Source: Tsukamurella asaccharolytica
GTDB lineage: Bacteria; Actinomycetota; Actinomycetes; Mycobacteriales; Mycobacteriaceae
DNA length: 64,000 bases
NCBI RefSeq assembly: GCF_007858435.1
Contig: NZ_VIGW01000003.1
Location: 372,001-436,000 of the forward strand
Direction of reading: 5' to 3'
Shown: in pieces, positions 1-64,000 of the stretch
How the letters are laid out: every line of letters begins with the position of its first letter
Position numbering within the stretch: the first letter of the stretch is position 1
The notes under the pieces: generated by a model
What the model saw: the letters and a program-made list of their open reading frames with translations, nothing else
What the model was told of the DNA's origin: nothing
The model's database searches: none
Position numbers and translations under genes: made by a program

Positions 1-670
1 GCCGCAGGACGACGTCGGACGCGACGGCCTGCGCGGCCGCCCCGGACGCCACGGCACGCACCACGTCGGCGGAGACGGTCGGCTTGACGACCTCGGTGGG
101 CACGGTGATGTCGGTGGAGCCCGGCCAGGCCGCCGTGACGGCGTCGGCGGCCTTGGCGAGGTCGATCGTGTCACCGGCACGGGGTTCGACGGCCACCGGC
201 CTGCCGCCGCGGTAGATCACGGCGCCGTCGCCGGCCTGCGATGTCAGGGCGCCGGTGGCCTTCGTGATCGCCGCGTCGAAGACCTGGCGGTTCAGCGTGA
301 GCGCGGGGTCCACGTCCCGGTCGCGTACCAACCCGACCAGGTCGCGCAGCGGCGAACGCAGGTCGATCGCACGCTGCACGGTGCCCGGCACGTCCACGGC
401 CAGGCCGAGCTGCGCGGGCTGGAGCCGTACCTCGCCCTTGGCGGTGCGGAGCGTGATGGGCTCCGCATCCACCCGCTTCGCGGCATCCTCGAGGCGGTGG
501 ACGGCCTCGTCGCGGCCCATCGCCCCGAACTCGACCCCGACCGCGGTGGCCCCATGGACCGTCTCCGCGCGCCCCGCCTCCCAGACCGCGGCACCGCCCG
601 CCCCGAAGAGCAGAGCCACCGCCAGAACCAGGGCCGGGGCACGGCGCAGCGCCGTTCGAGTGCGAGTCAC
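1..670 (-). CDS. VanW-type envelope protein with peptidoglycan-binding-like domain, N-terminal part
   Basis: Reading from a GTG at 670 towards the left edge gives an open frame of 223 codons that leaves the window, so the C-terminus is missing. The start is basic (TRTRTALRR) and is followed by one hydrophobic helix (about residues 10-31), an uncleaved anchor or signal. After it comes an alpha/beta module (about residues 40-150, with TVHGATAVGVEFGAMGRDEA and RLEDAAKRVDAEPITLR) and the beginning of a second similar module. This is the layout of VanW/YoaR-like proteins that carry tandem putative peptidoglycan-binding domains before the VanW domain. The VanW domain itself lies outside the window, so the family name is an inference from the N-terminal modules. 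It is downstream of yebC on the same strand, with about 70 bp between them. Confidence 0.68.
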   Translation of the reverse strand, partial: MTRTRTALRRAPALVLAVALLFGAGGAAVWEAGRAETVHGATAVGVEFGAMGRDEAVHRLEDAAKRVDAEPITLRTAKGEVRLQPAQLGLAVDVPGTVQRAIDLRSPLRDLVGLVRDRDVDPALTLNRQVFDAAITKATGALTSQAGDGAVIYRGGRPVAVEPRAGDTIDLAKAADAVTAAWPGSTDITVPTEVVKPTVSADVVRAVASGAAAQAVASDVVLR

Positions 671-739
671 AAACTGAGAATATCCTGACGCGCTATTACC
701 GCGCAGCAGGGGCGATGCGGTACCGCAATCTTAGGGCAT

Positions 740-1495
740 TTAGTCTTCGTCGAGCTGGGCCAGGACCTCGTCGGAGATGTCGACGTTGGTGTACACGTTC
801 TGCACGTCGTCGCTGTCCTCCAGCGCGTCGACCAGCTTGAAGACCTTTCGCGCGCCGTCGGCGTCGACGGGGACCTCGACCGACGCTCGGAAGCCGGACT
901 CGGCCGACTCGTAGTCGATGCCGGCCTCCTGCAGCGCGCTGCGCACCGCGACGAGATCGGTCGGCTCCGCGATGATCTCGAACTGATCACCCAGGTCGCT
1001 GATCTCCTCGGCGCCCGCGTCCAGCACGGCCATCAGCACGTCGTCCTCCGCCTGGCCGTTCTTGTCCAGGGTCACGATGCCCTTGCGGGTGAACAGGTAC
1101 GCGACCGAGCCCGGATCGGCCATGTTGCCGCCGTTGCGGGTCATCGCGACGCGGACCTCGCCCGCGGCGCGGTTGCGGTTATCGGTGAGGCACTCGATGA
1201 GGACCGCCACGCCGTTCGGGCCGTAACCCTCGTACATGATGGTCTGCCAGTCGGCGCCGCCGGCCTCCTCGCCGCCACCGCGCTTGCGGGCGCGCTCGAT
1301 GTTGTCGTTGGGGACCGAGGTCTTCTTCGCCTTCTGGATGGCGTCGTAGAGCGTCGGGTTGCCGTCGGGATCGCTACCACCGGTGCGCGCGGCGACCTCG
1401 ATGTTCTTGATCAGCTTGGCGAAGAGCTTGCCCCGCTTGGCGTCGATCGCCGCCTTCTTGTGCTTGGTGGTGGCCCATTTGGAATGACCGCTCAT
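740..1495 (-). CDS. yebC: YebC/PmpR family regulatory protein
   Basis: 251 aa, the usual length of the YebC/PmpR (TACO1-like) family. It opens with the family signature [19 protein letters not shown] and continues with the conserved [15 protein letters not shown] and the [12 protein letters not shown] loop; the acidic C-terminal half carries the two other domains. Family members were long called DNA-binding regulators; more recent work links several of them to ribosomes and relief of stalling at proline-rich stretches. Which role applies here cannot be read from sequence. In mycobacteria this gene sits next to pdxT and the PIM operon, as it does here (with one extra gene inserted). Cytosolic. 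Confidence 0.95.
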
Positions 1496-1540
1496 CGATC
1501 CCTCGATTCCGTTCAGGTGCGCTGTCTCAACCCTGCGAGT

Positions 1541-2932
1541 TTACGTGAACGCCTTCTCCAGCTCGGTCAACGCGTCCTCGAGGTGGTGGACGAGGCGTTG
1601 CACGTGCGGGACCGACGTCCGGCACGCGGTGATGCCGAACTCCAGGTTCCGGTTGTTGGTGCAGATCGTGATGTTCGCCGCCTGCCCCTCCCACGGGATG
1701 GACGCCGGGTACACGCCGTCGAGGTGCGCGCCGTTCCAGTACATCGCCTCGCGCGGGCCCGGGACGTTCGAGATCACCAGGTTGAAGGGCGGGCGCGCGC
1801 CGCTCGGGTATCCGGGCAGCATGCCCGGGGCGAGGCCGGCGATGTTCGCGGCGCTGAGCGCCAGCACCTGCAGCGGCGACAGCTCCCCCATCACCCTGCG
1901 GGCCGCGCGCACCGAGTCCTGGATCGTCGTGACCCGGGCGACGGGGTCGGTCAGGTCGGTCGCCAAGGTGGCGATGACGGCGCCGACGGCGTTCGACGAG
2001 GACTCCGCCCCCTCCTTGCGCAGCGAGACCGGCACCATCGCCGTGAGCGAGCGATCGGGCAAGGCGTTCAGCTCGTCCAGGTAGGCGCGCAGGGCGCCGC
2101 CGCACATAGCGAGCACGATGTCGTTGACCGTCGCGCCCGCCTTCTGCCGCACCGCGTCGATCCGGTCGAGCGAGTACGACTGCGCGACGAACCGGCGCGC
2201 GCCGCCGATCGGCACGTTGAAGATGGTGTGCGGGGCTTGGAAGGGCGCCTTGTAGTCGTGATCCTGGATGGACGTGCGCGCGACCTTGAGGGAGGCCGGG
2301 AGCATGCCCAGCACCTCGCCGGTCAGGCCGCCGATCTGCTTCGCCGTGCTGAGTGGGTTGAACGGCAGCAGCCCCTTGGGGGCCTCCTCGGCCGGCGTGA
2401 CCTTCCTGCGGCGCCCGAGGCCCGGTTGCCAGACCACGAGCCCCTCGCGATCGTCCGGATCGGGCGAGAGCGCCAGGGTCATGTACCGCAGGGCGGAGAC
2501 CCCGTCGACCAGGGAGTGGTGCACCTTGTAGTAGACGGCGAAGCGGCCGTCCTCGAGGCCCTCGACGACGTGCACCTCCCACATGGGGCGATGCCGGTCC
2601 AGGAGCGCCTCGTGCCACAGGGAGACCTGCTGGAAGAGCTCGCGGATGCGCCCGGGCTCCGGTAGTGCGGAATGCCGGACGTGGTACTCGAGGTCGATCG
2701 AGTCGACCTCGGACCACCACGTGGTGCCGAGGATCCCGACGGGGTCGGCGGGGCGGCGGCCGAATTTCGAGCTGACCGCCGTGTGCGAGCGCATCGTGTC
2801 GACCACGGAACGCACGTAGTCGGGCCCCGCGCCCTCGGGCGGCGTGAACAACTGCAGTCCGCCGACGTGCATCGGATGCTCGCGCGATTCCGCCATCAGG
2901 AACATCGAATCCGTCAACGGCATGTAGCTCAC
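1541..2932 (-). CDS. WS/DGAT/MGAT-family O-acyltransferase
   Basis: 463 aa from a GTG at 2932 preceded by GGGGAG at 7 bp; the open frame reaches back to 2974 but the family normally begins at the MPLTDSMFLM motif just after this GTG, and this start also avoids overlap with pdxT. It carries the acyl-transfer motif HHSLVDG (HHxxxDG) at about residue 130 and the second motif NVPGP near the C-terminus, typical of wax ester synthase/acyl-CoA:diacylglycerol acyltransferases. These enzymes make triacylglycerol or wax esters from acyl-CoA at the membrane face of lipid droplets. Actinobacteria hold many paralogues, so the acceptor cannot be assigned. It stands 25 bp after pdxT and may be co-transcribed with it; M. 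tuberculosis has no such gene at this place. Confidence 0.9.
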   Translation of the reverse strand: MSYMPLTDSMFLMAESREHPMHVGGLQLFTPPEGAGPDYVRSVVDTMRSHTAVSSKFGRRPADPVGILGTTWWSEVDSIDLEYHVRHSALPEPGRIRELFQQVSLWHEALLDRHRPMWEVHVVEGLEDGRFAVYYKVHHSLVDGVSALRYMTLALSPDPDDREGLVVWQPGLGRRRKVTPAEEAPKGLLPFNPLSTAKQIGGLTGEVLGMLPASLKVARTSIQDHDYKAPFQAPHTIFNVPIGGARRFVAQSYSLDRIDAVRQKAGATVNDIVLAMCGGALRAYLDELNALPDRSLTAMVPVSLRKEGAESSSNAVGAVIATLATDLTDPVARVTTIQDSVRAARRVMGELSPLQVLALSAANIAGLAPGMLPGYPSGARPPFNLVISNVPGPREAMYWNGAHLDGVYPASIPWEGQAANITICTNNRNLEFGITACRTSVPHVQRLVHHLEDALTELEKAFT

Positions 2933-2957
2933 GGCGCCACTCCCCTCTCCGTCGGCG

Positions 2958-3563
2958 TCATCGCCGCCGGACACTGTCCACGAAGCGCCGGTGGATCCTC
3001 AGATCACCGGTGACCTCGGGATGAAAGGATGTGGCCATTGTCACACCCTGGCGAACAGCGACCACCGTACCCGCCGTCGGCCCCGCGCCCGCAGGCACCC
3101 TCGCCAGCACCTCGACGCCCTCGCCCACCCGCTCCACCCACGGCGCGCGGATGAAGACCGCGCGCACCGGCGCACCGTCGACGCCGGCGACCGCGAGATC
3201 CGTCTCGAAGGAGTCCACCTGCCGGCCGAAGGCGTTCCTGCGGACCGTCATGTCGATCGCGCCGAGGCACCGCGCGTCCGGGCGGGTGTCGAGCACCTCC
3301 GACGCCAGCAGGATCATCCCGGCGCAGGAGCCGTAGGCGGGCAGGCCCGCGCCGAGGGCCTCGCGGAGCGGGTCGAAGAGGTCGAAGACGCCGAGCAGGC
3401 GGCTCATCGTGGTCGACTCCCCACCGGGGATGACGATGCCGTCCACCGCGGCGAGGTCAGCCGCGGTGCGCACCGCGGTGGTGGCGGCGCCGACCGCCTC
3501 GAGCGCGTGGCGGTGCTCGCGCACGTCACCCTGGAGAGCGAGCACCCCGATCCGTACGGTCAC
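2958..3563 (-). CDS. pdxT: Pyridoxal 5'-phosphate synthase glutaminase subunit PdxT
   Basis: 201 aa class I glutamine amidotransferase. It hydrolyses glutamine and channels ammonia to PdxS in the DXP-independent route to pyridoxal 5'-phosphate. Visible hallmarks are [13 protein letters not shown] at the N-terminus, the PGGEST loop (about 47-52), the nucleophile in AYGSCAGM (Cys80) and the His-Glu pair in TSFHPEV near the C-terminus. The start is a GTG at 3563. The partner pdxS lies 3 kb upstream on the same strand (6643-7548), separated by tesB, a phosphatase and an RDD-FHA protein; in M. tuberculosis only tesB2 lies between them. Confidence 0.95.
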
Positions 3564-3590
3564 GGGGAGCCAGCCTAATCCGCGGCACGA

Positions 3591-4415
3591 TCACGACCGG
3601 AAGCGGTGCAGGCCCTCCTGGATGACGACGGCGACGAGCGCACCGTCGCGCGCGAAGATCCGCCCCGCGGTCAGCGCCCGCCCGCCCCCGGCCGACGGTG
3701 ACGTCTGGTCGTACAGGAGCCACTCGTCGGCCCGGAAGGGCCGCAGGAACCACATGGCGTGGTCGAGCGAGGCCACCTGGGTGTCGACGCCCGGGTGCGC
3801 GACCCGCGCCGACCCGAGGAGCGTCATGTCGCTCATGTAGGCGAGCGCGCTCACGTGGGTGTTCTGATCGTCAGGCAGGCGTTTGATGTGCCGGAACCAC
3901 ACCTGCTGGTGCACTGCCCGGCCCGCGTACGGGGCCGTCTCTTCCTGCGGGACGATCCGGATGTCCCAATCGCTCCACTCCGCGAACAGCCCGAGGCTCT
4001 CGCGGGTGGCGTTGGGGTCCTCGCGCGGGCTCAGCACCGACTCGGGGTCGCGGGTCGGCGGCATCTCATCGGCGTGCTCGATGCCCTCCTGCCCCGGGAG
4101 CTGGAAGGACGCCGACATGGAGAAGATCGCCTCGCCGTCCTGCACGCCGTTCACGCGACGGGTGCAGAAGGACCGGCCGTCGCGGATGCGGTCCACGAGG
4201 AAGACGGTGTCCGCATCGGGGTTGCCCGGCCGGAGGAAGTACCCGTGCAGCGAGTGCACCTGCATCGTGTCGGGAACGGTCTCGATCGCCGAACGCAGGG
4301 CTTGCCCGGCGACCTGACCGCCGAACGTCCGGGCCAACACCGACGGTGCGTGCATGCCGCGGAAGATGTCGCGGTCGATCTGCTCGAGACTCAGCAGCGC
4401 TTCGATGTCAGCCAC
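3591..4415 (-). CDS. tesB: Acyl-CoA thioesterase II (TesB family)
   Basis: 274 aa double-hotdog thioesterase that hydrolyses acyl-CoA to free fatty acid and CoA. The N-terminal hotdog holds RTFGGQVAGQAL and MQVHSLHGYFLRPGN, and the C-terminal hotdog holds LAYMSDMTLLG with the active-site Asp, then the conserved SLDHAMWFLRPFRADEWLLYDQ region (given here only to show the second fold). Length and both motifs match TesB. The GTG start at 4415 is followed by MADIEALLSLEQI, the usual N-terminus. It is 27 bp from pdxT and likely in the same transcript, the arrangement seen in mycobacteria (Rv2605c). Confidence 0.93.
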   Translation of the reverse strand: MADIEALLSLEQIDRDIFRGMHAPSVLARTFGGQVAGQALRSAIETVPDTMQVHSLHGYFLRPGNPDADTVFLVDRIRDGRSFCTRRVNGVQDGEAIFSMSASFQLPGQEGIEHADEMPPTRDPESVLSPREDPNATRESLGLFAEWSDWDIRIVPQEETAPYAGRAVHQQVWFRHIKRLPDDQNTHVSALAYMSDMTLLGSARVAHPGVDTQVASLDHAMWFLRPFRADEWLLYDQTSPSAGGGRALTAGRIFARDGALVAVVIQEGLHRFRS

Positions 4416-4435
4416 GGGGGATGACTCTACTCAGG

Positions 4436-5239
4436 TCACCGGTCCGGATCGGTCTGTTCCGTGGTGGCGTCCACCACGATCACCGTGACGTTGTCGCGGC
4501 CACCCGCGTTGAGCGCCGCGGCGACGAGTTGATCGGCGCACTCGTCGATCGGCGCATCGCTGTCGAGGATCTGCCGGATCTCGTCGTCGGTGAGCTCGCC
4601 GTTGAGACCGTCGGAACACACCAGCAGCTTCTCGTGGGGCTGCGCCGGCACGATCCAGAAGTCCGCGTCGGGTTCCATCCCGGCGCCCAGGGCGCGGGTG
4701 ATGACGTTGCGGCGCGGGTCGACGCGGGCCTGTTCGGGGCTGAGGAAGCCGCCGCTGATGAGCTCCTGGACCTGGGAGTGATCGACGGTGAGCTGCTCGA
4801 AGTAGCCCTCCGCGAGCCGGTAAGTGCGCGAATCGCCGATGTTGACCACGAGCCAGTGCGGCACGCCCTCGTACGTGGTGAGCAGCACGCCGGTCACCGT
4901 GGTGCCCGCACGCTTGCCGGTCTCCGTGTCGATGGCCTCGATGGCGGCGTGCGCGTCGCGCAGCCGGTCGACGACCTGCTCCATCACGACCTGCGCGTCC
5001 GCCAGCTCCGGCCCGAAGACCTCCGCCAGCGCCTCGAGGGCGGCGGCCGAGGCCACCTCGCCGGCGTCGTGGCCGCCCATGCCGTCGGCGAGCAGGAACA
5101 TGCCGGGGCCGGTGAGCGCACCGTCCTCGTTGGTCATGCGCACCCGACCGGGATTGCTGATGGCGACCCATTTCATGGACACGCCACCCAGCGCCCCGTA
5201 GACGATCTCAGAGCGCGCTTCCCCCGCTTCCGCAGTCAT
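4436..5239 (-). CDS. PP2C-family serine/threonine phosphatase
   Basis: 267 aa. The open frame extends to 5383, but the ATG at 5239 overlaps the stop codon of the upstream RDD-FHA gene in an ATGA, which fixes the start. All metal-binding motifs of PPM/PP2C phosphatases are present: NPGRVRMTNEDG, LADGMGGHDAGEVAS, the NIGDSRTYRL strand, VCSDGLNGELTDDE and GGRDNVTVIVV. It removes phosphate from Ser/Thr residues using two metal ions. There is no transmembrane segment, unlike mycobacterial PstP, so the enzyme should be cytosolic. Translational coupling to the FHA protein, and a receptor kinase gene just upstream at 7752-9327, suggest a dedicated phospho-signalling set; partners are inferred, not shown. 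Confidence 0.93.
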   Translation of the reverse strand: MTAEAGEARSEIVYGALGGVSMKWVAISNPGRVRMTNEDGALTGPGMFLLADGMGGHDAGEVASAAALEALAEVFGPELADAQVVMEQVVDRLRDAHAAIEAIDTETGKRAGTTVTGVLLTTYEGVPHWLVVNIGDSRTYRLAEGYFEQLTVDHSQVQELISGGFLSPEQARVDPRRNVITRALGAGMEPDADFWIVPAQPHEKLLVCSDGLNGELTDDEIRQILDSDAPIDECADQLVAAALNAGGRDNVTVIVVDATTEQTDPDR

Positions 5240-6543
5240 CCGCCGAACACCTTGAAGCTGCGCTGCCCCATATGCACGACGCTGCCCTTCTCCACGGCGT
5301 ACCTGACTCCCTTGGTGAGCTCGGTCCACGAATCGCCCAGTGCGATCGCCGAACCGTTCGTCGAGCCCATGTCCTCGACCCACAGTTCACCGCGGGTGAT
5401 GCCGAACAGCAGGTGGGTCTTCGACACCGAAGCGGTGTCGTCGACCAGAACGTGCTTGGTGACCTTCGACGAGTCGGCGCCCTGCGGGAGGACCGGCTCG
5501 CGGCCGATGATGCCGTCGCCGCGGACGTCGACCGAGTGCCCGTCGTCGAAGCGCAACACGATCGGCGCGCCGCCCGTCGGCGCGGGTGCGGCCGGGCGCG
5601 CCTGCTCCGGCCGACCCTGCGGCGGCTGGCCGGCGGCCGGCTGAGCGGCGGGCGGCTGACCGGGGCCGGGCGCCGGGATGCGGGGCTGGCCGCTGGGGCC
5701 CGTGGGCCCGCTGGGGCGCGGAGCGAACTGTTGGGGCGCCTGCGGCGGCTGCGGCTCCGGCAGGGACGAGAACGGGGCGGCCGGCGGCAGGGCGGTCGTG
5801 GGCTCGTCGCCGTCGCCGGGCGGCGGGCCGAAACGCGGCGGGATCGGACGCAGGCCGGGCACGTCGTCCGGCAGCGGCGGGAGCGACGGGGGCTGGAGCC
5901 GCTCGCGGGGCTCGTCGACCGCGACGACCTCGGTGTCCGCACCGGCGCCGAGCGCATCGACACGGGTCTCGTCCGGCAGCGGGGTGGGAATGCGCTGCAG
6001 GGTGTTGTCGGACTCGCCGGTGCCGAGGCCGCCGAGCCGGTCCGACGGGGCCACCGGCTGCGCGCGGGCCGCGAGCGCGACGTCGGCGGCGTCGACCACG
6101 GTGGACTTCGAGGCCTTCTCGTGGACGCCGCGGCGGCCACCGTCGGCCAGGATCGACCAGGCCGGGAGGTAGACGAGCGGCGCCAGGACGTTGAAGACCA
6201 GCGAGCGGATCGCGGACGAGGGGAAGCCGATCCGGCGGTGGGACTGCGCGTCGACCACCGTGAGGCCGGCGAGCAGCTTGCCGGGGCTGGCGCCGTAGAC
6301 GCCGTGGAGCACGATCGACGCGACGATCGCCACGGCGGCGCCGATACCCAGGAACGCCCAGCCGAGGTCGAGCCCCGCAACGACGTTCACGATCAGGGCG
6401 ATGGCGACCACCGCCGACGCGATGCACAGATCGGCGACGTACGCGAGCACGCGCAGCACCGCGGGAGCCGCCTCCACCTGCGATCCGCCCAGGGACGTCT
6501 GGGCCCCGTACTCCTGGGTGGCCCTGGCCGTTGCTTGGTCTGA
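5236..6543 (-). CDS. RDD membrane protein with C-terminal FHA domain
   Basis: 435 aa from the ATG at 6543 (MSDQATARATQE); the frame is open to 6597 but the extra residues are basic and unlike a natural N-terminus. Residues about 30-165 form an RDD domain with three membrane helices (VLAYVADLCIASAVVAIALI is the first), followed by a long Pro/Ala/Gly/Gln-rich linker (about 170-320) and a C-terminal FHA domain with the phosphothreonine-binding residues in GDGIIGREP, SVSKTHLLF and EDMGSTNGSAI. It should dock a pThr protein at the membrane. It overlaps the PP2C gene by 4 bp, so the two are likely made together; the natural pThr source could be the neighbouring kinase. Confidence 0.88.
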   Translation of the reverse strand, partial: SDQATARATQEYGAQTSLGGSQVEAAPAVLRVLAYVADLCIASAVVAIALIVNVVAGLDLGWAFLGIGAAVAIVASIVLHGVYGASPGKLLAGLTVVDAQSHRRIGFPSSAIRSLVFNVLAPLVYLPAWSILADGGRRGVHEKASKSTVVDAADVALAARAQPVAPSDRLGGLGTGESDNTLQRIPTPLPDETRVDALGAGADTEVVAVDEPRERLQPPSLPPLPDDVPGLRPIPPRFGPPPGDGDEPTTALPPAAPFSSLPEPQPPQAPQQFAPRPSGPTGPSGQPRIPAPGPGQPPAAQPAAGQPPQGRPEQARPAAPAPTGGAPIVLRFDDGHSVDVRGDGIIGREPVLPQGADSSKVTKHVLVDDTASVSKTHLLFGITRGELWVEDMGSTNGSAIALGDSWTELTKGVRYAVEKGSVVHMGQRSFKVFGG

Positions 6544-6642
6544 CATCCTCCGCCTCACTGCTTTCAGTTCCGTTCCGCGTCTGCCCGACACGCGCATCTC
6601 GACGCTAGCGCGAATCGTCGGACACCGGCGGGCGACATGCCG

Positions 6643-7548
6643 TTACCAGCCGCGTTCCGCCAGGCGGTGCGGCTGCGGGATGTCATCGACATTGATTCCG
6701 ACCATCGCCTCGCCCAGCCCGCGCGAGACCTCGGCGAGCTTGCCGGGGGAGTCGAAGAAGGTCGTGGCCGCGACGATCGCCTTGGCCCGCTGCTCGGGGT
6801 TGCCCGACTTGAAGATGCCCGAGCCCACGAAAACGCCCTCGGCGCCGAGCTGCATCATCATCGCCGCGTCGGCCGGGGTGGCGATGCCGCCCGCGGTGAA
6901 GAGCGTGACCGGCAGCTTGCCGTTCTTGGCGACCTCGACGACCAGGTCGTACGGCGCCTGCAGTTCCTTGGCCGCGACGTACAGCTCGTCCTCGGGCAGC
7001 GAGGTCAGGCGGCGGATCTCGTCGCGGATCTTGCGCATGTGCGTGGTGGCGTTCGAGACGTCGCCGGTGCCGGCCTCGCCCTTGCTGCGGATCATCGCGG
7101 CGCCCTCGGTGATGCGGCGCAGCGCCTCGCCCAGATTCGTCGCGCCGCACACGAAGGGCACGGTGAAGGCGAACTTGTCGATGTGGTTGCTGTAGTCGGC
7201 CGGGGTCAGGACCTCGGACTCGTCGATGTAGTCCACCCCGAGGGCCTGCAGGATCTGCGCCTCCACGAAGTGGCCGATGCGGGCCTTCGCCATGACCGGG
7301 ATGCCGACGGCCTCGATGATCCCGTCGATCATGTCCGGGTCCGACATGCGGCTCACGCCGCCCTGCGCGCGGATGTCTGCGGGCACGCGCTCGAGCGCCA
7401 TGACCGCGACCGCACCGGCGTCCTCGGCGATCTTCGCCTGCTCGGGGGTCACCACGTCCATGATCACGCCGCCCTTGAGCATCTCGGCCATCCCCCGCTT
7501 GACGCGGGCGGTGCCGGTGACGGGTGCGGTCTGGGGATCAGTGGTCAC
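6643..7548 (-). CDS. pdxS: Pyridoxal 5'-phosphate synthase lyase subunit PdxS
   Basis: 301 aa beta/alpha-barrel enzyme that condenses ribose 5-phosphate, glyceraldehyde 3-phosphate and ammonia (from PdxT) to PLP. The two catalytic lysines sit in VMAKARIGH and [12 protein letters not shown]; other near-invariant runs are [23 protein letters not shown] and [12 protein letters not shown]. Length is normal. The spacing to the RDD-FHA gene downstream is about 100 bp. The 203 bp between its start and the kinase stop contain a hairpin (7626-7645), so pdxS probably has its own promoter there. No TRSs for a MocR-type PdxR regulator gene are seen next to it. Confidence 0.97.
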
Positions 7549-7625
7549 TGACGGGTCTCCTCATGGCTCGGACGTGTGAGGCTCCAGTATTCCCGATGCC
7601 GGTGCGCGGTTTCGAGCCCGGGTCA

Positions 7626-7645
7626 CACCGTCGGTTCCGACGGTG
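7626..7645 (-). terminator. Perfect 9-bp hairpin between kinase and pdxS
   Basis: CACCGTCGG and CCGACGGTG form a perfect 9-bp stem with a 2-base centre in the 203-bp gap downstream of the kinase gene and upstream of pdxS. There is no T-run, so it may be a GC-type terminator for the kinase transcript or a dyad operator near the pdxS promoter. Confidence 0.45.
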
Positions 7646-7751
7646 ACGCCCACGTCCTCCCGCGGGGGTTCTTCACTCGTCATCAGGCTGCAACCCGCGT
7701 ACGGGTCAACACCTCCCGCGGGAGCAACGGGCGACCCGCACGCGATCTCGG

Positions 7752-9327
7752 TCAGCGCGTCCACACCAACCGGGCGGGCTCGGACGCCACCGGCCGACCG
7801 TCGCCGCGAGCGATGTTCAGCCCGCTCCCCGTGACGGTGTAGATCGTGTCGTTGCGCGCCTCGCCCTGCGCGTTGGTGTTCCGCGCGCGGTACACGCCCG
7901 GGCCGGTGTTCGTCGCGGGCAGCGTGAGTCCGCTGTTGTCGCCCGACGCGCGCGCGCCGCGGTAGGTGTACGTGCCGCCAGAGCTGCAGATCACCACGCG
8001 CGAGCCCGATCCCGCGCCGGAGGTCAGCATCGCGAGCTCGAGCGTCTCGCCGCCGGCGCACCGGGCGGGGCTGCCGACGAAGCCGTAGGCGTCCGTGCCG
8101 GGGACCGTCGGTGCCGGTGGCGAGTCGGAGGCGCCGACCGGCGCCGTCGACGAGGGCACGACCGCCGGCGCACCCGTCGTCGGTGCTTCGGCCGTCGTCG
8201 GCGCCGGGCCCGTCGTCGGTGCCGCGGCCGTCGAGTCACTGCCCCGTACGAGGGCGAAGTAGCCGACCGCCAGGAGCGCGACGACCAGCACTGCCACGAG
8301 CGCGGCCAGCGCGATGACCCGGCCGTTGCCCTGCGGCTCGGTCCCGCCCGGACCGGTCGGCGCCGGCGTCGCGGGTGACGCGTACGCGGGGATCGGGGTG
8401 GGCGGCGGGGTCGGGCGGATCGTCGTGGCGGCCGCGGGCATCGGAGGTCGGTGCGGTGACGTCGGCCCGACGGTGGGCCGTCCGTCCGGGCGCGCGGCGA
8501 CGAGTGCAGCCCGGAACGCGCGTGCGAACTCGGCGTTGTCGGCGTAGCGGTCGTGCGGCTGCTTCGCCATGGCGCGCGCGAAGACCGCGGCCAGACCGGG
8601 CGGCAGCCCGGCGAGCCTCGACGCCGGATCGGGAACGGGCGCGCTGAGATGCGCCATCATCACCGAGCTGGGCGACCCGGGCCCGAACGGCGGCCCACCG
8701 GTGAGCAGCTCGAAGGCCGTGCACGCCAGCGCGTACTCGTCGGCGCGGTTGTCGATCGGGTTGCCCTCGATCACCTCGGGCGCGAGGTAGGCCATGGTCC
8801 CGACGGCCATGCCGGTGCCCGTGAGCGAACTGGCCTCGTCGCTCGCCTTGGCGATCCCGAAGTCCACGAGCTTCACGTCGACGGGCCGCCCCGGCCGCAC
8901 GGCCGCGAGGAGGATGTTGCCGGGTTTGACGTCGCGATGCGTCAGCCGGCTCGGTCCACGCCCAGTCGAGGGCACTGCCCACCTGGTCGATCACGTCCGC
9001 GACCATCACCGGCGGCAGGGGCCCGCGCGTGCGCAGGTACTGGGCCGCGTCCTCGCCCTCGACGTACTCCATCGCGAGCCAGAGCCGGCCCTCGTATTCA
9101 CCGCGGTCGTGGATGGTGACGATGTTGGGGTGCCGCAGCCCCGCCAGGATGTCGGCCTCCCGCAGAAATCGCGCGGCGAAGCTCGGATCGGCGCCGAGTT
9201 GCGGGCCGAGCAGCTTCAGCGCGTCCTGCCGCGGCAGGCGCGGGTGCTCGACGAGGAAGACCTCCCCCATCCCACCCGCGCCGAGCCGTCGCACCACCCG
9301 GTACCCGGAGATCTCCTTCGGTGACAT
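7752..9327 (-). pseudogene. Receptor Ser/Thr protein kinase (PknB-like), interrupted by a one-base frameshift
   Basis: Two overlapping frames together encode a transmembrane Hanks-type kinase of about 525 aa. The first (from ATG 9327) has the glycine loop RRLGAGGMGEVFLVEH, the lysine in DALKLLG and the helix alpha-C region, and goes out of frame right after SALDWAW. The second carries THRDVKPGNILL, VDFGIAK (DFG), the APEV motif, a Pro/Thr-rich juxtamembrane stretch, one helix (VIALAALVAVLVVALLAVGY) and an extracellular domain of about 170 residues with no recognisable family. Dropping one base in the CCGGCTC at 8946-8952 restores a continuous catalytic loop of normal length (six residues between LDWA and HRD). 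So it is either a recent mutation or a sequencing error. As written, the N-terminal fragment lacks the catalytic Asp and would be inactive. Confidence 0.88.
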
Positions 9328-9336
9328 CGTTTCCCC

Positions 9337-10368
9337 CTATTCGACACGGGCCGGAACATCCGGCGCCGATCCGCTGGCCAGCGCGGCCCGCACGTCGGGG
9401 ACGAGGTCCGCGAGGGTCACGGGGTAGACGGGGTCCGTCAACGCTCGTATCTCCTCCGGCGTGCACCAGCGCATCTCGTCGAGGGTGCGCCGCTCCAGCT
9501 CGGTCCAGCCCGACGGTGCCGGCTCGAACCGTTCGCATTCCACGGCGAAGAAGTGCTCGACCGAGTCGATCACCTCGCCGCCGAAGGAGAAGACGGCCTC
9601 CCGGCGGAAGAGGGGGCCCACGAACGCCGACGGCGCGAGCAGGCGGCCCGTCTCCTCCCACAGCTCGCGGGCCGCGGCGGAGCGCAGGTCTTCGCCGTGC
9701 TCGACTCCGCCGCCGATGGTGAACCACCAGTGCCCGGCCGGCCGAGTTCCCTCCGGGACGGGCTCGTGCCCGCGGACGACGAGGACGGCGCCGCTCGGAT
9801 CCACGACGATGACCCGGGCCGAGACGCGCCGCTCGTCGTTCGCGGCGAGCAGGGCGGCGGGAAGGACTCCGCCCCGGTCGACGATGTCGAAGTACTGCGG
9901 CATCGGCGCGGTGCCGCCGAGGTGGAGCCACCGCACGAACCGGCGTCCGCGCAGGGCCCGGGTGTCGCGGACGGCGTCGTTGTGGAATCGGCGGGCCATC
10001 GTCACCCGGGTGTCCGCGTCGGCGATCTCGGCGACCAGCGACCGCGGCAGGGTCTCGATGTCGATGGCGCCGATCGCCGCGGAGAGCCGGTTCTCCATCG
10101 GCATCCGGTCTTCGGAGAGGGCGTTCTCCGCACGGTCGGCGGCGGCGCGCAGCGCCTTCCCCTGCTCGGGCGGCAGCGTCGCGGCGAGTGCCCGAGCGAC
10201 GGCGGACCGTCGGGCGAGAGCGGCCTCGAGCGCGACCATCGAGAGGTCGACGCGCACGTGCAACCGGTCCAGACGGTGCGCGGTCTGGTACGCCAGGGCC
10301 GCGACGACCAGCACGGCCATGACGATCAGGCCGATGACGAGCACGGTGGTGGCGGTGAGATTCAGCAC
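9337..10368 (-). CDS. Membrane-anchored NUDIX hydrolase with LemA-like N-terminal region
   Basis: 343 aa. One N-terminal helix (about residues 7-27), then a helical region resembling LemA (VDLSMVALEAALARRSAVARAL), then a NUDIX domain. The Nudix box is visible as GGGVEHGEDLRSAAARELWEET (here split: GGGVEHGEDL and AARELWEETGR), giving the GX5EX7REUXEEXGU pattern. NUDIX enzymes hydrolyse nucleoside diphosphates linked to another group; the substrate is not predictable. The M. tuberculosis counterpart next to pimA is Rv2609c. Start is a GTG at 10368, 10 bp after pimA, as the last gene of the PIM operon. Confidence 0.88.
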   Translation of the reverse strand: MLNLTATTVLVIGLIVMAVLVVAALAYQTAHRLDRLHVRVDLSMVALEAALARRSAVARALAATLPPEQGKALRAAADRAENALSEDRMPMENRLSAAIGAIDIETLPRSLVAEIADADTRVTMARRFHNDAVRDTRALRGRRFVRWLHLGGTAPMPQYFDIVDRGGVLPAALLAANDERRVSARVIVVDPSGAVLVVRGHEPVPEGTRPAGHWWFTIGGGVEHGEDLRSAAARELWEETGRLLAPSAFVGPLFRREAVFSFGGEVIDSVEHFFAVECERFEPAPSGWTELERRTLDEMRWCTPEEIRALTDPVYPVTLADLVPDVRAALASGSAPDVPARVE

Positions 10369-10378
10369 GGCGTCCCCT

Positions 10379-11503
10379 TCAGTCGTCGACCGACACGATC
10401 ACGCCGGGCACGGCGACGGTCTCGTAGACGCGGATCACCTGCTCGGCGACGACGGACCAGTCGAAGCGCCACACCACCTCGGAGGCGTGCGTGACCAGCT
10501 CGGCGCGCCGGAAGTCGTCGCCGAGCAGTTCGACGATCGCGCGGCCGAGCGCGGCCCCGTCGCCCACCGGGAACAGGCGCCCGGCCTCTCCCCCGTCCAG
10601 CACGCGCTCGAAGGCGTTGAGGTCGCTCGCGACGACGGCGGTCCCGGCCGCCATGGCCTCGACGAGGACGATGCCGAAGCTCTCGCCGCCGAGGTTGGGC
10701 GCGACGTAGACGTCGGCGGAGCGGAGCGCCGCGGCCTTCTCCTCGTCGGTCACGGCGCCCATGAGCCGCAGGTGACCCGCGTAGGGCTCGGCCTCGCGCA
10801 GCAGCTTCTCCTCGTCGCCGTGGCCGACGACGAGCACCTCGACATCGGGTTGGGCCGCGACGATGGCGGGCAACGCCTCGAGGAAGACGGCCATGCCCTT
10901 GCGCGGCTCGTCGTAGCGGCCCAGGAAGAGCACCGTCTTCCCGGGCCGGGGGTAGCCGGGCAGCGGATCACCCTCGGCGAAGGCGCGGACGTCGACGCCG
11001 TTCGGGATCTCGATGGCGTCGGAACCGAGGGACTCCATCTGCCAGCGACGGGCGAGCTCGGAGACCGCGATCTTGCCGCGGATCTTCTCGTGCGACGGGC
11101 GCAGCACGCTCTGGAAGACCGAGAGCATCAGGGACTTCTCGGTGGACGTGTGGAAGGTCGCGACGATGGGGCCGTCGGCGATCGCGAGCGCGAGCATGCC
11201 CAGGCTCGGCGCATTCGGCTCGTGCACGTGGAGCACGTCGAACTCACCGGTGCGGATCCACTTGCGCAGTCGACCGAAGGCCTTGGGCCCGAAGGAGAGG
11301 CGGGACACGGAGCCGTTGTACGGGATCGCCACGGCCCTGCCGGACGAGACGGCGAACTCGGGCAGCACCGTCTCCTTCGACGACGGCGTGAGCACGGACA
11401 CCTCGTGGCCGCGGCTGATGAGTACCCGGGCCAGGTCGGCGACGTGCGCCTGGACCCCGCCCGCGACGTCGAACGAGTACGGGCAGATCATCCCGATCCG
11501 CAT
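10379..11503 (-). CDS. pimA: Phosphatidylinositol alpha-mannosyltransferase PimA
   Basis: 374 aa GT4 glycosyltransferase that moves the first mannose from GDP-mannose to the 2-position of inositol in phosphatidylinositol, at the cytosolic face of the membrane. The start MRIGMICPYSFDVAGGVQAH fixes the N-terminus at 11503, with a TGATG overlap with patA. GT4 signatures are the GGVQAH loop that contacts the diphosphate, the ATFHT segment, and the EX7E element in ESFGIVLVEAMAAG. Length matches mycobacterial PimA (about 378 aa). It is the fifth gene of the operon thrS-HIT-pgsA-patA-pimA. Confidence 0.96.
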   Translation of the reverse strand: MRIGMICPYSFDVAGGVQAHVADLARVLISRGHEVSVLTPSSKETVLPEFAVSSGRAVAIPYNGSVSRLSFGPKAFGRLRKWIRTGEFDVLHVHEPNAPSLGMLALAIADGPIVATFHTSTEKSLMLSVFQSVLRPSHEKIRGKIAVSELARRWQMESLGSDAIEIPNGVDVRAFAEGDPLPGYPRPGKTVLFLGRYDEPRKGMAVFLEALPAIVAAQPDVEVLVVGHGDEEKLLREAEPYAGHLRLMGAVTDEEKAAALRSADVYVAPNLGGESFGIVLVEAMAAGTAVVASDLNAFERVLDGGEAGRLFPVGDGAALGRAIVELLGDDFRRAELVTHASEVVWRFDWSVVAEQVIRVYETVAVPGVIVSVDD

Positions 11504-12459
11504 CAGCGCGCCCCTGAATCCTCGCCCGTCGCGCCCTCGCCCGTCGCGCCCTCGGAGGGCCGGCCGAGGATCCGGTCGCGCCGCGCCTGGGACCAGTCGG
11601 CCTCCCACAGCGGCTGGAGCATGTGCCAGTCAGCGGGGTGCTCGGCGATGTTGCGCTCGAATGCTTCCGCGAGCCGCTGGGTCGCGCTCTCGATGCCGCC
11701 CGAGACGTCGATCGGGGCCTCGGCCTTGAACCCCCAGGCGTCTCCCTCGAACCAGCAGTGCACGGGCAGCAGCGGGGCGCCGGTGTCGATCGCGAGTTTC
11801 GCGGGGCCGGCGGGCATGCGGGTGCGCTCGCCGAAGAAGGTGACGGGGACGCCGTGCCGCGCGAGGTCGCGCTCGCCGAGCAGGCAGATCGGGCGCCCCT
11901 CGCGCAGCCGCTGCGCGAGGGCCTGCATCGGCGGCTGCTCCCCGCCCGAGAGGGGGAAGATCTCGAATCCGAGCGACTCGCGGTACTCGACGAACCGCCG
12001 GAACAGGGATTCGGGCTTGAGCCGCTCGGCGACGGTGGCGAAGCGCCCGTACTTCTGCGCGAGCCAGACCCCGGCCATGTCCCAGTTCCCGCTGTGCGGC
12101 AGGGCGAGCACCGCGCCGGCACCCGCGTCCATCGCCTCGTGCAGGCTGGGCACGTCGACGTACTGATCGAGCCGGGCGCCGAGCTCGACGAGGTCCATCG
12201 ACGGCAGCCGGAAGGATTCGCGCCAGTACCGCGCATACGACCGGGAGGACGCCTCGATCAGGCTCTGCGGCACCGCGTCCGGCGTGGTGCCGAGGACCCG
12301 CGCGAGGTTCTTGCGCAGCTGCAGGTTCTCCCCCCGCGCTCCGATGCGGCCGCCCACACCGTCGATGAGGAACTTCGCGGCGGACTCGGGCATCCGCTTG
12401 GTGACTGCCCAGCCGGTGCGGTAGGCGAGGTCGGCGAGTTCCTCGCGAGCGTCGCTCAC
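11503..12459 (-). CDS. patA: Phosphatidylinositol mannoside acyltransferase PatA
   Basis: 318 aa from a GTG at 12459 that shares a GTGA with the pgsA stop; the longer open frame upstream only shadows pgsA. It belongs to the LpxL-like acyltransferase family: the catalytic HX4D motif is HSGNWD (about residue 125) and the GERDLARHG block follows. PatA transfers palmitoyl from acyl-CoA to the mannose of PIM1/PIM2 at the inner leaflet. M. tuberculosis PatA (Rv2611c) has the same neighbours and a similar length. The C-terminus has a short repeated GATGEGATGED tail before the overlapping pimA start. Confidence 0.95.
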   Translation of the reverse strand: MSDAREELADLAYRTGWAVTKRMPESAAKFLIDGVGGRIGARGENLQLRKNLARVLGTTPDAVPQSLIEASSRSYARYWRESFRLPSMDLVELGARLDQYVDVPSLHEAMDAGAGAVLALPHSGNWDMAGVWLAQKYGRFATVAERLKPESLFRRFVEYRESLGFEIFPLSGGEQPPMQALAQRLREGRPICLLGERDLARHGVPVTFFGERTRMPAGPAKLAIDTGAPLLPVHCWFEGDAWGFKAEAPIDVSGGIESATQRLAEAFERNIAEHPADWHMLQPLWEADWSQARRDRILGRPSEGATGEGATGEDSGAR

Positions 12460-13115
12460 GCCTGGTCCTCCTCGTGCTGCGCGGCCGCCTGCGGCAGTGG
12501 CAGCAGGTCGGTCGCGCCGGGCGAGCGACGTACGGTGAGCGCACGCTGGAGCACGGTGACGATGCTGGTCACCGCGAGGAACCACATCGCGATGTGGATC
12601 GCCCACCACACGCCCAGGCCGGTGAAACCGGCACCCACGAGCACGATGATGAGCCGCTCGGGGCGCTCGATCCAGCCGCCGTCGCCGGTGAGGCCCGAGG
12701 CCTCGGCGCGGGCCTTCGCGTAGCTGATCACCTGGGAGGTGACCAGGCAGATCAGCGTGGCGACCAGCAGGTTGTAGCGATTGTCTTCGTTGAAGACGGC
12801 CCACCAGGCGAGGCCGGCGAAGACGGCACCGTCGGCGACGCGGTCGCAGGTCGCGTCGAGCCACGCCCCGAACCGCGTGCCGCCGCCCCGCACGCGGGCC
12901 ATGGCACCGTCGAGCATGTCGAACATGACGAAGAACCAGAGGACCAGCGTGCCGACGAACAGGTGGTCCGTCGGGAAGAGCCACAGCGCCGCGGCCACCG
13001 AGCAGGCGGTGCCGAAGAGCGTCACCGCGTCCGGGGTCAGCCCGGTCCTGATCAGCACCTTCGCGATCGGATGGGTGACCTTGGAGACCGCCTCACGACT
13101 GAAGATCGCCGACAC
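12456..13115 (-). CDS. pgsA: Phosphatidylinositol phosphate synthase (CDP-alcohol phosphatidyltransferase)
   Basis: 219 aa polytopic membrane enzyme. It carries the complete CDP-alcohol phosphotransferase motif, D-x2-D-G-x2-A-R-x8-G-x3-D-x3-D, as DMLDGAMAR followed by GAWLDATCD. About six membrane helices are visible. In actinobacteria this protein (PgsA1, Rv2612c) joins CDP-diacylglycerol to inositol 1-phosphate to make PI phosphate, the precursor of PI, PIMs and lipoarabinomannan. Its place directly ahead of patA and pimA supports this rather than PG-phosphate synthesis. It overlaps patA by 4 bp and lies 2 bp after the HIT gene. Confidence 0.95.
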   Translation of the reverse strand: MSAIFSREAVSKVTHPIAKVLIRTGLTPDAVTLFGTACSVAAALWLFPTDHLFVGTLVLWFFVMFDMLDGAMARVRGGGTRFGAWLDATCDRVADGAVFAGLAWWAVFNEDNRYNLLVATLICLVTSQVISYAKARAEASGLTGDGGWIERPERLIIVLVGAGFTGLGVWWAIHIAMWFLAVTSIVTVLQRALTVRRSPGATDLLPLPQAAAQHEEDQA

Positions 13116-13117
13116 CC

Positions 13118-13678
13118 CTAGACCTCCTCCCAGGCCTTCGCCATCAGCGCCCGGGTCTGTCCGAGGAGCTGCGGCATCACCTTAGTGCCCGAGAGCACCG
13201 TGATGTAGTTCGCATCGCCGGGCCACCGCGGCACGATGTGCTGGTGCAGGTGCTCGGCGATCGAGCCGCCGCCCGACCGGCCCAGGTTGAAGCCCACATT
13301 GAAGGCCGCCGGCCGCGAGATCCGTTTGATCACCCGGATGGTCTTCTGGGTGAGCTTGATCAGCTCGAAGGCCTCGCCGTCGGTGAGGTCCTCCAGCTCC
13401 GAAACCTGCCGGTACGGCACCACCATGCAGTGGCCGGGGTTGTAGGGGAAGAGGTTGAGCACCACGTAGCAGTGCTCGCCCCGGGCCACGATCAGCCCGT
13501 CCTCGTCGGCCAGCTTGGGGATCTCCAGGAAGGCCGTGCTGCCCTCCGGGACGGGAGGGGAATCGACGAGGTACCGCATCCGGTACGGCGTCCAGAGCCG
13601 CTCGATGGTCTCGTCACCATCGCCGACCCCGAAGTCGGTGTGCGCGCCGCGTGCGTCGCCGTCCGTGGCGTCCGTCAT
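13118..13678 (-). CDS. HIT-family nucleotide phosphorylase/hydrolase
   Basis: 186 aa histidine-triad protein; the triad is EHLHQHIVPRW (HxHxHxx) near residue 145. The FNVGFNLGRSGGGSIAEH run just before it is typical of the actinobacterial branch that includes M. tuberculosis Rv2613c, an AP4A phosphorylase. That activity splits diadenosine tetraphosphate, an alarm nucleotide made as a by-product by aminoacyl-tRNA synthetases, which suits its place right after thrS. Start MTDATDGDARGAH at 13678; 2 bp to pgsA, so surely the same transcript. Confidence 0.9.
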   Translation of the reverse strand: MTDATDGDARGAHTDFGVGDGDETIERLWTPYRMRYLVDSPPVPEGSTAFLEIPKLADEDGLIVARGEHCYVVLNLFPYNPGHCMVVPYRQVSELEDLTDGEAFELIKLTQKTIRVIKRISRPAAFNVGFNLGRSGGGSIAEHLHQHIVPRWPGDANYITVLSGTKVMPQLLGQTRALMAKAWEEV

Positions 13679-13711
13679 CGATCCTCTCCCCGTCTCGTCC
13701 GTCGGTTCCGG

Positions 13712-15772
13712 TCAGGCGGTGCCGACGGTGGCCTCCGCCGGGCCCAGCAGCTCGGCCGTCGGGGACTCGTTGCGGCGGGCGTGCACCCAGTCGACGATCC
13801 GCTGCACCGCGTCGTCGACGGGCACCTGGTTGACCTGGGTGCCGTCCCGGAAGCGGAAACTGACCGCGCCCGCCTCGCGGTCGGTCTCGCCCGCGAGCAG
13901 CATGAAGGGCACCTTCTGCGTGGTGTGGTTGCGGATCTTCTTCTGCATCCGGTCGTCGCTGTGGTCGACCTCGGCGCGGATCCCGTGCTTCTTCAGGGCG
14001 CCGATCACCGCTTCGAGGTGGTCTCCGAACTGCTCGGCCACGGGTATCCCGACGACCTGCACCGGCGACAGCCACGCGGGGAACGCGCCGCCGTAGTGCT
14101 CGGTCAGCACACCGAAGAACCGCTCCATGGATCCGAACAGCGCGCGGTGCAGCATCACGGGGCGGTGTTTCTGCCCGTCGCTGCCGGTGTACTCGAGGTC
14201 GAAGCGGTCGGGCAGCATCAGGTCGACCTGGATCGTCGACATCTGCCAGCTGCGCCCCAAGGCGTCCTTGACCTGCACGGAGATCTTGGGCGCGTAGAAC
14301 GCGGCACCACCCGGGTCGGCGACGAGTTCCACGCCGAAGCTGCCGGCGGCCTCGCGCAGCGCCCCGGTCGCCTCATCCCAGGCCTCGTCGGAGCCGATGG
14401 ACTTCTCCGGATTGCGCGTCGAGAGCTCGAGGTAGAAGTCGTCGAGGCCGTAGTCGCGGAGCAGGTCCACCACGAACTGCAGCAGGTTGCGGATCTCGCC
14501 CGCCATCTGCTCGCGGGTGCAGTAGATGTGCGCGTCGTCCTGGGTGAAGCCGCGGGCACGGGTCAGGCCGTGCACCACACCCGACTTCTCGTACCTGTAG
14601 ACGGTGCCGAACTCGAACAGCCGCAGCGGCAGCTCGCGGTAGGAGCGCCCCCGCGAGTCGAAGATCAGGTTGTGCATCGGGCAGTTCATCGGCTTCAGGT
14701 AGTAGTCGACGGCCTGCCGCGTCACCTGTCCCTCCGCGTTGCGCTCCTCGTCGAGTTGCATGGGCGGGTACATGCCGTCGGAGTACCAGTCGAGGTGGCC
14801 CGACTTCTCGAACAGCTCTCCCTTGGTCGCGTGCGGGGTGTACACGAACTGGTAGCCGGCCTCGGCGTGCCGCAGGCGCGAATAGTCCTCCAGCTCCTTG
14901 CGGATGATGCCGCCGTTCGGGTGGAACACGGGCAGGCCCGACCCGATCTCGTCGGGGAAGCTGAACAGGTCCAGCTCGGCGCCGAGCTTGCGGTGGTCGC
15001 GCTTCTCGGCCTCGGCGAGCAGCTCGAGGTAGGTGTCCATCGCCTCGGGCGACTCCCAGGCGGTCCCGTACACGCGCTGCAGGTCCGCGTTGTCCTGGTC
15101 GCCGCGCCAGTACGCCGCGGAGCTGCGGGTCAGCTTCACCGCGGGGATGTACTTGGTGGTCGGCACGTGCGGACCGCGGCACAGATCGCCCCAGATCCGC
15201 TCGCCGGTGCGGGGATTGAGGTTGTCGTAGGCGGTCAGCTCGGCCCCGCCGACCTCCATGACCTCGCTGTCGTCGGCAGCGCCCTTGTCGTCGATGAGCT
15301 CGAGCTTGTACGGCTCCCCCGCCAGTTCGGCGCGGGCCTCGTCCTTGCTCTCGTAGACGCGGCGGCTGAACTTCTGCCCCGCCTTGATGATCTGCTTCAT
15401 CTTCTTCTCGAGGCTCTTGAGGTCCTCGGGAGTGAAGGGCTCGGCGACGTCGAAGTCGTAGTAGAAGCCGTCCTTGATGGGCGGGCCGATGCCCAGCTTG
15501 GTGCCGGGGAAGCCGTCCTGCACGGCCTGCGCGAGCACGTGGGCCGCCGAGTGGCGGATCACGCTGCGCCCGTCCTCCGTGTTCGCCGCGACGGACTCGA
15601 CCTCGGTGTCGGTCTCCGGAACCCAGCTCAGATCCCGGAGGGTGCCGTCAGCGGTCTTGACGACGACGACGGCCTCGGGGCCCTTGTTGGGCAGATCCAG
15701 CTCGCGCATAGCGGCCCCGGCGGCGATTCCTGCCGGGACGACGAAGGTGGTGCTCACAGTGCTCCTAGTCAT
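13712..15772 (-). CDS. thrS: Threonine--tRNA ligase
   Basis: 686 aa class II aminoacyl-tRNA synthetase, normal length for actinobacteria. Order of domains: TGS (about 1-75), the editing/SAD domain with [11 protein letters not shown] and the HxxxH/Cys zinc-type site, the catalytic core with [10 protein letters not shown] (zinc Cys), motif 2 [12 protein letters not shown], motif 3 [15 protein letters not shown], and the anticodon-binding domain at the C-terminus. It charges tRNA-Thr. It is the first gene of the PIM operon; the 87 bp upstream show no T-box features. The large plus-strand open frame opposite it is a composition shadow. Confidence 0.98.
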
Positions 15773-15859
15773 GTAGCGGGCGGCATACCTGGCCGCGCGC
15801 GGTTGTCAATGGCTCCGATCCTATCGGGCACCGGCCGTGCGACGCGGCGGAGGCGGTCC

Positions 15860-16372
15860 TCAGCCGAGCCGCATCCGCCGCTCGTCCGGGGTCTGCCGCG
15901 GACAGCTGAGGCACTTCGTCATGCCGGGGCACAGGTAGAGCAGGCAGCAGGAGCCCCGTCGAACGACGATGCCGCGCCCGGGCACCTCGTCGAACCGCGC
16001 CGCCGGGGCCTCGGGGCCGCAGGCGCGGACCAGGTCGTCGGCGGTCCGCCGCGGATCCGCGGTATCGAGGGCCGCGGAGGCGATGGAGTCGGTGGCAATG
16101 GACCAGAGCGCCCGCTCCGGGGCGCCGGACTCTTCCGAGAGAGACGGGACGAGCCGTCGACAGGCCTGCGCGAGCGCCCCGCCCGGGTCGGGCGACGGAG
16201 CCGTCCCCGCCACCTCGGGCCAGCCATCGGGGCCCGACCGGACTTCAGCAGTCGCGGCGTCCCGGCCGGCGACGGCGAGACGGGCCAACGCACCCGAGAG
16301 GGCGTACCAGTACAGGACTCCGGCGACGCGACCATCGGGGGCCGCGAGGGACTTCCGGAGTCGCTCGATCAT
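15860..16372 (-). CDS. (2Fe-2S)-binding protein, FhuF/ferric-reductase-like C-terminus
   Basis: 170 aa starting MIERLRKSLAAPDG at 16372, in an ATGA overlap with the upstream membrane-protein gene. The body is unremarkable alpha-helical sequence; the C-terminal motif CCLLYLCPGMTKCLSCP matches the cysteine cluster that binds a [2Fe-2S] centre in FhuF-type siderophore ferric reductases. The protein is shorter than FhuF (about 260 aa), so a role in iron release is only an inference. It could also be an uncharacterised redox protein paired with its membrane neighbour. Confidence 0.72.
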   Translation of the reverse strand: MIERLRKSLAAPDGRVAGVLYWYALSGALARLAVAGRDAATAEVRSGPDGWPEVAGTAPSPDPGGALAQACRRLVPSLSEESGAPERALWSIATDSIASAALDTADPRRTADDLVRACGPEAPAARFDEVPGRGIVVRRGSCCLLYLCPGMTKCLSCPRQTPDERRMRLG

Positions 16373-16791
16373 GTGAACAGCGGGCTGGCCAGCCAGGGCC
16401 AGTCGATGCCGAACCAGCCACCGATGAGCGCGGCCCCGCCGAGCAGCCAGACGGTGGCCAGCACGATCAGGCAGGTGCCGAGACCGAACGCGCCCTTGAC
16501 GAGGATGTTCTGCCGCGAGAGCCAGGCGGCGAAGCGGTCGTAGTGCTTGCGGGCGAACCGCAGGAGGCGCTGCGCCCAATCGAATTCGGTGGCGAGGATC
16601 CCGAGCCCGGCGAAAACGATCAGCCAGCCCGGACCCGGGTAGGGGATGGCGATGATGCCGACGATGAGCACGATTCCACCGATCACGCCGACGCACACCC
16701 GCCACACGAGCGCGCCGTGCCGCGAGGACTTGATCTTCGCGCGCCACGCGCGCGGGCCGGTCGACGGCGCCTTGTTCTGCTGGTCATGCAT
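16369..16791 (-). CDS. PGPGW-type small membrane protein (TIGR02611-like)
   Basis: 140 aa. After a basic N-terminus come two hydrophobic helices around the diagnostic AIPYPGPGWLIVFAGLGILA motif, a charged loop (FDWAQRLLRFARKHYDRF) and one or two further helices (LGTCLIVLATVWLLGGAALI). Proteins of this family are common in actinobacteria; no function is known. It overlaps the downstream FhuF-like gene by 4 bp, so both are made from one message. The gene opens leftward from the long intergenic region, which must hold its promoter. Confidence 0.85.
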   Translation of the reverse strand: MHDQQNKAPSTGPRAWRAKIKSSRHGALVWRVCVGVIGGIVLIVGIIAIPYPGPGWLIVFAGLGILATEFDWAQRLLRFARKHYDRFAAWLSRQNILVKGAFGLGTCLIVLATVWLLGGAALIGGWFGIDWPWLASPLFT

Positions 16792-17305
16792 GGTCCCACG
16801 GTACCGGCGCCGACCGGCGACCTCCCCGAATAGCGGAAGCCCGAGGAGACGGTGGGTCGCAGCCGGCCCTCGCGATGAGTGGAATCACATCAGCCCGCGA
16901 GGTTCGCACGCGTCGACCCACCCTGCTGATTCACTCGCGGAAACTCCATTTTCAGCGAGGCGAGATATTCGTTCTTCGTGTCCGCAGCCGCCTTCCCGAG
17001 CAGGTGAAACGGTAACAATTACGCTGATTGTTTGAGGTCATTCGATTGCAAACACCCGGGTCGGGATCCGTTAGAACTCAGGAGATTTCGCTACTGCGTA
17101 GTAGCTTAAATCGCTTTGATCGAATAGCTTCGCCAGCTATTGGTGAACCGTGGAAATGCTGATAACTTCAGAACTCCCAGGAGATGCACAGGCGCCGCCT
17201 CAGGCACGCGCACGAGCGCGGACGCCGTGTTTTTGCTGGGTCCACATCCTATTGACCGACACTCTCGATCGAGCGTGCCGAACCTTCACGAACCGGAGGT
17301 CCTCC
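16792..17305. other. 514-bp divergent non-coding region with structured leader
   Basis: This is the only gene-free stretch longer than 300 bp. It is clearly more AT-rich than its surroundings between about 16,960 and 17,150. It separates the leftward membrane-protein gene from the rightward secreted-protein gene and must hold both promoters. Two perfect hairpins lie close together on the side of the secreted protein: GCTACT-4-AGTAGC at 17090-17105 and AATAGCT-5-AGCTATT at 17123-17141. They fall in what is probably a long 5' leader. I could not match it to a riboswitch class; the c-di-AMP (ydaO) consensus often found before actinobacterial cell-wall genes is not apparent. Confidence 0.6.
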
Positions 17306-18709
17306 ATGTCCAGCTACGTCCCGAAGCATGCCAAGAAGACGGTGCGCCGCAGCGCTGTCGCCACCACTGCCGTCGCGGCTGCAGCAGCGTTGACCGTCGC
17401 GACCCCGGCGACGGCCAACGCCGCCGCAACCACGCCCACCGGCAACCCGCAGGTCGACGCGATCCTCGCGGCGGCTCCGCTCCTCCCCGGCGCCGTTCCG
17501 ATCGCGGTCATCCCGCAGGTCGCGCCCGTCGTCAACCAGGGCGTCGCCGCGTGGAACAAGATCCCCGTGATCAGCGGGCTCTTCCCGGTCTCCAACACCG
17601 TCTCGCCGATCGCCGGCGTCACGCCGCTCGCACCCGGCTGGGTGGGATTCGGCCTGAGCGACACCTTCAGTGTGGGTGCGCCGTTGGGCCTGGGTGGCCT
17701 CTCCAGCTCCACCTACGGCGTGATCGGCACGTCGGCCGCCGGGGTCGGCAGCATCGGTGGTAACAACACCACGCTGTACGGTCCGCTGGGCAGCGCCCTG
17801 GGCATCTCGACCTCGCTCAGCGCCACCACCGCGAACGGCCTCACCACCTGGACCCCGTCGCTCGGCCTCAACGCAACCGCTCCGCTGGGCCTCGGCGGCG
17901 CGACCGCGACGATCGTGCCGGTCACGGTCACCTACGGTCCCAACACGTTCCTCGTGGGCCTCCCGGTGATCAACCTCGGACTCACCACCCCGCTCGGGGG
18001 CGGAACCCTGGGCCTGAACCTCGGCCAGATCGGCTTCCAGAACGGCCAGTTCGTCCTCGTGACGCCCAGCCTCAACGGCTCCGTCACCACCCCGCTCGGT
18101 GGTGGCAACCTCAATGTCACCCCGGGCACGGTCAAGGTGGGCACCGGCGGACTCGAGGCCGTCGGTCCGGACGCCACCTTCGGGGCCACGGTCCTGGGGC
18201 AGAACGTCGTGAACGGCACCATCGACGGCGGCAAGGCCACCGTGACCCCGACCAAGGTCGACATCGACGGGCCGAACGGAACCATCACCGCCGGTCCTAC
18301 GGGCGCTCAGGTCAAGGCCACCGCCGACGCCGGAAACGTCCTGGTCACGCCCACGAAGGTCCAGGCGAACGGTCCGTCGGGCGGCGTCGATGTCACGACG
18401 CCCGTCGGCAGCGGCGGCGGCAGCGCGACCACGGGCAGCGTGAACGTGGAGAACGGCGTCGGCACGGTCACCGGCCCGACCGCCGAGGCCCACGCCAGCA
18501 CGCCGGCGGGCACCGTCAAGGCCGAAGGGTCCACGGGTTCCGGAACCGTCGACACCAACAAGGGCACCGCGTCCGTCACCGGTCCCTCCGGCGGCGTCGA
18601 GACGAAGACGGCTGCGGGCGACCACGGCGTCAAGGCCGACACGGGCTCGGCCGAGGTCAGCTCCGACGGCGTCAGCGTCAAGGACACCCCCTCGGTGGAC
18701 GCGCACTGA
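17306..18709 (+). CDS. Secreted glycine/threonine/valine-rich repeat protein, unknown function
   Basis: 467 aa from ATG 17306, with GGAGGT 5 bp upstream; the frame is open farther back but lacks a signal sequence there. A classic signal peptide (KKTVRRSAVATTAVAAAAAL...) ends near ANAAA, so the protein should be exported by Sec. The mature part has no cysteine. Its N-terminal half has recurring PLGLGG/TTPLGGG units (APLGLGG, TTPLGGGTLGLN, TTPLGGGNLNV); its C-terminal half is built of degenerate 20-30 residue repeats of the type VxVTPTKVxxxGPxGxV, becoming Thr/Gly/Val-rich and acidic and ending DTPSVDAH. Such alternation suggests a beta-rich solenoid or surface fibre, by inference only. No known domain recognised. 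A strong hairpin terminates the gene. Confidence 0.82.
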   Translation: MSSYVPKHAKKTVRRSAVATTAVAAAAALTVATPATANAAATTPTGNPQVDAILAAAPLLPGAVPIAVIPQVAPVVNQGVAAWNKIPVISGLFPVSNTVSPIAGVTPLAPGWVGFGLSDTFSVGAPLGLGGLSSSTYGVIGTSAAGVGSIGGNNTTLYGPLGSALGISTSLSATTANGLTTWTPSLGLNATAPLGLGGATATIVPVTVTYGPNTFLVGLPVINLGLTTPLGGGTLGLNLGQIGFQNGQFVLVTPSLNGSVTTPLGGGNLNVTPGTVKVGTGGLEAVGPDATFGATVLGQNVVNGTIDGGKATVTPTKVDIDGPNGTITAGPTGAQVKATADAGNVLVTPTKVQANGPSGGVDVTTPVGSGGGSATTGSVNVENGVGTVTGPTAEAHASTPAGTVKAEGSTGSGTVDTNKGTASVTGPSGGVETKTAAGDHGVKADTGSAEVSSDGVSVKDTPSVDAH

Positions 18710-18728
18710 CACCGGGTACGACGACCGC

Positions 18729-18762
18729 ACGGCGGCCGGGGCTCTCATGCCCCGGCCGCCGT
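18729..18762 (+). terminator. 14-bp perfect hairpin after the secreted protein gene
   Basis: ACGGCGGCCGGGGC and its exact complement flank a 6-base loop (TCTCAT) 20 bp after the stop codon. There is no U-tract, as is common in high-GC actinobacteria. Confidence 0.8.
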
Positions 18763-18853
18763 CGCGTATCCCGTTCGACCATCGACGGCGCCGTCCGCGG
18801 TCTCGGCACGCGCGCCGCAGCGCCGAGGCGGTCCTGACTTACTGGGCGGCGGA

Positions 18854-19291
18854 TCAGTTCCTCGTGAGCTCCTGCGCGAGCATCACGATGATGCCGCTGG
18901 GGCCCCGGACGTAGGTGAGCCTGTAGACGTCCTCGTAGACGCCCACGCCGCGCAGCGGGTGGCAGCCGTGCTTCGCCGCGATCGCCAGCGCCTCGTCGAG
19001 ATCATCGACCGAGAAGGCGACGCGGTGCATGCCGATCTCGTTGGGCAGCGTCGGCTCCGTCTCGATCGCGTCGGGGTGGATGTATTCGAAGAGCTCGATG
19101 CGCCCCTGCCCGCCCGGCGTCTCCAGCATCGCGATCTTCGCGTGGTTGCCGTCGAGCCCGACGGCGGTGTCCGTCCACTCCCCGCTGACGGTCTGCCGGC
19201 CGATCACCGACAGCCCCAGCTCCGTGAAGAACGCGATCGTCGCTTCCAGGTCGCGCACCGCGATCGCGACGTTCTCGAGTGTGATGGCCAT
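18854..19291 (-). CDS. VOC/glyoxalase-fold protein, methylmalonyl-CoA-epimerase-like
   Basis: 145 aa single vicinal-oxygen-chelate protein made of two beta-alpha-beta3 modules: LENVAIAVRDLEATIAFFTEL in the first and MHRVAFSVDDLDEALAIA in the second. Possible metal ligands are His residues near the start of module two and Glu in ELFEYIHPDA. The pattern is close to methylmalonyl-CoA epimerase, but the first-module histidine is replaced (LENVAIAV), so the activity is uncertain. It stands alone between the secreted protein and a tRNA cluster, with a non-coding 123 bp upstream. Confidence 0.8.
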   Translation of the reverse strand: MAITLENVAIAVRDLEATIAFFTELGLSVIGRQTVSGEWTDTAVGLDGNHAKIAMLETPGGQGRIELFEYIHPDAIETEPTLPNEIGMHRVAFSVDDLDEALAIAAKHGCHPLRGVGVYEDVYRLTYVRGPSGIIVMLAQELTRN

Positions 19292-19385
19292 GGGTTGAGA
19301 CTATCCACCCTGTTCGCCGCTCCGCAGCCACCACGACAAGCTCGCACGGGCACGTTCGCAGGCACAAATTTCCACGAGAACGACA

Positions 19386-19409
19386 AAACCGCCTGTCTCC
19401 AGGCGGTTT
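19386..19409 (-). terminator. Rho-independent terminator of tRNA-Val(CAC)
   Basis: AAACCGCCTG-TCTC-CAGGCGGTTT is a perfect 10-bp stem with a 4-base loop just after the 3' end of the tRNA on the minus strand, ending in TTT. Confidence 0.85.
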
Positions 19410-19414
19410 CTCGG

Positions 19415-19486
19415 TGGTCCTAGCTGGGATCGAACCAGCGACCTTCCCCGTGTGAAGGGGACGCTCTCCCACTGAGCCATAGGACC
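19415..19486 (-). tRNA. tRNA-Val (anticodon CAC)
   Basis: 72 nt. Acceptor stem GGTCCTA/TAGGACC, D-arm GCTC-AGTGGGA-GAGC, anticodon stem TCCCC/GGGGA around loop TTCACAC, T-arm GCTGG-TTCGATC-CCAGC. The anticodon CAC reads GTG. It is transcribed leftward, divergent from the tRNA-Gly cluster. Confidence 0.96.
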
Positions 19487-19524
19487 GAACTCGTGCGCGA
19501 CTCCGTGGTTACCAGGGAGGCGAA

Positions 19525-19708
19525 CGAGAGAGAACACTAACACGACGGCTGAGCCAAAGGGTAATCGGGTAGCCCACCAGCGGCTACAGTTGCGGACCGT
19601 GAGCCGACGAGGCACCGGGGTGCGCCCCACCACGCCGACTGCGCACGAAACATGGGGTGACCTGCCGATTTGGCAGAGCGCTCGATGTTCACGTAGTGTT
19701 CTCTCTCG
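19525..19708. promoter_or_regulatory. Divergent tRNA promoters with a shared 15-base start region
   Basis: CGAGAGAGAACACTA at 19525-19539 is the exact reverse complement of TAGTGTTCTCTCTCG at 19694-19708. On the right, TAGTGT serves as a -10 with TTGGCA 18 bp upstream (19670-19675) and points at tRNA-Gly; on the left the same sequence faces tRNA-Val(CAC), with TTACCC as a poor -35. So both tRNA units appear to share an identical -10 plus initial transcribed sequence. Confidence 0.6.
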
Positions 19709-19745
19709 CACCGGAAAGGCGTTTTCAGCGCCGGTCCGGACGAAT

Positions 19746-19818
19746 GCGGATGTAGCGCAGTTGGTAGCGCATCACCTTGCCAAGGTGAGGGTCGCGGGTT
19801 CGAATCCCGTCATCCGCT
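19746..19818 (+). tRNA. tRNA-Gly (anticodon GCC), copy 1
   Basis: 73 nt. Acceptor GCGGATG/CATCCGC, anticodon stem TCACC/GGTGA around TTGCCAA (anticodon GCC), T-arm GCGGG-TTCGAAT-CCCGT. It is the first of a Gly-Cys-Val run. An identical gene lies at 21870-21942. Confidence 0.97.
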
Positions 19819-19835
19819 CGAAGTGGGCTTACCGT

Positions 19836-19906
19836 GGCGGTGTGGCCGAGTGGTGAGGCAACGGCCTGCAAAGCCGTGCACACGGGTTCGATTCCCGTCG
19901 CCGCCT
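19836..19906 (+). tRNA. tRNA-Cys (anticodon GCA)
   Basis: 71 nt. Acceptor GGCGGTG/CGCCGCC, anticodon stem ACGGC/GCCGT around CTGCAAA (anticodon GCA), T-arm CACGGG-type with TTCGATT. The CCA end is encoded (19907-19909). Confidence 0.95.
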
Positions 19907-19912
19907 CCAACA

Positions 19913-19945
19913 CGCTCAGCCACTCCGCAACGGAGCGGCTGAGCG
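19913..19945 (+). terminator. Stem-loop between tRNA-Cys and tRNA-Val
   Basis: CGCTCAGCCACTCCG and CGGAGCGGCTGAGCG pair over 15 positions with one A-C mismatch and a 3-base loop. It may be a terminator or a processing signal within the tRNA transcript; there is no T-run. Confidence 0.55.
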
Positions 19946-19958
19946 CCACTTCACGTAA

Positions 19959-20030
19959 GCGCGATTAGCTCAGTGGGAGAGCGCTTCCCTGACACGGAAG
20001 AGGTCACTGGTTCAATCCCAGTATCGCGCA
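19959..20030 (+). tRNA. tRNA-Val (anticodon GAC)
   Basis: 72 nt. Acceptor GCGCGAT/ATCGCGC, D-arm GCTC-AGTGGGA-GAGC, anticodon stem CTTCC/GGAAG around CTGACAC (anticodon GAC), T-arm CACTGG-type with TTCAATC. CCA is encoded at 20031-20033. Confidence 0.96.
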
Positions 20031-20036
20031 CCACAG

Positions 20037-20060
20037 AAACCCCCTGTTCGCAGGGGGTTT
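20037..20060 (+). terminator. Rho-independent terminator of the tRNA run
   Basis: AAACCCCCTG-TTCG-CAGGGGGTTT is a perfect 10-bp stem with a UUCG-type tetraloop, followed by CTTGC, right after tRNA-Val(GAC). Confidence 0.88.
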
Positions 20061-20099
20061 CTTGCATTCTATGCCCCCATGCTCGACGTGGATGCCCCC

Positions 20100-20555
<456 letters not shown>

Positions 20556-20691
20556 CGGTCACTCACTACTCGAGGGCCGAGTTGCTTCAGCCCTGACCCT
20601 GCCGGTGCCGCCGACAGTTCTGTGTTGCAACTCTACACATCAGAGGACCATCCCCCGGCCGAGATTGCAAACAATCGACACCATCGGCGTG

Positions 20692-20734
20692 TTGACACCG
20701 CTTACATCGCGTCCTATCGTTGATGTAAGCGGTG
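20692..20734 (+). promoter_or_regulatory. Promoter and 13-bp inverted-repeat operator of the quinone oxidoreductase gene
   Basis: A near-consensus promoter, TTGACA (20692-20697), 17 bp, TATCGT (20715-20720), is overlaid by a perfect dyad: CACCGCTTACATC (20696-20708) and GATGTAAGCGGTG (20722-20734), 13 bp each with a 13-bp centre. The dyad covers the end of the -35 box and the base after the -10, so a protein bound here would block RNA polymerase. No regulator gene lies next to it. Confidence 0.75.
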
Positions 20735-20812
20735 CACACATAGAAGGTGGAGACACGTACTGAACCGACCCGCCTCCGTCCGCTGACCGCACCAGACCGA
20801 AAGGCACTCGCC

Positions 20813-21805
20813 ATGACTTCGTTGCCCACCGCCATGCGCGCGATCGTCGTGGACGACGAGAAGAATCTCGTCGTCGACGAGATCCCCACCCCCGCTCCCG
20901 CCGCCGGCGAGGTCCTCGTCCGGGTCGACGCGGCCGGGATCAACCGCGCGGACCTCCTGCAGCGCCAGGGTCTGTACCCGCCGCCTCCCGGGATCAGCGA
21001 TGTCATAGGGATGGAGGTTGCAGGCACCGTCGTCGCACTGGGCCCCGCGGTCGACGGCCCGGCCGTCGGCGACGAGGTGTGCGCGCTGATCGCCGGCGGC
21101 GGGTATGCCGAGTACGCCGTCGTTCCAGCGGCACAGCTGCTCCCCGTGCCCGCCGGTGTGTCACTGGTCGACGCGGCGGCGCTGCCGGAGGTCGCGAGCA
21201 CCGTCTGGTCGACGATCGTCATGGACGCCGGGCTCAAGGCCGGCGAGCTCCTCCTCGTGCACGGCGGCGGCAGCGGCATCGGCACGCACGCGATCCAGGT
21301 CGCGAAGGCGCTCGGGGCGCGGGTGGCCGTCACGGTCGGCTCGGAGGGCAAGGCGCAGCGCTGCCGCGAGCTCGGCGCCGACATCGTGATCAACTACCGC
21401 GAACAGGATTTCGCGGCCGAGCTCGCGGGCCAGGTGGATGTGATCCTCGACATCATGGGAGGCAGTTACCTGCCGCGGAACGTCGACGCGCTGGGCGTCG
21501 GCGGGCGACTCGTGATCATCGGGATGCAGGGCGGGTTCACCGGCGAAGTGAACGTCGGCGCACTCATCGGCAAGCGGGCCCGCATCATCGGGCTCAACGT
21601 GCGGAACCGGCCGCTGACCGGCCCCGGCTCGAAGGCGGAGATCGTCGCCGCGGTCGCCGCGGACGAGTGGCCTCTCGTCGAGCGGGGCCTGATCGCGCCG
21701 GTGATCTCCGCGCGGCTGCCGCTCGCCGAGGCCGAGCGAGGACAGGCCCTCCTCGAATCGAAGGACTCCGTCGGCAAGGTTCTGCTGCTGCCCCGGGAAG
21801 GCTGA
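20813..21805 (+). CDS. NAD(P)H:quinone oxidoreductase, zeta-crystallin type
   Basis: 330 aa zinc-free medium-chain dehydrogenase (PIG3/TIGR02824 branch). ATG 20813 is chosen because MTSLPTAMRAIVV is the family N-terminus; the frame is open to 20747. The GroES-like N-terminal domain lacks the zinc cysteines, and the Rossmann part has LLVHGGGSGIGTHAIQVAKA with the NADPH-binding GxGxxG-like loop. Such enzymes reduce quinones, often with one-electron or two-electron transfer from NADPH, in response to electrophiles. The strong promoter with an overlapping palindrome suggests repression that is lifted by an inducer. The gene is monocistronic and ends before the second tRNA-Gly. Confidence 0.9.
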   Translation: MTSLPTAMRAIVVDDEKNLVVDEIPTPAPAAGEVLVRVDAAGINRADLLQRQGLYPPPPGISDVIGMEVAGTVVALGPAVDGPAVGDEVCALIAGGGYAEYAVVPAAQLLPVPAGVSLVDAAALPEVASTVWSTIVMDAGLKAGELLLVHGGGSGIGTHAIQVAKALGARVAVTVGSEGKAQRCRELGADIVINYREQDFAAELAGQVDVILDIMGGSYLPRNVDALGVGGRLVIIGMQGGFTGEVNVGALIGKRARIIGLNVRNRPLTGPGSKAEIVAAVAADEWPLVERGLIAPVISARLPLAEAERGQALLESKDSVGKVLLLPREG

Positions 21806-21869
21806 TTCCACCAGCCGATTCGCACCCGGGCGCAACCTTCGGGTAACTTGTTGCTCGCCCGATGGGCAC

Positions 21870-21942
21870 GCGGATGTAGCGCAGTTGGTAGCGCATCACC
21901 TTGCCAAGGTGAGGGTCGCGGGTTCGAATCCCGTCATCCGCT
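21870..21942 (+). tRNA. tRNA-Gly (anticodon GCC), copy 2
   Basis: 73 nt, identical over its whole length to the copy at 19746-19818; flanking sequences differ. Anticodon GCC in TTGCCAA. Confidence 0.97.
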
Positions 21943-21947
21943 CACGG

Positions 21948-21975
21948 AGCCCCGGTCGCGTACGCGGCCGGGGCT
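21948..21975 (+). terminator. Hairpin after tRNA-Gly copy 2
   Basis: AGCCCCGGTCGCG pairs with CGCGGCCGGGGCT (one G-T pair) just 5 bp after the tRNA; followed by TCAGCC. Likely its terminator. Confidence 0.75.
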
Positions 21976-22082
21976 TCAGCCATTTCCGGGGTGCTGGAGC
22001 GGCCGCGACCACCAGGCCGGCGGAGTCGGACGGAATCGCGGCGCCCGGCCACCTATCGGCGATCTCCTGCTAACTTCCCGAC

Positions 22083-23645
22083 GTGAGCGAATCCACACCG
22101 GAGCAGACCCTCAACGACCGCGTTCGCGCCGCCTACCATTCGGTTTCCGACGAGGCGCGCGCCGAGAAGGTGGCCAAGCAGCACGGCCGCGGCAAGATGA
22201 CGGCTCGGGAGCGGGTCGCGCTGCTCGCGAGCGGCGGCTTCCACGAGTTCGGCGCCCTCGCCGGGCCCGGCCCCGCGCAGCAGGGCGCCGCACCCCTCGT
22301 CGCCCCGGGTGACGGTGTGGTCACCGGCATCGGCTACATCGACGGTCGGCCGGCGGCGATCGCGGCGTTCGACTTCACGGTGCTCGGCGGCAGCAACGGC
22401 GCCACCGGCATGGCGAAGCTGGACCGATGCGCCGAGCGCGCCCTGCTCGATGGGATTCCGCTGGTCATGCTCATGGACGGCGGCGGCCACCGCATGCAGG
22501 AGGCCCTGGACTCCCGGCTCGCCGCCCCGGGGTCGAAGCTGCTGCTGCGCCTGGCCGACCTCTCCGGGCACGTGCCGCTCGTCGCGGCGATGATGGGCCC
22601 CGGATTCGGTGCACCCGCGAACATCTCGGCGTGCTGCGACTTCGTGACCATCGTGCGCGGCATGGGCACCATCGGCATCTCCTCGGCGCCGCTGGTCCAG
22701 GCCGCCACGGGCGAGAACCTCACCAACGACGAGATCGGCGGCGCCGACCTGCAGGCCGAGCGCGGCGTCGTCGACCTGGTCACCGACACCGAGCAGGAGG
22801 CCGTCGACGCGATCCGCGCCTTCCTCAGCTACCTCCCCGCCTCCGCCGCCGACGAGCCGATGGTCTCGGCCGGCCCCTACGAGCCGGGCGATCCGGCAGG
22901 CACCATCGACACCCTGGTCCCGGCGTCGATGCGACAGGCGTACGACGTGGTGGACGTGATCGAGGCGATCGCGGACGTCGACACCGTCTTCGAACTCAAG
23001 CGGCTGCACGCGCCGAACATCGTGACCGCCTTCGCCCGGATCGACGGCCGCGCCGTGGGCGTCGTCGCGAACCAGCCCCGCTTCCACGCCGGCGCGCTCG
23101 ACGCCAACGCCTGCGAGAAGGCCGCGCACTTCATCGCCGTCTGCGACGCCTTCGGCCTCCCCCTGGTGATCCTCATCGATCTGCCGGGCTTCCTGGTCGG
23201 TGCGGGTGCCGAGGAGACGAACCTGGTCCGGCGCAGCGCCCGGCTCGGCTACGAGCTGACCGCGGCCACGGTCCCGCGCTTCGTGATCGTGACCCGCAAG
23301 GCCTACGGCGCCGCGTACATCGCGATGGGCGGCGGCCGCAGCATCGAGGCCGACCTCTCGCTGGCCTGGCCCACCGCCGAGATCTGCGCGATCCCCATCG
23401 AGAGCGCGGTCGACCTCGCCTTCCGTTCGCAGTACGAGGCCGCTCCCGATCCGGCGCAGGCCCGCGGCGACCTCATCACGCTGTTCCAGGCCAACGTCGA
23501 CCCGCTGTTGGCAGCCGACGGCTTCGGCATCGACGACGTGGTGCTCCCGTCGGCGACGCGGCCCATGCTCGCGGAGGCGCTGGGGCGGGTCCGGCGGCGC
23601 CCGCCGCGGGTGCCGCAGAAGCGGCGCTCGATCTCCCCGATCTAG
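22083..23645 (+). CDS. Acyl-CoA carboxylase, carboxyltransferase (beta) subunit
   Basis: 520 aa from GTG 22083. Two crotonase-fold halves are visible: the N-terminal one with KMTARERVALLASGGFHEFG and AAFDFTVLGGSNG, and the C-terminal one with VIDLPGFLVG-type sequence (LIDLPGFLVGAGAEE) and RKAYGAAYIAMGGG, which give the two oxyanion holes for carboxybiotin and acyl-CoA. It transfers CO2 from biotin to an acyl-CoA such as acetyl-, propionyl- or methylcrotonyl-CoA. No biotin carboxylase gene lies beside it, so its partner must be encoded elsewhere. Sequence does not decide the acyl substrate. The gene stands alone between tRNA-Gly and the copper operon. Confidence 0.9.
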   Translation: MSESTPEQTLNDRVRAAYHSVSDEARAEKVAKQHGRGKMTARERVALLASGGFHEFGALAGPGPAQQGAAPLVAPGDGVVTGIGYIDGRPAAIAAFDFTVLGGSNGATGMAKLDRCAERALLDGIPLVMLMDGGGHRMQEALDSRLAAPGSKLLLRLADLSGHVPLVAAMMGPGFGAPANISACCDFVTIVRGMGTIGISSAPLVQAATGENLTNDEIGGADLQAERGVVDLVTDTEQEAVDAIRAFLSYLPASAADEPMVSAGPYEPGDPAGTIDTLVPASMRQAYDVVDVIEAIADVDTVFELKRLHAPNIVTAFARIDGRAVGVVANQPRFHAGALDANACEKAAHFIAVCDAFGLPLVILIDLPGFLVGAGAEETNLVRRSARLGYELTAATVPRFVIVTRKAYGAAYIAMGGGRSIEADLSLAWPTAEICAIPIESAVDLAFRSQYEAAPDPAQARGDLITLFQANVDPLLAADGFGIDDVVLPSATRPMLAEALGRVRRRPPRVPQKRRSISPI

Positions 23646-23701
23646 GGATCGAGTCGGTCCGCCGCCACCGGCGGCGCCGAGCCCGTCGCCGCCCACCCGA
23701 G

Positions 23702-23720
23702 TACCCTAGGGGGGTATGGT
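23702..23720 (+). promoter_or_regulatory. CsoR-type operator overlapping the copper operon promoter
   Basis: TACCC-TAGGG-GGGTA (23702-23716) is the GC-rich dyad expected of CsoR/RcnR-family binding sites. It runs into TATGGT (23715-20), a good -10 box about 30 bp before the first ATG of the operon, so bound apo-repressor would block transcription until Cu(I) binds. A csoR gene closes the operon. Confidence 0.72.
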
Positions 23721-23753
23721 ACGGTGGATTTATACGGAAGGGCGGGCACGACG

Positions 23754-23912
23754 ATGAATCCCCTGCTGAAGATCAGCGCTTTCGCGGCCGGCCTGGCCGT
23801 CGTCTTCGCCGCCTCGTTCGCCGTGGGCGGCGCCGTCGGGCCGACCCCCATAGCGCCCGGCGCGCACACCGTCGCACCGTCGACCACGGAGGGAGGACAC
23901 GGTGGCCACTGA
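23754..23912 (+). CDS. 52-aa single-span membrane peptide leading the copper operon
   Basis: Starts at ATG 23754 ([14 protein letters not shown]). One hydrophobic helix (about residues 5-26) is followed by a Pro/Ala stretch and a His/Gly end (TEGGHGGH) that could bind a metal. It overlaps the start of copA by 11 bp, so it is translationally coupled to it. In other actinobacteria a larger membrane-anchored protein with this N-terminus precedes copA; this could be a trimmed version. A role in copper delivery or sensing at the membrane is inferred only from position and the His tail. Confidence 0.72.
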
Positions 23913-26151
23913 CACCCACCCGACGGCGACCGTCGTCGACCTGGCGATCGAGGGCATGACCTGCGCCTCCTGCGCGAACCGCATCGAGCGCAAGCTCAAC
24001 AAGCTCGACGGAGTGACCGCCACCGTCAACTTCGCCACCGAGAAGGCACACGTCACGGCGCCGGCGGACACCGATGTTGCGGTCCTCGTCGACACCGTCG
24101 AGCAGGCGGGATACGCCGCCCACCTCCCCGCCCCACCGGGCGGCGACGCGGAGGCGGAGCCCGCCGGACGCACCCATGAGCCGGCGGACGCGCTGCGGCG
24201 ACGCCTCGCGATCAGCGCCGCCCTCACCGTCCCCGTGATCGCGATGGCGATGATCCCCGCGCTGCAGTTCGACTACTGGCAGTGGCTGTCGCTGACGCTG
24301 GCGTCGCCGGTCGTGGTGTGGGGCGCGCTCCCCTTCCACCGCGCCGCATGGACCAACCTCCGGCACGGCACCGCCACGATGGACACGCTCGTCTCGATCG
24401 GCGTCCTGGCCGCGTTCGGCTGGTCGGTCTACGCCCTGTTCTGGGGCACCGCCGGCGTCACCGGCATGACGCACCCGTTCACGCTCACCATCGAGCGGAT
24501 GGACGGCACCGCCAACATCTACCTGGAGGCGGCCGCCGGCGTCACCACCTTCATCCTGGCCGGGCGCTACTTCGAGGCGAAGAGCAAGCGGCGGGCCGGC
24601 GCCGCGCTGCGCGCCCTGCTCGAGCTGGGCGCCAAAGACGCGACAGTGCTCCGCGACGGCATCGAGACCCTCGTTCCGATCGCCGAGCTCGCGGTCGGCG
24701 ACGAATTCGTCGTGCGGCCCGGCGAGAAGATCGCGACCGACGGCGTCGTCGTCTCCGGGCAGTCCGCCGTCGACGCCTCCATGCTCACCGGCGAGGCGGT
24801 GCCCGTCGAGGTGCGCGCCGGCGACCCGGTGGCCGGGGCGACCGTCAACGCCGGCGGCCGGATCGTGGTGCGCGCGACCCGCATCGGCGCCGACACCCAG
24901 CTGTCGCAGATGAGCCGCCTCGTCGAGGACGCGCAGGCCGGGAAGGCGAAGGCGCAGCGCCTCGCCGATCGGATCTCGGGCGTCTTCGTGCCGATCGTCA
25001 TCGCGATCGCCGTCGGCTCCCTCGGTTTCTGGCTCGGCTCGGGCCAGCCGGCCTCCATGGCACTCACGGCCGCAGTCTCGGTGCTCATCATCGCCTGCCC
25101 CTGCGCCCTCGGCCTCGCGACGCCGACGGCGCTGCTGGTCGGCACCGGCCGCGGCGCGCAGCTCGGCATCCTCATCAAGGGCCCCGAGGCGCTGGAGCAC
25201 ACCCGCACCGTCGACACCGTGGTCCTCGACAAGACCGGCACCGTCACCACCGGCGTCATGACCCTGCAGGCGGTGCACGCGGCCGGGTCCGAGGACGCCG
25301 ACGAGGTGCTCGCCGTCGCCGCAGCCCTCGAGGCCGCGTCGGAGCACCCGATCGCCCGCGCCGTCGTGCGGGCCGCCCCGGGGCCGCTCGCCGCAGTCGA
25401 CGACTTCGTCGCCGTGCCCGGACTCGGTGTCCGCGGCCGGGTCGAGGGGCGCGCCGTCACCGTCGGGCGCCCGGACCTGCTCGACGCCGCCGCGATGCGC
25501 CTGCCCGACGATCTGCGTGCGGCCTTCGACGAGGCCGAGCACCGGGGCCAGACCCCGATCGCTGTCGGCTGGGACCGCGCCGCACGCGGAGTGCTCGTCG
25601 TCTCCGACGAGGTCAAGCCTGCGTCGCGCGACGCGATCGCCCGGCTCCGCGGGCTGGGCCTGCGCCCGGTCATGCTCACCGGCGACAACGAGCGCGCGGC
25701 ACGGTTCGTCGCCGCCCAGGTCGGCGTCGACGAGGTGATCGCCGGCGTGCTGCCCGCGCAGAAGGTGGCGGCGGTGCGCCGCCTGCAGGCCGAGGGCGCC
25801 GCGGTCGCGATGGTCGGCGACGGGGTCAACGACGCCGCCGCCCTCGCTGCCGCCGACTTGGGCATCGCCATGGGCACCGGCACCGATGCCGCTATCGAGG
25901 CGTCCGACCTCACCCTCGTCAGCGGCGATCTGAGCACCGTCGTCGACGCGATCCGGCTCTCCCGCCGCACCCTGAGCACTATCCGGACCAATCTGTTCTG
26001 GGCCTTCGCCTATAACGTGGCGGCGCTCCCCCTGGCCGCGGCGGGACTGCTCAACCCGATGCTCGCCGGCGCCGCGATGGCGTTGTCCTCCGTCTTCGTG
26101 GTCGGCAACAGCCTGCGACTGCGGAGTTTCCGGCCCCAGAAGGGATACTGA
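23902..26151 (+). CDS. copA: Copper-exporting P1B-type ATPase
   Basis: 749 aa from GTG 23902. The N-terminal heavy-metal domain has GMTCASC (CxxC at 21-24). Eight membrane helices surround the actuator ([11 protein letters not shown]), the transmembrane metal site [11 protein letters not shown] (CPC), the phosphorylated Asp in VLDKTGTVT, the [10 protein letters not shown] motif of P1B pumps and the hinge [12 protein letters not shown]. The YN and MxxS residues for Cu(I) are suggested by [10 protein letters not shown] near the C-terminus. It exports Cu(I) at the cost of ATP. First pump gene of a csoR-regulated operon. Confidence 0.95.
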
Positions 26152-26155
26152 GCCC

Positions 26156-26461
26156 ATGACCACCGACGCCGACCACGCGCACCACGGCTACATGTCCGAC
26201 AAGGACGAGTACCTCAAGCGGCTCCGTCGCATCGAGGGGCAGGCGCGGGGCCTGCAGCGGATGGTCGAGGAGGAGAAGTACTGCATCGACATCCTCACGC
26301 AGGTCTCCGCGATGACGAAGGCCCTGCAGGCCGTCGGGCTCGGCCTGCTCGAGGACCACATGGGCCACTGCGTCGTGAACGCGGCCCGATCGGGCGACGA
26401 GGCGGAGACCGCGGCCAAGCTCAAGGAGGCCGCGGACGCGATCGCGCGCTTCACGCGCTGA
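26156..26461 (+). CDS. csoR: Copper-sensing transcriptional repressor CsoR
   Basis: 101 aa all-helical DUF156 protein. The Cu(I) ligands of M. tuberculosis CsoR (Cys36, His61, Cys65) have exact counterparts with the same spacing: Cys43 in KYCID, His68 and Cys72 in EDHMGHC. The tetramer leaves DNA when Cu(I) binds. It follows copA after 4 bp, so it controls its own operon from the operator at 23702. The N-terminal His-rich bit (DADHAHHGYM) is an extra. Confidence 0.95.
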   Translation: MTTDADHAHHGYMSDKDEYLKRLRRIEGQARGLQRMVEEEKYCIDILTQVSAMTKALQAVGLGLLEDHMGHCVVNAARSGDEAETAAKLKEAADAIARFTR

Positions 26462-26597
26462 ACGCACTTCCGCAGGTGGCGCGGCGTGCTCCGGACACCG
26501 AAATACCCGAACCGACTTCCCCGCAGTACACCGTTCCCGTACAGTGATTGATGTCAGCGAAGTGAGCTGCGTCTCACACTCCGGCACCCTCACCCAT

Positions 26598-26632
26598 ACA
26601 CCCGCCCGGCCCACACATCCCCGGGCGGGTGT
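26598..26632. terminator. 12-bp hairpin between csoR and zapE (convergent)
   Basis: ACACCCGCCCGG and CCGGGCGGGTGT form a perfect stem with an 11-base loop, 25 bp from the zapE stop. It can end transcripts from both sides. The 197-bp gap around it holds nothing else that I recognise. Confidence 0.78.
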
Positions 26633-26658
26633 TGGTGCGTTCGGGGCCGACGCCGGGA

Positions 26659-27684
26659 CTACTTCACGTTCGCGGAGGCGAACCGCGACAGCGCGAGCAG
26701 GCGCGACGTGGCGCGCAGGTACTTTTTGCGGTACCCGCCGGCGAGCATCTCGGGCGTGAAGATCTCGTCGAGCTTGCCACCCGAGACGAGCACGGGGATC
26801 CCGGCGTCGTAGAGCCGGTCAGCGAGCACGACGATGCGCAGCGCGACGGTCTGGTTCTCGGCCGGGTGCACGCCGCGGATGCAGACCTCCGAGATGCCCT
26901 CGACGAGTTTCTTGTACCGCGAGGGATGCAGCTTCGACAGGTGCTCGGACAGCGCATCGAAGTCGTCGAGCGTGGCGGTGGGATCCGCCTCGGCGACGGC
27001 GACGAGTTCCTCGTCGGTGAGCGGGTCCGGCGCCGGCGGCAGGTCGCGGTGCCGGTAGTCGGGGCCGTCGACGCGCACCGACTGGAAGACCGCGCTGAGC
27101 TTGTTGATCTCGCGCAGGAAGTCCTGGGCGGCGAACCGGCCCTCGCCCAGCTGACCGGGCAGAGTGTTCGACGTGGCGACGATCGACACGCCGCGGGCCG
27201 CCAGCTCGGTGAGCAGGCGCGACATCACCATCGTGTCGCCCGGATCGTCCAGCTCGAACTCGTCGATGCACAGCACCGTGTGGTCCGAGAGGTACTCGAC
27301 GCACTGGTTGAAGCCGAGCGCGCCCACGAGGTGGGTGTACTCGACGAAGGTGCCGAACGACTTCGGCGACGGGACGCTGTGGAAGATCGAGGCCAGCAGG
27401 TGGGTCTTGCCGACGCCGAATCCGCCGTCGAGGTACAGGCCCACGCCGTGCGGCGGGGTGCTCTTGCGGCCGAACAGGCCCTTCTTGTTCCGCTGCTTCG
27501 TGAGCTTGACGACGTCGTCGACGAAGGCGCGGCCGGCCTGGACCGCGGCGGCCTGGGTAGGCTCGTTCGGGTCCGGGATGTAGCTGTCGAAGCTGACCTC
27601 ACTGAACATCTCCGGCGGAACGAGCTGCTCCACCATCTGCTCGGGCGTCACCGTCGGATTGCGGTCCACGAGATGCAGCGTCAT
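26659..27684 (-). CDS. zapE: ZapE/AFG1-type cell-division ATPase
   Basis: 341 aa AAA-type ATPase. Walker A is GGFGVGKTHLLA (about residue 130), Walker B VLCIDEFELDD, sensor region IVATSNTLP. ZapE binds FtsZ and destabilises Z-rings late in division in E. coli; eukaryotic AFG1 acts in mitochondrial protein quality control. The M. tuberculosis counterpart is Rv2670c, with the same divergent partner (the reductase gene, Rv2671). Start MTLHLVDRN at 27684. Confidence 0.9.
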   Translation of the reverse strand: MTLHLVDRNPTVTPEQMVEQLVPPEMFSEVSFDSYIPDPNEPTQAAAVQAGRAFVDDVVKLTKQRNKKGLFGRKSTPPHGVGLYLDGGFGVGKTHLLASIFHSVPSPKSFGTFVEYTHLVGALGFNQCVEYLSDHTVLCIDEFELDDPGDTMVMSRLLTELAARGVSIVATSNTLPGQLGEGRFAAQDFLREINKLSAVFQSVRVDGPDYRHRDLPPAPDPLTDEELVAVAEADPTATLDDFDALSEHLSKLHPSRYKKLVEGISEVCIRGVHPAENQTVALRIVVLADRLYDAGIPVLVSGGKLDEIFTPEMLAGGYRKKYLRATSRLLALSRFASANVK

Positions 27685-27741
27685 GAGTGGTGATCATATC
27701 CGCTGGTCGTCGCGGTCGAAAACCCGCGCTACGGTCGTGGC

Positions 27742-28353
27742 GTGATCGAGTCACTCCCCGCGGACGACGCCGCCCTCGCCCGCGCCTACGCGCACCCGCT
27801 CGCGGAGGGCCGCCCGTACGTGCGCGCCGGCATGATCAGCTCGCTCGACGGATCGTCCACCGCCGGCGGCCGCTCCGGCGGCCTGGGCGGCGACGGCGAT
27901 CGTCGGGTGTTCCAGGCACTGCGCGCCGCCGCCGACGTGGTCCTCGTCGGCGCGGCGACGGTGCGCGACGAGGACTACGGCACACCCGAGCACCCGGCGC
28001 TCGCCGTCGTCACGCGCGGGACGATCGCCCGCACCGCCCGCCTCTACCCGCCCGGAGGAGCGGAGCCGATCGTCTATTCGGGCCATGGTGCGTCCGTCGA
28101 CCTGCGCGCCGTGCTCGACGACCTGTACGCGCGGGGACATCGCCGGGTACTCGCCGAGGGCGGGCCCGGCGTCCTCGGCGCGCTGCTCGCGGCGGGCCTC
28201 GTCGACGAGTTGTGCCTCACCATCGCACCGGTACTCTCCGGCGGCGACGGCAGGCGGATCGTGACCGGCCCCGACCTGCCGCTCGACCGCTGGCAGCGGC
28301 GCCTGGTCCTCGGCGACGACGCGGGCTACCTCTACACGCGCTGGGAGCGCTGA
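27742..28353 (+). CDS. RibD C-terminal-domain reductase (pyrimidine/dihydrofolate reductase-like)
   Basis: 203 aa from GTG 27742. Only the reductase half of RibD is present, with no deaminase. Motifs: RAGMISSLDGSST near the N-terminus, ADVVLVGAATVRDEDYG and the NADPH-binding VLAEGGPGVLGALL. In M. tuberculosis Rv2671, the orthologue by position, has dihydrofolate-reductase side activity and can support antifolate resistance; its normal substrate is unsettled. The start is 57 bp from that of zapE in divergent orientation, so promoters overlap. Confidence 0.88.
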   Translation: MIESLPADDAALARAYAHPLAEGRPYVRAGMISSLDGSSTAGGRSGGLGGDGDRRVFQALRAAADVVLVGAATVRDEDYGTPEHPALAVVTRGTIARTARLYPPGGAEPIVYSGHGASVDLRAVLDDLYARGHRRVLAEGGPGVLGALLAAGLVDELCLTIAPVLSGGDGRRIVTGPDLPLDRWQRRLVLGDDAGYLYTRWER

Positions 28354-28389
28354 CCGCCCGGCTCAGGCGATCTGGCTACTGTGAGGGGC

Positions 28390-29943
28390 ATGCCCCACGC
28401 GCGCACCCGAGCCCTCGCCGCCGCCGGGATGGCCGCCGTCGCGATCGTCGCCGTGTCCGCGTGCGCCCCCGTGCCCGCGCCGACGCCCGACTACGTCACC
28501 GACTTCGGCAAGGGCGGCGGGGCGCCGTCGGCCTCCGCGGAGAACGGGCCGAAGGGCCCGGAGTGGAGGGCCTCCGCCAAGGACCCGCTCGCCTGGCAGG
28601 ACTGCACGAGCCGCCTCGCGGCGCGGTACGGCACCCCGCCCGCGGCGAACGCCACACTCGAGTGCGCCACCCTCACCGTCGGCGTCGGCCAGACCGACGC
28701 TCCGCTGCAGCTCTCGGTGACCCGGGCGCGGGTGCCCGGCACGCCGGGCTCGGCAGCGCCGCTGGTGCTGGCGGGTGGCACCGAGTTCACCGGCCAGCGG
28801 GCTCTGGCCACGCTGGCTGCCGGCGACAGTCCCGTGCTGGCGAACCGGCCCGTGGTCGCCGTCGAGCGACGGGGCATCGGGACGTCGGGGGCGCTCACCT
28901 GCCGGACAGCGCCCGACCAGTCGCTCCTGCGCAGCGGTGGCACCGCGGGGCCGAACCTGCAGGCGCGGGTGGCGGAGGTCAGCGGGGCCGCGCGGCGCGC
29001 GGCGACGTCGTGCGGCGACGCCTACCCCGACGCCATCTCCGGCTTCACCGCGGCCGCCGCGGCCGACGACCTCGAGAAGCTGCGCACGACCTGGGACGTC
29101 CCGGCGCTGGGCCTCCTCGCCGTGGGCGACGGCTCGACCGCCGCCCTCGCCTACGCCGCGAAGCACCCGAAGCAGGTCGCCCGGCTGGTCCTGGACTCCC
29201 CCGTGCGCTACGGCGGCACGGAGCTTCAGCGCGCCGAGGACGCCGCCCGCGGCACCTCCGCGACCGTCGACGCATTCGCCGCGCAATGCGGCCCCACCTG
29301 CGCCCTCGGGGCGGATCCGGCGGGCGCGGTGCGCGGGATCATCGCCGACGCGGCCGCCGGGCGCCTGGGCACGTTCACGGACTCCGACCTCCGACGGGCC
29401 GTGGTGCTCACCCTCGGCATCGGCCCCGGCGACCGGGACGTCCGCATCACCCGCCTCGCCACCGCCCTGCAGGGCGCCCGCTCCGGCGACGCCGCACCGC
29501 TTCGCGCCCTGCTGCGCTCCGCCGACGAGACCCTGGGCACCGACGGCCAGTTCGTCGCCCGGTGCTCGGACGCCGTGACCAAGGCATCGCCCGATCAGAT
29601 CCTCGCGTCCGCCCAGCGGTGGGGGTCCGAGTACCGGCTGGGCGCCGCCGCCGCTCTCGACCTCGGCGCCTGCTCCGCGTGGCCGACGATGCCCGCACCG
29701 CCGAACCTCACCGACCTCGGCGTGAGGTCGGTGGTCGCCACCTCGGCCGCCGATCCGCTCACCGCGCGCACCGCGCTCGACACGCTGACCGGGCAGCTCA
29801 CCGTCGTCGGAGCGCAGCCCTCGGCCATCACGTGGGCCGGGATGGGCGACGGTGCGGTCATCCGCTCGTCGTGCGTGCAGAAGTCGCTGATCGGCTACCT
29901 CGACAAGCTCGACGCCCCGTCGACGCGGGCCTGCCCCGCGTGA
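28390..29943 (+). CDS. Secreted lipoprotein, alpha/beta-hydrolase with TAP-like C-terminal domain
   Basis: 517 aa from ATG 28390 (a GTG lies 9 bp ahead). A short signal ends in the lipobox VSAC, so the protein should be lipidated and held at the outer face of the membrane. The hydrolase core has VVAVERRGIGTSG and a nucleophile region LLAVGDGSTAALAYA; this is GDGST rather than the textbook GxSxG, so the serine assignment is tentative. The C-terminal TAP-like domain is typical of tripeptidyl-aminopeptidase relatives. By position it matches M. tuberculosis Rv2672, a putative secreted protease. An in-order neighbour of ribD-like and aftC. Confidence 0.85.
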   Translation: MPHARTRALAAAGMAAVAIVAVSACAPVPAPTPDYVTDFGKGGGAPSASAENGPKGPEWRASAKDPLAWQDCTSRLAARYGTPPAANATLECATLTVGVGQTDAPLQLSVTRARVPGTPGSAAPLVLAGGTEFTGQRALATLAAGDSPVLANRPVVAVERRGIGTSGALTCRTAPDQSLLRSGGTAGPNLQARVAEVSGAARRAATSCGDAYPDAISGFTAAAAADDLEKLRTTWDVPALGLLAVGDGSTAALAYAAKHPKQVARLVLDSPVRYGGTELQRAEDAARGTSATVDAFAAQCGPTCALGADPAGAVRGIIADAAAGRLGTFTDSDLRRAVVLTLGIGPGDRDVRITRLATALQGARSGDAAPLRALLRSADETLGTDGQFVARCSDAVTKASPDQILASAQRWGSEYRLGAAAALDLGACSAWPTMPAPPNLTDLGVRSVVATSAADPLTARTALDTLTGQLTVVGAQPSAITWAGMGDGAVIRSSCVQKSLIGYLDKLDAPSTRACPA

Positions 29944-30016
29944 CGCTGCCGGGCCCGCCGGCCCGGACCCCGGCGGGCCTCCCGGCCGCCGGGACCCCGT
30001 TGGGTACGGTTTAGCC

Positions 30017-31276
30017 GTGTCGTCAGTAGCCCTCGCGCGGATGAAGTCCGATCCCGGCCTCGTGGTCAAGGCCATCCTGTGGCCGCTCGCCCTGCTCACG
30101 CTGCTGCAGCGGCTGATGATCCTGGTCCCCAACGGGAACAAGACGGACGACTTCACGACGGTCTACGCAGCTGCGGTGCGGTTCCTGCGCAACGAGGCCG
30201 TGTACACCGAGGACTACAACACCGTCGATCCGCACTACCTGTACCCGCCGTCGGGCACGCTGCTCATGGCCCCGTTCGGCTACTTCGACCCCCAGACGGC
30301 GCGGTACATCTTCGTCGGGCTGAGCGCCGTCGCCCTGCTGCTCGCGCTGTACATCCTGCTGCGCATGTTCGGGTACGGGCTGAATTCGGTCGTCGCGCCC
30401 GTGGTGCTGTTCTTCGCGGTGACCACGGAGGCCGTGACCAGCACCCTGGTCTACACGAACTTCAACTGCTTCGTCCTGCTGGCCGAGGTCGCCGCGATGG
30501 CGCTGTTGCTCAAGCGCAAGGACCTCTGGGCCGGGATCCCGCTCGGGCTGTCCTTCGCGGTGAAGCCCCTGCTCTTCGTGATGCTCCTGCTCATCGTCGC
30601 CAACCGGCAGTGGAAGGCGCTGATCGGGGCCGTCGGCATCCCCGTGGTGCTGCTGGGCGCGGGGATGCTGCTCTCGGCCGACCGCACGGAGTTCTTCCAC
30701 AAGACGCTGCCGTACCTCAGCGTCGCCCGCGACTACTACAACAGCTCGATCCAGGGCAACGCGCAGTACTTCGGGCTCCCGATCTGGCTGTCGCTGTTCC
30801 TGCGCGTCGCCATGGTCGTGATGGCCGCCGTCGCACTGTGGCTGCTGTGGAAGTACTACCGCAAGAGCAACGAGCTCCTCTGGCTGACGACCTCAACCGG
30901 AATCCTGCTGACGACCTCGTGGCTGGTGCTCTCGCTCGGCCAGGGCTACTACTCGATGCTGCTGTTCCCGATGCTGATGACGGTGGTCTACCGCAGCTCG
31001 GTGATGGGCAATTGGGTGTCCTGGGTCGCGGTCTACGGCTTCCTCAGCTACGACAACTGGTTCTCCGCCATGTGGCCCGCGTTCGGGAGATCGCTCGCCT
31101 ATCTCAAGTGCACCCTCGGCTGGTCGCTGCTCGTCATCGTGCCGTTCTGCGTGCTCCTCTTCCGCTACCTCGACGCGAAGGCCGAGAACCGGCTCGACGA
31201 AGGAATCGACCGGCCGCTCCCGCCCGACGAGGAGCCCGGGAAGCACGAGCTGGCACCATCCGCCGCTCGGGGTTAA
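30017..31276 (+). CDS. aftC: Alpha-(1->3)-arabinofuranosyltransferase AftC (GT87)
   Basis: 419 aa integral membrane protein from GTG 30017, with about ten helices. It matches the DUF2029/GT-C family: an early periplasmic loop carries the acidic pair in NGNKTDDFTTVYAA, and the YLYPPSGTLLMAPF motif follows. AftC uses decaprenyl-phosphoryl-arabinose to make alpha-1,3 branches in arabinogalactan and lipoarabinomannan. M. tuberculosis Rv2673 has the same neighbours (hydrolase before, msrB after). It is 9 bp from msrB. Confidence 0.9.
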   Translation: MSSVALARMKSDPGLVVKAILWPLALLTLLQRLMILVPNGNKTDDFTTVYAAAVRFLRNEAVYTEDYNTVDPHYLYPPSGTLLMAPFGYFDPQTARYIFVGLSAVALLLALYILLRMFGYGLNSVVAPVVLFFAVTTEAVTSTLVYTNFNCFVLLAEVAAMALLLKRKDLWAGIPLGLSFAVKPLLFVMLLLIVANRQWKALIGAVGIPVVLLGAGMLLSADRTEFFHKTLPYLSVARDYYNSSIQGNAQYFGLPIWLSLFLRVAMVVMAAVALWLLWKYYRKSNELLWLTTSTGILLTTSWLVLSLGQGYYSMLLFPMLMTVVYRSSVMGNWVSWVAVYGFLSYDNWFSAMWPAFGRSLAYLKCTLGWSLLVIVPFCVLLFRYLDAKAENRLDEGIDRPLPPDEEPGKHELAPSAARG

Positions 31277-31285
31277 CTTGGAGGC

Positions 31286-31714
31286 ATGAGTGAGGCCGGT
31301 TCTCCCAAGCCCAAACTGCAGCTGAGCGATTCGGAGTGGCGGCAGCGCCTCTCCGAGCCCGAGTTCCGCGTGCTCCGGCAGGCGGGGACCGAGGCGCCGT
31401 TCACCGGCGAGTACACCGACACGAAGACGTCCGGGGTCTACCGCTGCCGCGCGTGCGGCGAGGAACTCTTCCGCTCGGACGCCAAGTTCGACTCGCACTG
31501 CGGCTGGCCCTCGTTCTTCTCGCCGCTGGCGGGCGAGAAGGTCATTGAGCGCGTCGACACCTCGCTGGGCATGCGCCGCGTCGAGGTGCTGTGCGCCAAC
31601 TGCGGCAGCCACCTCGGCCACGTCTTCGAGGGCGAGGGCTACGACACCCCCACCGACCTCCGCTACTGCATCAACAGCATCTCCATGCGCCTGGAGCCCG
31701 ACGACGCTTCCTGA
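31286..31714 (+). CDS. msrB: Peptide-methionine (R)-S-oxide reductase
   Basis: 142 aa MsrB. Two zinc-binding CxxC pairs are seen, in CRACGEE and LCANCGS; the conserved DSHCGWPSFF and GHVFEGEG blocks form the substrate site; the catalytic Cys lies in RYCINSISM. It reduces the R epimer of methionine sulfoxide with thioredoxin. Follows aftC closely, as in mycobacteria (Rv2674). Confidence 0.96.
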   Translation: MSEAGSPKPKLQLSDSEWRQRLSEPEFRVLRQAGTEAPFTGEYTDTKTSGVYRCRACGEELFRSDAKFDSHCGWPSFFSPLAGEKVIERVDTSLGMRRVEVLCANCGSHLGHVFEGEGYDTPTDLRYCINSISMRLEPDDAS

Positions 31715-31723
31715 GCTGCTCGC

Positions 31724-31820
31724 GGCGGTGGTGGGGCGGCCCCCGCGAACGATTCTGCAGCGTGCGAGCCGTTAGGCGAGCGCGCGAAGCCTAGTGGGCG
31801 GGGGCCGCCCCACCACCGCC
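31724..31820. repeat. Perfect 23-bp inverted repeat between msrB and chdC
   Basis: The arm at 31724-31746 (GGCGGTGGTGGGGCGGCCCC...) is exactly complementary to 31798-31820, with a 51-base loop that contains GAGCCGTTAGGCGAGCGCGCGA-type GAGCG motifs (31768-31790). It fills the gap between two convergent genes. It can work as a two-way terminator; its length and loop also look like an intergenic repeat family found in multiple copies in some actinobacterial genomes, which cannot be tested from one window. Confidence 0.85.
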
Positions 31821-31833
31821 CCCAGCCCATCCG

Positions 31834-32535
31834 TTAAGGGAGGGCCGTGACGAGCTCGCGCACCCCCACGCGCGGCCCGGAGAAGAAAGGCGTCTCCTCG
31901 CGCGTGTGCCGGCGCGCCTCGGTGGCGCGCAGGTCGCGCATCAGGTCGACGATGCGGTGCATCTCGGGTGCCTCGAAGGCGAGCAGCCACTCGTAATCGC
32001 CGAGGGCGAAGGCGGGCACGGTATTCGCGCGGACGTCCGGGTAGCCGCGCGCTGCGCGCCCGTGGTCGGCGAGCATCGTGCGGCGCTCCTCGTCGGGCAG
32101 GAGATACCACTCGAGGCTGCGGACGAAGGGGTAGACGCAGATGTACGCGCCCGGGTCCTCCCCCGCGAGGAACGCGGGGATGTGGCTCTTGTTGAACTCC
32201 GCGGGGCGGTGCAGCGCGGTGCTCGACCACACCGGGTCACTCGCACGGCCCAGCGCCGTGCTACGCCGGAAGTCGTTGTACGCGGCCTGCAGGTCCTCGA
32301 GTTTCTCGGCGTGCCACCAGATCATGAAGTCGGCGTCGGCGCGCATCCCCGCAACGTTGTAGACGCCGCGCACCACCAGGTCGCCCTCCTGGATCGTGGC
32401 GAGGAAGGCCTCGGCCTCGGTGGCCGCCGAGGCCCGCTGCTCGTCGTCGCCCAACTCCCCCGGCGTGATCGCGAACACCGAGAACATGAGGTAGCGGACG
32501 GTCGAATTGAGCGCTGCGTAATCCAGTTTGGCCAT
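31834..32535 (-). CDS. chdC: Coproheme decarboxylase ChdC (HemQ)
   Basis: 233 aa chlorite-dismutase-fold protein of the actinobacterial ChdC group. It converts coproheme to heme b with peroxide in the coproporphyrin-dependent pathway. The catalytic Tyr lies in [15 protein letters not shown], as in characterised actinobacterial enzymes, and the distal region [13 protein letters not shown] carries the His. Start [15 protein letters not shown]. It is followed upstream by hemY and hemE on the same strand, so the last steps of heme synthesis are grouped here. Confidence 0.95.
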
Positions 32536-32568
32536 GGTGCCGATCGTAGTCGCGCGCGCGGGACGGCC

Positions 32569-33834
32569 TCAGGACAGGTCGGCGAGGACGCGCGCCGCGG
32601 CGGCCTCCGCGCGGGCGATGCACGCGGGCACCCCGACACCGTCGAAGTACGCCCCCGCGAGGGCCAGTCCCTTCGGGGTGGCCGCCTCGATCGCGGCGAG
32701 GGTGTCGCGGTGGCCGGGCAGGTAGACGGGGATGCCCTCGTACCAGCGCTGCACGTGCGCGGCGGTCGGCTCGACGGTGACGCCGAGCACGTTCGCCAGG
32801 TCCTCCCGCGCCGCCGCGACCAAGCCGGCGTCGACGTCGTCGACGATCCGGCTGACGCCGAGGCGGCCGAAGGACAGGCGCACCGTGCCGCCGGGCAGGT
32901 GGCGCCACTTGCGGCCCGACAGCGTCACCGCCTTCGCGCTGACCTGCTCACGACTCGCCACCAGAACGCCGGACAGGTCCGGCAGCTCGGTGTCCTCGGG
33001 CAGCCGCAGCGTCACGAGCGCCGAGCTGGCCGCCGGTATCGTGCCCGCGGCCGCGCCCAGCTCCGGCAGGCTCAGCCCCACGAGGCGGCCCACCTGCGGC
33101 GCGGGCACGGCGAGGACGACGGCGTCGAACATCGAGCCGCGCAGGCTCCAGCCGGGGCGCACCTCCGGCACGGGAGCACCGAGCACGATGCGGTCGCCGA
33201 GCCGCTCGGCGAGGGCGTCGAGCAGCTGCTGGTAGCCGCCACGGAGGGCGCCGAAAACAGGACTGTCGTCGGGCTCGCCGAGGACGCCGCGGACGGCCTC
33301 GCCGAGCGACGCGGCGCCCTCATCGAGGCGGGCGGCCAGCGCGGGGAGTGCGGCGCGGACGGAGACGTCGTCGGCGTGGGCGGCGAAGACCCCCGACACC
33401 ATCGGATCGACGCTGCGCTCCACCACCTCGTCGCCGAGGCGCGAGCGGACCAGAGCGCCGATCGACGCGTCGCCACCCTGTTTCCAGCGCAGCGGGATCC
33501 GCACCTCGTCGGCGTCGCCCGGGATGCCCATGACGGTGCGGCCGAATCCGCCGCGCAGGGCGCCGTCGGCGAACAGCGCCGGGCGACGCCCGGCGGGCTC
33601 GACGAGTTGGTCGGCGAGGCCCAGCTCGGTCGCGAGGTCGATCACCTCGGGCCGGCGGCGCACGAAGGCCTCGGCGCCCACATCGAGACGCACGTCGCCG
33701 ATGATCTCGGAGCGCAGCTTGCCGCCCACGCGATTGCCCGATTCGAAGACGGTGACGCGCGCCCCCGCCTGCTGCAGGCGCAGCGCGGCGACGAGACCCG
33801 AGATGCCCGCTCCGACGACCGCGACGTTGCTCAT
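32569..33834 (-). CDS. hemY: Coproporphyrinogen III / protoporphyrinogen oxidase
   Basis: 421 aa FAD enzyme with the dinucleotide fold at the N-terminus ([20 protein letters not shown], then [10 protein letters not shown]) and the usual C-terminal FAD closing segment ([18 protein letters not shown]). With ChdC next door, the likely substrate is coproporphyrinogen III (CgoX role). Length is slightly short of the 450-470 aa typical. It shares an ATGA overlap with hemE. Confidence 0.93.
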
Positions 33835-34892
33835 AGTCCGTGCACCAACTCGACCACACGTGTGAGCGCATCGGGATCCGTCGTGGGCAGCACGCCGTGG
33901 CCGAGATTGAAGACGTGCCCCGTGGCGCCCGCGGCGACGGCGGCGTCGGCGTCGGCGACGACGCGCCGGACCTGCGCGTCGACGGTGTCACGGTCGGCCA
34001 TGAGGGTGGCCGGGTCCAGGTTGCCCTGCAGCGCCTTGCCGGGACCGACGCGGCCCGCGGCCACGTCGAGCGGGACGCGCCAGTCGACGCCCACGACGTC
34101 GGCGCCGGCCGCGCCCATGGCGCCGAGCAGCTCGCCCGTGCCGACGCCGAAGTGGAAGGCGGGCAGCGCCGGAGCGCTCTCGCGCAGCGCGGCGAACACC
34201 CGCGCGGAGTGCGGTTGGACGTACTGCCGGTAGTCCGCGAGCGAGAGCACACCGGCCCAGGAGTCGAAGAGCTGGAAGGCCTGGGCGCCGGCGTCGGCCT
34301 GCACCCGCAGGAACGTGATCGCGATGTCGGCGAGCGCGTCGAGCAGCGCGTGCCAGGTGTCGGGCCGGCTGTACATGAGCGCCTTGGTGCGCTCGTGGTT
34401 GCGGCTGGGGCCGCCCTCGACCAGGTACGACGCCAGGGTGAACGGGGCGCCGGAGAAGCCGATCAGCGCGACGCCCGCGGGCAGCTCGCTCCGCAGCAGT
34501 CGCACGGCCTCCGCGACCGGCTCGACCTGGGCCGCGTCGAGGCGCGGCAGGGCGGCCACGGCGGCGGCGTCCCGGACCGGTTGCTCGATGACCGGCCCGA
34601 TCCCGCTGACGATGTCGAGGTCGATCCCCGCCGCCTTGAGCGGGACCACGATGTCGGAGAACAGGATCGCGGCGTCGGTGCGGTGCCGCCGCACGGGCTG
34701 CAGCGTGATCTCGCACACCAGGTCCGGCCGGAAGCAGGACTGCAGCATGCCGATGCCCTCGCGCGCCTTGCGGTACTCGGGCAGCGAGCGCCCGGCCTGT
34801 CGCATGAACCACACCGGGCGCCGCTCCGGTGTGCGCCCCGCCGCAGCCTCGAGGAGCGGGTACCCCGTCGTCGATCGATCCTCGTTACTCAT
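33831..34892 (-). CDS. hemE: Uroporphyrinogen decarboxylase
   Basis: 353 aa TIM-barrel enzyme that removes four carboxyl groups from uroporphyrinogen III. The signature [17 protein letters not shown] sits near residue 20, the catalytic Asp in the [13 protein letters not shown] run, and [15 protein letters not shown] closes the C-terminus. First gene of hemE-hemY-chdC, with a 4-bp overlap into hemY. Its start is divergent from the DUF3000 gene with 95 bp between; that gap has a GC-rich palindrome (about 34,925-34,960). Confidence 0.96.
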
Positions 34893-34987
34893 CGTCGACG
34901 ATCATGTCATGACCGCAGCGCCGGCAGGCCGCGGCCTGCGGCGCGCCTCCGCCTTCGGCGCCTCCGGAGCGGCTACGGTCACGATTT

Positions 34988-35605
34988 GTGAGCCAACCAG
35001 GAACGGGTGACGAAGCGGCGGGCGGTGCGGGAGCGCGCGGCGCCGAGCCGGAGTCCTTCCGTGCGGCGGTCGAGTCCCTCCACACGGCGACGGTCCGCCC
35101 CGAGATCGAGATCGGCAGCATCCGGCCGCCACAGCGTCTCGCCCCGTACAGCTACGCCCTCGGCGCCGAGGTCCGCGCGCCCGAGACCGACGTCGTGCCC
35201 GAGCACTCCGACGGCGAGACCTTCGGCCGCCTGATCCTGCTCCACGACCCCCACGGCCACGAGGCGTGGAACGGCCTCATGCGGCTCGTCGCCTACGTGC
35301 AGTCCGATGTGGACGAGTCCCTGGCCTCCGACCCGCTCCTCCCCGAGGTCGCCTGGAGCTGGCTGACCGACGCGCTCGCCGAACGCGACCAGGAGGTGAC
35401 CGCGCTCGGCGGCACCGTCACCGCGACCGCGTCCGTGCGGTACGGCGACATCGCGGGTCCCCCGCGCGCGCACCAGCTCGAACTGCGGGCGTCGTGGACG
35501 CCCCTCGGCGAGGACCTGTCGGGGCACGTCGAGGCCTTCTGCGCGGTACTCGAGACCGCCGCCGGACTGCCGCCCGCCGGCATCACCCGGCTCGGCTCGG
35601 TATAG
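34988..35605 (+). CDS. DUF3000 family protein
   Basis: 205 aa from GTG 34988 (SQPGTGDEAAGG). Soluble, no membrane segment; conserved stretches are RPEIEIGSIRPPQRLAPYSY and RLILLHDPHGHEAWNG. The family is limited to actinobacteria and has no known function. M. tuberculosis has the orthologue Rv2680 in the same place, between hemE and an RNase D-like gene, and the 8-bp spacing to the next gene suggests they are co-translated. Confidence 0.87.
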   Translation: MSQPGTGDEAAGGAGARGAEPESFRAAVESLHTATVRPEIEIGSIRPPQRLAPYSYALGAEVRAPETDVVPEHSDGETFGRLILLHDPHGHEAWNGLMRLVAYVQSDVDESLASDPLLPEVAWSWLTDALAERDQEVTALGGTVTATASVRYGDIAGPPRAHQLELRASWTPLGEDLSGHVEAFCAVLETAAGLPPAGITRLGSV

Positions 35606-35613
35606 GCGCCGCC

Positions 35614-36834
35614 GTGGGCAAGGCCTCGACGGAACCGGTCCCCGGCATTCCGCTCACCGAACCCGCCGAGGGCGTCCCCGAGCCCCTCACCACCGTCGAG
35701 GAGTTCGCGGAGTGCGCCGCGGCGCTGCGCCGGGGCACCGGCCCCATCGCCGTCGACACCGAGCGGGCGTCGGGCTTCACCTACTCGTCCCGCGCCTACC
35801 TGATCCAGATCAAGCGCACCGGGTCCGGGCTGTTCCTGCTCGACCCGATCCACGAGCCCGAGGGCCTGGCCCCGGTGATCGAGGCGATGCGCGGCGTCGA
35901 ATGGGTGCTGCACGCCGCCGACCAGGACCTGCCCTGCCTGCGGGACGACGGCTTCGAATGCGACGAGCTCTTCGACACCGAACTCGCCGGCCGCCTGCTG
36001 GGCGCGCCGCGGGTCAACCTCGCGGCCATGACCTCGGAGTACACGGGCTACGCCCTCGCGAAGGGCCACGGCGCCGCCGACTGGAGCACCCGGCCCCTGC
36101 CCCACGACTGGCTCAACTACGCGGCGCTGGACGTGGAGGTCCTGGTGGACCTGCGCGACGAGGCCTACGAGCGGCTCGAGGACGCTGGGAAGCTGGAGTG
36201 GGCGCTCGAGGAGTTCGAGTACGAGCGCACCCGGCCCGACCCGCCCCCGAAAGCCGATCCGTGGCGCCGCCTCTCCGGCCTGAGCACCCTGCGCAACCGG
36301 CGCCAGCTGGGCCGCGCCCGCGAGCTGTGGCTCGCGCGCGACGAGATGGCGGAACAGCGCAACGTCGCGCCCGGGCGGACCCTGCCGGACGCCGCGATCG
36401 TCAACGCCGCCGCGAAGAACCCTACGACGGAAGCGGAACTGACTGCCCTGCCGGTGTTCGGGGGGCCGCGGATGCGGCGCTCGGCGAAGCGCTGGCTCGG
36501 CGCGATCCACCGGGCGAACGCCCTCCCCGACTCCGCGCTGCCGCCCCTGCACGGCCCCCGCAACGCGGTGCCCGCCACCAACCGGTGGGCGAAGTCGAAC
36601 CCGGAGGCCGCCGAGCGCCTCACGAAGGTCCGGGCCGCGCTGTCCGCGATCTCCGACGAGGTGGCGGTGCCGGTGGAGAACCTCCTGCCGACCGACGCGG
36701 TCCGGCAGCTGTGCTGGGACGGGACGACTCATGGTTCCGACGCCGTCGACGTCGCCCTCGCCGCTACGGGCGCGCGGAACTGGCAGCGCCGACTGACGGC
36801 GAGCGCCGTCGCGGACGCGCTCGCCTCCGCCTGA
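35614..36834 (+). CDS. RNase D-like 3'-5' exonuclease with HRDC domain
   Basis: 406 aa from GTG 35614, 8 bp after DUF3000; the open frame runs back into DUF3000 but in another reading. The N-terminal DEDD exonuclease domain has AVDTERASGF, LHAADQDLPCL, FDTELAGRLLG and LNYAALDVEVL, giving the four acidic residues and the Tyr of DEDDy enzymes. A HRDC nucleic-acid-binding domain follows (about 240-320, LWLARDEMAEQRNV), then a C-terminal helical domain. A role in tRNA 3' processing is known for E. coli RNase D; the exact RNA target here is open. Orthologue of Rv2681 by position. Confidence 0.93.
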   Translation: MGKASTEPVPGIPLTEPAEGVPEPLTTVEEFAECAAALRRGTGPIAVDTERASGFTYSSRAYLIQIKRTGSGLFLLDPIHEPEGLAPVIEAMRGVEWVLHAADQDLPCLRDDGFECDELFDTELAGRLLGAPRVNLAAMTSEYTGYALAKGHGAADWSTRPLPHDWLNYAALDVEVLVDLRDEAYERLEDAGKLEWALEEFEYERTRPDPPPKADPWRRLSGLSTLRNRRQLGRARELWLARDEMAEQRNVAPGRTLPDAAIVNAAAKNPTTEAELTALPVFGGPRMRRSAKRWLGAIHRANALPDSALPPLHGPRNAVPATNRWAKSNPEAAERLTKVRAALSAISDEVAVPVENLLPTDAVRQLCWDGTTHGSDAVDVALAATGARNWQRRLTASAVADALASA

Positions 36835-36846
36835 CCGCGCCGGCGG

Positions 36847-38781
36847 TCAGCGCACCTGTTCCGGCGTGGCCGGCTCCTTCTCGACGGGCACGGTCACGTG
36901 CGCGCACGCGGTGACCCAGCCGGTGACGCGGAAGGCGATCTCCGACGGGGTGAGCCCCAGGTCGGTGAGGATCTCGCTGCGGGACGCGTGATCGAGGAAG
37001 TTCTGCTCGATGCCGAGGACACGGGTCGGCACGTCGACGTCCGCGCGCTGCAGCGCCGCGGTCACGGCCGCCCCGATGCCGCCGGCGACGCCGTTGTCCT
37101 CGAGGGTCACGACGAGGTGGTGCGTGCGCGCCAGGTCGACGATCGACGCCGGCACCGGTAGCACCCAGCGCGGGTCGACGACGGTCGCGGAGATGCCCTG
37201 GTTGCGCAGGCGCGCCGCGACGTCGACCGCGGTGTGCGCGAAGGCGCCGACCGCGACGATGAGCACATCCGCGCCGCTGGAACCGTCCTCGACGAGGACG
37301 TCGACTCCGTCGGGCAGGCGGCGCACGGCCTCGAGGTCCGCGGGCACCGCGCCCTTGCCGTACCGGATCAGGGTCGGCGCGTCGTCGACGTCGAGGGCCT
37401 CCGCGAACTCCTCGATCAGGCGCGCGGCGTCCCGGGGCACCGCCGCGCGCAGGCCCGGCACGATCGCGGCGAGCGACAGGTCCCACATGCCGTGATGGCT
37501 GGCGCCGTCGGGACCGGTGACGCCGGAACGGTCGAGGACCACGGTGACGCCCTGCCGCAGCAGCGCGACGTCCATGAGCAGCTGGTCGAAGGCGCGGTTG
37601 AGGAAGGTGGCGTACAGGGCCACGACGGGGTGCATGCCGCCCAGCGCCAGGCCGGCGGCGGAGGTCAGGGCGTGCTGCTCCGCGATGCCCACGTCGTACA
37701 TGCGATCGGGGAACTTGCGGCCGAAGTCGGCCACCCCCGTCGGCTCGGCCATGGCGCCGGTGATCGCCACGACATCGGACCGCTGCTCGCCCTGCGCGAC
37801 CAGTTCCGCCGCGAAGACGGAGGTCCAGTCGCGGGTGCCGCCGGCGCCGGCGACCGGGAGGCCGGTGGTGGGGTCGATGACGCCGATGCCGTGCATCTGG
37901 TCGGCCTCGTGATTCTCGGCGTGCTCGTAGCCGTTGCCCTTGCGGGTGAGGGCGTGCACCACCACGGGTCCGCCGAAGTCCTTGGCGCGCCGCAGCGCGG
38001 CCTCGAGGGCCTCCTCGTCGTGCCCGTCGATGGGGCCGATGTACTTGAGGCCGAGGTCGGCGAACAGCGCCTGCGGGCTCACCATGTCCTTGATGCCGGC
38101 CTTCATGCCGTGCAGGAACGAGTACGCGGGCTCGCCCAGGACGGGCATGCGGCGCAGCCGGGCGCGGGCCTCACCGAGCAGTCGCTCGTACTCGGGCTGC
38201 GTGCGCAGGCCCGTGAGCCGGTTGGCGAGTCCGCCGATGGTGGGCGCGTAGGAGCGGCCGTTGTCGTTGACGACGATGACGACGGGCCGGTCCGAGGCCG
38301 CGATGTTGTTGAGCGCCTCCCAGCACATGCCGCCGGTGAGGGCGCCGTCGCCGACCACGGCGACGACGGTGCGCTGCTCCCCCTTGAGCGCGAAGGCCTT
38401 CGCGAGGCCATCGGCGTAGCTCAGAGCGGCGGAGGCGTGGGAGGACTCGACCCAGTCGTGCTCGGACTCGGCGCGACACGGGTATCCGGAAAGGCCGCCG
38501 GCCTGGCGCAGGGTGTCGAAGCCGTCGCGCCGGCCCGTGAGGATCTTGTGCACGTAAGCCTGGTGCCCCGTGTCGAAGAGCACCGGATCGGTCGGCGAGT
38601 CGAAGACGCGGTGGATCGCCATGGTCAGCTCGACCACGCCGAGGTTCGGTCCGAGGTGACCACCCGTCGCCGAGACCTTCGCCACGAGGAAGTCCCGGAT
38701 CTCAGCGGCCAGCTCGGTGAGCTGGTCCTGATCCAGTCGACGCAGGTCCCGTGGGGACTCGATGGTGCGCAGCAGGTTCAT
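36847..38781 (-). CDS. dxs: 1-deoxy-D-xylulose-5-phosphate synthase
   Basis: 644 aa thiamine-diphosphate enzyme that starts the MEP pathway from pyruvate and glyceraldehyde 3-phosphate. Visible: [13 protein letters not shown] with the catalytic His, [15 protein letters not shown], the TPP motif [16 protein letters not shown], and the transketolase pyrimidine domain with [15 protein letters not shown]. The C-terminal transketolase domain is complete. Start [16 protein letters not shown] at 38781. Converges on the RNase D-like gene with a 12-bp gap. Confidence 0.97.
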
Positions 38782-38847
38782 ATCCCTCGTGTCTACTCCC
38801 GTGAGAGGTGCCTTTCCACTTTACCGGCGCCGCCGGTCGGTCTCACG

Positions 38848-40062
38848 TTACCGGCCGCGCCGGTCTTCGCGACCCGGCACGAGCACCGCGAAGGCCTCCA
38901 GGTGGTGCGTCCCGGGGAAGGCATCGCACGCGTCCAGCGCGGCGAGGCGGTAGCCGTTCTCGCACGCCGCGCCCACATCGCGGGCGAACGCCGCCGGATC
39001 GCAGCCGACGTGCACGATCGCCCGCGGCGCGGTCGCGGCGATCGCGGCCATCACCGCCGCACCGGCACCGGTGCGGGGCGGGTCGAGCACCACGACCGAG
39101 GGCGACGGCAGTCCCCCGAGCCGGGAGGCCACGTCGCCGCGGTGGAAGGTGACGGGCTCCCCCGCGAGTGTCTGCTTCCCCGCGGCGATCGCGCCGCCGG
39201 AGGTCTCGACCACGTCGACCGCGAAACCCTCGTCGACCAGCGCGCCGGCAAGCACGCCCGCGCCCCCGTAGAGATCCCACGCCCGGCCCGGCTCGCCCCC
39301 GTACCGGCCCGTGTAGGCGGCGACCGACTGCGCGTACCGGGCCGCCGCGTCCCGGTGCGCCTGCCAGAAGCCGCCGACGGGGATCCGCCAGGACCGCGCG
39401 CCCACCCGGTACTCGGCGAGGGCGTCTCCGGCCAGGACCTGCGCGGGCCGTCCCCTGCGCGCGGGCACCGCGGCGTGCGCGGCGCCGGCGTCGTCGAGGA
39501 CGAGCGCCACCTCCGTGCCGGGCTCGGCGCGCAGGTCCGCCGCGAGCTCGGTGAGCGCGGCGGGCAGCTGCGCGCAGGGCGCGACGACCACGGCGTCGCC
39601 GCGGTGCACGTGCTGGCCGAGGCGACCGGCACCGTCGGCGACGAGGCGCGCGCGGTGCCGCCAGCCCGCGACGGGGCCGTCCGACACCGGAACGACGGCC
39701 GGGTCCCGGCCCGCTCCGAAGGCGTCGGGCGCGAAGCCGCCGATCCGCTGCAGCTGCTCGCGCAGCACCGACGCCTTGAGCTCGCGCTGGTAGGCGGGGT
39801 CGGCGAAGGTCAGGTCGCAGCAGCCGGCGCCCGCGGCGGCGGCGGCGCAGGCCTCGGGCACGCGGTGCGGCGAGGCCTCGAGGACCTCGACGGCGCTCGC
39901 CCGGGCGTAGGACTTCTTGACCTCGGTGACCCGCGCGCGCACCGTCTCCCCGGGGAGCGCGCCGCGCACGAAGACCGCCCGGCCCTCGTGCCGGGCGATC
40001 ACGAAGCCGCCGTGCCCGGGTGCGCCGCAGGTCAGCTCGAGCAGGTCATGCGGTGCGACCAT
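38848..40062 (-). CDS. TrmA/RlmCD-type RNA (uracil-C5) methyltransferase
   Basis: 404 aa from ATG 40062 (MVAPHDLLELTCG). A short N-terminal TRAM-like part is followed by a cysteine-rich bit (AGAGCCDLTFADPAYQ) that only partly resembles the 4Fe-4S motif of RumA. The SAM domain has WDLYGGAGVLAGAL and VVLDPPRTGAG; the nucleophile Cys is in HVGCDPAAFARD and the general base in HHLEAFAVL. It methylates C5 of uracil in tRNA or 23S rRNA; which one is undecided. It overlaps the DUF3159 gene by 17 bp. The M. tuberculosis counterpart is Rv2689c. Confidence 0.92.
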   Translation of the reverse strand: MVAPHDLLELTCGAPGHGGFVIARHEGRAVFVRGALPGETVRARVTEVKKSYARASAVEVLEASPHRVPEACAAAAAGAGCCDLTFADPAYQRELKASVLREQLQRIGGFAPDAFGAGRDPAVVPVSDGPVAGWRHRARLVADGAGRLGQHVHRGDAVVVAPCAQLPAALTELAADLRAEPGTEVALVLDDAGAAHAAVPARRGRPAQVLAGDALAEYRVGARSWRIPVGGFWQAHRDAAARYAQSVAAYTGRYGGEPGRAWDLYGGAGVLAGALVDEGFAVDVVETSGGAIAAGKQTLAGEPVTFHRGDVASRLGGLPSPSVVVLDPPRTGAGAAVMAAIAATAPRAIVHVGCDPAAFARDVGAACENGYRLAALDACDAFPGTHHLEAFAVLVPGREDRRGR

Positions 40063-40738
40063 GCACCGTCCTCCTGGCCACGAGGAAGGTGAGCAGCAGG
40101 CCGACCGCGAACATGGGCCAGCCCATGACGATCCGCGCGACGCCGAGACCACCCACGTCGTCGTTCTGGTACAGCGCGAACTGGACGGCGAACCGCACGA
40201 CGAACATGCCGATCCACAGGACGGTCAGCCACGCGAAGACGCGGAACTGCCGCCGGTCGGCCCGCCAGTCGTGGGCGGCGGCCTTCGTGTCCGCACCGGC
40301 CCCGTCGTCCTTCCGCTCGTCGAACAGGTGCCACAGCACCCCGACGAGCGGCCGGCGCACGATCAGGGACACCGCGAAGACGACGGCGAAGACGGCCTGC
40401 ATGACGATGCCGTAGAGGAAGTAACCCCTGCCGCTGCCACCGACGATCATCGCGATCACCACGCATACCGCGACGCCGAAGAAGCCCGAGATCGCGGGCT
40501 GGATGGAGGTTCGGGTGGCGAGTCGGACCACGGCGACGAGGGCGGCCACCGCGAGGGCCGCGATCGCGCCGCCCGTGAGCCCCCAGATCGCGTTCCCGGG
40601 CACGAACGCCATCACGGGCAGGGCGGAGTACACCATGCCCTGCCAGCCGCCCATCTGCTCGAGCACCTGGTCCTTGATCGAAGGCTCGGGGGCCTTCTGC
40701 TCCGCCGTCGCCGGCTCCTGCTCAGCACCATCCGTCAC
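40046..40738 (-). CDS. DUF3159 family membrane protein
   Basis: 230 aa from GTG 40738 (TDGAEQEPATAEQKAPEPSI). About six helices follow the conserved EQMGGWQGMVYSALPVMAF start; near the C-terminus the RRPLVGVLWHLF and WPMFAVGLLLTFLVARR stretches are typical. DUF3159 proteins are widespread in actinobacteria and have no known role; some look like intracellular septation-protein (YciB-like) relatives. It overlaps the start of the methyltransferase gene by 17 bp, so the two are coupled. Confidence 0.86.
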   Translation of the reverse strand: MTDGAEQEPATAEQKAPEPSIKDQVLEQMGGWQGMVYSALPVMAFVPGNAIWGLTGGAIAALAVAALVAVVRLATRTSIQPAISGFFGVAVCVVIAMIVGGSGRGYFLYGIVMQAVFAVVFAVSLIVRRPLVGVLWHLFDERKDDGAGADTKAAAHDWRADRRQFRVFAWLTVLWIGMFVVRFAVQFALYQNDDVGGLGVARIVMGWPMFAVGLLLTFLVARRTVHGRTA

Positions 40739-40819
40739 AGGAACACAGTACGTGGCCGGGCCTCCCTCGATCCGGGCGTCCGGTGCCGCCGCTCCGGGCG
40801 GCCCTGGCATGCTCGGCTC

Positions 40820-41518
40820 ATGCCGCTCCCCGCGCACACCACCGCCGTTCTCCTGCCGGGCTCTGGCTCGGACGCCGATTTCGCGCTCCGCGCGTTCGCG
40901 CCGCTCACCGCACTGTGTGCACGCGCCGTGGCGGTGGACGCGGCGCCGCCGTCGGTGGTGGCCGGGTATCGCGCGGCGCTGGACGCCGCCGCGTCCGACG
41001 GTCCGCTGCTGGCCTGCGGGGTCTCCCTGGGCTCCGCGGTGGCCGCGAGCTGGGCGCTGGAGCACCCCGACGCCGAGGTGACCCTCGTGCTCACGCTGCC
41101 GCCGTGGTGCGGGAAGCCCGGGCCGGAGGTACCGGCGGCGGTCTCGGCGCGGGTGACCGCGGACACGGTCGACGAGGTGGGCCCGGCCGAGGCGATCGCG
41201 CGGATGCGGGCCGGGAGCCCGCCGTGGCTGGCCCGGGAGCTGAGCCGGTCGTGGGCAGCGCACGGCGACTTCCTCGCCCCGGCCCTGCGCGAAGCCGCGG
41301 GGTACGCGGCGCCGACCGAGTCGGCGCTCGGCGGGCTGGGCGCGCGGACCGTCGTCGTCGGCGCCGAGGGCGACCTGATCCACCCGGTCGCCACGGCACG
41401 CGCCTGGGCTTCGGCGATCCCCGGCGCCGCCGCGGTGGTGGTCGACCTGGCGGATCTCGGCCCCGACCCGGCCGTGTTGGGCCGGGCGGGGCTCGACGGC
41501 CTTACTGCTGGTTCTTGA
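40820..41518 (+). CDS. Alpha/beta-hydrolase fold protein
   Basis: 232 aa from ATG 40820. A short hydrolase without lid: AVLLPGSGSDADFALR near the N-terminus, nucleophile elbow GVSLGSAVAAS (GxSxG, Ser at about 71), Asp in the VVGAEGDLIHP strand, which also carries the His. No substrate can be named. Rv2695 lies at the same place in M. tuberculosis. Its 3' end overlaps the convergent DUF3710 gene by 17 bp. Confidence 0.85.
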   Translation: MPLPAHTTAVLLPGSGSDADFALRAFAPLTALCARAVAVDAAPPSVVAGYRAALDAAASDGPLLACGVSLGSAVAASWALEHPDAEVTLVLTLPPWCGKPGPEVPAAVSARVTADTVDEVGPAEAIARMRAGSPPWLARELSRSWAAHGDFLAPALREAAGYAAPTESALGGLGARTVVVGAEGDLIHPVATARAWASAIPGAAAVVVDLADLGPDPAVLGRAGLDGLTAGS

Positions 41519-42323
41519 GTCGGGTCAGCGCCGATCCCTGGGTGAGCCGGTCCTGATTGCTCTGCCGCAGGGCGGCGGGGCCGTCGGCGGCGGCGCGCTG
41601 CGCGACCTGCGCGGCGATCGCCGCTGCGGCCTGCTCCTGCTGCGCCTGCTGCTCGGCCATGGCCTGCTGCAACTGCTGCACGAGCTCGGCGGGGAGCTCG
41701 ATCTCGAGGTGATCACGCGCGGGCCGCGGGTCGGTGCCGCGCCGGACCACCGTCTCGGCGAGCATCGCCCGCGCGAGCTGCGCGGCCTGCTCGGCGCTCT
41801 CGGCCGGCGAGGCCACGACGATCCGGACCATCCACCGCGGACCGTCGACGCCGATGAACCGCAGCACACCGTCGGGCTGGGTCCCCACGACCTCGCGGCC
41901 CCAATGGCCGTCGTCGATCGTGACCTGGGCGCCGTTCTCGCGGAGCGAGTCGGCGAGTTCGGTGACGACCTCGCGCCACTGCCCGCCCGACTTGGGGGCC
42001 GCGAAGACGCCGGGGGTGATGCGGCCGACCGGGGTGTCCAGGTGCACGCCGACGGGGACGCCCTCCGGGCTCATCTCGACCTGCAGCTGCGCCTCGGGCG
42101 GCATGGCCAGGATGATCGACCCCAGGTCCAGGCGGCCGTCGTCGAGACCCTCGGCGCTCTCGAGGGAGTTGAGGTCGTACGGACCGGCGCCGGTGCCGAG
42201 TTCCTGCACCTCGTCCTCGTCCGCGGGCGCCGGCACGGTGTGGTGCTCGGGCTGCCCGATCGTCGCGTACGGATCGACGCTCGCGGTGCTGCGCTGCTTG
42301 GACTTGCGGCGGCCGAGGGCCAT
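41502..42323 (-). CDS. DUF3710 family protein
   Basis: 273 aa from ATG 42323 (MALGRRKSKQRSTAS); the frame is open to 42572 but overlaps dut. An acidic, disordered N-terminus leads to a conserved core (RLDLGSIILAMPPEAQLQVEM and RWMVRIVVASPAESAEQA), and the C-terminus is Gln/Ala-rich and helical (QQLQQAMAEQQAQQEQAAAA). Actinobacteria-wide family of unknown function, located next to dut (Rv2696c in M. tuberculosis). Confidence 0.87.
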   Translation of the reverse strand: MALGRRKSKQRSTASVDPYATIGQPEHHTVPAPADEDEVQELGTGAGPYDLNSLESAEGLDDGRLDLGSIILAMPPEAQLQVEMSPEGVPVGVHLDTPVGRITPGVFAAPKSGGQWREVVTELADSLRENGAQVTIDDGHWGREVVGTQPDGVLRFIGVDGPRWMVRIVVASPAESAEQAAQLARAMLAETVVRRGTDPRPARDHLEIELPAELVQQLQQAMAEQQAQQEQAAAAIAAQVAQRAAADGPAALRQSNQDRLTQGSALTRLKNQQ

Positions 42324-42385
42324 GGACGGTGCTCCTTGGTTCTTCGAGGGTGGGCGGGAGGGCTCGGGAGTGCTACAGGGCGGGG

Positions 42386-42847
42386 CTAGTGCGAGGTCTC
42401 GAGGCTGGCGTGCCCGCCCGACGAGCCGTAGCCGCCGGCGCCGCGCACCGTCTCGTCGAGGAATGAGACCTCGTCGAAGTCGGGGAGCTCGACCCGCTGG
42501 ACGAGCAGCTGGGCGATGCGGTCGCCGCGCTTGATGTCGACGGCGGTGTCGCGATCGGTGTTGAGCAGGCACACGACGATTTCGCCGCGATAGCCGGCGT
42601 CGATGGTTCCGGGCGTATTGACCACGGTGAGACCGTGTTTCGCGGCGAGACCGGATCGCGGGTGGATCAGCCCGACGGTGCCGTGCGGCAGCGCGATCGC
42701 CACGCCGGTGGCGACGAGCGTGCGGGCACCGGGTTCGATCCGCACGTCGATCGTCGAGTACAGGTCCACGCCCGCGTCGCCGGGATGTGCGCGCTGGGGA
42801 AGGGGGAGGCCCTCGTCGAGCCGCAGTAGGGGAATCTGGCTCACCAT
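42386..42847 (-). CDS. dut: dUTP diphosphatase
   Basis: 153 aa trimeric dUTPase with all five motifs: [42 protein letters not shown] and the C-terminal [12 protein letters not shown]-loop-like arm. It splits dUTP to dUMP and pyrophosphate, keeping uracil out of DNA and feeding thymidylate synthesis. Placed between DUF3710 and DUF3093 as in mycobacteria. Confidence 0.97.
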
Positions 42848-42870
42848 GGGATGCAGACTACGCTGAAGCC

Positions 42871-43362
42871 GTGTCGGACGATCGAACAGTGAAGACCTCG
42901 GGGCCGGGAAACGCCTACTTCGAGAGGCTCACGGTGCCGTGGTACTGGTGGTTGGCGGGAGCGGTCGTGGCGGGCCTGCTCTGCTTCGAGGTGACGCTCG
43001 CCGCGCGCTGGGGCGATTGGATGATCGGCGCGTTCGTGCTGATCGTCGTGGTGATCGCCGTGCTGCTCTGGTCGATGGGCCGCGGCAGCGTCGCGGTGCG
43101 CGAGGGGGAGCTGTGGGCGGGCAACGCCCACCTGCCACTGGAGTTGATCACCCGGGCCGCGGCGGTTCCGCCGGAGGCGAAGAGCGCGGCCCTGGGCCGC
43201 CAGCTCGATCCCGCCGCGTTCGTATATCACAAGGGGTGGATCAAGACGATGATCGTCGTGGTCCTCGACGATCCCGACGATCCGACGCCGTACTGGATGG
43301 TGTCCACGCGGCGTCCGGAGAAGATTCTCGCTCTCATCCCCGCTGCGACCACGCTCGGATAG
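42871..43362 (+). CDS. DUF3093 family membrane protein
   Basis: 163 aa from GTG 42871, 24 bp from the divergent dut start. Two adjacent helices ([20 protein letters not shown] and [18 protein letters not shown]) follow the [11 protein letters not shown] signature; the rest is a small beta domain ending in the family motif [13 protein letters not shown]. Actinobacterial family of unknown function (Rv2698 by position). Confidence 0.88.
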
Positions 43363-43391
43363 CGAGCGGGTCGCCGCGGAGAAGTTCGCCG

Positions 43392-43691
43392 TCAGGCGCA
43401 GTCGATGCAGATCAGCTCGGTGCCGTCGGGATCGGCGAGCCGGCTGCGGTGGTACACCAGGAAGCAGCTGGTACAGGTGAACTCGTCAGCCTGCTTGGGC
43501 ACTACGCGGACGCTCAGCTCCTCGCCCGACAGGTCGGCTCCGGGGAGCTCGAACGATTCGGCGGTCTCGCCCTCGTCCACATCCACCGTGCCGGACTGAC
43601 CCTCGTTGCGACGGGCCTTGAGCTCTTCGAGCGAATCCTCCGAGATCTCGTCCGCCTCGGACCGCCGTGGAGCGTCGTAATCAGTTGCCAT
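43392..43691 (-). CDS. DUF4193 family zinc-ribbon protein
   Basis: 99 aa, acidic N-terminal two-thirds (MATDYDAPRRSEADEIS) followed by a zinc-ribbon built from FTCTSCFLVYHRSRL and ELICIDCA, four cysteines as two CxxC. The family occurs in nearly all actinobacteria (Rv2699c) and is often highly expressed, but its function is unknown. Converges on DUF3093 with a 29-bp gap, and faces cei across a 266-bp region with the shared promoters. Confidence 0.9.
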   Translation of the reverse strand: MATDYDAPRRSEADEISEDSLEELKARRNEGQSGTVDVDEGETAESFELPGADLSGEELSVRVVPKQADEFTCTSCFLVYHRSRLADPDGTELICIDCA

Positions 43692-43957
43692 ACCGTGTCA
43701 TCCCCATCCTTGCTCGTGCCCCGAGCCTCGGGGTTTCCGAGGCCGCCGGGCGCGTTGTTAGCCGCGCGAGCGGCCAGAGTGTAGCGCACTGAGAATCGAT
43801 TGTCACTACTCTTCGTGACGGTCGCTGATTCCACCGCTCGTTGCCCCTCTAACGCACGATGAGCTCAATTGATTCCCACGGCGGCCGAGGGGTGGGGCGC
43901 CGCGATTCCTGCGCCGCCTCCCCTGCGCTGCGGCCGTCCTCCCGTACAGTCGGGGCC

Positions 43958-44692
43958 GTGGTTTCCCAGCTCACCGGCGCGGGCCGGCGATTCGACCGGA
44001 ACGGCGAACCGTTCCGGCGTCGCAACACGCTGCCGATCCTCATCGTGATCGCCGTTCTCGCCGTGGTCGCCATCGCGACCTGGGCTCGCGCCATGTCCTC
44101 CCAGGAGGAGACCGCCGCTCCCGTCTCGTGCCCGCCACCTCCGGCGCCATCGGCCTCGGCGAACGCGACGACGGCCGGCGCCGCGGCGCGCGCCGGTGCC
44201 ACGACGCCGGCGCCCGCGCCCGCGTCGGGGCGGTTCGAGGTGGTCTCCCCCGACGACCTCGTCGCGGTCCGCCCCGCGCCCCTCGCCGCGTCGACGGTCC
44301 GCGTGCTCAACGCCTCGGGGCAGGCCGGGCGGGCGGAGACGACCTTGAACAAGCTCGCCGACTACGGCTTCAGCGCCCCCACCTCCGGCGCGTACGGCAA
44401 CGACCCGGTCTATCCGGAGATGGCCTGCCAGGCGCAGCTGCGGTTCGGCGACACGGGCAGGGCGGCGGCCGCGGCGGCGTGGATCATCGCGCCGTGCGCC
44501 GAGCTGATCAACGACGGGCGACGCGACAACTCGGTCGACCTCGTGCTCGGCACCTTCTTCACCGACCTCGAGCCCAGCACCGATGCGCAGGAGATCCTGC
44601 GCATCCTGCGCGCGGCACCCTCGGGGGCGGCGGACGGCGGGGCGAATCCCGCGCTGGTCTCCGCGGTCCACAGCCAGTCCTGCAACCGCTGA
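43958..44692 (+). CDS. cei: Envelope integrity protein Cei (LytR C-terminal domain)
   Basis: 244 aa from GTG 43958. A basic N-terminus (RRFDRNGEPFRRRN) precedes one membrane helix (LPILIVIAVLAVVAIATWA), a Pro/Ala/Thr linker with one Cys, and an extracytoplasmic LytR_C domain (STVRVLNASGQAGRAE, ADYGFSAPTSG, then the conserved CAELINDGRRDNSVDLVLG). Mycobacterial Cei (Rv2700) is needed for cell-envelope stability and drug tolerance. Place and length agree. Confidence 0.9.
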   Translation: MVSQLTGAGRRFDRNGEPFRRRNTLPILIVIAVLAVVAIATWARAMSSQEETAAPVSCPPPPAPSASANATTAGAAARAGATTPAPAPASGRFEVVSPDDLVAVRPAPLAASTVRVLNASGQAGRAETTLNKLADYGFSAPTSGAYGNDPVYPEMACQAQLRFGDTGRAAAAAAWIIAPCAELINDGRRDNSVDLVLGTFFTDLEPSTDAQEILRILRAAPSGAADGGANPALVSAVHSQSCNR

Positions 44693-44705
44693 CCTCCGCC
44701 GGCTG

Positions 44706-45578
44706 CTACAGGTTTTCCAGGCCCCCGGCCGCCCGCAGCAGGGCGACCAATTCGTCGGCGATCCCCGGCGCCGCCGCAAGAGTCAGAGCGCCGTCGTCGC
44801 TGGTGGAGTCCGCAGCGGGCACGATCACGACGGCGCCCGCCTCCTGCGCGACGAGCGCGCCCGCGGCCCAGTCCCACGGGCTGAGTCCGTGCTCGAAGTG
44901 CGCGTCCGCACGTCCCGCGGCCACCATGCACAGGTCGAGCGCGGCCGAGCCGATGCGTCGCACGTCGCGCACGGCGGGCAGCAGCTGCGCGAGCACCCGG
45001 CCCTGCTTCTCGCGGCGCTCGCGGGCGTACCCGAAACCGGTCGCGACGAGGGCCAATGCGGGGTCGGTGATCGGGTTCGCACGCAGCTCGCGGACGGTGC
45101 CGTCCGCGGCGATCTCGCGCGCTCCGGCGCCCAGGGCGGCTGCGTACACCGTGCCGTGCACGACGTCGGCGACCGCACCCGCCACGGACACGCCGTCGAT
45201 CTGGGCGCCGAGGGAGACCGCGTACGCGGGCACCCCGTAGAGGAAGTTGACGGTGCCGTCGATCGGATCGACGATCCAGCGGACCGCGCCCGGCTCGCCC
45301 CGTTCACCGCCGAACTCCTCACCGAGGACCGTGTCGTCCGGCCGCAGTTCCGCGAGCCGTTCCCGCACGAAGCGTTCGGTCTCGGTGTCGACGACGGTCA
45401 CCGGATCCGTGGGCGTCGACTTCGTGGTCACCCCCTCCGGACGCGTCCCGTCGGCACCGTCGAAAGCATTGGCGCCGAACACCTCCGCGCGGCGGTCCGC
45501 GACGCGGCGCGCCGCCTCCGTGACGACGGTGACGGCGATCTCGGACAACTCCCACCGGTTACCTTGCACGCCCTCCAC
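44706..45578 (-). CDS. suhB: Inositol monophosphatase family protein SuhB
   Basis: 290 aa Mg-dependent phosphatase. Motifs: LGEEFGGERGE (first metal Glu), RWIVDPIDGTVNFLYG (the DPxDGT box) and WDWAAGALVAQEAGA (third metal Asp). It frees inositol from inositol 1-phosphate, useful beside the PI/PIM pathway seen earlier in the window. Rv2701c is the orthologue by position. Converges on cei with 13 bp between. Confidence 0.93.
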   Translation of the reverse strand: MEGVQGNRWELSEIAVTVVTEAARRVADRRAEVFGANAFDGADGTRPEGVTTKSTPTDPVTVVDTETERFVRERLAELRPDDTVLGEEFGGERGEPGAVRWIVDPIDGTVNFLYGVPAYAVSLGAQIDGVSVAGAVADVVHGTVYAAALGAGAREIAADGTVRELRANPITDPALALVATGFGYARERREKQGRVLAQLLPAVRDVRRIGSAALDLCMVAAGRADAHFEHGLSPWDWAAGALVAQEAGAVVIVPAADSTSDDGALTLAAAPGIADELVALLRAAGGLENL

Positions 45579-45667
45579 AGAACCACAATCCGCGGTACTT
45601 TGTCAGCGCCGGGGGCACCCGGGCGGAGGACGTGACGTCCGGCACTTCGAGGGATGCGGAGCAGGCA

Positions 45668-46411
45668 ATGGCGGAGAATCTGGGGTTCGGCGTCGACATC
45701 GGCGGCAGCGGCATCAAGGGCGGCATCGTCGACATGGACACGGGCGATCTCGTCGGCGAGCGCTTCAAGGTGCCCACGCCGCAGCCCGCCACGCCGGGCG
45801 CGTGCGCCGGCGCGGTGCGGGAGGTGATCGGCCACTTCGGCTGGGACGGCCCCGCCGGCATCACGGTGCCGGCGGTGGTGACGAACGGCACGGTCCGCAG
45901 CGCCGCGAACATCGACTCGGCCTGGGTGGGCACTGACGCGGGCGAGCTCTTCAGCTCGACACTGAACCGCCCGGTGACGGTGCTCAACGACGCGGACGCG
46001 GCAGGGCTCGCCGAGGACCGGTACGGCGCGGGCCGCGACTTCGACGGCGTGATCCTGCTCCTGACGCTGGGCACCGGCATCGGCTCGGCACTGCTCTACC
46101 GCGGGACCCTGGTGCCCAACACGGAGTTCGGTCATCTCGAGGTGGAGGGTAAGGAGGCCGAGCACCGCGCGGCCAGCTCCGTGAAGGATCGCCGCGGCTG
46201 GAGTTACGAGAAGTGGGCGGGACAGGTCAGCCTCGTCTTCCGCGAGTACGAGAAGCTGCTCTGGCCGGACCTGATCATCGTGGGCGGCGGGGTGAGCCGC
46301 AAGGCCGACAAGTGGGTTCCGCTGCTCGAAGTGAGAACGCCGGTGATTCCGGCCGAGTTGCAGAACACGGCGGGCATCGTCGGCGCTGCGATGGCATCGC
46401 GACACCGGTGA
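45668..46411 (+). CDS. ppgK: Polyphosphate glucokinase
   Basis: 247 aa from ATG 45668, which has GGAG at 6 bp; a GTG at 45632 would add 12 residues and give a length nearer the 265 aa of M. tuberculosis PpgK, so the start is not certain. ROK-type kinase: phosphate loop GFGVDIGGSGIKGGIVD, catalytic Asp in VLNDADAAG, the second phosphate motif LLTLGTGIGSAL and GHLEVEGKEAEH. It phosphorylates glucose with polyphosphate or ATP. Orthologue of Rv2702, directly before sigA. Confidence 0.94.
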   Translation: MAENLGFGVDIGGSGIKGGIVDMDTGDLVGERFKVPTPQPATPGACAGAVREVIGHFGWDGPAGITVPAVVTNGTVRSAANIDSAWVGTDAGELFSSTLNRPVTVLNDADAAGLAEDRYGAGRDFDGVILLLTLGTGIGSALLYRGTLVPNTEFGHLEVEGKEAEHRAASSVKDRRGWSYEKWAGQVSLVFREYEKLLWPDLIIVGGGVSRKADKWVPLLEVRTPVIPAELQNTAGIVGAAMASRHR

Positions 46412-46468
46412 ACTGTCCGGTTCGGGCGCTTTGACCGCAGGTGAATGCGGGCGGGGCTACCGAATCGT

Positions 46469-46474
46469 TACAAT
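46469..46474 (+). promoter_or_regulatory. Candidate -10 box (TACAAT) for sigA
   Basis: In the 219-bp ppgK-sigA gap, TACAAT within CGTTACAATGGG is the best -10 element, about 155 bp before the sigA start; its -35 region is poor. An upstream TTGACC (46431-46436) is too far away (32 bp) to pair with it. Confidence 0.3.
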
Positions 46475-46630
46475 GGGTCATCGGCGTCGAAACGCCGTAA
46501 CAGACGCCGGACCCCCTCGCCTCCGGACGCATCAGCAATCACCGACGCCGCGCACGGCTTCGGGCCCGTGCTGTTGTCGCGCCCCGGGATGTGGTTCCGA
46601 CGCACGCAGGCACAGTAGGAAAGGGCGTAC

Positions 46631-48085
<1,455 letters not shown>

Positions 48086-48110
48086 ACCGGCGGCCGCGCC
48101 GAGCGCACGT

Positions 48111-48668
48111 TCAGCGCTCGGTGCTCGCGCTGCGGCCCGTCACCCACAGCGGACCGGTGACCAGCCAGATCACGGTGATCACGCCGAGGGTGCCGAAGAC
48201 GCCCATGAGCGCCTCGCGCTGCGTGGCGTCGGCCACGGTGTATCCCAGCCCGAGCGAGACGGCAGCGGTGATCGCGACGGCCCCGAGCCACCGGCCGAAG
48301 TCCGACCACTCCTTGCGGGTCCGCTCCGGCCCGAGCTTCGGCACCTTCCGCGGGGCGGGGCCGCCGGCGAAGCGGTGCGCGAACCGCTCGTCGGCCCAGG
48401 TGATCATCCGGTGCCCGAACATCACGGTGCAGCCCAGGTAGATGCCCGCGAGCCGGTGCGCGAAACCGACCTCGCCCCCGCGGTACAGGTCGACCGCGAC
48501 GGCGGCGATCAGGACCACGTCGAGCACGGGCACCAGCGCCAGCGCGACCATCCCGGCCCGGCGGGCGCGCAGCACGTACCGCAGCGTCAGGCCGCCCAGG
48601 ACGAGGACCCAGAAACCGATCTCACACGCGGCGATCGTCCACAGCACCGGATTGTTCAGCTCTCCCAT
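48111..48668 (-). CDS. Conserved membrane protein of unknown function
   Basis: 185 aa. Five or so helices: WTIAACEIGFWVLVLGGLTL, MVALALVPVLDVVLIAAVAV, a short one at AHRLAGIYLGCTVMFG, and two at the C-terminus (AVAITAAVSLGLGYTVA and LMGVFGTLGVITVIWLVTG). A charged loop DERFAHRFAGGPAPRKVPK separates them. It resembles uncharacterised actinobacterial integral membrane proteins; no family name is offered. Divergent from the sensor kinase, with a 108-bp gap containing a small CCCCTTTCAGGGG dyad. Confidence 0.8.
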   Translation of the reverse strand: MGELNNPVLWTIAACEIGFWVLVLGGLTLRYVLRARRAGMVALALVPVLDVVLIAAVAVDLYRGGEVGFAHRLAGIYLGCTVMFGHRMITWADERFAHRFAGGPAPRKVPKLGPERTRKEWSDFGRWLGAVAITAAVSLGLGYTVADATQREALMGVFGTLGVITVIWLVTGPLWVTGRSASTER

Positions 48669-48776
48669 GCCACCGACTCTGCCGGGCGGAAGCCTCGCCG
48701 TCGTCCCCCTGGCGGCGGGCGGGCCCTCCCCCTTTCAGGGGACCCTTCGCCCCGATCGGTGTGCTGCAATGGGCGC

Positions 48777-49895
48777 ATGAAGTCGTTCGGTCGCTCGTGG
48801 ACGTCGGAGTACGCCGCGGTCCCGGCGATCGGCATCACCCTCGTGGGCGTGCTGCTGTGGGCGGCGGGCGGCTGGACGGTGCGCGGCGAGTTCGAGGACT
48901 TCTATCCGTGGCAGGTGAAGTTCGGACTTCTCTGCGGCGCGCTCACCGTCCAACTCCTCGCCCGCCGCCGCCCGGCGCTCGCGTTCGCCTTGATGCTCGC
49001 CCTCACGGCGTGGGACTTCCCGTTCGGACCGTCGGTCGTGCTGTGGATCGCCCTCTCGGACGTCATCTACCTCGCGGTGGCCACCGGTTCCGATCGGTTG
49101 CGCGAGGTGGTGTCGTGGACGGTCCTGGTCCTCACCGTGACACTCGGCATCGGCGCCGCCGCGCTCGGCGGGGTCAAATACGGCATCTACATGACCCTCG
49201 TGCTGATCGCGGTACTCTGGTCTCCCATCGGCTACGGCCGTGCCGTGCTCGCCTACCGCCGGCTCGCCGAGCTCGAACGCGAGGAGAGCGAGTCCCGGCG
49301 CGCCGCCGCGCTCGCGGACGAGCGCCGGCGCCTCGCGCGGGAGCTGCACGACACCGTCGCCGGGCACCTCTCCGCGGTCGCGATCCTTGCGGACGCCGCG
49401 CAGCGCACACCCGAGAATCCGGCGGTACTGCAATCGATCCGGGCGGGCAGCCTCGCAGCCCTCGAGGAGATGCGGGCCACGATCAACCTCCTCACCTCCC
49501 CCGACGACGCCGCCGTCCGCACCACCCTCGAATCCCTGGAGCCCCTCATCGAGACCGCGCGCGCGGCGGGCGTGACCATCCGGCTCGGCCTGCCCGACGG
49601 TGCGCTGCCCACCGCCGTGGAGGCCACCCTCACGCGGATCCTCGGGGAGGTCATCACGAACGCCACCAAACACGCCCCCGGCGCGGAGCTGGAGGTCGCC
49701 GTCCACACCGACCAGGAGGCCCTGACCATGACCGCCACCAATCCCCTACCCCGCGCGGGGTGGTCCGAGGGCGCCGGGGACGGCCTGCGCAACATCGCCT
49801 TCCGCGCGGAGTCGATCGGCGGCACGGCGACGGCGGGCCCGCACAACGGCACCTGGGTGGTCCGGGCGACGATCCCGTTGGCGGTGCCCCGGTGA
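48777..49895 (+). CDS. NarL-family sensor histidine kinase
   Basis: 372 aa from ATG 48777; upstream frame extends but is not coding-like. Five membrane helices make up the N-terminal half (IGITLVGVLLWAAGGW to MTLVLIAVLWSPIGYG) with almost no external loop, so sensing is probably within the membrane. The DHp helix has the phospho-accepting His in RRLARELHDTVAGHLS (HisKA_3), followed by an ATP-binding domain with EVITNATKHAPGA (N box) and GDGLRNIAFRAESIGG (G box). GTGA overlap with its response regulator. The signal is unknown. Confidence 0.93.
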   Translation: MKSFGRSWTSEYAAVPAIGITLVGVLLWAAGGWTVRGEFEDFYPWQVKFGLLCGALTVQLLARRRPALAFALMLALTAWDFPFGPSVVLWIALSDVIYLAVATGSDRLREVVSWTVLVLTVTLGIGAAALGGVKYGIYMTLVLIAVLWSPIGYGRAVLAYRRLAELEREESESRRAAALADERRRLARELHDTVAGHLSAVAILADAAQRTPENPAVLQSIRAGSLAALEEMRATINLLTSPDDAAVRTTLESLEPLIETARAAGVTIRLGLPDGALPTAVEATLTRILGEVITNATKHAPGAELEVAVHTDQEALTMTATNPLPRAGWSEGAGDGLRNIAFRAESIGGTATAGPHNGTWVVRATIPLAVPR

Positions 49896-50530
49896 CCGCC
49901 ACCGTCGTCCTGGCGGACGACCACGCGGCGGTCCGGGCGGGCCTGCGCCTGCTGCTCGAATCGACCGGCGAGGTGCGGGTGATCGGCGAGGCGGCCGACG
50001 GTGCCGCTGCCCTGCGGCAGGCGCGCGCACTGAGACCCGACGTGGTCGTGATGGACGTGCGCATGCCGCGGGTCGACGGCCTCGCGGCGACGGAGTCCGT
50101 CGTGGCGGAGACCGACAGCGCGGTGCTGGTGCTGACCACGTTCGACCTCGACGAGTATGTGCTGGGCGCGCTCAACGCCGGGGCCAGTGGCTTCCTGCTC
50201 AAGTCGGCGGGCGGCGACGAGCTGATCCGCGCCGTCCTGGCCGTCGCGGCGGGCGATGCCGTCCTCGACCCGAAGGTGACCCGCGCGGTGATCGCGGCGA
50301 TCCCGCGGCCCGGCGTCGAGCACGCCGCGGTCGACCTCCGCGCCCTCACCGACCGGGAGCGCGACGTGCTGGCGGGGCTCGGCGAGGGCCTGTCGAACCA
50401 GCAGATCGCGCGTCGGCTCGACATCGGGGAGGCGACGGTGAAGACCCACGTCTCCCGCGTGCTGATGAAGCTCGGCGTGCAGTCGCGCGTGCAGGCTGCG
50501 GTCGTCGCCGCGCAGGCCGGTCTCACCTGA
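49892..50530 (+). CDS. NarL/LuxR-family response regulator
   Basis: 212 aa from GTG 49892, sharing GTGA with the kinase stop. Receiver: VVLADDHAAVRAG, phospho-Asp in VVVMDVRMPRVDG, and the Lys in GFLLKSAGGDEL. A LuxR-type HTH at the C-terminus has LTDRERDVLAGLGEGLSN and ATVKTHVSRVLMKLG. With the kinase it forms a complete two-component system. The MerR-type promoter directly downstream may or may not be its target; response regulators of this kind often act on neighbours. Confidence 0.94.
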   Translation: MTATVVLADDHAAVRAGLRLLLESTGEVRVIGEAADGAAALRQARALRPDVVVMDVRMPRVDGLAATESVVAETDSAVLVLTTFDLDEYVLGALNAGASGFLLKSAGGDELIRAVLAVAAGDAVLDPKVTRAVIAAIPRPGVEHAAVDLRALTDRERDVLAGLGEGLSNQQIARRLDIGEATVKTHVSRVLMKLGVQSRVQAAVVAAQAGLT

Positions 50531-50534
50531 AGAC

Positions 50535-50565
50535 TTGACCTGAACACTCTTTGAGGTTGTGTGAT
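50535..50565 (+). promoter_or_regulatory. MerR-family type promoter (19-bp spacer with dyad)
   Basis: TTGACC (50535-50540) and TGTGAT (50560-50565) are separated by 19 bp, the overlong spacer that MerR/SoxR-type activators correct by DNA twisting. The spacer holds the dyad ACCTGAA-6-TTGAGGT (6 of 7 paired), like the CCTCAAG...CTTGAGG sites of MerR/SoxR proteins. No merR gene is in the window. It lies 38 bp ahead of the small ORF. Confidence 0.6.
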
Positions 50566-50602
50566 GGATCCGTTCCAGAAAGGCGGCCCCCGAGGAGAGA
50601 CC

Positions 50603-50707
50603 ATGGGCACCGATCCTGCGCGCGTCGCGGCCGTGGTCGGTCCGGCCGCCTCGCTCGGCACCCTGGCCGCCGACTTCAACGGCCCGTCCACGCTGATGCT
50701 CTTATGA
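50603..50707 (+). CDS. 34-aa ORF behind the MerR-type promoter
   Basis: ATG 50603 with GAGGAGAG 3-10 bp upstream; product MGTDPARVAAVVGPAASLG... ends at a TGA at 50705. It could be a functional micro-peptide (a hydrophobic Ala/Val/Leu segment in the middle), or the start of a longer gene lost when the carboxylase gene took up the space downstream. No homologue is recognised. Good SD and a dedicated promoter argue that it is at least transcribed and translated. Confidence 0.4.
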   Translation: MGTDPARVAAVVGPAASLGTLAADFNGPSTLMLL

Positions 50708-50743
50708 TGCACGTCGGCGTCGCTCACCGTGGCGCTGGAGGCT

Positions 50744-50776
50744 CAGTACCCTCCCCCTCACCGGGTGAGGGTACTG
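50744..50776. terminator. 10-bp perfect hairpin at the 3' end of the carboxylase gene
   Basis: CAGTACCCTC and GAGGGTACTG pair perfectly around a 13-base loop. It includes the stop codon of the leftward carboxylase gene and closes the rightward small-ORF transcript, so it is a bidirectional terminator. Confidence 0.75.
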
Positions 50777-53700
50777 ATCCAGTCTCGGGTGGTGGCGGGG
50801 TCGATCACGTCATCCAGCTCGAACGTGGTAGCGGCGTGCAGCGCCCGTCCGCGCTGATACGCGACCCCGAGCAACTGGTCGAACAGCTCCGCGCGGGCGG
50901 CCTCGTCGGGCGCCGCCGCGAGCTCCTTGCTGAAGCCCAGCCGCACCGCGCCTTCTAGGCCCATGCCGCCGATCTCGCCCGTCGGCCAGGCAACGGTGAA
51001 CTGCGGGGCGTGGAAACTGCCGCCGGTCATCGCCATCGCGCCGAGCCCGTAGCCCTTGCGGAGCACGATCACGCCGAGCGGCACGGTGAGCCGGGCGCCG
51101 AGCACGAACAGCCGGGAGAACCGGCGGACTGTGGCCTGCTCCTCGGCCTCAGGGCCGACCATGAAGCCCGGGGTATCGCACAGCGAGATCACCGGGAGCC
51201 GATGGGCCTGGGCGAGTTCGAGGAAGTCCGCGAGCTTGTCCGCGGCCTCGCCGTCGATCGCGCCGCCCAGATGCCGGGTGCTGTTGGCGATGAGCGCGTA
51301 CGGCTTTCCATGGACCCGCACTAGCGCGGTGATGACGCCGACACCGTAGTCGCGGCGAAGTTCCAGCGTGGAGTCCTCGTCCACGATCGCGGTGATCGCG
51401 GCGCGGACGTCGTACGCGCGCATCCGGTTCTCCGGCACCACGTGGCGGGTGGCGCGCGGATCCGGCGCGGTCCACTCGTCGACGGCGCCGGCGAAGTAGC
51501 CAAGGTACCGGCGCGCCCGGTCGACGGCGTCGGCCTCGTCGTCAGCGACGACGTGCACGACCCCGTTGCGGCGCTGCACGTCGATGGGGCCGATGGCCTC
51601 GGGCGGGAACTCGCCGAGCCCGCCGCCGGAGATCATCGCCGGTCCGCCCATGCCGAGGTTGGCATCGGGGGTCGCGATGATCACGTCGCAGATGCCGGCG
51701 AGCGCGGCGTTGCCCGCGAAGCACCGGCCCGAGACGACGGCGATGAGCGGGACGCGGCCGCGCAACGCGCCGAGCGAGCGGAAGGTGGGCACGTCGAGGC
51801 CCGCCACGATGTCGAGGTCGGTGTCGCCGGGGCGGCCACCGCCGCCCTCTGCGAACAATACGATCGGTACCCCGCGACGCTCCGCGACGTCGATCAGGCG
51901 GTCGGTCTTGGCGTGGTTGCGCCATCCCTGCGTCCCGGCGAGTACGGTATAGTCGTACGAGACCACCATCGCTTCGGCACCATCGATCGTCGCGAGCCCG
52001 CCGATGAGCCCGTCCGCGGCGCCCGTCGCGATGAGCTCCTCCTCGGAGCGGCGCGCCCGCTGCGCGGGCAGGAGCAGTGCGCCGTACTCGGTGAAGCTGC
52101 CCGCATCCACGAGGTCGTCGATGTTCTCGCGGGCGGTGCGCCGGCCGATCCTCCGCCGCTTGGCGACGGCGTCGGGCCGGCCCTCGTCGAGAGTCACGCG
52201 GTGCCGTTCCCGCACCTCATCGAGATCCGCGCGGGGCCGGTCGAGATCGAGGGCATCAGCCGAGTCGCCGGCCGCCGCCGCGCCGTCGGCGGCGGCGTAC
52301 GTCAGGAGCGGGGTACCCGCGGTCACCGTCTCCCCGGGCCGCACCAGCACGTCGCCGACGGTGACGCTCACCGGCAGCGTCTGCTCGTGCTCCATCTTCA
52401 TGGCCTCGAGCACCACTAGGGCGGTCCCGGGGTCGGCCGCGGCGCCGACTCCCGCGACCGCGACGACGGTGCCGGTCAGCGTCGCGGTGAGCACGTCCCC
52501 GTCGAGCTCGACGGCGGGCGTCGTTGCCGCGACGGCGGTCTCGGGAACGAGGTCGCCGATCCGTCGCGCGAGGTACCCGGTGTCGACGTGGCCCGACCGG
52601 AACTCGGGATCGGTCAGTACGGCGCGGAGCAGGGCGAGGTTGGTGCCGGGGCCGTCGATCACGAACTCGCCCAGCGCCGCATCGGCCTTGGCGTAGGCAC
52701 GCGCCGGGGTGGCGGCACGCACGATCACCTTCGCGAGCAGCGAGTCGTACCGCGCGGAGATCGTCAGCCCGGGGCGGCCGTAGTCGTCGACGCGGACGCC
52801 GGGGCCGGCCGGAGGCGTGTAGCCGGTGAGAGTGCCGGCGGTGGGCAGCACGGTGCCGTCGCGCTGCGGCACTTCGAGGTTGACGCGGGTCTGCACAGCG
52901 GTCCAGTGGGCCGCGGCGGGTGTCCCCGTGACGACGCCGTCGCGGCAGCCGACACCGGGCGGCAGGCCGAGGTCGCCGAGCAGCGCCCCTTCTGCCAGCG
53001 CGAGCTGCGCGGCGACGAGGTCGACGCCGGTCACCTCCTCGGTGACGGTGTGCTCCACCTGGATCCGGGGATTGACCTCGAGGAAGACGGCTCCGCCGTC
53101 GCGGACCAGGAACTCGACGGTCGCGAGCCCGCGGTAGCCGGCGGCGGCGCACAGCCGGGCGGCGTGGCCGTGCAGCGCGGCACGCAGCTCGTCGTCCAGT
53201 GCGGGCGCAGGTGCGATCTCGACGACCTTCTGGTTGCGGCGCTGCACACTGCAGTCGCGGTCGCCCACCGCGGCGGTGTCGGCACCGTCGCCGACGACCT
53301 GGACCTCGATGTGCCGGGCGCCCGTCTGCAGTTCCTCGGCGAAGACGCGGCCGTCTCCGAAGCCGAGCTCGGCCTCGGAGACGCAGGCGCGGTATGCGGA
53401 TTCGAGCTCCTCCTCGAACCGGGCGCCGGGCAGTACGGCGCGCATGCCACGGCCGCCGCCGCCGGCGACGGCCTTGATCATCACGCCGGCGGGGCGGCCG
53501 ACGGCGAAGGCGCGCACGGTGGCCAGGTCCGCCCCGCCCGCAGTGGCGGCGGGCACCGGAACGCCCGCGGCGACGGCCGCGGCGCGCGCGGCGGCCTTGT
53601 CGCCGAACGTCCGGAGCACGTCTTGCGTGGGCCCGACGAAGACGAGATCCGCCGCCGCGCACTCGGCGGCGAAGTCGGCGTTCTCCGCGAGAAAGCCGTA

Positions 53701-53934
53701 GCCCGGATGCACCGCGTCGGCACCAGTGCTCGTCGCGGCCGCGACGACCGCGTCACGGTCCAGGTACGCCGCGGCGCCGGAGCCCGGGAGCGCGACGGCG
53801 TCGTCCGCGGCGGCGACGTGCGGAGTGTCTGCGTCGTCCGCCGCGTACACAGCCACCGTCGGAATTCCGAGCTCCCGTGCGGTGCGGATGATCCGCAGCG
53901 CGATCTCACCCCTGTTGGCGATGAGCAGTTTCAC
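50758..53934 (-). CDS. Single-chain acyl-CoA carboxylase: biotin carboxylase, biotin carrier and carboxyltransferase fused
   Basis: 1058 aa from GTG 53934, which overlaps the preceding ligase remnant by a GTGA. Residues 1-460 are biotin carboxylase (ANRGEIALRIIRTARELG; ATP-grasp loop KAVAGGGGRGMRAV at about 155-165; catalytic EVNPRIQVEHTVTE at about 286). A biotinyl domain has its Lys513 in VVLEAMKMEHE. From about 575 to the end is a full two-domain carboxyltransferase (RERHRVTLDEGRPDAV...; RKGYGLGAMAMTGGSF). So all three steps sit on one chain, as in the single-chain long-chain acyl-CoA carboxylases reported for mycobacteria. The acyl substrate is not known. Gene order suggests a link with the island's acyl-CoA chemistry. 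Confidence 0.92.
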   Translation of the reverse strand: MKLLIANRGEIALRIIRTARELGIPTVAVYAADDADTPHVAAADDAVALPGSGAAAYLDRDAVVAAATSTGADAVHPGYGFLAENADFAAECAAADLVFVGPTQDVLRTFGDKAAARAAAVAAGVPVPAATAGGADLATVRAFAVGRPAGVMIKAVAGGGGRGMRAVLPGARFEEELESAYRACVSEAELGFGDGRVFAEELQTGARHIEVQVVGDGADTAAVGDRDCSVQRRNQKVVEIAPAPALDDELRAALHGHAARLCAAAGYRGLATVEFLVRDGGAVFLEVNPRIQVEHTVTEEVTGVDLVAAQLALAEGALLGDLGLPPGVGCRDGVVTGTPAAAHWTAVQTRVNLEVPQRDGTVLPTAGTLTGYTPPAGPGVRVDDYGRPGLTISARYDSLLAKVIVRAATPARAYAKADAALGEFVIDGPGTNLALLRAVLTDPEFRSGHVDTGYLARRIGDLVPETAVAATTPAVELDGDVLTATLTGTVVAVAGVGAAADPGTALVVLEAMKMEHEQTLPVSVTVGDVLVRPGETVTAGTPLLTYAAADGAAAAGDSADALDLDRPRADLDEVRERHRVTLDEGRPDAVAKRRRIGRRTARENIDDLVDAGSFTEYGALLLPAQRARRSEEELIATGAADGLIGGLATIDGAEAMVVSYDYTVLAGTQGWRNHAKTDRLIDVAERRGVPIVLFAEGGGGRPGDTDLDIVAGLDVPTFRSLGALRGRVPLIAVVSGRCFAGNAALAGICDVIIATPDANLGMGGPAMISGGGLGEFPPEAIGPIDVQRRNGVVHVVADDEADAVDRARRYLGYFAGAVDEWTAPDPRATRHVVPENRMRAYDVRAAITAIVDEDSTLELRRDYGVGVITALVRVHGKPYALIANSTRHLGGAIDGEAADKLADFLELAQAHRLPVISLCDTPGFMVGPEAEEQATVRRFSRLFVLGARLTVPLGVIVLRKGYGLGAMAMTGGSFHAPQFTVAWPTGEIGGMGLEGAVRLGFSKELAAAPDEAARAELFDQLLGVAYQRGRALHAATTFELDDVIDPATTRDWISTLTR

Positions 53935-54122
53935 TTCGATTCCCCCTGGTTGAACGCGGCCGCCCGCTCGAACAGCTCTCCCTTGCGCACCTTGCCCGTC
54001 GCCGTCATCGGCAGCGCGTCGACGACCACGAAGTCCGGCACCCTGTAGCCCGCCATTTTCTCCCGCGCCCACGCCGTCAGCTCCGCGACGTCGACGGGGC
54101 CGGCGGTGTGCGTCTCGGTCAT
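53931..54122 (-). pseudogene. C-terminal remnant of an AMP-dependent acyl-CoA synthetase
   Basis: A 63-codon ORF starting with an ATG inside the stop region of the TetR-crotonase gene. From residue 13 on (AELTAWAREKMAGYRVPDF and LPMTATGKVRKGELF) it is the last segment of the ANL-superfamily C-terminal domain, including the Lys of TGKVRK that helps adenylation. The other 90 % of a ligase (about 500 aa) is missing, so it is a deletion remnant that has kept an ATGA start and a GTGA end. It may persist because it couples translation of the flanking genes. Confidence 0.8.
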
Positions 54123-55666
54123 GCCGTAGGTGGGTCCGCGAACGTCGGGGCTCGGTCCTCCGAATTCGCCGACACCGCCTCGCTCTGATTGGCGGTCCCG
54201 ATGAGCGACGCGATCGCCGCCTGTTCCTCCGCTGACCCATCCGCGAGCGAGACGCGGCCGGCCAGTTCCGTCAGCACCTTCGACCGGCGCAGGGCGAACG
54301 GGTTCTTCGACGCGATCTCACGAGCGAGCTCGACCGCAGCACCGTGCGGATCGTCGGAGCACCGGGTAGCGAGACCGATCTGCACCGCTTCGGTTCCGTC
54401 GATGATCCGGCCGGTGTAGATCAGCTCTTTCGCGACGTCTCGGCGCACCAGTCCGTCGAGCAACTGCGTGCCGGTCATGTCGGGGACGATGCCCCCCTTC
54501 ACCTCCATCAATGACAGTTCTGTTGAAGGATGGACTATGCGAACGTCCGCTCCGAGTGCAATCCGCAAGCCGCCGCCGAAAGCCACACCATGGACGGCGG
54601 CGACCACCGGAACCGGCAGCGTTGTCCACACGTGCGCCGCCTGCTGCGCAGTCGCGGAAGCCGGACCGATCGGCCCCCGGGCGCTCGGCGCGTGCTGGAA
54701 ACCGTCGCGCATCTGACGCAACCGGTCGAACTCGATCCCGGCGCTGAACGCCCGCCCCTCCCCCGACAACACGACGACACGCACCGACGGATCCGCGGCC
54801 AACCTCTGGCCCGTCGCGATGAGCGCCTCGAACATCGCGTCATCCAAGGCGTTCAACTTTTCCGCCCGCGCGAGCCGCACGTCAGCGACGCCGCCCTCGA
54901 CCGAGCATCGCACCCGCTCCTGGACGGACGAGTGCTGCTCCGGCAACGCGCCGGGCTCGGCTTCCTCCGGCCGGGACGATGGTGCGCCACCCGCCGCACC
55001 ATCGCCGGCGCGCGGCGCCGGATCCACGAATTCCGAAGCCACTCCGAGCAATGCGGCGGCCGCCATGCGCACCTTCTCCGCGTCGGGTTCCTCGCCGGTG
55101 ATCACCGGCGAGTACACGAACGCCTCCGCGGTCCGTAGGAGTAGGTAGGCGAGGTCGTGGACCGGGAGTTCCGGCCGGAACCGCCCCGCCTCGATCTCCG
55201 CGTCGACGAGCGACACGATCCAGTCGAGGATCCGCCCGTGCACACCGCCGGCGCGCGTCGTCATCACGCGCATCGCACGCTGGGGTTCCGACCGGACGAA
55301 GGGCACGAACGCCTTGCCGCGGTTGGCCGCGGCGGCGAAATCGCCCATCACGTTGGCGATGCGCACCGCGCCGGTTCCCTTCGCCCGCTGCGCGCACCTG
55401 TCGAGGGTGGGTTCTGTGATGGACCAGATCACTTCGCCGAGGATCCGGTCGCGCCCCCCGAACCACCGGAACAGCGTGTTGCGGTTCACCCCCGCGTGCT
55501 CGGCGAGCTCGTTCATCTCCACTCGTTCGTGCCGCAGGAAGGTCTCCCGCGCGCGGGCGATGATCGCCTCGCGCTGCCCGTCGGAGACCGGTCGCGCCCC
55601 ATTCACTCGAGACTGAGTTCGACCGACCTCGCCGCCACCTCGCATCATGACAGAAGGATGACACAT
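54119..55666 (-). CDS. TetR-family regulator fused to a crotonase-fold (enoyl-CoA hydratase/isomerase) domain
   Basis: One open frame of 515 codons. Residues 30-75 form a TetR helix-turn-helix (AIIARARETFLRH, MNELAEHAGVNRNTLFRWFG); 80-213 are a QsdR-type ligand domain; 214-250 a Pro/Gly/Glu linker; 251-500 a crotonase (oxyanion-hole segments SGEGRAFSAG and AAVHGVAFGGGLRIA). In the second helix region the acids Glu389 and an Asp eight residues on (MEVKGGIVPD) keep the spacing of dienoyl-CoA isomerases, while the Glu144 position of hydratase is not acidic. There is no stop between halves. An internal GTG (54913) with AGGAG at only 3 bp might also start a free 264-aa crotonase. The gene overlaps the ligase remnant by ATGA and diverges from the acyl-CoA ligase at 55863. 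Confidence 0.86.
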   Translation of the reverse strand: MCHPSVMMRGGGEVGRTQSRVNGARPVSDGQREAIIARARETFLRHERVEMNELAEHAGVNRNTLFRWFGGRDRILGEVIWSITEPTLDRCAQRAKGTGAVRIANVMGDFAAAANRGKAFVPFVRSEPQRAMRVMTTRAGGVHGRILDWIVSLVDAEIEAGRFRPELPVHDLAYLLLRTAEAFVYSPVITGEEPDAEKVRMAAAALLGVASEFVDPAPRAGDGAAGGAPSSRPEEAEPGALPEQHSSVQERVRCSVEGGVADVRLARAEKLNALDDAMFEALIATGQRLAADPSVRVVVLSGEGRAFSAGIEFDRLRQMRDGFQHAPSARGPIGPASATAQQAAHVWTTLPVPVVAAVHGVAFGGGLRIALGADVRIVHPSTELSLMEVKGGIVPDMTGTQLLDGLVRRDVAKELIYTGRIIDGTEAVQIGLATRCSDDPHGAAVELAREIASKNPFALRRSKVLTELAGRVSLADGSAEEQAAIASLIGTANQSEAVSANSEDRAPTFADPPTA

Positions 55667-55862
55667 TTGATCGGTTCAGCGGGGGGGAACTCCGCCCCGG
55701 TGCCGTCGACAATCTCGCGCAGGCCACCAGGTCCTATTTGCATCATCTTATTCAAATGACACACACGCCATCCGAATCTGGTGGAGACTGCTCGACACGG
55801 GGCACTCGGCCACCGAGATCGGCCCGAGCGCACCTCAGCGTTCCCCGTATTGGAGGCCACAC
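55667..55862. promoter_or_regulatory. Divergent control region between TetR-crotonase and acyl-CoA ligase
   Basis: 196 bp, AT-rich at the regulator end. Repeats that might be TetR-type sites: GATGACACATTTGA at 55657-55670 and TTCAAATGACACACAC at 55751-55766 share the core ATGACACA/CAAATG arrangement; GCATCAT also occurs twice (55642 and 55740). No clean dyad is visible, so operators are only suspected. GGAGG at 55852 is the SD of the ligase. Confidence 0.45.
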
Positions 55863-57518
55863 ATGATCACGTCGACCATGCAGAACGGTGATCTCACCAT
55901 CACGAGGCTCGTGGAGCACAGCCGGAGGGCCTTCCCCGAGGCGACCGTCGCGACCTGGACCGGAAACGAACTGCGCACCAACACCTTCGCCGAGATCGGA
56001 GACATCGCGGCCCGGCTGGCACACGCGCTCGCCGCACTCGGGGTCCGGCGCGGGGATCGCGTGGCGACCTTCATGTGGAACAACAACGAGCACCAGGCGA
56101 TCTACGCAGCCGTGCCCGCCATGGGCGCAGTCCTGCACACCCTCAATCTCCGCCTGTCCGCCGAACAGGCGGTGTTCATCATCGACCACGCCGACGACAA
56201 GGTGATCTTCGTCGACGCTTCGGTCGCGCCGCAGTTGGCGGAGTACGTCGCTCAGACCCCCGGCGTCGAGCACGTCGTCGTGGTCAACGGCCCGGTCGAG
56301 ACGTTCGGCCCCGCGGGCCGGGTTCAGGTCCACGCGTTCGACGACCTCATCGCCGGCCGTCCCACCGTCTTCGACTGGCCGTCCATCGACGAGAGCGACC
56401 CGGCGGTCATGTGTTACACCTCCGGAACCACGGGCGACCCGAAGGGCGTGGTCTACAGCCACCGGAGCATCTACCTGCACTCCCTGGTCGGCACGTCCAC
56501 GATCGGCTTCGGGCTGTCCAATCACAACCGCGTTCTGGTGATCGTGCCGATGTTCCACGTGATGAGCTGGGGACTCCCCTACACCGCGATGATCTGCGGC
56601 GCGAGCCTCGTGATGCCCGACCGCTTCCTCCAGGCCGAACCTCTCCTCGCCATCATGGCCGTAGCGGCCCCCACGCATTCCGTTGCGGTCCCGACGATCT
56701 GGCAGAGCGTGGCCGCACGCCTGGACGTCGCCCCGCAGGACATCTCGCACCTGAAGGAGGTCGTGGTGGGCGGCGCCGCGCTGCCGCCCGCGATGATCAA
56801 GCGCTTCGACGGGTTCGGCGTCCGGCTCACCCACGGCTGGGGCATGACCGAGACCTCCCCGCTCGGCACGATCGCCCGGCCACCGGCCGGCTGCGTCGAC
56901 GTGGACGCGACCTTCGCGTACCGCGTCACCCAGGGCCGCTTCCCGGCGCCCGTCGAAGCGAGGATCGTCGACGGCAACGGCGAGCCGCTCCCGCACGACG
57001 GCACCTCGAGCGGTGAACTGCAGGTGCGTGGCCCGTGGATCACCGGGGCGTACTACTCGCCCGAGGGGAACGTGGCGGCACCGTCGAAGTTCGACGAGGG
57101 GTGGCTGCGAACCGGCGACGTTTCGGTCATCAGCCCCGAGGGCTACATGACGATCGTCGACCGCACCAAGGACCTGATCAAGACCGGCGGCGAGTGGATC
57201 TCCTCCGTCGAGCTGGAGAACACGGTGATGAGCAATCCCACAGTCGTGGAAGCTGTGGCCATCGGGGTGCCCGATGCGAAGTGGGACGAGCGTCCGTTCG
57301 TGCTGGCCGTGGTCAAGGATCCCGCGCACGCCGACGTCGGTGCGCAGCGCGCGTTCCTCGCCGACCTGATTCCCAAGTGGCAGATCCCTGAACGGTGGGC
57401 GTTCGTCACCGAGGTCCCGAAGACGTCGGTCGGCAAGTTCGACAAGAAGCGCATCCGCGACGAGTACGCGAACGGCGCGTATCCGGTGGCCTACTGCCCC
57501 GACGTCGCCGCGAACTGA
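55863..57518 (+). CDS. Fatty-acyl-CoA ligase (AMP-forming)
   Basis: 551 aa ANL-superfamily enzyme with GGAGG 6 bp before ATG 55863. P-loop-like motif MCYTSGTTGDPKGVVYSH, the A5-type GWGMTETSPLG, A8-type EGYMTIVDRTKDLIKTGG and the catalytic Lys in PKTSVGKFDKK. These fit medium- or long-chain fatty acid ligases (FadD-like) that make an acyl-adenylate and then acyl-CoA. As the first gene of the rightward operon it is likely the activating step for the island's substrate. Probably controlled by the divergent TetR-crotonase protein. Confidence 0.92.
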   Translation: MITSTMQNGDLTITRLVEHSRRAFPEATVATWTGNELRTNTFAEIGDIAARLAHALAALGVRRGDRVATFMWNNNEHQAIYAAVPAMGAVLHTLNLRLSAEQAVFIIDHADDKVIFVDASVAPQLAEYVAQTPGVEHVVVVNGPVETFGPAGRVQVHAFDDLIAGRPTVFDWPSIDESDPAVMCYTSGTTGDPKGVVYSHRSIYLHSLVGTSTIGFGLSNHNRVLVIVPMFHVMSWGLPYTAMICGASLVMPDRFLQAEPLLAIMAVAAPTHSVAVPTIWQSVAARLDVAPQDISHLKEVVVGGAALPPAMIKRFDGFGVRLTHGWGMTETSPLGTIARPPAGCVDVDATFAYRVTQGRFPAPVEARIVDGNGEPLPHDGTSSGELQVRGPWITGAYYSPEGNVAAPSKFDEGWLRTGDVSVISPEGYMTIVDRTKDLIKTGGEWISSVELENTVMSNPTVVEAVAIGVPDAKWDERPFVLAVVKDPAHADVGAQRAFLADLIPKWQIPERWAFVTEVPKTSVGKFDKKRIRDEYANGAYPVAYCPDVAAN

Positions 57519-57573
57519 TCCCACCGCCCGAGCCGATTCTCACCCGAAACCGAAGCGAACGAGGTTCTGCCCC

Positions 57574-58461
57574 ATGCCCACTGCCACCATCATCGGCGCC
57601 GGAGTCATCGGCGTGTCCTTCGCCCGGCTCTTCGCGAACGCCGGCTGGCAAGTCCGTCTGAACGACCCCCGCCCCGATCTTCAGCAGATCGTCGAGCGCG
57701 ATCTCGCGGGCCTACCGGTGACGGGCTTCTCCAACCTCGCCGAGGCGGCCACCGGAGCCGACTTCGTCCAGGAGGCCGGACCGGAACGGGTTCCGCTGAA
57801 GAAGCAGATCTTCGCAACACTCGCCGCCAGCACGCGCGACGACGTGGTGCTCGCCTCTTCCACGTCCTCGCTGCTCCCGTCGTCGTTCAGCGAGGGAAAC
57901 CCCGCCGCGGACCGCATTGTCGTCGCCCACCCGTTCAATCCCCCGGAACTGATCCCACTGGTCGAGATCGTCCCGTCGCCGGCCACGTCGCAGGAGACCG
58001 TGGACCGTACGTACAACGTGTTCCTCGAGCTCGGGAAGCTCCCCATCAAGCTCAAGAAGGAGATCCCCGGTTTCGTTGGCAACCGCCTGCAGCGCGCGCT
58101 CAACGAGCAGGCGTCCTATCTGGTGCAACAGGGTGTGATCGGTCCCGGCGAGCTGGACGAGATGGTCAAGGCGTCGCTCGGCCTCCGCTGGGCGACGATC
58201 GGACCCTTCGAGAGTCGCACCCTGGGCGGCGGCCCGGGTGGAATGCGGCACATCATCGAGCACATCGGGCCGGCGATGACGTTCGATCTCGGCACCCCGG
58301 ACAAGGACGCGATGGGGCCGGTGTGCGACGCCGTCGAGGCCGTGTACGGCACGGGACAGGCGAATTGGGAACGCCTCTCCGAGCGCCGCGATCGGCGCAC
58401 GCGGGCCGTGCTCGACGCGCTTGAGGCCGCGGACGAAAAGACTATCGCAGAGGAGTGCTGA
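57574..58461 (+). CDS. 3-hydroxyacyl-CoA dehydrogenase family protein
   Basis: 295 aa with one NAD-binding domain (ATIIGAGVIGVSFARLFANAG, GxGxxG) and one helical C-terminal domain (IPGFVGNRLQRALNEQA). Catalytic His lies in VVAHPFNPPELIPLVEIV and the Glu follows after PLVE. The single C-terminal domain and the SSTSSLLPSSF stretch resemble the hydroxybutyryl-CoA and L-carnitine dehydrogenase branch. It oxidises a 3-hydroxyacyl-CoA (or a related 3-hydroxy acid). Just 5 bp before the CoA-transferase gene, so they are coupled. Confidence 0.92.
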   Translation: MPTATIIGAGVIGVSFARLFANAGWQVRLNDPRPDLQQIVERDLAGLPVTGFSNLAEAATGADFVQEAGPERVPLKKQIFATLAASTRDDVVLASSTSSLLPSSFSEGNPAADRIVVAHPFNPPELIPLVEIVPSPATSQETVDRTYNVFLELGKLPIKLKKEIPGFVGNRLQRALNEQASYLVQQGVIGPGELDEMVKASLGLRWATIGPFESRTLGGGPGGMRHIIEHIGPAMTFDLGTPDKDAMGPVCDAVEAVYGTGQANWERLSERRDRRTRAVLDALEAADEKTIAEEC

Positions 58462-58465
58462 CACC

Positions 58466-59965
58466 GTGCTGAAGACCAACGAAGCCGCCGCTCGACAACT
58501 CGACGACCGGCTGCGCGCGGCACCCGCGACCGACGACGACTTCGACATTCACGGATATCTCGGCGAGCTCCTCGACACCGTCGGCCTCACCGAGTCGGAC
58601 TGCGGCGGCACCGTCGAGTTCACCGGGCGCGACCCGATCCTCCCCGGCAGCCTGCGGCTGGCCGGCGGCACATCGATCGCCCTCGCGGCCAAGTCCGTCG
58701 CCATCGCCAAGATCTGGCAGCTGCGCGGCGGGCTCGGCCAGGACATCGCGATGGACCTGCGCGTCGCCCCGCGACGCCTGTGTCCATTCTTCGAGAACCG
58801 GTGGGAACTGCTTAACGGATACGCCCCCAAGGATCCCGCTCGCGTCGACGACGCGTTCGCGACGTTCAGCTTCTACGAGACCGCCGACGGCCGGTGGATG
58901 CACCCGATGGGGCCGTACCCGCGGCTGCGCAACGACGCCGCGGCCCTGCTCGAGGTACCCGAGCGCGTCGACCGGGTCGCGGACGCGATCAAGCGCTGGA
59001 ACGCGCTCGACCTGGAGGACGCGGGCGCCGCCGCCGGCGTCATCATGCCGATGTGCCGCACGACCGCGGAGTTCATGGAGACCGAGCAGTACCGGCAGGT
59101 GCTGCGCACCCAGCCACCGGTGGTGGTTGAGAAGATCGGGGACAGCGAGCCCGAGCCCTTCGCGCCCGACCCCCGCACTCCGCTCGACGGGATCCGGGTG
59201 CTCGGTCGCGCGCACATCATCGCAGGCGCCGGGGTGGGACGCGCACTGGCGCTACACGGCGCCGACGTGCTCAACGTCTGGGATCCGAACGAGTTCGAGA
59301 ACCCGATGCTCTACATCACCTCCAACGTCGGGATGCGATCGACGACGCTGGACATCAAGACCCCCGCGGGCGATGCCACGATGAAGGGGCTCCTCCGTGG
59401 CGCGGACGTGTTTATCGCCAACCGACGGCCCGACTACCTGGTACGACGCGGCCTGGACGCCGAGGCCGCGTGCGCCGAGCGCCCCGGACTCATCCACGCC
59501 ACCGTGGACCTCAACGGGCGCACCGGGCCGTGGGCCGACCGCGTCGGCTTCGACCAGACCGCCGGAGCGCTCGCGGGCGTCCTGATCAACGAGGGCGAGA
59601 ACGGCGTTCCGTCGCTGCCCGCGGTGCCCGTGGTCAACGACTACATCACCTCGTGGTTCCTGCAACTCGGCATCCTGCACGCCCTCATGTTGCGCGCGGT
59701 GGAGGGCGGCTCGTACCGCGTCAGCGTGTCGCTGACTAGGACCGCCCTGTGGATGGCCGAGCTCGGGTTCTTCGACAAGTCCTATTCGGCCGAGGTGGCC
59801 GGCCGGGCACCGGGCCACGAGCACCTCGAGCCGGAGACGTTCACGGTGGACACCGCTCTGGGCCGCTATCAGGGGGTCACCGAACAGATCCGGATGTCCC
59901 GAACGCCGGGGCACTACACGAATCCATTGATCCCCCGCGGCTCGCACCCGCCCGCGTGGCGTTAG
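58466..59965 (+). CDS. Family III CoA-transferase with apparently permuted halves
   Basis: 499 aa from GTG 58466. The C-terminal part (about residue 235 on) has the features that normally open CaiB/BaiF proteins: PLDGIRVLGRAHIIAGAGVGR, TLDIKTPAGDATMKGLL, ADVFIANRRPDYLVRRGL and the catalytic Asp in VGFDQTAGALAG. The N-terminal part (1-235) instead resembles the middle and end of the family: LRLAGGTSIALAAKSVAIA, FYETADGRWMHPMG, and a GVIMPMCRTTAEF-like loop. So the order of halves is swapped. It would move CoA between acids. The 4-bp spacing from the dehydrogenase supports a shared operon. Confidence 0.85.
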   Translation: MLKTNEAAARQLDDRLRAAPATDDDFDIHGYLGELLDTVGLTESDCGGTVEFTGRDPILPGSLRLAGGTSIALAAKSVAIAKIWQLRGGLGQDIAMDLRVAPRRLCPFFENRWELLNGYAPKDPARVDDAFATFSFYETADGRWMHPMGPYPRLRNDAAALLEVPERVDRVADAIKRWNALDLEDAGAAAGVIMPMCRTTAEFMETEQYRQVLRTQPPVVVEKIGDSEPEPFAPDPRTPLDGIRVLGRAHIIAGAGVGRALALHGADVLNVWDPNEFENPMLYITSNVGMRSTTLDIKTPAGDATMKGLLRGADVFIANRRPDYLVRRGLDAEAACAERPGLIHATVDLNGRTGPWADRVGFDQTAGALAGVLINEGENGVPSLPAVPVVNDYITSWFLQLGILHALMLRAVEGGSYRVSVSLTRTALWMAELGFFDKSYSAEVAGRAPGHEHLEPETFTVDTALGRYQGVTEQIRMSRTPGHYTNPLIPRGSHPPAWR

Positions 59966-59979
59966 GAAGGACCTCCGCC

Positions 59980-60900
59980 ATGACGTCACTGCTCGCGCTC
60001 CTCCTGCGATCGCGCCGTATCGTCGCCATCGACACGGCGGACGGCTCGGTGACCACCGTGACCGACGCGGCCGGGCCCGCACCGGACGGCATCGTCGTCG
60101 TCGACGGAGTCCTGTACTGGACCACGATGGGTGAACCACGGGTCGATCCCGACATCCCCGGCGAGAAGGGCCGCGACTACTCGGCCAGGAGCGGCGGAGT
60201 GCACCGCTGCTCGATCGACGGCAGCGGCCTCGCCGACGTGCTGCCCGCCGGTTCCATCACCACCGGAAAGCAACTCACCACGGACGGCGCCGGATACCTG
60301 TACTGGAGCGACAGGGAGGGGTGCCGCGTTTCGCGGGCCCGGCTCGACGGCGCCGGGCTCGAGGACGTCGTCGCCTTCGATCGAGTGCCGGGCTGGGAGA
60401 ACGAGTGCGTCGGCGTCGCCGTGGACGCGGAACGCTGGCACGTGTACTGGACGCAGAAGGGCCCGTCGAAAGGTGGACGGGGCCGTATCCTGCGCGTCGG
60501 GCTGCCCGCCCTCGACGGGGCCACCCCGCTCGATCACTCCGGTATCGAGGTCGTCTGGGACGGCCTGCCCGAGCCCATCGACCTCGAGATCCACGGGGAC
60601 CACCTGTACTGGACGGACCGCGGCGATCCCGCGGCCGGGGGTAACACGCTCAACCGGGCCCCGCTAACGGCCGCGGGCGACCGTGGCGCCACCCCGGAGA
60701 TCCTGGCGTCGGGATTCCACGAGGCGATCGGCCTCGCGATCGACGACGAAGCCGGGCTGGCCTACGTGTCCGCCCTGGACGGCGACATCCGCGCGATCGG
60801 TCTCCCCGGTACCACCGGGCGCGACGACCGCGTCCTGGCCCGGCTCGGCGAACCCGTCACCGGCCTCGCACTGTGGCGCTCCCCCGAGAGCGCGTCCTGA
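59980..60900 (+). CDS. SMP-30/gluconolactonase-like beta-propeller protein (YWTD repeats)
   Basis: 306 aa from ATG 59980. At least four blades carry the YWTD-type signature: LYWTTMGEP, LYWSDREG, VYWTQKG and LYWTDRGDP, spaced by about 50 residues, so it should fold as a six-bladed propeller. No signal peptide, so cytosolic. Such proteins include lactonases and metal-dependent hydrolases, yet without the Glu/Asn/Asp metal ligands being evident I cannot say that this one is a lactonase. Operon position (14 bp from the CoA-transferase, 67 bp before the transporter) suggests a hydrolytic step in substrate use. Confidence 0.78.
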   Translation: MTSLLALLLRSRRIVAIDTADGSVTTVTDAAGPAPDGIVVVDGVLYWTTMGEPRVDPDIPGEKGRDYSARSGGVHRCSIDGSGLADVLPAGSITTGKQLTTDGAGYLYWSDREGCRVSRARLDGAGLEDVVAFDRVPGWENECVGVAVDAERWHVYWTQKGPSKGGRGRILRVGLPALDGATPLDHSGIEVVWDGLPEPIDLEIHGDHLYWTDRGDPAAGGNTLNRAPLTAAGDRGATPEILASGFHEAIGLAIDDEAGLAYVSALDGDIRAIGLPGTTGRDDRVLARLGEPVTGLALWRSPESAS

Positions 60901-60967
60901 TCCGACATCCGACCGGACGGAGTTCTCCGGTCGCCCGCCCGAGTGGCACTCCCGAAGGAGAATCTTC

Positions 60968-62275
60968 GTGTCCACGACCGAGACGAACAAGTCCCCCATC
61001 ATCAAGCCCGGCAGCGAATCAAGGAGGGCCGCCTGGGGATTCACCGGCCTCGTCGTCTGCCTCTACGTCATCAACTGGAGCGACAAGGCCGTCCTCGGTC
61101 TCGTCGCCCCGTACCTGACCGACGAGGGCATCATCACCACGACCCAGCTCGGGTTGATCGGCAGCGCCTTTTACGTCCCGTTCCTGCTCGGCAACTGGTG
61201 TGCCGGGCTCATCAACCGGTCCATGGCGCTCCGCTGGTCCCTCGCCGCGCTGGCGATCAGTTGGTCGTTCGTGATGCTGCCCATCGTGCTATCGGCGACG
61301 TTCGTCGTGCTGCTCGTGACGAGGATGCTCCTCGGGCTGCTGGAGGGACCGTCCGCACCACTGGTGCACACCGCCATCTACTCCTGGCACCCGATGGAGA
61401 AGCGCGGCCTCCCGTCCGCCGTCGTGACGATGTCCGCATCCGTCGCCAAGCTATTCATCGCGCCCGCCCTCGCCCTCATGATCGGGGCCTTCGGATGGCG
61501 TTCGGCGTTCATCACCCTCGCCGTGGCGGGCCTGGTCTGGGTGCTCGTCTGGCTGCCGACGTGGAAGCTGGGGCCGTACGGCGGCGAGGCGAAGAAGACC
61601 GCCATCACGGTCGTCGACGACGAGCCCACCGTACCCTGGATCAAGGTCCTCACCTCGGGGACGTTCATCGGCGCGTGGCTGGCCAGCATGCCGATCTACG
61701 CCGTCGTCGCGTCCGTGCTGACCTTCCTCCCCTCGTACTTCAACCAAGCGCTGGGCTTCTCGAAGGTCGAGGCCGGAACGATGTTCGGTTTGCCTTCGGT
61801 GGCGAGCATCATCACCCTGGTCGGGATGACGATGTTCTCGGACCGCCTGGTGCAGCGAGGGTCCAGCACGCGGCTGCTGCGCATCATCGTTCCGACCCTG
61901 GGCCTGGTCTTGTGCGCCGTCGCGCTGCTGACGCTGCCCTACATCGACCAGCGGTACCTCGCGGTGGCCTGGGTGTCGATCGGATACGGGCTGGGCGTGA
62001 CCGTGCTGCCGCTGTTCAACGCCGCGCTGTCGGACATCGTGCCCCCGCGTCAGGTCGCCGCCATGCTCGGAATCTTCCTGGGGCTACAGTCCATCGGCGG
62101 CATGTACGGCCCCTACCTTGCCGGGCGGATCGTCGAATCGGCCTCCAGCAAGGTCGCTGGCTACCCTCTCGCGTTCCAGGCGTTCGGCGCGATGTGCCTG
62201 GTCGGGGCACTGATCGCACTGGCCATCGCCAACCCGAAGCGCGATAAGGCCCGCCTGCGCGGAATCACGGACTGA
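60968..62275 (+). CDS. MFS transporter, organic-acid type
   Basis: 435 aa from GTG 60968 with AAGGAG 7 bp ahead. Twelve helices; the loop 2-3 region and RMLLGLLEGPSAPLVH in helix 4 fit the anion:cation symporter-like branch of the major facilitator superfamily, which takes up carboxylates. The cytosolic loop between helices 6 and 7 is WKLGPYGGEAKKTAITVVDDE. It is the last intact gene of the rightward operon and most likely imports the acid that the ligase activates. Confidence 0.88.
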   Translation: MSTTETNKSPIIKPGSESRRAAWGFTGLVVCLYVINWSDKAVLGLVAPYLTDEGIITTTQLGLIGSAFYVPFLLGNWCAGLINRSMALRWSLAALAISWSFVMLPIVLSATFVVLLVTRMLLGLLEGPSAPLVHTAIYSWHPMEKRGLPSAVVTMSASVAKLFIAPALALMIGAFGWRSAFITLAVAGLVWVLVWLPTWKLGPYGGEAKKTAITVVDDEPTVPWIKVLTSGTFIGAWLASMPIYAVVASVLTFLPSYFNQALGFSKVEAGTMFGLPSVASIITLVGMTMFSDRLVQRGSSTRLLRIIVPTLGLVLCAVALLTLPYIDQRYLAVAWVSIGYGLGVTVLPLFNAALSDIVPPRQVAAMLGIFLGLQSIGGMYGPYLAGRIVESASSKVAGYPLAFQAFGAMCLVGALIALAIANPKRDKARLRGITD

Positions 62276-62280
62276 CCGAC

Positions 62281-62948
62281 ATGACCACCGATGCACCACG
62301 ACGACCGAACGATGTACCTGTGACGGCGTTCAACACCGACGACGAATCCGCGACGGATCCGGCCCGGCGGGCGCAGATCGAGATCGGCGCCGCATGGCCG
62401 ACGCGTTGGTGGCGCTCAACACGATCGAGCACCTCGCCGGCGAGGTGTTCGTCCCCGCGGAGGGCCCAGCCGGCAATCCCCTGAGCTTCGAGGCCACGCA
62501 CCGCGCGCTCGCCACCAAGGACGGCCGGGCCGTCGCGGCCGTCGCGTACACCTACCACGACGTCCGTCGGCTGCTGCGCGCCGTGGGGCACCCGGACGCG
62601 GACGATCCGGTATGGGACGGCACGGTGCTGGACCGCCCGACCTTCTGCGGTGGGCTCGAGACGGTGCTCGCGCACTCTGCTCGCCTCACCCTCGCAGAGT
62701 GGGAGGAGTTCCTGACGGACAACGACATGCCGTACGGGGTGGTGACCGACATCGCCGAGCTCCCCCACGACCCGTACGTCCGGGAGATGGGGCTGATCAC
62801 CGAGGTGGAGCACCCCTCCGAAGGGCGGATCCGCGTGGTGAGCAACCCGCTCGAGTACTCAGCGACGCCGGTCTATATCCGCCGCCACGCAGAACTCCCG
62901 GGACAAAGCACCGACGAGGTGTTCGGCCAGTTGCCGGACCGGAGCTAA
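62281..62948 (+). pseudogene. CoA-transferase remnant, deleted and frameshifted
   Basis: ATG 62281 starts a frame whose residues RAQIEIGA resemble the strand just before the ALDALVAL-type helix of CaiB/BaiF enzymes. The rest of that helix (AMADALVALNTIEHLAGE) and the entire C-terminal half, with GPAGNPLSFEATHRA, DGRAVAAVAYT and DMPYGVVTDIAEL, continue in another frame to 62948. The N-terminal 150 or so residues with the catalytic Asp are absent. So it is a broken second CoA-transferase, with a large deletion and a one-base shift near 62,390. Confidence 0.8.
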
Positions 62949-63065
62949 GCGGATCCTCAATGCGCGCGGGCTCGCGACACCACGCTGGCCCGTCGAGTGG
63001 ACGGAACTGGACCGAGACCCGGCTCCACAATCACGAGACGGAGGTGCAGCGCTCCGGCATCGCCC

Positions 63066-63200
63066 GTGCTGCCGTTCGAGCAGCAGGGCATCTTCTTCCT
63101 GCTGTTCGCCCCCACTCCAGGGACCGAGAGCCGCCCGATCCGCTTGGTGGACAGCATCGTCGAGGTCAACGAGTTCTTCCTCACCGGCGTGGTGGTGTAA
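63066..63200 (+). pseudogene. Acyl-CoA dehydrogenase fragment
   Basis: About 45 codons match the middle beta-domain of acyl-CoA dehydrogenases: QQGIFFLLFAPTPGTESRPI and RLVDSIVEVNEFFLTGVVV correspond to the HRGISxLLV...RPIR...EFNEVFFxDVRVP block of the family. The frame ends in TAA just where VP should follow. Nothing before 63066 reads as the N-terminal helical domain, and the C-terminal flavin domain is missing. A relic of a deleted gene. Confidence 0.65.
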
Positions 63201-63207
63201 CTGCCAG

Positions 63208-64000
63208 TCACCGCATCGTCGGAGAGGGAAAGCCCAATCCCGCGACGTCGCAGCCGGCTCGCTTCGTCGTGCGGTGGGCGCGCCAGCTGCCGGTCCACTG
63301 CGGCGGGCGCTTCTGCGCGAACGCCAGGGTACCCTCGGCGGCGTCGTCGGTCGCGCGGATCGCGACGGACTCCGCGCTGCTGCGCTCCCTCGCGTCCGCC
63401 TCCGAGGAGTAGGCGCCGTCGGCGATCGACCGCGCGAGCCGCTTCGTGGCCCGGATAGCGAGCGGGGCGTTGGCCGCGATCTCCCTCGCCAGCTCCCGGG
63501 CCGCGGCCAGAACGGCGCCCGCGCCGACGACCCGGTTCACCAGGTCGAGTTCGAGCGCGCGCCGCGCGTCGATCTTCCGCCCCGTGAACAGGAGCTCGTG
63601 CGCCACCTTCGGGGGCAGGCTGTACCGAGCCGAATCGCTCCGCCGCCCGCGGCGATGATTCCGCGGCTGACCTCGGGAAGCCCGAACACCGCCGACTCGG
63701 CGGCGACAGCCAGATCGCAGGCGAGGACCAGTTCCGTGCCACCGCCGAGCGCGAACCCGTTCACCGCGGCGATCACGGGCACGGGCACCGCGTTGCGAAC
63801 GAACCCGCCGAAACCCCACTCCGGATGCCCCTCGGCGACGATGGACTCGCCCCGCGACAACGCCTTGAGGTCGGCGCCGGCGCAAAAGGCGCGGTCGCCG
63901 GCACCCGTGACGATGACGGCGGCCACGGTGGTGTCCGCATCCGCCTCGGTCAGCGCGGTACCGAGTGCCGTGGCGAGCTCCGCGTTCACCGAGTTCATCG
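63208..64000 (-). pseudogene. Enoyl-CoA hydratase, frameshifted and cut by the window edge
   Basis: The N-terminal portion (from the right edge to about 63,640) reads TGAGDRAFCAGADLKAL, AAVNGFALGGGTELVLACD and FGLPEVSRGIIAAGGG, thus both catalytic Glu residues of crotonases are kept. At GCTCGGTACAGCC near 63,636 the frame breaks; the next frame resumes with LPPKVAHELLFTGRKIDAR and ends in the family tail AFAQKRPPQWTG but reads on for 29 extra residues, so the natural stop has gone as well. One base added at the break repairs the reading. The true start lies beyond position 64000. Confidence 0.82.

Follow-up and report, generated by a model that had tools for sequence, protein, structure and literature searches.

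A TetR-type repressor and a crotonase in one open reading frame within a replacement block of Tsukamurella asaccharolytica

The closest described systems to the locus considered here are the repressor QsdR of Rhodococcus erythropolis and the regulator BzdR. QsdR is reported to repress the qsd operon, which includes a fatty acyl-CoA ligase, and to detect lactones, two palindromes being located in the qsdR–qsdA gap (PMC6262395). BzdR is reported to be built of a DNA-binding domain joined via a linker to a shikimate-kinase-like domain that binds benzoyl-CoA (PMC3602430). The window analyzed here, a stretch of 64,000 nucleotides of Tsukamurella asaccharolytica, contains a gene in which a QsdR-like TetR repressor and a PRK07509 crotonase share one reading frame (Table 1). 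No TetR–crotonase fusion was found in the literature, among the titles and abstract beginnings listed by a search with most subscription journals outside its scope.

All 515 codons are uninterrupted and the TetR half runs into the crotonase half without a stop, as originally predicted. In Pfam, TetR_C_36 is recognized at residues 98–208 (116 bits) and TetR_N at residues 35–79 with 23.5 bits, marginally below the cut-off of 24. Together with the homology to PDB chain 4za6, which we take to be QsdR, these matches bear out the TetR/QsdR type assigned to this half. The other half had been described as a complete crotonase, and it is indeed covered by ECH_1 (Pfam, residues 257–511, 122 bits) and by the PRK07509 crotonase profile of NCBIfam (residues 249–511, 275.9 bits against a cut-off of 249, profile positions 3–263 of 267). 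Most residues of both halves score as coding, in one shared frame. Crotonase residues 316–390 score near or below zero, with no better forward frame, and residues 1–30 lack a coding signature. Because of this, and because an operator-like site overlaps these first 30 codons (covering codons 1–9), translation more likely starts inside the frame, at ATG 55648, ATG 55645 or GTG 55606, the product being probably 495–509 aa long. A clear ribosome site is seen at none of these three codons.

Table 1. Coordinates of the fusion gene, its parts and its surroundings (numbering of the window; strand left empty where none applies).
Feature	Position	Strand	Remarks
Fusion ORF, QsdR-like TetR repressor and PRK07509 crotonase	54119..55666	-	515 codons from first ATG
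TetR part	55013..55606	-	from GTG 55606 to about residue 218, where homology stops
Linker without relatives, about residues 219–240	54947..55012	-	weak coding signature
Crotonase part, residues 241–515	54122..54946	-	internal TTG 54946 and internal GTG 54913
Operator-like palindrome TGCATCATCTTATTCAAATGACACA	55739..55763		between fusion gene and ligase
Second, weaker operator-like site	55641..55665		at first ATG of fusion ORF
Replacement block, 11,145 bp	54105–65249		part inside window 54105..64000
63-aa remnant, C-terminal end of native 577–596 aa acyl-CoA ligase	53931..54122	-	cut by block
Acyl-CoA ligase	55863..57518	+	divergent from fusion gene
3-Hydroxyacyl-CoA dehydrogenase type (carnitine-dehydrogenase-like)	57574..58461	+	
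CoA-transferase family III protein	58466..59965	+	
Beta-propeller-like protein	59980..60900	+	one weak LDL-receptor class B repeat match
MFS transporter	60968..62275	+	
SDR			in block; operator-like site 65231 is 260 bases before its start

Homology to stand-alone TetRs ends at about residue 218, and homology to stand-alone crotonases begins at about residues 241–245. The linker of the original prediction is thus present, although the stretch without relatives measures about 22 residues instead of the 37 proposed. Its coding score is below zero and the GC content at second codon positions rises up to 0.73 at residues 211–240. This weak signature is as expected of non-coding or read-through DNA, but it is not decisive alone, because crotonase residues 316–390 score low too. 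A stop-free stretch of 35 codons is expected by chance in 51–58% of cases at 70–73.5% GC. The loss of the TetR stop is therefore the one event left to explain, and selection does not have to be invoked.

The low coding signature of the linker would also suit one mRNA with two products, a free crotonase being made from TTG 54946 or GTG 54913 in addition to the fused protein or in its place. The TTG aligns with the probable start ATG of a stand-alone relative (L002), where translation of this relative presumably begins. The motif GGAGGA lies 16 bases before the TTG and AGGAG lies 3 bases before the GTG, both spacings being outside the usual 5–9 bases of a ribosome site. The bases of the AGGAG motif moreover encode residues that align with those of relatives, and its occurrence may be due to chance. 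Such a dual product is considered rather unlikely.

The fusion gene lies at the left end of a block whose edges are sharp when the window's genome is compared with five genomes (G005, G003, G006, G014 and G009) from among the 15 others of the genus. Native sequence ends at 54104 (54087 against G009) and resumes at 65250–65268 in the four genomes whose fetched stretch reaches there. The block replaces 9.6 kb of native catabolic genes. In G005, this stretch includes two acyl-CoA-dehydrogenase-type genes (one in full, the other for the most part), a phosphotriesterase-like gene, a ligase, a hydrolase, an MFS-type transporter and another TetR, together with the greater part of a 596-aa ligase located directly before a carboxylase. 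Pfam was used to check the TetR and the 596-aa ligase, and the other names come from reading the sequence. Only the last 63 codons of the native ligase were found in the window's genome. This remnant is still an open frame and overlaps the stop of the fusion gene (ATGA). The block itself contains the fusion gene, the ligase operon (with the dehydrogenase, CoA-transferase, propeller-like and MFS genes), two broken genes and the SDR. One of the broken genes (62394–62948, plus strand) corresponds to the C-terminal part of a family III CoA-transferase and shares 59% identity with the end of a 377-aa member of this family in locus L142. The other (63208–64073, minus strand, extending past the window end) is a second crotonase split by a frameshift over two frames, both pieces being matched by one 247-aa gene in locus L145; it is either a genuine pseudogene or the result of a mistake in the draft sequence.

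The presence of these two broken genes, a draft genome of 81 contigs and the occurrence of the fusion in one genome could mean that two genes are naturally separate here, the joined frame being functionless as such and resulting from a sequencing or assembly error or from decay of the locus. Against this, both halves keep one frame, and the TetR half and the operator-like sites look maintained. Moreover, no stop is present within the linker in any forward frame, the first one being near residue 261, so that a single missed base there would not alone bring back a regular TetR terminus. On this basis, a simple indel error in the linker was rejected, and an error or decay in the wider sense appears unlikely.

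Full-length searches in overlapping sets of 101, 397, 396 and 316 genomes listed no match covering both halves in another genome. Few candidates were scored per genome in these searches, the result for the 101 genomes concerns the stronger matches listed only, and the three larger searches were run at E 1e-70, a threshold that would overlook a fusion whose halves are only distantly related. A further 150 fetched loci outside the block were compared, some being repeats of the same place and eight lying elsewhere in the window's own genome. A TetR relative occurs in 39 of them and a crotonase relative in 60, and no locus contains the two together (E up to 1e-6). Matches were obtained for 987 of 72,556 plasmid records, none covering 80% of the query. 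Hidden fusions around other crotonases were also looked for, and the six longest upstream extensions of 41 loci hold only ECH domains in Pfam (L032, tied with the sixth, was left out). A database search for the same two-domain layout, the check suggested with the original prediction, thus returned no second example among the matches listed. The hypothesis of a widespread architecture was rejected, the fusion having been seen in only one genome in the genome and plasmid searches. Known from one genome only, it may be a recent accident; the join is a private and probably recent variant, in which an enzyme of a known type was added to a repressor of a known type.

Among 300 other genomes of the family, 22 contain a relative of the TetR half (E up to 1e-30), with no crotonase relative in the fetched flanks. 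At eight loci, from Gordonia and a genus grouping with it (g9), a stand-alone TetR faces a ligase 67–73% identical to that of the block. At locus L147, the TetR is followed by an SDR 73% identical to the block's. The TetR half departs from its relatives at 3 of 36 conserved columns, the range within the 27 relatives themselves being 0–7 (at least 40% identity, minimum length, no stop; 34 before removal of duplicates). In phylogenetic trees, it groups with three Tsukamurella TetRs (support 100/99), and the block's ligase, on a long branch, clusters with those of Tsukamurella (96/91, midpoint root). A plain transfer of the block from Gordonia was rejected on these grounds.

The ligase diverges from the fusion gene, and the gap between them had been designated as the natural place for an operator. 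The divergence is confirmed, and the gap contains an operator-like site. The palindrome TGCAYCAT-N9-ATGRTGCA is found in the TetR–ligase gap of the eight Gordonia-type loci, the copy in L015 being degenerate. A matrix was derived from these eight sites of the gap alignment, with the window excluded, L015 included, and L147 left out since it comes from the same genome as L048. Its best place in the window is the palindrome at 55739, which scores 27.3, departs by two from the consensus and has the same location as in the Gordonia-type loci. In 100 simulated islands, the best score was 16.6 and the 95th percentile 11.7. Another high score (28.1) is obtained at 65231–65255, where the block ends on its right side; this site precedes the SDR start by 260 bases. 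The site at 55641 scores 13.7, above the 95th percentile of the simulated islands. A weak operator-like site at 62292–62316, in the gap after the MFS gene, scores 11.4, which is below this percentile and at chance level.

The window contains four matches to the pattern at up to three mismatches versus 0.20 expected, and only those at 55739 and 55641 also stand out by matrix. Over the whole genome, again at up to three mismatches, the plain pattern occurs at 22 places versus 30 for the reversed control; the loose pattern being no commoner than the control, only the strongest sites carry weight. One strong site is located away from the block (G000:C81:87119, in L149; matrix score 24.1, one mismatch), flanked by a transporter-like gene and a phenylalanyl-tRNA synthetase subunit-like gene, both named by reading; the gene at this site is unrelated-looking. 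None of the native ligase copies in the 15 other Tsukamurella genomes has a good operator site, the best score being 10.3. Ten further TetR loci were scanned, and sites were found only in L031 (30.2), L147 (36.4, in a genome shared with a training locus of the matrix) and L055 (19.7); the other seven, mostly with short flanks, score at most 11.6. The L031 site lies at the front of a gene run of Tsukamurella sp. 1534 (L031:2360–6567), in which the same TetR type ends a same-strand run that includes a gene resembling class III PHA synthases and an SDR with 79% identity to that of the block. This arrangement gives a hint that this group of repressors controls polyester or acyl storage genes. As regards the fusion, there is a good case, built on sequence comparison, for the TetR half functioning as a repressor, with putative DNA binding. 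Since the Gordonia-type repressors keep operator and ligase without a crotonase in the fetched flanks, the comparison suggests that the crotonase would not be needed for control of the ligase.

The closest relatives of the crotonase half, 53–65% identical, come from other families of the order and from two genomes of this family. Its conservation was assessed against 23 relatives (at least 45% identity, minimum length, no stop; 24 before removal of duplicates). It differs at 8 of the 95 columns conserved at 90% or more, six of which are invariant in all 23 relatives, the changes being C308S, L311I, D312E, I355V, Q368R and W391G. When single relatives are left out and treated in the same way, 0–15 columns differ, so the count for the crotonase half is not extreme. 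Five of the six changed invariant positions lie in what we take to be the two oxyanion-hole motifs and the acid motif. Such a clustering within active-site motifs is suggestive: the place of the changes, not their number, would be notable.

Glu388 and Asp396 are retained, and all 23 relatives have them as well. The spacing of the active-site acids is thus as described in the original prediction but, being common to the family, it carries no information on sensing. Arg368 occupies the position of the first glutamate of the hydratase AUH (1hzd), the second one being Glu388; if the two AUH positions are catalytic, as we assume, the pair of glutamates of a two-glutamate enoyl-CoA hydratase is incomplete. 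With respect to the Asp/Glu/Asp set presumed to operate in dienoyl-CoA isomerases, Glu388 and Asp396 are present and the third position is Arg368. By profile score and full-length domain, this half belongs to PRK07509; it departs from the invariant residues, a requirement which is our own and not that of the curators. The loss of six invariant residues suggests that this half, instead of being carried as a simple functional enzyme, may be altered or inactive.

These changes bear on the function first proposed for the fusion, namely a self-limiting sensor, in which the crotonase half would bind or consume the acyl-CoA that controls the repressor half. The fusion gene is indeed adjacent to an acyl-CoA ligase, and the altered invariant active-site positions would fit a shift from catalysis to binding, as reported for the shikimate-kinase-like domain of BzdR (PMC3602430). 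Nevertheless, coupling between the halves is not evident, the linker is read-through-like, the fusion occurs in one genome only, and TetR_C_36 already supplies a ligand domain. The Gordonia-type repressors, moreover, face the same ligase with no crotonase in the fetched flanks. The proposal is thus not sustained by the comparison, and it appears quite improbable. Still less probable is a regulator in the making, in which a TetR autorepressor would have captured an acyl-CoA-binding crotonase as a second CoA-thioester input to the ligase operon, its pocket shifting from catalysis to binding through Q368R, W391G and D312E.

The reading that we favor, to which we give about an even chance, is a lineage-private fusion carried by the replacement block, made of an autorepressor and a tethered passenger enzyme, not a second sensor. 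The TetR half would bind the palindrome at 55739, and probably also the sites at 55641 and 65231, thereby repressing its own gene, the divergent ligase operon and the SDR of the block. Repression would be released by a small ligand, probably an acyl compound or an acyl-CoA of that pathway. We infer that a crotonase gene arrived just downstream of the TetR gene, and that the TetR stop was then lost. The crotonase would ride on the repressor through a flexible linker, being made and autoregulated together with it, and would be mainly a tethered passenger enzyme. TetR proteins are dimers and crotonases are trimers or hexamers; given the linker, a single assembly might perhaps accommodate both.

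Should the fused protein be made, it would represent an evolutionarily young, natural union of a metabolic enzyme with a ligand-responsive repressor, in which the free relatives of each half, an operator and a ligase partner can all be named. The evolution of an enzyme into a part of a regulator would then be testable by comparing fused and split forms. If the join is an accident, it illustrates ordinary read-through between adjacent genes in a GC-rich genome.

Compared with known systems, the TetR half resembles QsdR most closely, residues 29–210 being homologous to 4za6 (E 7e-18). The latter is a chain of 192 aa that stands alone, with no enzyme attached, whereas the fusion carries a crotonase. 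For the crotonase half, the best match among solved structures is PDB 4og1, with nearly the whole half aligned (E 1e-65). In contrast to the PRK07509 relatives examined, which are not joined to a TetR, the copy in the fusion is so joined and is changed at six invariant positions. The general plan, with a DNA-binding part, a linker and an enzyme-derived domain in a CoA-thioester pathway, resembles that reported for BzdR (PMC3602430). The helix-turn-helix of BzdR is of the XRE type and that of the fusion of the TetR type. Furthermore, the enzyme-like domain of BzdR is reported to bind the inducer (PMC3602430), whereas in the fusion the TetR keeps a ligand domain of its own.
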